Shown here: positions 1-20,875 of the stretch, in pieces
Position numbering within the stretch: position 1 is the first letter of the stretch
How the letters are laid out: each line of letters starts with the position of its first letter
Source of the DNA: a virus
IMG/VR virus record: IMGVR_UViG_3300025011_000220
Coordinates: 1 to 20,875 of that record
DNA length: 20,875 nucleotides
Reading direction: 5' to 3' (one strand)
Translations under genes and position numbers: made by a program
Notes under the pieces: generated by a model
What the model was told of the DNA's origin: nothing
What the model saw: only the letters and a program-made list of their open reading frames with translations
Database searches by the model: none

Positions 1-141
1 CCCGTCCTCTGATCTGCGCCAATCTGCCGTAGAGGATGGAGGATTCCGGATCGATTGCCTCTCTGCTGCATATCTCGATGATGAGCCACTACCCGTTGAA
101 GAAAGACCGATCATTTGCCTCTCGGCATCGTATCTTCCCAT
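1..141 (-). CDS. Partial gene, unidentified virion-region protein (N-terminus only)
   Basis: This minus-strand reading frame starts at an ATG and stays open for 47 codons to the window edge, so only the N-terminus is visible. A strong ribosome-binding site (GGAGGGAGGTT directly before ATG) lies just past the stop of the transglycosylase gene. The visible part is hydrophilic and Ser/Arg-rich. It contains a repeated motif: RYDAERQMI at residues 3-11 and RYAAERQSI at residues 23-31, a 20-residue period. I do not recognise the family. Its place at the end of the internal-protein series suggests another virion or ejection protein, which is inference from position only. Confidence 0.7.
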   Translation of the reverse strand, partial: MGRYDAERQMIGLSSTGSGSSSRYAAERQSIRNPPSSTADWRRSEDG

Positions 142-153
142 AACCTCCCTCCT

Positions 154-1416
154 TTAGTTATTAATCGGTAATCCGTAGTAAAGCAATAGTTCATCAGTTT
201 CCTGATCTGATAACCCTTGCCCGATAATAGCCGCCCTAAGTTGCGGCTTAGTGTTAGGATTTACTGTTACTTCCCCGGTAGAAGAATCCTTTGCTGTGTA
301 CATAGTGTTCAGTCTTCCGATTAGCTCGTTAGGGTTAAGCTTATCTGTCGGTTTAGTTCCTATCGTCTTAGTTCCTGCGCTAACAGAATAATTCTTAGCC
401 TTACCAAGTACCCTGTCTAGATATGCAGGAGTTCCTTCTCCGTAGCCCATGATACCTTTATTTAAGTCCCCACCTGCCCATTGGATTCGTTTGGCAAGAT
501 AGGATGCCGCCCCATAAATAGATGATTTAGGGTCAGTTCGATTAACCCCTTCCTCGTTACCTGTAGTTGACAAGAATTGACCTAAGCCCGTTGCTCCTGA
601 TGTTGGATTAACAATCGTCGGATTCCAACTTGACTCTGCTTCGATAAGCCCAGCAAGAACAGCAGGAGGGATTCCGTTCTTGCTGGCTGCATCATTTACC
701 CAACCTGAATATTCCTGCGGCATAGTTCCGCCGGTAACCGTTCCTCCGCCTGTTCTGGTGATGCCCGCAATTAGTTCGTTATTGTCTGCATTCTGTTGCG
801 AAATTTTTCTATTTTCAGCATCGTTGTAATTATTAGAGTTAAGATTCGCCATGAACTGAGCGTTCTTAATCGCATCGGCGGTTCTCTCATAGGTATCTTC
901 ACCTTTATATTTAGCCATCATTTTCCCAACATTGTACTCGTTGGTGAAGTCATCCTGCTTGATCGTATGGTCAAGAGTGTCCTGCTTGTACTTATTGGCT
1001 ATCGAGTCCTGACCTTGATCATAGGTAAACTTATCCCTGGTATAAGCATTCGCCACCGCATCCTGAACCTGCTTCTGCTCCATGAGAAGTCTATCCATGG
1101 ACGGTCTACCCCTGTCGGAGTCAGGACGGGGAGCGTTATTGGCAGCCATTACGGACTTCATTTGTGCCGCTATATCGTTCGTTTGAAATGGCGACTGGTT
1201 GCTTTTTTGGAAAGAGTCGAATGTTCTCGCTGTACCCTCGGCATCATTTCCGAAGACACGCGTTACAGAGGGGCCAAGCATTTCATCGGTAATGCCCGTC
1301 CCTACTCCTCCTAGAAACACATCGTCTTCGTTGAACTTGGTTTGGCCCGGAATATATAACTGAACACCTTTATCTTTATTTCTGTCCATGTCAGCTTGCA
1401 GTGCATATACAGCCAT
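154..1416 (-). CDS. Virion-associated lytic transglycosylase (SLT-type domain), probable ejection protein
   Basis: This 420-residue protein has a soluble lytic transglycosylase fold in its C-terminal half. At about residues 249-281 it shows the typical order: a hydrophobic helix, then ES (Glu261 is the likely catalytic acid), then SWNP, SGATGLGQF and later a MGYGEGTPAYLDRV segment near 323-336. Such enzymes cleave the MurNAc-GlcNAc bond of peptidoglycan. The N-terminal 240 residues are polar, with loosely repeated Tyr/Asp/Lys segments (about 125-185) that look helical. There is no signal peptide, so export by a host pathway is unlikely. The position after the nozzle and fibre genes, among low-complexity proteins, fits an internal virion protein that locally opens the cell wall during DNA ejection. 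The ATG is preceded by AAAGGATG. The enzyme class is well supported; the virion location is inferred. Confidence 0.85.
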   Translation of the reverse strand: MAVYALQADMDRNKDKGVQLYIPGQTKFNEDDVFLGGVGTGITDEMLGPSVTRVFGNDAEGTARTFDSFQKSNQSPFQTNDIAAQMKSVMAANNAPRPDSDRGRPSMDRLLMEQKQVQDAVANAYTRDKFTYDQGQDSIANKYKQDTLDHTIKQDDFTNEYNVGKMMAKYKGEDTYERTADAIKNAQFMANLNSNNYNDAENRKISQQNADNNELIAGITRTGGGTVTGGTMPQEYSGWVNDAASKNGIPPAVLAGLIEAESSWNPTIVNPTSGATGLGQFLSTTGNEEGVNRTDPKSSIYGAASYLAKRIQWAGGDLNKGIMGYGEGTPAYLDRVLGKAKNYSVSAGTKTIGTKPTDKLNPNELIGRLNTMYTAKDSSTGEVTVNPNTKPQLRAAIIGQGLSDQETDELLLYYGLPINN

Positions 1417-1444
1417 GCGCTATCATCCTTTCAGTAAATCACTC

Positions 1445-2071
1445 CTAACCCGAATAGTACCCCCTGCTCCCATTAGAGTTAGTAAACGTATAACTCCCGT
1501 CAGCGTACTTGGTTATATTTGTTGCTCCGGGATGTAATGCTGAAATGGACGCAGGAAGCATTGTTGCCGATTGTCCTCCTGAACTCGATGGTGATCTAGT
1601 CAGCTTCTCACCGGTTATAGGATTAGTAGCAGCGAACCCATCAAATTTATTCCAATCCATTTGGTTACCAAATCGGTTCTGCTTCTTCATCTCCTCAAAT
1701 TCAGCCGCCCATTGCTTCAACTTCTCCTGAAACTCATACTGCTCATTACCCTGCACCCTTGACGCTAAAGTGGGAACCCCATAATAATCGTACGCCCCTC
1801 TTGCGTCGTTATCCGTCGTCTTGTTGGCAGCAGTAATATGGGTAACCTTATTCCCCTGAGCATTGTACGGATTACCCGGCCTACTGATAGGCTGCACGCT
1901 ACTAGATGCAGTCCTAATAGCATTAGCCTGTTGAGTTACTGCCGGATCTGAGGCAGGAACAGAAGCATTAACATTCGTGCCAATCGGATACCCTTGGGGT
2001 GATTGAGTCACCGCCTGTACAGGTGTTCCATCCGTATAGTATCCCGGTCTATTGGGATCAATAGTAGGCAT
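1445..2071 (-). CDS. Hypothetical virion-region protein
   Basis: This 208-residue protein belongs to no family I recognise. Residues 1-105 are Pro/Asn/Thr/Gln-rich and probably disordered. Residues about 108-133 form a charged amphipathic helix (QYEFQEKLKQWAAEFEEMKK). The C-terminus is Ser/Gly-rich and ends in a Tyr/Thr/Asn stretch that could be beta-structured. The ATG has an excellent ribosome-binding site (AAAGGAGGAGTGAACT) in the short gap after the 511-residue gene. Together with its neighbours it forms a run of polar low-complexity proteins ahead of the transglycosylase. This arrangement resembles the internal or ejection protein cassettes of short-tailed phages. That role is inferred from context. 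Confidence 0.75.
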   Translation of the reverse strand: MPTIDPNRPGYYTDGTPVQAVTQSPQGYPIGTNVNASVPASDPAVTQQANAIRTASSSVQPISRPGNPYNAQGNKVTHITAANKTTDNDARGAYDYYGVPTLASRVQGNEQYEFQEKLKQWAAEFEEMKKQNRFGNQMDWNKFDGFAATNPITGEKLTRSPSSSGGQSATMLPASISALHPGATNITKYADGSYTFTNSNGSRGYYSG

Positions 2072-2085
2072 AGTTCACTCCTCCT

Positions 2086-3621
2086 TTACACATTCTTATA
2101 TTGAGGTATCCCATCATCCCTCGTCCCAATTTTAGTAGAACCTGCTGGAACAACTCCTGCTGGTAACTGGTCAGCATAGATAGGGGCATAGTATTTCTTA
2201 CCATGAGAGGTGTACGTCAACCTGTAGCCAGTCAGTGCATAACCTCCGGCATTGGTGGCAGGAGCATTAGTTCCCGGCCCTACTATGGCATAATTCTTCC
2301 ACTCGGTGCCCGTCTTGCCTGTTGTTGTGCCTTCTAAGTCAGGAGTTATATTCCCGGATGCGTCAACAACATCAGTGGTCGGAGTTTCTTCTACAGGGTC
2401 GGTAGCGTCCACAGGGACTACGCTAATCGTTCCATCAGGGTTAACCACGACTCTGTCAGTGCCGTTACTAACATCCCCTGGGTAATTACCTGTTGTATTG
2501 CCAACCTGAATACCGTTCTCGAACTCTTGTTGGTCAACAGAAGCATTGTAATTCAGCGCCCATTGAGCTAATCCGGAATAGTATTGCGCTGTACTCAATC
2601 CAAGCTGTGCCGCGAACTGACTAGCGTTTTGGTCGAGTCCAGCTTGAGCAAGGGAATTCTGCGCTCCGTTCTGAGCTATTTGTGCTGCTAATTGAGCTTG
2701 AGATAAGCCAAGAGATTGAGCGAATTGAGCAGACTGGTTATTGATTTGTTGTTGTGCTTGTCCAGATGTTACCAACCATTGATTATCCGCGACCGCATCC
2801 CTGCCGTATTGATAAGCAGCCGTATTATAATCGACCGCAGCCTGAGCCTGAGCAGCAACTATCTTATCGGCATAACTAGCGTCGAGCTGTTGCCCTGCGA
2901 GATTATTAGCATTGATATTACTTGCCGTACCGATATTGTTAGCCAGTTGTTGTGTTGCGGATTCCCCGGATTGCAATAGCCCCATTTGCGTCAAGGCATT
3001 GCGGATATGTTGAGCGTTCACTTTGCCTGTGGCTGATGCTGTGTTGTTCGCTGTTTCAGTTTGGCCTGGTATCTTTGCCCGTTCAGTGTTATAAGTTCCA
3101 ACTTGTGCCGCTAATTGACCCTCCATAGTGGACTTGAGGTTTGCAAGCGCTTGGGCCTGGCGTATTCTTATTGCCTCTGCCTCTTGTTGTCTCGCAGCTT
3201 CTGCTGCAGCTTCCCTTGCTGCCGCCGCCTCTGCTTGTTGGCTGGATGTTGCTTGCATTGCCGCTATGGCAGCTTGTATTTGAGCTGCATAGTCAACGGT
3301 AGGAGGGGTAATAACTTCAGGGGTTGTTGTGGTAGGAGTAGTCGCAGGCGGGGTAGTAGTTGTGGGGGTTGTAGTTGGGGTGGTGGTTTCAGGCGTAGTA
3401 GCTGTAGGAGTGCTGTTCGGATTGGGTACACCTGGGATTCTAGCAGGTGGCCCTCCTTCAGCTAATCCGCTACCAGCTAGTCTGTCCGTTGTTGTAGTGG
3501 GGTATAGGCTCCTTGTGCTATCTTGGTTTACTGCTGTGGGGTATACAGTCTTTGTGCCTTGAGCAGCCGCAATGCTTGCTTTTCTTATTTCTTCAGCCGT
3601 TTGAGTCGTGGTAGTAGCCAT
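2086..3621 (-). CDS. Ala/Gln-rich, Thr/Pro-linker structural protein, candidate internal virion protein
   Basis: This 511-residue protein has a striking architecture. Residues about 71-108 are an almost pure Thr/Pro linker. Residues about 111-190 are Ala/Gln/Glu-rich and predicted to be a long helix or coiled coil. Residues about 200-365 remain Ala/Gln/Asn-rich and contain an internal repeat: SAQFAQSLGLSQAQ (297-310) and ASQFAAQLGLSTAQ (333-346), 36 residues apart. The C-terminal 70 residues are Tyr/Gly-rich and probably globular. The ATG has a textbook site (AAGGAGGTTAAAT). Long helical Ala/Gln-rich proteins beside a virion transglycosylase are typical of ejection proteins in short-tailed phages; this assignment rests on composition and context. 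A tape measure is less likely because no tail tube or sheath genes are present. Confidence 0.8.
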   Translation of the reverse strand: MATTTTQTAEEIRKASIAAAQGTKTVYPTAVNQDSTRSLYPTTTTDRLAGSGLAEGGPPARIPGVPNPNSTPTATTPETTTPTTTPTTTTPPATTPTTTTPEVITPPTVDYAAQIQAAIAAMQATSSQQAEAAAAREAAAEAARQQEAEAIRIRQAQALANLKSTMEGQLAAQVGTYNTERAKIPGQTETANNTASATGKVNAQHIRNALTQMGLLQSGESATQQLANNIGTASNINANNLAGQQLDASYADKIVAAQAQAAVDYNTAAYQYGRDAVADNQWLVTSGQAQQQINNQSAQFAQSLGLSQAQLAAQIAQNGAQNSLAQAGLDQNASQFAAQLGLSTAQYYSGLAQWALNYNASVDQQEFENGIQVGNTTGNYPGDVSNGTDRVVVNPDGTISVVPVDATDPVEETPTTDVVDASGNITPDLEGTTTGKTGTEWKNYAIVGPGTNAPATNAGGYALTGYRLTYTSHGKKYYAPIYADQLPAGVVPAGSTKIGTRDDGIPQYKNV

Positions 3622-3650
3622 ATTTAACCTCCTTTTTGGGAAATGGGCAT

Positions 3651-3671
3651 AAAAAATAAGCCAATTGGCTT
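3651..3671 (-). terminator. Putative weak rho-independent terminator
   Basis: Read on the minus strand, the palindrome AAGCC-AATT-GGCTT is followed immediately by ATTTTTT. It lies after the XkdX-like gene and before the 511-residue gene. The stem is only five base pairs, so termination would be partial. A second inverted repeat, AGTGGACGTA/TACGTCTACT (3690-3710), lies just upstream. Confidence 0.45.
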
Positions 3672-3689
3672 TAATGTTTAAAGATATTT

Positions 3690-3710
3690 AGTGGACGTAA
3701 TACGTCTACT
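3690..3710. repeat. Near-perfect 21-bp palindrome
   Basis: Two 10-bp arms (AGTGGACGTA and TACGTCTACT) surround a single central base with one mismatched position. The almost absent loop makes it a better candidate for a protein-binding dyad than for an RNA hairpin. It sits in the 99-bp gap between the XkdX-like gene and the 511-residue gene. Confidence 0.4.
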
Positions 3711-3720
3711 GCGACATAAC

Positions 3721-3855
3721 CTAGTATCCGAATTGTGCTAACCTATCAGCTACCATTGTGTCAACTTCTGTCTGTGTCAATTTCCCAGCTGCAACAAGTT
3801 TATTGAGGGTAGCAATACTCACGGCATTAATCATATATTTGTCATACCAACTCAA
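3721..3855 (-). CDS. XkdX-like mini-protein downstream of the tail fibre genes
   Basis: This 44-residue frame starts at TTG, immediately after the TAG of the preceding gene. Its ribosome-binding site, GGGGGTGA, lies inside the end of that gene with five bases before the TTG. The protein begins with a Trp/Tyr/Lys segment (SWYDKYMINAVS), then a GKLTQTEVDTMV segment, and ends DRLAQFGY. This resembles the XkdX family of 40-50 residue proteins found after tail fibre genes in PBSX-type prophages, where a W..K..Y start and a GKIT..Q..EI segment recur. The match is to a short pattern, so the family is tentative, but translation is well supported by the coupled start. Its function in that family is unknown. 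Confidence 0.65.
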   Translation of the reverse strand: MSWYDKYMINAVSIATLNKLVAAGKLTQTEVDTMVADRLAQFGY

Positions 3856-4098
3856 CTAAATCACCCCCGCGATAATTAAATCAGCCTGAAGGTCGCTTAT
3901 CATTTGTGCAATTTCTGCATTAGTCGGGACATATGGTTGAGGGGTTATCACGGGTTCAGGTGTGATAAATGTTCCGTTTGTTTGCATAATTTGTCCACAT
4001 TCACCTATATCTGATTGAATTTCATCCTTGGTTATAGCGGGGCCAATTCTTTCAGCGATTACCTTATTCGCGTTATCTAAGATGATAAACCTGGGCAT
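3856..4098 (-). CDS. Hypothetical 80-residue fibre-associated protein
   Basis: The gene starts at ATG behind AAGGAGTGATTTT and encodes 80 residues. Residues 1-25 look like a small beta-hairpin (PRFIILDNANKVIAERIG). A central Pro-rich linker (about 48-58, TPEPVITPQPYVP) leads to a C-terminal helix. It lies between the lectin-like repeat protein and the XkdX-like gene, the place where XkdW-like proteins occur in PBSX-type tail fibre modules. That positional parallel is the only hint of a role; I see no domain that fixes the family. Its last codons carry the ribosome-binding site of the next gene, so the two are translationally coupled. Confidence 0.7.
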   Translation of the reverse strand: MPRFIILDNANKVIAERIGPAITKDEIQSDIGECGQIMQTNGTFITPEPVITPQPYVPTNAEIAQMISDLQADLIIAGVI

Positions 4099-4109
4099 AA
4101 AATCACTCC

Positions 4110-4673
4110 TTATTTAAACTCTACGAGTTGCCAATGCAATGCTAGGGCAGGACAACTTGTGTGCCACTTGTAAATAGTTATATTTTGACTGTCCTTTATC
4201 GCATAGGTGATCATAGGCTCATTGGTACTATCCTGATTGAGTCGCTTTGAAACTGGCAAAAGAATTGCTTTATTAACATTAAGACTTGTTACTGAGATAT
4301 CCACAGAGCTTACCCCAGTGTTATAAGCAAGCGAATAGTCTCCCTTTTGAATGCTCTTTACATTATTAAATTCAATAACTTGCCAATATATTGGCACATC
4401 ACCAGCCGCGCCGTAGTATTGATATATTGAGAAGTTTATCGTTGTTGCGTCTACTATTTTCCCTTTTGTTTCAAAGTATTTATAACCTAATCCCAAATTT
4501 CCTTTGAAACCAAATAGTAAAACAGAGGAATTTGGATCAACGGAAGAAATGGCTACGTCTAACGATGTTGAAGTTAGTGTGGTGGTTCCACCTTGGATGC
4601 TTTTGATATTACTCCCACCACTACCGAAAATACTAGCCTTACTTAATAAATTACTACTCAATAACCCCTCCAT
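4110..4673 (-). CDS. Tandem beta-sandwich protein, H-type-lectin-like, candidate receptor-binding tail protein
   Basis: This 187-residue protein is two diverged copies of one domain. Copy 1 (about 23-102) opens with IKSIQGGTTTL and closes with IYWQVIEFN. Copy 2 (about 105-186) opens with VKSIQKGDYSL and closes with LHWQLVEFK. Between these ends lie alternating beta strands with SSVDPNSSVLL and TSLNVNKAILL at matching positions. The pattern of xxSIQxG, V(D/N)xNxxxLL and WQxxEF resembles H-type lectin-like domains of phage tail proteins, which bind sugars. The start overlaps the stop of the previous gene as TAATG. Position among the fibre genes supports a surface-binding role. The duplication is seen directly; carbohydrate binding is inferred. 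Confidence 0.75.
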   Translation of the reverse strand: MEGLLSSNLLSKASIFGSGGSNIKSIQGGTTTLTSTSLDVAISSVDPNSSVLLFGFKGNLGLGYKYFETKGKIVDATTINFSIYQYYGAAGDVPIYWQVIEFNNVKSIQKGDYSLAYNTGVSSVDISVTSLNVNKAILLPVSKRLNQDSTNEPMITYAIKDSQNITIYKWHTSCPALALHWQLVEFK

Positions 4674-4993
4674 TATGACGTCACCTCATTAACTCCCCAG
4701 ATATAGTAGTCCATATCAGCTATTACTTCCCCCTTAACCTTAATGGTCTTGGTAGTTGCAACGGGGATATTTAAGTCAGAACGGATTAAAGTATCTCCCG
4801 TTGGGATTGCCTTAGAGTATGGCACTATCCGTTTATCGTCGATTAGTAGTTCTGCTTTCTTGTCGGCAGCATTTGCGTTTGATATCGCAAATCCCTTCAT
4901 CACGAATGTTGTACTTGCGGCAATTGTGGCAACCGTAACCGAGGAAGTTGTCAATGTTCCTGAGTAAACTTGGTCTGTATATGTTTTAGTCAA
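4673..4993 (-). CDS. Small beta-rich tail or fibre-associated protein
   Basis: The 106-residue product is dominated by alternating hydrophobic and Thr/Ser residues (TLTTSSVTVATIAASTTFV near 13-31), giving a beta-sandwich impression, and ends in IWGVNEVTS. There is no signal peptide or membrane segment. Its start overlaps the end of the fibre-like gene by 8 bases and its stop overlaps the next ATG as TAATG, so it belongs to a tightly coupled run of tail genes. Many phages have a small protein of this size and character beside the fibre. I cannot assign a specific family. Confidence 0.75.
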   Translation of the reverse strand: MTKTYTDQVYSGTLTTSSVTVATIAASTTFVMKGFAISNANAADKKAELLIDDKRIVPYSKAIPTGDTLIRSDLNIPVATTKTIKVKGEVIADMDYYIWGVNEVTS

Positions 4994-5810
4994 TGTATCT
5001 GCACCCCCTTAAATCTAGGTATAGTTTGTCCGCTCGATACTGAACAGTTTCTGCCTGATGTCCAACAAGCGCATCGTTAACACCCTTAACCGTCTCGGTC
5101 GTTCTTCCATCTCCCGCAAGCCCATCCAACTCATCTTGAGTAGCAGGGTTAAACGCCAATTCAGCAGTAGTAATTGTTCCCAATGCAATCTTAATAGCTT
5201 CTAGGCTTCTATCAGGTATCTGCCCCAACACAACATCCTGAACCTCTCCATGAGTGGCAAACCTAGCGTCAGATTCAGTTTCCGTGAAGTATAGATTATT
5301 AAGTTGTCCTGCATTCAGCTCTGTCTCGGTGTAATATCGTCCATCATGATCAGAGCTACCCTTATGAGTATTAAGAGCAGTAGTATGTGCCGAATCGACA
5401 ATACCAAGGGCAGAAGATTGAGAAGTATTGTATCCGTCAGCAAGTGTCTTGAGAGCAGTTAAAAGCGTCTGTACATCATTGCCAGTTAACCCAGCTATAG
5501 TTTCTACCCCAACAAACTTTGCTCCGCTAGAACCTGCTGCGGTGGATTTTAGGATAGCTGTTAGAGCTTCTATAATACTCTGCACGCTAGACTGTGACCC
5601 GATGGAAGAGATGGGAGTCATTGCCGTATTGTCCGCCCCACTCGCTCCGTCTATTACAGAGTTTAGAAGCGCAACAACTGCATTTAGGGCTACTCTCATT
5701 TCCTCAGAACGCTTGTTGAAATTCTCCTTACCAACCGCAGGAGTCCAACCGGGATAATCAGATTGTGCTTCATGGTCAAATGCGAACGTATCCTTTGTTG
5801 GAAATGCCAT
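4986..5810 (-). CDS. Tail fibre-like protein
   Basis: This 274-residue protein has the look of a phage tail fibre or its virion-proximal part. Residues about 30-90 form helical segments. Residues about 151-185 contain two variants of a common fibre motif: GRYYTETEL (157-165) and LYFTETESDARF (173-184). In known fibres such Y(Y/F)TETE segments mark trimerising repeat regions. Residues about 186-260 continue with mixed helical and turn-rich sequence. There is no recognisable enzymatic spike domain. The ATG overlaps the stop of the 601-residue gene as TAATG. The position downstream of the nozzle candidate and upstream of the lectin-like protein supports the fibre call. Confidence 0.8.
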   Translation of the reverse strand: MAFPTKDTFAFDHEAQSDYPGWTPAVGKENFNKRSEEMRVALNAVVALLNSVIDGASGADNTAMTPISSIGSQSSVQSIIEALTAILKSTAAGSSGAKFVGVETIAGLTGNDVQTLLTALKTLADGYNTSQSSALGIVDSAHTTALNTHKGSSDHDGRYYTETELNAGQLNNLYFTETESDARFATHGEVQDVVLGQIPDRSLEAIKIALGTITTAELAFNPATQDELDGLAGDGRTTETVKGVNDALVGHQAETVQYRADKLYLDLRGCRYID

Positions 5811-7615
5811 TATCTCATCTCGCTTCCGCTATCGTACTGGACTCCGAGCGATATAACACTCATTCCTTCGTCCAACACGTTATTTCTAAACATAAACTGA
5901 AAATAGTTAGCTCGTTTTGACATTCTCTTTCGCTTTAGTACGGGGAAGAAGGAAGTATTATAAGTGAAACCAACGTAACTGAACCCAACATAGCTAAAGG
6001 CATTTGTCTGCATATTTAGGGCAATAACCCCGTTGCTTTGGCGTGAAAGAAACGTTAACTCGACTGATGACCTGTGTTGTGGTTTTGCGATTACATCCAC
6101 GCGATTAACGACTTTAATCCTACTTGGAGTACCTGTATTATCTTCTTTAGTCTTGTACCATGCGTCAATTGCCACACCGTCATCATTAGCTATTAGCTCA
6201 TCAAATTGATAGACAATGCCATCCGTGTTACTACCAAAGCAGAGAGTGTTGTCTATTTCAGCAAAGCAGGATGCAGGAACGTTTGTGTCGTACAGCCATG
6301 CGTTGAGTTTGTAATCCCAAATGTAGCAGACATCGTTGACGCATAATCCGTAATATCCATCGTGGTTGTATGAGATTGCATCCCATAAATCAACTTCCCT
6401 AAGTAGTCCGAGGTCGAGACGTTCAACTCCCGCCTTGTCGATGAGGTTGCTTATCTCATTGACCGATAGCCTGTCGTTAACTGTTGAGTTACCGAGGACT
6501 TGTAATACCCCATTGCTCGTAGAAGCGCATACAATGCTGTTGTCAACCTCTTGAATAGAACCCGGTATGTCACTACCCTTTTCGAGATTGATGGACGCAT
6601 ACGGGAATATAGGATAAGTTGCTCCATCTGCATAGGATAGGTATCCATGACCCTTGGAGTGTGATACGTAGAGTAGGTCGAAGATATGCGCTAATCCCGC
6701 GACATTTCCTGGCACCTTTTGAACTGCATCATCAGGGAAATAGTCCGCATTGTAGTTTTCTCCGTATAGACGAGAGTGCCATATTAGGTCGGGATAGTTA
6801 GGGTTGCCGCTAAAGAATACTGTCGCTTCTGATTTTCCTCCGAACACTTCTGAGATAGTACAATTTAGGATGTATTCGGGGTGAGCAAGGGATGCCTTGA
6901 ATGCCGTTATGATGACGTTGTTTGTGCCGATGGCAGGAGCGACATTGAAGGTGACTACGCCCGTTGTACGGTTGACGCTGAAGTTAGTTGTCTCGACCAT
7001 TGCTACTCCATTGACGATTGCTGTTATGGCCGTTGCGTCGAGAGAGGTGTAAGGGAGAGTATAGGCTGTTGCCGTACCTGTTGCGGTGAATGCGACACGG
7101 AATCCTGCAGATATTAAATTAAAACCTTCATTGACGGTCCCTGCATTGGGGGAGCCTGTCGGTGAGCGACCAATTAAGATAAGAGGTTTGTATGCCGTGT
7201 CCGTAACGTCTTCAGGGGTTGAGCCATCATATCTTATAAAGTCCGTTCCGTTGTGCATGTACATTTTGTCACTGAGGACAAAAAAAGAAGCCTTAGCATT
7301 TGCTAGGCCTGATTTAATCTCGATAGGTTGGTCGTTGTCGTATTGCTCGTAGAGTTTTGTGCTGTGTGCGATTATTTTGTAGCTATCGCCGTTTGCTTTT
7401 TTGTATTGGAATAAGCCGTTGATGCCACCGACTCCAAGGGATATGGGGTATAAACGCTTAAACCCGGGCCTTTTCCCTACCGTACCATCCCTGATTCTTA
7501 CATTTTGAAGCTCGGGGGAAAATTTAGGTGCAATTAAAGAAGGTGAATTAAGATAATCCAACCCTCCCGAAAAATCAGAATACGTTAACTCCCTTGACGT
7601 ATTAGGAAATTTCAA
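5810..7615 (-). CDS. Tail nozzle / packaged-DNA stabilization-type protein
   Basis: This 601-residue protein has an N-terminus (FSGGLDYLNSPSLIAPKFSPELQNVRIRD, about 15-43, then a KRPGFKRLY turn) typical of short-tailed phage nozzle or DNA-stabilization proteins, which open with a strand, a Pro-rich loop and an R(x)PG turn. The rest is beta-rich and would suit a propeller-like body. Near the C-terminus SYVGFSYVGFTYN contains a five-residue tandem duplication. Family resemblance is by architecture, not a firm match. The start is uncertain: the TTG chosen lacks a well-spaced ribosome-binding site, while a good GGGGTGAT lies about 20 bases upstream next to non-standard in-frame codons (ATC, ATA). 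The stop overlaps the fibre gene as TAATG. Confidence 0.7.
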   Translation of the reverse strand: MKFPNTSRELTYSDFSGGLDYLNSPSLIAPKFSPELQNVRIRDGTVGKRPGFKRLYPISLGVGGINGLFQYKKANGDSYKIIAHSTKLYEQYDNDQPIEIKSGLANAKASFFVLSDKMYMHNGTDFIRYDGSTPEDVTDTAYKPLILIGRSPTGSPNAGTVNEGFNLISAGFRVAFTATGTATAYTLPYTSLDATAITAIVNGVAMVETTNFSVNRTTGVVTFNVAPAIGTNNVIITAFKASLAHPEYILNCTISEVFGGKSEATVFFSGNPNYPDLIWHSRLYGENYNADYFPDDAVQKVPGNVAGLAHIFDLLYVSHSKGHGYLSYADGATYPIFPYASINLEKGSDIPGSIQEVDNSIVCASTSNGVLQVLGNSTVNDRLSVNEISNLIDKAGVERLDLGLLREVDLWDAISYNHDGYYGLCVNDVCYIWDYKLNAWLYDTNVPASCFAEIDNTLCFGSNTDGIVYQFDELIANDDGVAIDAWYKTKEDNTGTPSRIKVVNRVDVIAKPQHRSSVELTFLSRQSNGVIALNMQTNAFSYVGFSYVGFTYNTSFFPVLKRKRMSKRANYFQFMFRNNVLDEGMSVISLGVQYDSGSEMR

Positions 7616-7645
7616 GCTCTTTATCTGTGCGATGTTATCACCCCA

Positions 7646-8554
7646 TTACCAGTTACTAACATTTTCGATCGTGCCGTTTTGCTCGTCAATCGTATGGGCA
7701 GATTCATTGACAAAGGCATCGAATTGATTCAAGAGTATAATCCCATTCTGTTGGCTTCCTGTACTCAGCAACCAAGTTCCAGCCGCGAAGTAGGCAAGGT
7801 AGGCGTGATTCTGCTCCTGTATCTCAGGTTCGTCCGTATCGAGAACTAACTTATCGGGACACTTAAAATACAGAACATCAAAACTTCCAATGTAATAATA
7901 ATTTATAACTATGTTTTTCTTCTCAATGGAATAGTCAATTAAAGTCGTATGCAAGCGATCGTCAGAATTTTGCACAACCTTATTCATGGATATATATCCG
8001 GTCGGGAGAGGGTATTTAATATACGGTTGGAATTTAGGCACATCAGAAGAACTGGCGAACGTATAGCCATACAATGCAGTTCGTCTAATATTAAAAGGAT
8101 AAGGCCCAGCAAAGCGCATCCTAACAGTATTAGACACATTAGAAGGAGCTACCAGCCCTTTGTATTCTGTAAATCCGCTGATTCCAGTTATAGTCAGTGT
8201 GGCTAAATTTGTCCACACTCCGCTAATGCTTTCCTCAAGATAGACAACGCAATTTCCATCTACCTCGAAGTAGTAAGACTTAACCCCTGTTGCGGAAACT
8301 TCTATATCTGCATCCAAGTGTTGGACGATATTGAACGAGCTATAAACATTGAGCAAGTTTGGTATAGGGTTCTGAGTTATAGGAAATACCGCTTCTATTT
8401 TGTCTTTTTCGGAAAATTTGTTCTGAGCAGTATTCAAAAACGCATTAAATGCAAGTCTGAAATCTGCCGTATCGCTCAACGGCAATTGTTCTCCATCTGC
8501 TGAAAATGAGTTAGCTAAGGATAATGCCAAGTCTCTTATCTCAGAGAGATTCAA
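7646..8554 (-). CDS. Head-tail connector / tail structural protein candidate
   Basis: I chose the TTG start that follows GGGGGGG by five bases; an earlier in-frame TTG at 8593 would overlap the previous gene and lacks a site. The 302-residue product starts MNLSEIRDLALSLANSFSAD, then an LSDTADFRLAFNAFLNTAQNKF segment. This helical N-terminus with a D-x-x-R-x-N-x-x-x-x-A-Q pattern is common in connector or adaptor-like proteins of Gram-positive phages. The remainder is beta-rich, with strands such as VKSYYFEVDGNCVVYLEES and a C-terminal helix. Position between the head genes and the nozzle candidate fits a gatekeeper or tail adaptor. The family assignment is tentative. Confidence 0.65.
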   Translation of the reverse strand: MNLSEIRDLALSLANSFSADGEQLPLSDTADFRLAFNAFLNTAQNKFSEKDKIEAVFPITQNPIPNLLNVYSSFNIVQHLDADIEVSATGVKSYYFEVDGNCVVYLEESISGVWTNLATLTITGISGFTEYKGLVAPSNVSNTVRMRFAGPYPFNIRRTALYGYTFASSSDVPKFQPYIKYPLPTGYISMNKVVQNSDDRLHTTLIDYSIEKKNIVINYYYIGSFDVLYFKCPDKLVLDTDEPEIQEQNHAYLAYFAAGTWLLSTGSQQNGIILLNQFDAFVNESAHTIDEQNGTIENVSNW

Positions 8555-8565
8555 TTCAACCCCCC

Positions 8566-8838
8566 CTAAATATCCAGAATCAATACAGCGCAACTCGTAC
8601 CTGTTGCATTAGAGATCACTGATAAATTGTTCTTCACCGTGAACTTTGTTAACATTTGCACTCCTGCGGGCACTAGAAACCCGTTTGCTGCTGTTGCCGT
8701 CGTCGTTGGGTGAAAGTACAGTGGTTGCGCTCCTGTGTTGCTTATTAGGCAGGGTCTTCCGTTTACTGCTATTGCTTGTGCCGTTGCGACTAGAGTTTCC
8801 ACCACTATTACTTCCTTTGCTAATGGGCAATGTGACAT
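8566..8838 (-). CDS. Small beta-rich phage protein overlapping an upstream gene
   Basis: The most likely start is the second ATG (product MSHCPLAKEV...), because AAAGGAGGA lies nine bases upstream; an ATG nine codons earlier has no site. The 90-residue product is a compact beta-type sequence: VIVVETLVATAQAIAV, RPCLISNTGAQPLYFHP, GFLVPAGVQMLTKFTV and TSCAVLILDI. This resembles small phage head or connector-associated proteins in which a short motif around GxQPLYFHP lies between strands. Its coding region overlaps the 131-residue frame by 230 bases in a different frame. The stop is followed within 12 bases by the TTG of the 302-residue gene, so the three are coupled. The function is unknown. 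Confidence 0.75.
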   Translation of the reverse strand: MSHCPLAKEVIVVETLVATAQAIAVNGRPCLISNTGAQPLYFHPTTTATAANGFLVPAGVQMLTKFTVKNNLSVISNATGTSCAVLILDI

Positions 8839-9004
8839 CGTTATGTTCCTCCTTTGATTCTCCATTGAGTCCTAAGCCCTTCGCGATTGGGTTGAGAACT
8901 TCGAGAAGTTGAGTGAGTAATTCGTTTGTTTTGCGTGATTCTGATCGAATATCGAAAAGTAGTTGACGTTCTGTTGTGCTAAGGTCGAGTTGCGATTCTT
9001 GCAT
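8609..9004 (-). CDS. Coiled-coil N-terminal protein with an overprinted Ser/Asn/Arg-rich tail
   Basis: The ATG has a good site (AAGGAAGTGAACTA) and the first 50 or so residues look real: a charged helix (LSTTERQLLFDIRSESRK followed by TNELLTQLLEVLNPIAKG) of a type common in small phage proteins. After about residue 55 the frame runs through the next gene in another frame, and the character changes to Ser/Asn/Arg/Lys-rich low complexity (for example SNSGGNSSRNGTSNSSKRK) until a stop at 8609. The tail may be translated without being selected for structure, or the ancestral stop near the next start may have been lost. The N-terminal half is more secure than the tail. Confidence 0.6.
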   Translation of the reverse strand: MQESQLDLSTTERQLLFDIRSESRKTNELLTQLLEVLNPIAKGLGLNGESKEEHNDVTLPISKGSNSGGNSSRNGTSNSSKRKTLPNKQHRSATTVLSPNDDGNSSKRVSSARRSANVNKVHGEEQFISDL

Positions 9005-9018
9005 TAGTTCACTTCCTT

Positions 9019-9048
9019 AAAAAGAAAGGGAGCCGCTAAGCCCCCCTT
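9019..9048 (-). terminator. Putative rho-independent terminator after the 170-residue head gene
   Basis: On the minus strand AAGGGGGGC-TTAGCG-GCTCCCTT forms a GC-rich stem with a small bulge, followed by TCTTTTT. It lies between the 170-residue gene and the 131-residue gene, one of a series of such hairpins in the head block. Confidence 0.6.
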
Positions 9049-9051
9049 GAA

Positions 9052-9564
9052 TTATACCCACTGCATAACTACTGAGACTGTTCCCAAGGCATAGGATGTA
9101 GCCGCGCCAGATTGGACTTTGAGGCAAAGTGCATCACCTGCCGCTAGTGTTCCGGCGGCTGTCGTTACTGCCGTTTTACTTACAGGCGTATTTGCTGTAC
9201 TCGTTAAATCCCATCCAGTCGTGAACAGGTCATCACCAGCACTAGGAGCCTCGCCGGTGGTTAGTTTTTCAACCGTCAATACTCCTGCTTGTCCGGCTAC
9301 TGTTACATGGCGTTCGTAACCACTTATGATCTTGCAAGCCGCCGGAGCGATGAAGAAAGTTTTTGCAACGTCTGCTGCTGCCACTTGCGGATACGTTACG
9401 ACGAACTTTTGCCCTACCGGAAATTGTCCGGTTGTGAGGGTGATGGTTTTACTTGCAGGTACGGTTATGTTTCCGGTGGGGTCAATGATGAGAACTTCCG
9501 ATCCGTATGCTCCGACCGCAACGCCGTTTTCCGCAGCTATTATATCTACGTTTGAGTAGCCCAA
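9052..9564 (-). CDS. Beta-rich head protein, decoration or capsid-associated candidate
   Basis: The gene starts at TTG, nine bases after AAGGAG, and encodes 170 residues. The protein is Ala/Thr/Val/Gly-rich with regular beta-strand alternation (GNITVPASKTITLTT near 31-45; FVVTYPQV; AGVLTVEKLTTGE) and no charged helical domain. There is no catalytic motif, signal peptide or membrane segment. It follows the major capsid gene directly and is separated from the tail genes by a hairpin terminator. In many phages a small beta-rich decoration, head-fibre or stabilising protein occupies this place. That is a positional inference; I do not recognise the exact family. Confidence 0.7.
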   Translation of the reverse strand: MGYSNVDIIAAENGVAVGAYGSEVLIIDPTGNITVPASKTITLTTGQFPVGQKFVVTYPQVAAADVAKTFFIAPAACKIISGYERHVTVAGQAGVLTVEKLTTGEAPSAGDDLFTTGWDLTSTANTPVSKTAVTTAAGTLAAGDALCLKVQSGAATSYALGTVSVVMQWV

Positions 9565-9577
9565 AATGAATCACTCC

Positions 9578-9611
9578 TTAAATAAAGATGAGGCGAGTAT
9601 TTCTACCCGCC
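9578..9611 (-). terminator. Putative terminator hairpin with GAAA tetraloop after the capsid gene
   Basis: Minus-strand GGCGGGTA-GAAA-TACTCGCC forms an eight-pair stem (one G-U pair) closed by a GAAA tetraloop, followed by a T-rich run (TCATCTTTATTTA). The ribosome-binding site of the next gene begins right after it, so partial termination or mRNA 3'-end protection of capsid transcripts is plausible. Confidence 0.55.
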
Positions 9612-9618
9612 ATGTTGA

Positions 9619-10620
9619 CTAGAGACTCGATGCACCGGAAAGACCAGGCGCACCGCAAAGAATTGTCCGGAAATTATTGATACCTGCTGAGTAGCGGCTT
9701 CTTCCGGCAAAGACGTTGGAATCATCATTGTCATTAATATAACTCTTTGTGGTTAAGGGAATACGATCAAGCCAGATCAATGCTTGATAGGCTTCGTTAA
9801 ATGCAGAATCCATAATAAACCATGTGTCAAGGCCGCTAGTTGTTCCGGCGAACGCTGTGAGATATGGCGAGATCACTACGTTCCATCTTGATGCGTTCAC
9901 GTTAATTCCATTATTTGCCGTTGTTGGATTTAATTCGGAGCCAATAGCCTCAAAGACTAGCTTTTTGATAGATGCTTTGTCAGGGATGATAATTGTGTCG
10001 GGAGTCACGCTTAAAATATGGCCATCGTCGTCGGTCAGGTAATGTGCTTTTTCCTCAAGGTAGTTAAGGTTGTCATAGGAGAATGGGGCATTGTAAAGAT
10101 TGGATTGCACTCCCGTCCCACCTGTAATCGAAGGATGGTCAACCGCAAACATAGCCTTTCCATCTGCCCCGGAAATATCAAAGTTCTTGCCCATAAAACT
10201 CATCGTGGTTGCATTGCCCTTGTTGATAATGCCAGCCGCAAAAAGTTCCTTTGTCCGATTGTAAGACAACATGAAGGCAGAAGCCCGACTCTTTACCTTA
10301 CCAAATTTAGCATCTTCAACCATTTCCTGAGTTACAGAGAATTGATTCTTCCAAGTTTCTGGCTCAATGGTCTTGCTGTAGCCCTCTTGGAAAGTGGATT
10401 CTGGATATTTACCATTCTCTCCGACCGGACTAAAATTGCCAAGTGATGTCTCAATGGTGTACTTATTGGCAAAATCCTTCGTCTCATCCATATAGAACAC
10501 CTTATCAATGATGCTCATCTTCTGGAACGCTTCCTCTTGCTGTTCGAGCATCATTTTAATCGGCTCCTGTGACTTCCCGAAAATCGAATCATTCACTCCA
10601 CTTGCTTTGCTAAAAATCAT
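9619..10620 (-). CDS. Major capsid protein (HK97-fold type)
   Basis: I start at the ATG eight bases after AAGGAG; a GTG three codons earlier overlaps the ribosome-binding site. The 333-residue product has the expected size and order for a major capsid protein. It has a helical N-terminal arm (about 1-50), a Trp/Phe strand (TIEPETWKNQFSVTQEMVEDAKF, about 86-108), a long helix with KSRASAFMLSYNRTKELFAAG, then a KAMFAVDHPS segment. A LFxxxHP-like element at that point recalls the gpT-type capsid proteins of Mu-like phages, though the family is not certain. A C-terminal domain carries SRWNVVISPYLT and RYSAGINNFRTI. It follows the scaffold and the decoration-like gene, as expected. Confidence 0.85.
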   Translation of the reverse strand: MIFSKASGVNDSIFGKSQEPIKMMLEQQEEAFQKMSIIDKVFYMDETKDFANKYTIETSLGNFSPVGENGKYPESTFQEGYSKTIEPETWKNQFSVTQEMVEDAKFGKVKSRASAFMLSYNRTKELFAAGIINKGNATTMSFMGKNFDISGADGKAMFAVDHPSITGGTGVQSNLYNAPFSYDNLNYLEEKAHYLTDDDGHILSVTPDTIIIPDKASIKKLVFEAIGSELNPTTANNGINVNASRWNVVISPYLTAFAGTTSGLDTWFIMDSAFNEAYQALIWLDRIPLTTKSYINDNDDSNVFAGRSRYSAGINNFRTILCGAPGLSGASSL

Positions 10621-10643
10621 TTCCTTCACTCCTTAAATTTCAA

Positions 10644-10674
10644 TAAAAATAGGACTCCTCATTTCGAGAAGTCC
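10644..10674 (-). terminator. Strong putative rho-independent terminator before the capsid gene
   Basis: Minus-strand GGACTTCTC-GAAAT-GAGGAGTCC forms a nine-pair stem (one T-G position), followed by TATTTTTA. It separates the decoration-like gene from the major capsid gene. I see no clear promoter between it and the capsid ATG, so readthrough is presumably needed. Confidence 0.7.
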
Positions 10675-10693
10675 CCCCACAATTCAACTAAAC

Positions 10694-11095
10694 TTATCTG
10701 CGGAAATATCCCTTCACGTTGGACGTAGTTGTCGCTCCATCGGTTGCGCTAATCTCAAACACCCCACTAGAACTTGTAGCTGTTACCAGTAAACCATCAG
10801 TATGCAGGGTAACCTTAGTACCGATAACGGTCACAGCCACTGTGGCCATACTTTGAGTAGAAAACTCCAGTAACTCAGTAACCCGAATAACAGGTAAATC
10901 CGTAACTGAAGTTGACTCTGCGGTACGGTCGCACATCGCAATAAATTCCGGAACTCCGGTAGCTGCACACTTAGTCAATCTCCCACTCGTTTGCGACAAC
11001 GCTTCGCCAAGGGTTGCCCCCTCATTATCAGTTAAAAGAAAATACTCAAAAGGTGCCTGTGTTCCATTAAGGCCTCCAACTACTTTAAATGCCAA
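10694..11095 (-). CDS. Capsid decoration-like small beta protein
   Basis: The start is TTG, preceded by AAGGAGTGAG at nine bases. The 133-residue product begins AFKVVGGLNGTQAPFEYFLLTDNEGATLGEAL and continues with beta strands (DLPVIRVTELLEFST; MATVAVTVIGTKVTLHTDGLLVTAT). Small beta-rich proteins encoded between scaffold and major capsid genes are commonly decoration or head-stabilising proteins, as with gpD or SHP-like families. I cannot tell which family this belongs to. It ends just before a strong hairpin terminator, suggesting it is transcribed with the portal and scaffold genes and with readthrough into the capsid gene. Confidence 0.7.
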   Translation of the reverse strand: MAFKVVGGLNGTQAPFEYFLLTDNEGATLGEALSQTSGRLTKCAATGVPEFIAMCDRTAESTSVTDLPVIRVTELLEFSTQSMATVAVTVIGTKVTLHTDGLLVTATSSSGVFEISATDGATTTSNVKGYFRR

Positions 11096-11108
11096 TTCAA
11101 CTCACTCC

Positions 11109-11999
11109 TTATTTTTGCGAAGCCTTATAATGCTTCTTGTACTCATCCATCGACTTCCCAGGATTAAACTTCTTGTACATCTCCATGACCTCATCCGGAA
11201 TCCTAACTGTATCCCCTTCGACACCCTTGCCGTTTCCTCGAACATGATCCTTCGACTGAATATTGTTGAGGGTAGCTTGTTTGGCAGCCTCAATCTTCCT
11301 CGTCTCAATGTTCTTATGCTCAACTACAAGATAAGCTTGCGGTAACGACAAGCCCGTGCTGCCGTTCTTCCACATACGCCAAACATCAGGGGGCACATCG
11401 GCAACCTCTTTAATATCCGGATATTCCTTTGTTAAATCGCTAAATGAGGTAACTAAAAAGTTATCCTCCTGCGCCCGGATGACCGCCTGTTCATATGCCT
11501 TTGCATTTTGAATGGCCGGATGCTCATCGACGAGCTTTTTCACCATGTCCGGGTCAATGCCTTTAGCTTGGTATTCCTCGCGCCGTAGTGCCTCTTCAAA
11601 CTGTTGTACAGTGCTAATGCCGTGACTTTGCCCATACTTCTCTGCGACATCAGCGTCCGAGAACACTCCGTATTGTCCGAACTTCTTTGCTACCTCGATA
11701 TCTCTTTGGTGCTGTGCCTTTGTTTCCGCCACAAGACGCTCTGCTGCTTCTGCCTTCCTGCGAAGTTCTGCATAGGCTCTGTCTTGCTCAGGAGTTTGCT
11801 TAGGCTTTTCTACCTCGGTTGGCTTTTCGGTCGTTCCTTCACTTTGGTCTACTGACTCTGTGGACTCTGTCGATTGCTCCGAGGTATCTGTGGTTGATTC
11901 TGTTGATTCCGCGCTTGCCTCTTGCGATGTAGCGACCTCACCGCCTCCGCTATCTACCTCATCCATAAATGGACGTAAATTTCTAAACTTAATAAACAT
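11109..11999 (-). CDS. Scaffold-like protein
   Basis: I place the start at the ATG with AAAGGAGAT seven bases upstream, giving 296 residues; an ATG 14 codons earlier has no site. Residues about 17-65 are acidic and Ser/Thr/Glu-rich, with repeated STES units. Residues about 70-105 form a charged coiled coil (DRAYAELRRKAEAAERLVAE). A mixed helical region follows, and the C-terminus is Lys-rich. A disordered acidic N-terminal part, a central coiled coil and a basic C-terminal end are the usual form of phage scaffold proteins, which assemble inside the procapsid and bind the shell through basic tails. The position between the portal block and the capsid genes agrees. No protease motif is visible, so cleavage or exit of the scaffold is not predicted. 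Confidence 0.8.
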   Translation of the reverse strand: MFIKFRNLRPFMDEVDSGGGEVATSQEASAESTESTTDTSEQSTESTESVDQSEGTTEKPTEVEKPKQTPEQDRAYAELRRKAEAAERLVAETKAQHQRDIEVAKKFGQYGVFSDADVAEKYGQSHGISTVQQFEEALRREEYQAKGIDPDMVKKLVDEHPAIQNAKAYEQAVIRAQEDNFLVTSFSDLTKEYPDIKEVADVPPDVWRMWKNGSTGLSLPQAYLVVEHKNIETRKIEAAKQATLNNIQSKDHVRGNGKGVEGDTVRIPDEVMEMYKKFNPGKSMDEYKKHYKASQK

Positions 12000-12076
12000 T
12001 GCCAATCTCCTTTTGCGTATCCGATCGCCATCGTATTGCATCCATTAGGAGGATGAACCCTTGCCCCAAATTAGGC

Positions 12077-12115
12077 AAAGAGAAAAGGTATACTCGAAGT
12101 AAGTGAGTATACCTT
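12077..12115 (-). terminator. Strong putative rho-independent terminator upstream of the scaffold gene
   Basis: Minus-strand AAGGTATACTC and GAGTATACCTT form a perfect 11-bp stem around a nine-base loop, followed by TTCTCTTT. It lies between the 41-residue gene and the scaffold gene. The left arm is AT-rich near its base, so it could also act on the plus strand, but no plus-strand gene is present. Confidence 0.65.
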
Positions 12116-12138
12116 AGTAAACCTTTTGCTAGGTCTAC

Positions 12139-12264
12139 CTATTTCCCGGAACCAGAACGAAGGTCTTTGCCAGTTTTCTTCATAGGCTTTGCATTCTTTT
12201 TGTCCATGTTGGTTGCCTTGATGTACCCTGCGCTGTTTTGAGGGATTTTCATTTTGTCTTTCAA
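12139..12264 (-). CDS. 41-residue Lys-rich mini-protein
   Basis: This short gene starts at TTG, eight bases after AGGAGG, and is followed by the strong 12077-12115 hairpin. The product is MKDKMKIPQNSAGYIKATNM followed by a Lys/Gly/Ser-rich tail (DKKNAKPMKKTGKDLRSGSGK). It is very basic and has no hydrophobic core, so it is probably disordered. It lies in the portal-scaffold interval with two other mini-proteins. Basic peptides near portal or scaffold genes can bind packaged DNA or the scaffold, but nothing in the sequence shows that here. The ribosome-binding site and stop are clean, which supports translation. Confidence 0.6.
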   Translation of the reverse strand: MKDKMKIPQNSAGYIKATNMDKKNAKPMKKTGKDLRSGSGK

Positions 12265-12292
12265 TGTTCTCACCTCCTTGAATGAAGATTGG

Positions 12293-12317
12293 TAAAAAAT
12301 AAGAACCTTTTCGGTTC
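12293..12317 (-). terminator. Putative rho-independent terminator
   Basis: Minus-strand GAACC-GAAAA-GGTTC followed by TTATTTTTT. The five-pair stem is short but the T tract is good. It lies after the 67-residue gene and before the 41-residue gene. Confidence 0.5.
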
Positions 12318-12329
12318 GTCAGTTGGCGT

Positions 12330-12533
12330 TTATAAAATTTTAGCGCTCATTGATTCATTAATAACGGGTTCGGTGTACTTTGAGAATATGCTAAGCTTGT
12401 CCGTTGGCATTGCGTGAGGGTGTGCGGGTTTTGCAGGAACCGTACAAACAAATGTATATCCTCTTGCTGTAAAACTCTCGATGGTTTGGATATCGACGTA
12501 TCCATTAGTAATTATCGAATCTATCTCTAGCAT
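12330..12533 (-). CDS. Hypothetical 67-residue protein
   Basis: The ATG is preceded by AAAGGGTGGTAAGAA, which is itself the end of the overlapping 49-residue gene; the overlap is seven bases (ATGCTAG). The product (MLEIDSIITNGYVDIQTIES at its start) is mixed alpha/beta with a central Pro/His segment (PAKPAHPHAMP, about 34-44). I recognise no family. Its place in the block between portal and scaffold suggests a structural or assembly accessory, but no domain supports a specific role. Confidence 0.65.
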   Translation of the reverse strand: MLEIDSIITNGYVDIQTIESFTARGYTFVCTVPAKPAHPHAMPTDKLSIFSKYTEPVINESMSAKIL

Positions 12534-12676
12534 TTCTTACCACCCTTTCCCTTACCTTTCTTCGGCATCCCAATCCCCGGCATCGCTTTAATCAACATCA
12601 TGTCAATTTTAGCCATCTTACCCTTGCCATGCTCTGCCTTTTCTTTGACAGGAGATTCTTTCTTAGCTTTTGCCAT
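12527..12676 (-). CDS. 49-residue Lys/Gly-rich mini-protein
   Basis: This short gene begins at the ATG that overlaps the portal stop as TAATG, with AAGGAGGG eight bases upstream inside the end of the portal gene. The product starts MAKAKKESPVKEKAEHGKGK and ends GKGKGGKKC; a central hydrophobic stretch (KIDMMLIKAMPGIGM) separates the two basic ends. It is strongly basic. The coupled start, the overlap at both ends and the clear site make translation likely despite its size. The role is unknown: DNA or scaffold binding in the procapsid would suit the charge but is speculation. Confidence 0.7.
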   Translation of the reverse strand: MAKAKKESPVKEKAEHGKGKMAKIDMMLIKAMPGIGMPKKGKGKGGKKC

Positions 12677-14817
12677 TACTGTTGCCCTCCTTGCTGTTGC
12701 ATTAACATCTCGATAATTTGTACCTTCTGCTCATCCGGAGCGCTCTTAAACGCATCCTGTTCCTCTGGACTCATATTAGCCAAAGCCTCTTCTACGACCT
12801 GTCTAACTTGATCCTGAGGGTTTATGCCACCCTGCATCTGTTGAGGCTGTGGTGGTGGCTGAGTGGCCTCTGACGACATGTTGAGTTGTTGTGGTTCTGC
12901 TGTCTGTGGATTGGATTGTTGTTGTGATTGTGGCATTTGCAATAATTGTCCCATCTGCTCTGGTTGACCTCCTTGAGACTTAATGCCCATCTTGCCTAAC
13001 ATCTGTGATTGAGCGTCAGGCATAAGGTCTTCGTAGTTGATTGAAATCTTAGCCTCTGGCTGTGGTGGTGGTGCCTTGGCCTGTGCTTCCATCTGTTTAG
13101 TCAGGCTGTCGAGGATTGCCTTGGCATTCGGATATTTTTGCGAAACCATTTGTGTCCAAAATGCGGTAGATGCAGGGCCGGGGTTATACGCTCCATACTT
13201 CAGCATTTCAGTCGCTTGGGAGAATAGCCACATCTTGTCTCTTGGTAGCCCTGCTCCTGCGTCTGCCTGGAATATAAAGTCTGTGTTGTAGTAAAGTTCT
13301 CCGGCAGCATCCCTGACAAGGAAGGCGTATTTGTTAAAGTCGCCATAGTTGTCTTGACCATTGGCATCTTTGGTTACGAACGGTCGAAGTTCATCATAGA
13401 AAGCAAGTTTGAACTCGAACATAGTTTCATAAAGCTGTTTGTAGGCAGCGTACTTATTTGCTTCCTTTGAGCGTAGGCGACCGGATGCTTGCTGTACTTG
13501 TATTTGCTTGGCGATGCCTGATACTGCGGTTGAGTCTGATTTACCTTGGTATGAATTCGTTATTCCGAGAGTGGATTGCGCTGCCTTGTATTGTTGTTGT
13601 GCAAAGGCTAGGTCGTTGGTAATGTTTGCGGACAGATTCTTTACATTGAGCGCGGCTAATTCAGATTGGTTACCCCTGATAATTCCGTATAGCTCGTTGG
13701 ACAGGTTGAACCTATGCCCTTCGAGTGCCGTGACAACAACAGAACCGCGCAGTATCTTTTCTTCGATTGTGGATACTACTTTTTTGTAAGCATCTTGTTG
13801 GTCACGAATAACGTCAACGTCTGACTGACCGCCGAAATGGAAGTTGAGGGGGATGTTTTCGCGGATGATGAGAGGGTAGCGCGTAGGGGTGAAGTAAGGA
13901 ACCTCTGTGCCGGGTGGAAGGACTTCGCCGGGTTGTCCATTAACAGGGGAGAGGGTAACTTCTGTTGCAAGTGTCTCGAACTTCTGGATTTTACCGTCAA
14001 TCCTTCGCGCATAGAAGTTGCTCATATCCTCTAATATTTCGTCCTCGCACCAAGTTAGCTTGCTAATCTCTCCATCATCATTGCGATACCAGCAGACAAC
14101 TTCTGTTACCATGTCTGGGTTATTCGGTTGAGAAGTATTGTTCACTGTGCTTATGTTGGGGAATTGTTCACCTGAGTTTTCGAGATCCACATCGTAACGC
14201 TTTTTGATGTAGTTCTTTGTGACTGATGAGAGAATGAAGAAGTAGTCCATTAATTGCAGATTGAACACCCCGGGCTGTGGAACAATCCTCTTAGGATGAA
14301 CAGACTCAATCTCTAGCTCCCCTCGGTAAAGATGATGCTTGAAGTCAGGATTCCAGCCTACAAGCATTGCGGAGTAGCCTTGTACTGGAGTTATGCGCTC
14401 GTTTATGTCGTTGATGGCTGTCATGCCGAGTTCTGTTATGTCAGAGGTGAGGGAATCTTCTATCATCATGGCTTGTGCTTCATAGCCGGGGAGCTTAGTC
14501 CGGACTGATGGTTGGGGAATGGTTGAGTCAACTCCTGTTTCGATGAACTCAAGGACTAGGTTGACTACGTTGTTGGCTTGTTTCCTCTTACCATTCGATG
14601 TGCGCTGGTTAACATTGGCATCTACGGTTGAAGTTCCGAGATAGATGGCTTCTCGTTCGTCGCGCAATACGTCAAGGTCTGAGTTTTGTGCTTCAGCGAG
14701 TTTGTCCTGGAACTTTTTTAGTTTTTCTTGTTGTTCAGATTCTTCCTTTTGTTTTTTTATGGAAGTCTTTACTTTGTCCACCACCTTTGCACCGAAGTCC
14801 TTTATTTTCTCAAGCAA
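12676..14817 (-). CDS. Portal protein (long, P22-type architecture)
   Basis: The start is TTG, six bases after GGGGGTGA. The 713-residue size fits the long portals of P22-like short-tailed phages. The N-terminus is a charged helix (about 1-45), then mixed segments around VVNLVLEFIETGVDS and RGELEIESVHPKRIVPQPGV, and a FHFGGQSDVDVIRDQQDAYKKVVSTIEEKILRGS helix region that suits the portal stem and channel. The last 130 residues are Gln/Pro/Met-rich (QPEQMGQLLQMPQSQQQ), with a helical end (VRQVVEEALANMSPEEQD). The ring sits at one capsid vertex and feeds DNA in with the terminase motor. Its stop overlaps the next gene. A hairpin terminator lies just upstream of the start. Confidence 0.85.
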   Translation of the reverse strand: MLEKIKDFGAKVVDKVKTSIKKQKEESEQQEKLKKFQDKLAEAQNSDLDVLRDEREAIYLGTSTVDANVNQRTSNGKRKQANNVVNLVLEFIETGVDSTIPQPSVRTKLPGYEAQAMMIEDSLTSDITELGMTAINDINERITPVQGYSAMLVGWNPDFKHHLYRGELEIESVHPKRIVPQPGVFNLQLMDYFFILSSVTKNYIKKRYDVDLENSGEQFPNISTVNNTSQPNNPDMVTEVVCWYRNDDGEISKLTWCEDEILEDMSNFYARRIDGKIQKFETLATEVTLSPVNGQPGEVLPPGTEVPYFTPTRYPLIIRENIPLNFHFGGQSDVDVIRDQQDAYKKVVSTIEEKILRGSVVVTALEGHRFNLSNELYGIIRGNQSELAALNVKNLSANITNDLAFAQQQYKAAQSTLGITNSYQGKSDSTAVSGIAKQIQVQQASGRLRSKEANKYAAYKQLYETMFEFKLAFYDELRPFVTKDANGQDNYGDFNKYAFLVRDAAGELYYNTDFIFQADAGAGLPRDKMWLFSQATEMLKYGAYNPGPASTAFWTQMVSQKYPNAKAILDSLTKQMEAQAKAPPPQPEAKISINYEDLMPDAQSQMLGKMGIKSQGGQPEQMGQLLQMPQSQQQSNPQTAEPQQLNMSSEATQPPPQPQQMQGGINPQDQVRQVVEEALANMSPEEQDAFKSAPDEQKVQIIEMLMQQQGGQQ

Positions 14818-14844
14818 TGTGCATCACCCCCTAAAATTAGGCAT

Positions 14845-14869
14845 GAAAAAAGACACTCGATTGAGTGCC
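14845..14869 (-). terminator. Putative rho-independent terminator upstream of the portal
   Basis: Minus-strand GGCACTC-AATC-GAGTGTC forms a seven-pair stem (one G-U) followed by CTTTTTT. It separates the small 40-residue gene from the portal gene. The portal ribosome-binding site follows about 13 bases later. Confidence 0.65.
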
Positions 14870-14880
14870 TTGAATTTTCG

Positions 14881-15003
14881 TTATTTAATTTGTTCGGGCA
14901 GCTTGAATTTATCGGCCCATGTTTTGGGGTCGATAGTTAATTCAGTTGGCTTAGTAACTAGCGTCAGTGATCCGGTATCTGGATGGTATTCTATGACTAG
15001 CAT
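14881..15003 (-). CDS. Hypothetical 40-residue protein
   Basis: The ATG is preceded by AAGGAGTTGATTAA. The product starts MLVIEYHPDTGSLTLVTKPT, looks like a short beta-hairpin, and ends TWADKFKLPEQIK. It lies between the HNH endonuclease and the portal, followed by a good terminator, so it could be the last gene of the transcript that carries the terminase and HNH gene. No family is recognisable. The ribosome-binding site, length and stop-terminator spacing support a real gene. Confidence 0.6.
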   Translation of the reverse strand: MLVIEYHPDTGSLTLVTKPTELTIDPKTWADKFKLPEQIK

Positions 15004-15015
15004 TTAATCAACTCC

Positions 15016-15975
15016 TTATACTAGGGATAGTTGCTGGATTCCGTTTTTGTAGCCGAGATAGGAGAGGATTTTTTGTTCTTTGGCGAGGGAGTACGTGGGT
15101 TGTCTGCGGAACCATGTTTTCCATTCTTGAGTGCGCTTACCACTGTTACAACTTTTACACGCACAGACTATATTATCCCTTGTGAACTCACCTAATTTTT
15201 TTACTGGAATCAGGTGTTCCATAGCAAGTGGTTCTTCTGAGTCACAAAAAACACATTTATTACTAAAGTATTCCCTAACTTCTTTCCACTGATTAGTGGT
15301 AAAGGTATGAGGAAGGTTCCTGACCCTAGACCTACGCCTTTCATTAGTAACGCGTTGCTCTTCTGGATGGTCGGTTCTCCACTGTTTACTAGCTATGGCA
15401 AAGTATTCCTTATTATTTCTATAATATTCTCGCATTTTTTCGCGAAGCGTATCTCCATTTTCAAGGTGGTACTTTCTTTGCTTAATGGCAATAACCTCTT
15501 TATTGGCTATGCTATATCTTTTCTTACGAGCTACTACGGCATCATGATTCCTGTCCCTGTACTGCTTATCTTTTTCGGTGAACTTTTCTATATTGTCTAG
15601 ACGGTATTGCTTCCTGTTTTTAGCAACTAATTCCGGATTATCTAATGTGTACTTTTTATGGTTATCAAATGTGCACATTTTACATTCATTTCTGAATCCA
15701 TATTTAGTATCTGTCCTAACGTAAAAGTATTCGTCAGTTTTTGGGAATACTCTCTCGCAATCAGAACATTTTTTAGTATCCGAAGTGAGTAGCGCTAATT
15801 CCCCTATAGCCCTTGCATCCTTATACCCAGGAGTTTTGCGTAGTTCTTCATATATCCTCCTGCACTCCCTACATTCTCCCCTCAGTCCATCTTTGTTTCC
15901 CTTTTGAGGCTTGAAATACTGGGTATTTGCAATAAACCATTCCTTACATTTGTTACACTTCTTAAAGCTAGGCAT
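15016..15975 (-). CDS. HNH endonuclease with N-terminal zinc fingers and helical repeats
   Basis: I start at the ATG (AGGGGG nine bases upstream), giving 319 residues; a TTG six codons earlier overlaps the site. Two tandem zinc motifs lie at the N-terminus (C7/C10 with C35/C38; C70/C73 with C98/C101). Residues about 115-205 hold repeated units of the form KxYxxxN (NRKQYRLDN, DKQYRDRN, RKKRYSIAN, KQRKYHLEN), as in DNA-binding arms of homing-type endonucleases. The HNH core spans about 241-281: C241/C244, H254 in EHLIPV, then C273/C276 followed by NSGK. It lies between large terminase and portal, with its own promoter. HNH nucleases can aid packaging at that position, or be free-standing mobile genes. 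Both are open here. Confidence 0.85.
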   Translation of the reverse strand: MPSFKKCNKCKEWFIANTQYFKPQKGNKDGLRGECRECRRIYEELRKTPGYKDARAIGELALLTSDTKKCSDCERVFPKTDEYFYVRTDTKYGFRNECKMCTFDNHKKYTLDNPELVAKNRKQYRLDNIEKFTEKDKQYRDRNHDAVVARKKRYSIANKEVIAIKQRKYHLENGDTLREKMREYYRNNKEYFAIASKQWRTDHPEEQRVTNERRRSRVRNLPHTFTTNQWKEVREYFSNKCVFCDSEEPLAMEHLIPVKKLGEFTRDNIVCACKSCNSGKRTQEWKTWFRRQPTYSLAKEQKILSYLGYKNGIQQLSLV

Positions 15976-16032
15976 TAAAATTAACCCCCTCAAGGTTTTA
16001 CTTTTTCCCTCAAATCAATTCGAAAGCGAAAG

Positions 16033-16079
16033 GCACTTTGAGGAAGTGCTTTGTCGATCAGGCTCATGACTTCCCGATC
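16033..16079 (-). promoter_or_regulatory. Two adjacent hairpins in the leader of the HNH gene
   Basis: Hairpin A: GATCGGG-AAGTCATGAG-CCTGATC at 16056-16079 (seven pairs, one G-U). Hairpin B: GCACTT-CCTCA-AAGTGC at 16033-16049, followed on the minus strand by CTTTCGCTTT. They lie 16-60 bases downstream of the putative promoter and before the HNH ATG. Hairpin B could be an attenuator, but its T tract is poor. Confidence 0.45.
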
Positions 16080-16093
16080 TATTCGCTACATAC

Positions 16094-16122
16094 ATTATAC
16101 CATATTTTAGGTTTATCTGCCT
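16094..16122 (-). promoter_or_regulatory. Putative promoter with extended -10 for the HNH-portal transcript
   Basis: On the minus strand TGGTATAAT gives a perfect TATAAT with the TG of an extended -10. The hexamer 17 bases upstream, AGGCAG, is a poor -35, which an extended -10 can tolerate. It overlaps the end of the large terminase gene and would start transcription in the leader before the HNH gene. Confidence 0.55.
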
Positions 16123-17705
16123 ATTTTATTAAGAATATAATCCCGTTCTTCTTGAGTGCGACAATTCTCAAGGTCTTCCAATATATCATCTGGCAAATCC
16201 TTGTAGTTACGGGTAACTTCAAGCTCAGTCCTATTGGAGTGATAAGCAATGAGTCCGTAGCCTGCGCCATCATACCAATGGTCATATGAGCATTCCATAA
16301 CCTTTTCTGGATTCTTAGGGTCTTGTAGGAGTTGTGGCAATGTCTCAATCAACTTTTCGCAAGTATTAAATATCTTAACTTTACTGGTCGTTACTTTTGC
16401 ATTTTCATCAAAATACGATTTGAAATACTCATGGTATGTGGCCTTCCTGAACACGCGATCCGTAACAGCCCTTAAACAATCATTTACCCCGCCTTCAATG
16501 TAGAAATCAATAATGGATTTACCCTGCGGGGTATTACTACTCTTGGTAAGTGGGTGAACAGCCCATGCATCATGACCGGCTACAGTGAATCCGATACGCT
16601 CATTGCCTGTCTTGAAAACAACTTGCTTTGCCTGTTCTGAATAACTTACCTTTTCGTCCTTCGGCTCCCTTGTATACTCCCTGTAAATATAAACTGTTCC
16701 AAACTCATCTACGGCGTACCAGTACCACGCGAATGAATCAGTATAACCATTGTCTACAGCTCTCCACTTTCTCCAATGTGCAGGTATTTCGAACGCATCC
16801 ACAACATGCAAGTCATAACTAAACTCAGGGAACGCTATTCCTTCAGATGCCTCGAATGCTTCCTCTGGCGTGTTCGGGTACTCAGCTCGATAAGACAACG
16901 GTAAGTCTTTTTTTGTCTGCTCATACCACTCCGCCGTTCTTCTTGGGTCGGTATCCCACGGAAGAAATACTCTTGCGAATGTGTTTACACCCTTAGTGGC
17001 CTTAACCCATATCTCTTCAAACAGTGTCATGCGTTTTGCTGTAGATAGTCCGATTACTCTACCACCAGAGGGTCTATTTATTGTGGGGTATGCAGCAGAC
17101 CAGATAGTTTTTGCCCATTGCTGGAACGCCCACTCATCCAATAAAACAAGGTTAGCCGTAAACGAACGCCCACTGTCCGGCCCTGCCGATAATGAGGTGA
17201 ATGTACTTTGATATGGCTTGTGTAATACGGTCACAGTTAAAACAGTTGACTCCCATTTTAACCCCTTATACGCTGCGTTTTCTTTTACATTTTGAGTAAT
17301 CATCCATTTAGGGAGATTGGAAAGAATAAATTCTATTCGCCTGACTAATTCCTTTGCGTCCGGTGTCTCTGTTTTTGATAAGGCTACTACCGAATAACCA
17401 GGGAAATAAATCATGTACCATACGATAAGTGCCAAGGCAAGCCAAGTTAATCCTAATTGACGAGCCTTTAATACGATATTTAGACGGTTATTAAGAAAGC
17501 TATTCAATGCCCCCACTTGCTTAGGCCACATAGTAAATGGGGTTGCCTTGTTGCCGCCCATTTCAACGGCATCCATATCTTCAATCTTAACGAACTTCTC
17601 TATGAAATATTGGCAGCTTCTTTTTCCTAGTTCCCATTGGATTGCCTCTAATGAGGGTAAATCCTTTGCGCTAACTACTACAGGCTTATCCTTCTTAACC
17701 ACCAC
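16113..17705 (-). CDS. terL: Terminase large subunit (packaging ATPase-nuclease)
   Basis: The 530-residue protein shows a full terminase layout. ATPase: KARQLGLTW at 80-88 (a variant Walker A of the RQxGxT type), VLLDEW at 187-192 (Walker B with catalytic Glu), and GLST at 219-222 (coupling motif). Nuclease domain: VDNGYTDSFAWYWY at 317-330 (first metal Asp), GHD at 377-379, and a late DHWYDGAGYGL segment (475-485) with Asp479 as a likely metal ligand. It drives DNA into the procapsid through the portal and cuts it at the end. The start is GTG, four bases after GAGGTGA; an out-of-frame ATG lies just beside it. The small subunit gene is about 3 kb upstream instead of adjacent. Confidence 0.92.
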   Translation of the reverse strand: MVVKKDKPVVVSAKDLPSLEAIQWELGKRSCQYFIEKFVKIEDMDAVEMGGNKATPFTMWPKQVGALNSFLNNRLNIVLKARQLGLTWLALALIVWYMIYFPGYSVVALSKTETPDAKELVRRIEFILSNLPKWMITQNVKENAAYKGLKWESTVLTVTVLHKPYQSTFTSLSAGPDSGRSFTANLVLLDEWAFQQWAKTIWSAAYPTINRPSGGRVIGLSTAKRMTLFEEIWVKATKGVNTFARVFLPWDTDPRRTAEWYEQTKKDLPLSYRAEYPNTPEEAFEASEGIAFPEFSYDLHVVDAFEIPAHWRKWRAVDNGYTDSFAWYWYAVDEFGTVYIYREYTREPKDEKVSYSEQAKQVVFKTGNERIGFTVAGHDAWAVHPLTKSSNTPQGKSIIDFYIEGGVNDCLRAVTDRVFRKATYHEYFKSYFDENAKVTTSKVKIFNTCEKLIETLPQLLQDPKNPEKVMECSYDHWYDGAGYGLIAYHSNRTELEVTRNYKDLPDDILEDLENCRTQEERDYILNKIGR

Positions 17706-17709
17706 ATTA

Positions 17710-17880
17710 TCACCTCAATGAGGACAGATACGTCACCCAATGTCGTACCCATATTTCCTCTCGACATTTGTATTTGCTGTAATCCCAGCGTTTGCAGTTG
17801 GCGCAGTTACAGCGAAGTTCTGGGGATAGAGTTTTAAATTCAGTGCATGAGCGATTTTCCCCCAATCGGATTACCTCCAT
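17710..17880 (-). CDS. 56-residue Cys-rich mini-protein, probable zinc-binding
   Basis: This short gene starts at the ATG overlapping the previous stop as TAATG, with AGGAAG upstream, and its own stop (AGGTGA) lies within the ribosome-binding site of the large terminase gene. The product MEVIRLGENRSCTEFKTLSP leads into CNCANCKRW (Cys24, Cys26, Cys29) and YKC (Cys39), enough ligands for one zinc ion. Small Cys-rich proteins in this style are common in Gram-positive phages, mostly of unknown role. Tight coupling to the terminase gene is notable but does not show a packaging role. Confidence 0.7.
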   Translation of the reverse strand: MEVIRLGENRSCTEFKTLSPELRCNCANCKRWDYSKYKCREEIWVRHWVTYLSSLR

Positions 17881-17993
17881 TACTTAACTTCCTGTATTTC
17901 CCCTGAATAAACAGCACCACTTATCCATTGATCCAAAGCATGTTGTATTAGGGATTCTAATAGAACCTCAGATAAAAGTTCTCCATTTTTCAT
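17880..17993 (-). CDS. 37-residue mini-protein
   Basis: The ATG follows AAGGATGAGCTAGT and the stop overlaps the next ATG as TAATG. The product is MKNGELLSEVLLESLIQHAL followed by DQWISGAVYSGEIQEVK, which would form one amphipathic helix. Its stop also supplies part of the AGGAAG site of the next gene. Nothing in the sequence shows a function. The tight coupling on both sides is the main evidence that it is translated. Confidence 0.6.
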   Translation of the reverse strand: MKNGELLSEVLLESLIQHALDQWISGAVYSGEIQEVK

Positions 17994-18125
17994 ACTAGCT
18001 CATCCTTAACGTTTATTAATTCGTTTAAATGAATGTTTACTAGATAATTGCTCGTACTTAACGGTTGAAGGGGTTGAAATGCGGTTGGAGTAAGGTTTTT
18101 GAATTTGAAGAAAGGGTTAGGAAAA
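17994..18125. other. Gap with an open frame but no start codon
   Basis: On the minus strand one frame is open from about 18131 to a TGA at 17990-17992, encoding a sequence that ends NYLVNIHLNELINVKDELV and overlaps the next start as ATGA. It contains no ATG, GTG or TTG, and the two preceding frames have stops. It may be the remnant of a gene or a frameshifted tail. I do not call it a gene. Confidence 0.4.
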
Positions 18126-18287
18126 CTACATTCCTAATTCGGCCATAGCATTATTAATTAATTCCTTGGCGTTAGGACTCATAGCTGCCGAACAAACTAA
18201 ATACATCATGCACTTACGGCACAACCCCCTGCTGGGCTTGAATTCATCTTCTGTAACTGGGCAGGATTCCATATCTTCTAGCTTCAT
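18126..18287 (-). CDS. 53-residue Cys-containing mini-protein, probable zinc-binding
   Basis: The ATG follows AAAGGAGAT. The product is MKLEDMESCPVTEDEFKPSR and continues GLCRKCMMYLVCSAAM, giving Cys9, Cys23, Cys26 and Cys32. The last 20 residues form a helix (KELINNAMAELGM). The C-x2-C pair with two outer cysteines is enough for a small zinc knuckle. It lies between the GIY-YIG gene and the 37-residue gene and belongs to the same run of mini-genes. I do not recognise a family. Confidence 0.65.
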   Translation of the reverse strand: MKLEDMESCPVTEDEFKPSRGLCRKCMMYLVCSAAMSPNAKELINNAMAELGM

Positions 18288-18310
18288 ACTTTTCAATCTC
18301 CTTTAATTGT

Positions 18311-18338
18311 TTACATTAAAAATGAGGTAAATTTACCT
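18311..18338 (-). terminator. Putative weak terminator overlapping the GIY-YIG stop
   Basis: Minus-strand AGGTA-AATT-TACCT includes the TAA stop of the GIY-YIG gene and is followed by CATTTTTAATG. The 12-bp palindrome GGTAAATTTACC is perfect, but the stem is AT-rich and the T tract is interrupted. Confidence 0.35.
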
Positions 18339-19004
18339 TACTCCTACTTTTTGCATAGCTTCGTCAACCATACCAAGCCCGCGCTTCCACTCTTTTATTT
18401 TCTGAATAACATACTCATCCGGCCTAAACCATTCTCCCTTTAATTTTGATGTTTCAAATTCCTTATGCACCTGTCTCTCGGTAGACTCGTTTCCGGGAAC
18501 CATGAAAAGAATAGTAAGAGTGTCGGGGTATCCGGTTTGCAATGCCTTCAATCTCTTTGCCGGATCTACTGAATACCCTATTTTTATGGCCCCTCCGCAT
18601 AATCCTTGGATAAAGTAGACATAACCCTTTGGATTAACAGGGAGTATGGTTAATACGTCATTCTCAATCACTGCATCTGGCTTAACCACCGACATCATGT
18701 CTATTTCTTTTCTAATTCGTAAAGCCTTTAATGATTCATTTTTCTTATTCCAGTATTCAGTCCATCGTGGGTCATCTTTTTTCCACGACCATTTATTTAT
18801 TTCATTTTCCAAGATGCTCATAAATCTACGGTCATATTTAAAAGCATTTAACTTATCTTGACTTCTCCAAATACTAAAGCTAATTCCCTTTTCCGCATGA
18901 CCCTCACTCTCAAGCTTTTTGATAAACTCTTTAATCTTGGCATCCATAGGGATACCTAATACTCCAAGAAACGCTTGGCTGTAGGTAGTGACTCTATTAG
19001 GCAT
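18333..19004 (-). CDS. GIY-YIG superfamily protein of the T5orf172 type
   Basis: I use the ATG ten bases after AGGAGG (223 residues); a TTG two codons earlier overlaps the previous stop as TTGA and is also possible. The C-terminal domain (about 128-210) has the T5orf172/MUG113 form of the GIY-YIG fold: YVYFIQ at 128-133, IKIGYS at 140-145, Arg151 with DPAKRLKALQTGYP, NESTERQVHKEF at 172-183, and GEWF at 190-193. The N-terminal 120 residues are charged, helical and unassigned. Known members are DNA-associated and often nuclease-like, but the reaction is unproved for many. It could be a free-standing mobile endonuclease between the terminase genes. The stop lies in a palindrome. Confidence 0.8.
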   Translation of the reverse strand: MPNRVTTYSQAFLGVLGIPMDAKIKEFIKKLESEGHAEKGISFSIWRSQDKLNAFKYDRRFMSILENEINKWSWKKDDPRWTEYWNKKNESLKALRIRKEIDMMSVVKPDAVIENDVLTILPVNPKGYVYFIQGLCGGAIKIGYSVDPAKRLKALQTGYPDTLTILFMVPGNESTERQVHKEFETSKLKGEWFRPDEYVIQKIKEWKRGLGMVDEAMQKVGVR

Positions 19005-19006
19005 AA

Positions 19007-19540
19007 TCAATCGCCCTCCTTATTCGGTTTACCTTTTTTAATAAGTCTCGATGAAATAACATAACCGCCATCGGTTGAATAAAGGAGTTCATTTTCCTTC
19101 ATTTCACCCAATAGGCGGTTTAATTTCTTGTTTCCACAACCAAATATAGTTTGTATCTCTTTGTATTTCAAAGGATTCTTAGTACGCGGTTGAACCAATT
19201 TTCCTGTATTCCACTCAACGTATTTACCTAACGATACTAAGTACCCTGCCAGTTCTTCGACATTCCTGACTCCACTTTTTCTTAACCTATCAATCTCTTC
19301 AACCATGAGCATGATATAAGGCTTCTTTCCTCCTGTGTGCTTTGGGGGGTCTTTATCCTTCCTTGCTGGCTTATTCGGATTGTGCCAGAACGAGTAGAGT
19401 GTTAATTCCCTATTGTCATTATCAATCTTAACCGTAATGTATTCCTGTCCATTGGGTGCCTTATCCCTAGTAATAGTAACCCCTTGCGGAATCAACACAT
19501 TAGTATTCCCGTTAAGGAAATCAAGTAAATTCTTCTCCAT
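19007..19540 (-). CDS. Putative winged-helix DNA-binding protein
   Basis: The ATG follows GAGGTG by five bases and yields 177 residues; a TTG eight codons upstream lacks a site. The N-terminal part (about 1-60) is beta-like. Residues about 60-75 are very basic (ARKDKDPPKHTGGKK). The C-terminal half reads like a winged helix: NVEELAGYLVSLGKYVE, then KYKEIQTIFGCGNKKLNRLLGEMKENELLY (helix-turn-helix, about 125-154) and a wing-like GGYVISSRLIKKG. This style is seen in phage and plasmid replication or regulatory proteins, but I cannot name the family. The long gap upstream (19541-19768) contains palindromes and is a plausible target. The stop lies two bases before the ATG of the next gene. Confidence 0.65.
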   Translation of the reverse strand: MEKNLLDFLNGNTNVLIPQGVTITRDKAPNGQEYITVKIDNDNRELTLYSFWHNPNKPARKDKDPPKHTGGKKPYIMLMVEEIDRLRKSGVRNVEELAGYLVSLGKYVEWNTGKLVQPRTKNPLKYKEIQTIFGCGNKKLNRLLGEMKENELLYSTDGGYVISSRLIKKGKPNKEGD

Positions 19541-19768
19541 ATTCCACCTCAAAAGCCCTTTCAATGGGCATTACTTAGGTGTCGAAACGACACGTTGTAA
19601 AAATGGCACTCAGCCTTACTCTCCCTAAGAGTGTAGGGTTTTCTTCATGTAATTCGTTTATATATACGTTCTAGCCTCGTTGCGTTATTTAGTTTGTAAA
19701 ATATTTTTTATAAAAAGAGTATCCTTGCCTTAAAAGTACTTGATGATTTTAGGGGTATGGGGGGCTAG
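19541..19768. other. Gap with palindromes and shared short repeats
   Basis: No gene is visible in these 228 bases. The stretch contains the perfect inverted repeat GTGTCG-AAA-CGACAC (19579-19593), the motifs CCTTACTCTCCC (19614-19625) and AGAGTGTAGGGTTTT (19628-19642), and an AT-rich segment (19685-19720). The motifs recur, directly or inverted, beyond the zinc-ribbon gene at 20143-20153 and 20461-20484. It probably holds the promoter or operator of the winged-helix gene, but no confident -35/-10 pair stands out. Confidence 0.5.
19579..19593. promoter_or_regulatory. Perfect inverted repeat, candidate operator
   Basis: GTGTCG and CGACAC surround a three-base AAA. It lies 39 bases upstream of the ATG of the putative winged-helix gene. 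The symmetry and spacing suit a dimeric DNA-binding protein, possibly the product of the adjacent gene; an RNA hairpin is also possible. Confidence 0.4.
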
Positions 19769-19951
19769 TTATTTACATAAACCTTCGTGCATGGATTTGT
19801 ATTCGAGGAGAGAGTCGTATTCCTTGCGTGTAATTACCACTCTTTCTAGGCCATCTCCATTGCAATCGTTGCACTTGAATTCATGGTCATTTCCTCTTAA
19901 TTTGTAATGGCCTAAACCATCGCATAAACCGCATTTATGTTCATCCTTCAT
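19769..19951 (-). CDS. 60-residue CxxCxGxG zinc-ribbon protein
   Basis: The ATG follows AAAGGAGTTAGCTCC. The product has two DnaJ-type zinc-ribbon half-motifs: CGLCDGLG at residues 7-14 and CNDCNGDG at 27-34. It ends with a charged helix (TRKEYDSLLEYKSMHEGLCK). Two such half-sites make one zinc centre. In DnaJ this module helps hold unfolded chains; isolated copies are common small proteins of phages and plasmids with unknown roles. There is no J domain. The gene stands alone between two long non-coding gaps, so it may have its own promoter in the AT-rich segment just upstream (19955-20010). Confidence 0.75.
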   Translation of the reverse strand: MKDEHKCGLCDGLGHYKLRGNDHEFKCNDCNGDGLERVVITRKEYDSLLEYKSMHEGLCK

Positions 19952-20019
19952 GGAGCTAACTCCTTTGCGTTAAAATATTTTTGTAATTTTTTATTTTATT
20001 TTTTGTAGGAATGGTTGAT

Positions 20020-20047
20020 GTCTATTGAGGGGATGTAGTATATAGAC
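20020..20047. repeat. Six-base inverted repeat GTCTAT / ATAGAC
   Basis: GTCTAT at 20020-20025 and ATAGAC at 20042-20047 surround a 16-base loop. It directly adjoins the G-rich nested hairpin. Confidence 0.3.
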
Positions 20048-20063
20048 GGTTACCGCCTGGTGA

Positions 20064-20102
20064 ACCCAATCTCGTGCCACCTCTGACGAGGGGGGGTTGG
20101 GT
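20064..20102. repeat. Nested hairpin with a seven-G run
   Basis: Outer arms ACCCAA (20064-20069) and TTGGGT (20097-20102) and inner arms CTCGT (20071-20075) and ACGAG (20086-20090) pair around a ten-base loop. The side opposite the outer arm holds a run of seven G (20090-20096). It is the most stable-looking structure in the gene-free interval. Confidence 0.5.
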
Positions 20103-20174
20103 ACTCGGGTTTATGCCAAAACACTGATTTAGGTGAAATAGTAGAGTGTAGGGATAGAAATACATACACAGATC

Positions 20175-20210
20175 ACCCCTTTACCCGACTCACAGCTCAG
20201 GGTATGGGGT
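20175..20210. repeat. Bulged inverted repeat ACCCC-ACCC / GGGT-GGGGT
   Basis: ACCCC (20175-20179) and ACCC (20183-20186) pair with GGGT (20200-20203) and GGGGT (20206-20210), leaving small bulges and a 13-base loop. Confidence 0.4.
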
Positions 20211-20223
20211 AGGGTCAGAATCT

Positions 20224-20254
20224 CAGCACACCACAGGCCAACAGCACACCACAG
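20224..20254. repeat. 13-bp direct repeat with 18-bp period
   Basis: CAGCACACCACAG occurs at 20224-20236 and again at 20242-20254. The period is a multiple of three, so a plus-strand frame would read STPQ twice. The surrounding bases are richer in CAG and GC than the rest of the window. Confidence 0.6.
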
Positions 20255-20441
20255 CACCCAGCCATGCAGAGACATCCGATGCCACTACAGCCGAAGCAAC
20301 AGCCAGCCGGCAGCGCAGCAGAGTCAATGCCACCAATCGCAGAGCAGCCAATGCTATCCGGCCATAACAACATAAGGTACAGACACATCTATATGCACAT
20401 TGCATTGAGTCCGATAACTAACATTATGTAAAGCACACAAT

Positions 20442-20536
20442 TTAGATTACGATGACTACTAAAACCCTACATCCTTACTCTCCCAACGATCACAGGATTT
20501 ATGTCTATATTGGTTAAGCTACCTTACGTAATCTAA
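20442..20536. repeat. 10-bp inverted repeat pair
   Basis: TTAGATTACG (20442-20451) and CGTAATCTAA (20527-20536) are perfect inverted copies 75 bases apart, just downstream of the small terminase gene in the direction of transcription. They may bind a protein that bridges two sites, or flank a small element. Confidence 0.45.
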
Positions 20537-20583
20537 TTGAGAATAGAGGACATATTCCATGGCTGAAGGACATCATTTTGCTG

Positions 20584-20875
20584 CTAATCCTCTGTAATAT
20601 CTACTACCTCCCCTTGAATCTGTGCTCTCTCCATAATCTCTGCCATCAAGCGTAAATCCTCATCAGAGTAGGCAGAGACAGCCTGGATGAGCAGAGGGCC
20701 GCCGTTAGGGCCGGAATACTCCACAGATTGAGTATCCTTCCAGCCTTTGAAGTTGTTTGTCAGGCTGAATTTAGCACCATTGACACCATCTTTATCAAAC
20801 AGCCTGGCCTCGGCATAAGCCTCTACCCTAGCTTTTGCATGTGTAACAGCGTCAAAGAACTCTGCCTTATCCTGA
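20584..20875 (-). CDS. terS: Terminase small subunit, C-terminal part (gene runs off the window)
   Basis: An open minus-strand frame enters at the window edge and ends at TAG, giving the last 96 residues. The sequence includes a helix (AEFFDAVTHAKARVEAYAEA), then RLFDKDGVNGAKFSLTNNFKGWKD (about 30-53 of the visible part), SVEYSGPNGGPLLI and a helical end (DEDLRLMAEIMERAQIQGEVV). The A(K/I)F-L-NN-F-GWKD pattern followed by a Gly/Pro-containing strand is typical of the C-terminal part of small terminase subunits of Gram-positive phages, the end that contacts the large subunit. The N-terminal DNA-binding part lies outside the window. About 2.9 kb separate it from the large subunit gene. The call is by pattern, without a database search. 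Confidence 0.75.
   Translation of the reverse strand, partial: QDKAEFFDAVTHAKARVEAYAEARLFDKDGVNGAKFSLTNNFKGWKDTQSVEYSGPNGGPLLIQAVSAYSDEDLRLMAEIMERAQIQGEVVDITED

Follow-up and report, generated by a model that had tools for sequence, protein, structure and literature searches.

Genomic Setting

The window is the whole 20,875-base record of an uncultured virus that was analysed here, and it carries a phage head and packaging module with leftward transcription. Its gene order is terS (small terminase), a non-coding interval (19952-20583), a 60-aa zinc-finger-like open reading frame (ORF), accessory ORFs of 185 and 225 aa, small ORFs, terL (large terminase), portal and major head protein, the 225-aa product being a T5orf172-domain protein. 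Only the 3' part of terS is present (20584..20875, minus strand), as the gene is cut at the window end; it matches the small terminase subunit families PHROGs 309 and 606 (E 9e-6 and 2e-4) and has 23 relatives. The terL gene (16113..17705, minus strand) matches PHROGs 2 (E 5e-33). Since the stop of terS ends at 20584 and its 5' part extends beyond the window, the interval lies 3' of terS, between terS and terL. The former, which the first-pass annotation had rightly named as its neighbour, is its upstream boundary, and the latter is the far boundary of an island of accessory genes. Between terL and portal, an ORF at 15016-15993 resembles a zinc-finger/HNH endonuclease on inspection by eye, with CxxC pairs and, near the C-terminus, CKSCNSGKR. 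Contigs end inside terS at position 20875 of the window and at the starts of L017, L025, L027, and L045, which probably reflects a shared recombination boundary that breaks assembly rather than physical DNA ends.

The best annotated TerL matches were about 30% identical, with T4-like terminases prominent and no close cultured relative among them, and a 69%-identical TerL was found on a contig of 67.7 kb that had been binned with a Bacillota metagenome-assembled genome (MAG). TerS and TerL searches yielded 84 viral loci, and distinct copies of the interval are present in about 20 of these. A search of the interval against annotated phages gave no match, and 73 genomes from the order of the MAG to which contig L114 belongs gave only three borderline matches of 31-36 bp, at the 3' end of the query.

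Composition of the Interval

The interval is gene-free, as the first-pass annotation had claimed: its longest ORF spans 60 aa, a length that 66% of shuffled sequences reach as well. This ORF, at 20223-20405 (minus strand), has no match in Pfam or PHROGs, and a tRNA/tmRNA search found none. An unrecognised small gene, for example one for a membrane peptide in the A-poor block, is a most improbable explanation. Hydrophobic translations arise from the A-poor composition and a short hydrophobic peptide is common to L045 and L094, but no ORF is common across the family, the frame of the 60-aa ORF is broken by indels in relatives, and ORF length is as in shuffled sequence; a conserved small ORF was accordingly rejected.

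Several compositional features were also confirmed, namely a mildly unusual run of seven G (20090-20096; p = 0.034), a 13-bp direct repeat that is unlikely by chance (20224-20236 and 20242-20254; p = 0.002), and a CAG-rich block on the plus strand (about 20215-20365) that reads as A-poor and CTG-rich on the late-gene strand. The description of the interval as structure-rich did not withstand comparison with shuffled sequence, because inverted repeats showed no excess over chance (p = 0.77 and 0.22) and neither strand folded better than shuffles, the fold energy of the whole interval giving z = -0.15 on the minus strand and +2.2 on the plus strand.

Conserved Blocks and a Paired Motif

Related uncultured phages, well over a dozen of them, have short blocks of the interval at the same location. 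Alignment of the interval copies displays conserved blocks with a fast-changing linker between them; the interval consists of interchangeable non-coding modules. This strong conservation, visible by comparison, was missed in the first-pass annotation, as was a second copy of the paired motif described below. Block A (20455..20503, minus strand) has 87% mean column identity in 13 phages. Its 26-nt core (20462-20487, minus strand) is 85-100% identical to the window among relatives, against 18-65% at the four-fold degenerate sites of terS (Fisher p 0.04 to 1e-7 per pair, the pairs not being independent). Block A contains exact matches to two motifs on the minus strand, M1 GGGAGAGTAAGG (20473-20484) and M2 TGTAGGGTTTT (20461-20471). 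Adjoining it is a 29-nt imperfect palindrome (20420..20448, minus strand), AATGTKACA...TGTRACATT in relatives and degenerate in the window, which has a fixed length and one copy per phage. Its arms are nearly invariant in sequence and lack paired changes, a pattern that appears to be as in a protein-binding site rather than an RNA stem.

The variable linker follows (20226..20411, minus strand). It is A-poor and CTG-rich, and in relatives the interval holds mobile genes there: an intact GIY-YIG endonuclease gene in L015, a C-terminal remnant of it in L025 and L035, and serine resolvases in L016 and L027. A group I or II intron was considered for the GIY-YIG region of L015, where no core elements were seen by eye and no Rfam match was obtained. 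Block D (20150..20225, minus strand) is made of a C-rich box, GGGTAAAGGGG, then ATCTGTGTATRTAT, and was found by nhmmer in nearly every member, the Bacillota MAG contig L114 among them; pattern matches to it in L098-L100 fall in coding sequence and were dismissed as chance. The 3' half of block D is homologous to an element, E3, of phages that do not have D itself. Module E2 (19999..20106, minus strand; CCCCTCGTCAGAGGTGGCACGAG...TATATACTACAT) is 80% identical in relatives and, according to nhmmer, common to six distinct members; an AT-rich leader and a ribosome-binding site come after it.

The second M1/M2 site (19614..19642, minus strand) precedes the next accessory gene (19007-19564) by about 75 nt. 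Within the window, M1 and M2 are both matched exactly at 20461-20484 and 19614-19642 and nowhere else. Exact copies in the relatives G001 and G002 are likewise limited to those two sites; one-mismatch M1 sites elsewhere in G002 were discounted as they lie inside genes. For the 12-mer M1, 0.12 occurrences are expected by chance in the window at one mismatch, and none of 100 shuffles reached two. At the second site the orientation of M2 relative to M1 is inverted, an arrangement that would suit DNA sites better than RNA, and we treat M1/M2 as putative DNA-binding sites.

The Accessory Island Between terS and terL

The terS and terL genes are adjacent in L020 and L053 and 1-3 kb apart in the family of the window. 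A phage moron is an accessory ORF flanked by a promoter and a terminator and inserted between genes that are contiguous in relatives (PMC3029335). Similarly, ORFs and terminators are inserted here between terS and terL, which adjoin in distant relatives, and gene content is patchy from one phage to another. The island differs from described morons by an unusually long, multi-module non-coding front common to many phages, and its promoter is putative. The first accessory gene behind the interval is the 60-aa zinc-finger-like ORF (19769..19951, minus strand), drawn from the ORF list, which has weak DnaJ_CXXCXGXG and Q-like PHROG matches and a homologue directly behind D in L035 and L025. The cassette has its own terminator behind the accessory ORFs, composed of a C-box CCCCCCATACC, an intrinsic-terminator-like hairpin and a T run (19712..19764, minus strand), the hairpin being perfect in relatives and degenerate in the window.

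The modules hold a near-constant spacing to gene starts while the genes themselves are exchanged. Four unrelated ORFs start 128-155 nt downstream of E2. For E3 the distance to the ORF behind it, which can come from unrelated families, is mostly 57-64 nt, and for the second M1/M2-type site, which is found ahead of two unrelated families, it is 73-78 nt. One and the same ORF family follows E2 in one phage and E3 in another, and upstream of the zinc-finger ORF the window has both D and E2, where L035 and L025 have only D. Several phages lack a recognisable ORF start within 100 nt of D. TATA-like modules stand at near-constant ORF spacing, and a sigma-70 scan gave one weak promoter-like site against 2.8 expected. 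An AT-rich motif, AAAATATTTTATAAATTTTT, was noticed just upstream of accessory ORFs of the island in L004, L006, L015, L016, L018, L041, and L094. One relative carries a late activator gene (PHROGs 248/36) upstream of terS, which implies that the main late promoter is there and that terS has its own late control.

The island is exchanged whole by recombination, with breakpoints inside terS and terL. Between the terS stop and the next large gene, L002 and L024 match at 1,059/1,059 bases, and over 4.6 kb they are 98.7% identical. Their TerS proteins nevertheless share only 89/176 residues, the DNA-binding half being the divergent one, and beyond the first part of terL their TerL proteins differ as well. 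As with the conserved boundary sequences of mosaic phages (PMC3029335), shared blocks flank exchanged modules and a 4.6-kb island was swapped; here, however, the breakpoints fall in the terminase genes and not in the non-coding blocks, which are also near-constantly spaced to gene starts. The interval also resembles the insertion sites of free-standing homing endonucleases in phages through the GIY-YIG gene and remnant found in relatives, although no such gene or remnant was recognised in the window's own interval.

Other rearrangements were observed around the island. TerS is mosaic in L024, L002, L010, L018, L035, and L094, where a conserved C-terminal part is joined to several unrelated N-terminal DNA-binding parts. 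L003, L004, L006, and L009 share the interval, and their terL products are about 25% identical over most of their length and, in some, 61-78% at the extreme C-terminus, a mosaic junction. In L041 (5439-8084) and L042, terL is split into residues 11-481 and 481-530, about 1.1 kb apart, which suggests an intron or other insertion. The island of L113 includes an ORF that by eye is tRNA-guanine transglycosylase/DpdA-like (6512-7135; phrog_15826, of unknown function), followed by a membrane transporter-like ORF (7117-7794; phrog_4899), a pair possibly involved in 7-deazaguanine DNA modification.

Packaging Site, Structured RNA, or Neutral Debris

The first-pass annotation had offered three readings of the interval, a packaging site, an operator hub or a non-coding RNA, and the operator hub is the best of them, since the interval is under constraint, the two-part M1/M2 motif recurs and module spacing is near-constant. 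The two others fared less well. A cos or pac site recognised by the terminase is suggested by the adjacent terS, by the palindrome and repeats, and by known terS-linked pac sites, that of P22 lying within terS and that of SPP1 overlapping the terS promoter and start (PMC9611059, PMC6316719). The interval is likewise near terS but stands downstream of it and is independent of TerS and TerL types: the same 1,059 bp accompany different TerS DNA-binding domains and different TerL proteins in L002 and L024, and block A occurs with several unrelated TerS N-termini across the family, so that the change with the cognate TerS expected of a cos or pac site is not seen. In addition, the interval is missing where terS abuts terL in the distant relatives L020 and L053, and the ends of a 64.9-kb relative overlap by 126 bp in a gene far from the interval, a closure that would be compatible with headful packaging. 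We thus regard the packaging reading as very improbable. A structured RNA, acting in trans or as a leader element of late mRNA, seems improbable too. Block A contains two candidate hairpins, conservation in E2 spans more than 80 nt, and consensus folds were computed for A, D, and E2 with column shuffles, together with explicit pair counts for the A hairpin, the palindrome and D; for E2 a single divergent sequence, that of the window, was available. Folds of the alignments were better than column shuffles for A, with z -3.1 on the plus and -2.7 on the minus strand, and likewise for antisense D (z -4.0). Against this, the whole interval folds no better than shuffles, the consensus-fold signal of A and D is similar or stronger on the antisense strand, the D helix is broken in L041 and L045, and Rfam 15, at gathering and permissive thresholds, returned nothing credible and no family at gathering score. 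Of conservation with compensatory changes, the check proposed at the outset, the conservation was found, as blocks in relatives, but the compensatory changes were not: the pair counts for the three candidate helices showed no clear covariation beyond column shuffles. One D variant reached 6/500 on one covariation measure, yet just 56% of its cells are paired, and one slid register outscores it.

The interval could also be mostly neutral debris, a landing pad for departed homing endonucleases and resolvases whose apparent conservation reflects recombination among co-occurring phages. The mobile genes and remnant lodged within the interval of relatives, the frequent indels and mosaic blocks, and the 1-kb tract identical between phages all speak for such a history. 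It does not readily account for a 26-nt core of block A kept in phages that differ from one another at most degenerate sites of terS, for the reappearance of M1/M2 at a second, non-allelic site or for modules that hold near-constant spacing to ORF starts, and we consider it unlikely overall.

A Proposed Control Region at the Front of a Moron Island

Our preferred explanation, held at about even confidence, is that the interval is a cis-acting control region at the non-coding front of a moron island between terS and terL in uncultured Bacillota-associated phages, its shared blocks providing recombination homology. Block A and the palindrome would stand behind terS as the first modules of the island, the fast-changing linker would take up mobile elements, and D and E2 would be two gene-start modules with promoter or leader roles. 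The putative DNA-binding sites (M1/M2 and the palindrome) would, with these modules, set accessory-gene expression, and the terminator would close the accessory cassette. The shared blocks may double as homology for the recombination that swaps the island between phages. From the comparative record, we infer regulator binding and promoter activity at the interval. A location upstream of genes adds little to this explanation, because the region is one-directional and gene-dense and every intergenic block precedes some gene; the only informative part of the positional support is near-constant spacing with ORF exchange. The conserved stretch of E2, longer than a promoter needs, argues against a control region, as do the sigma-70 scan, whose yield is below expectation, and the phages in which D stands apart from any recognisable ORF start.

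As the control and boundary region of a moron island, the interval would be ordinary in kind; its sequence is new. It is possible, although we hold this only tentatively, that M1/M2 with the palindrome, D/E3, and E2 form a previously undescribed family of portable control modules, read by a regulator, expressing accessory genes independently of the late operon and exchanged as a kit. Conserved non-coding DNA that follows terS is not necessarily a packaging site, and two functions that are often assumed together are here separated. Should the modules be control elements, they would account for the way in which unrelated accessory genes can be plugged into a late operon and expressed on their own schedule, and M1/M2, D/E3, and E2 would be sequence handles for finding such islands in uncultured phages.
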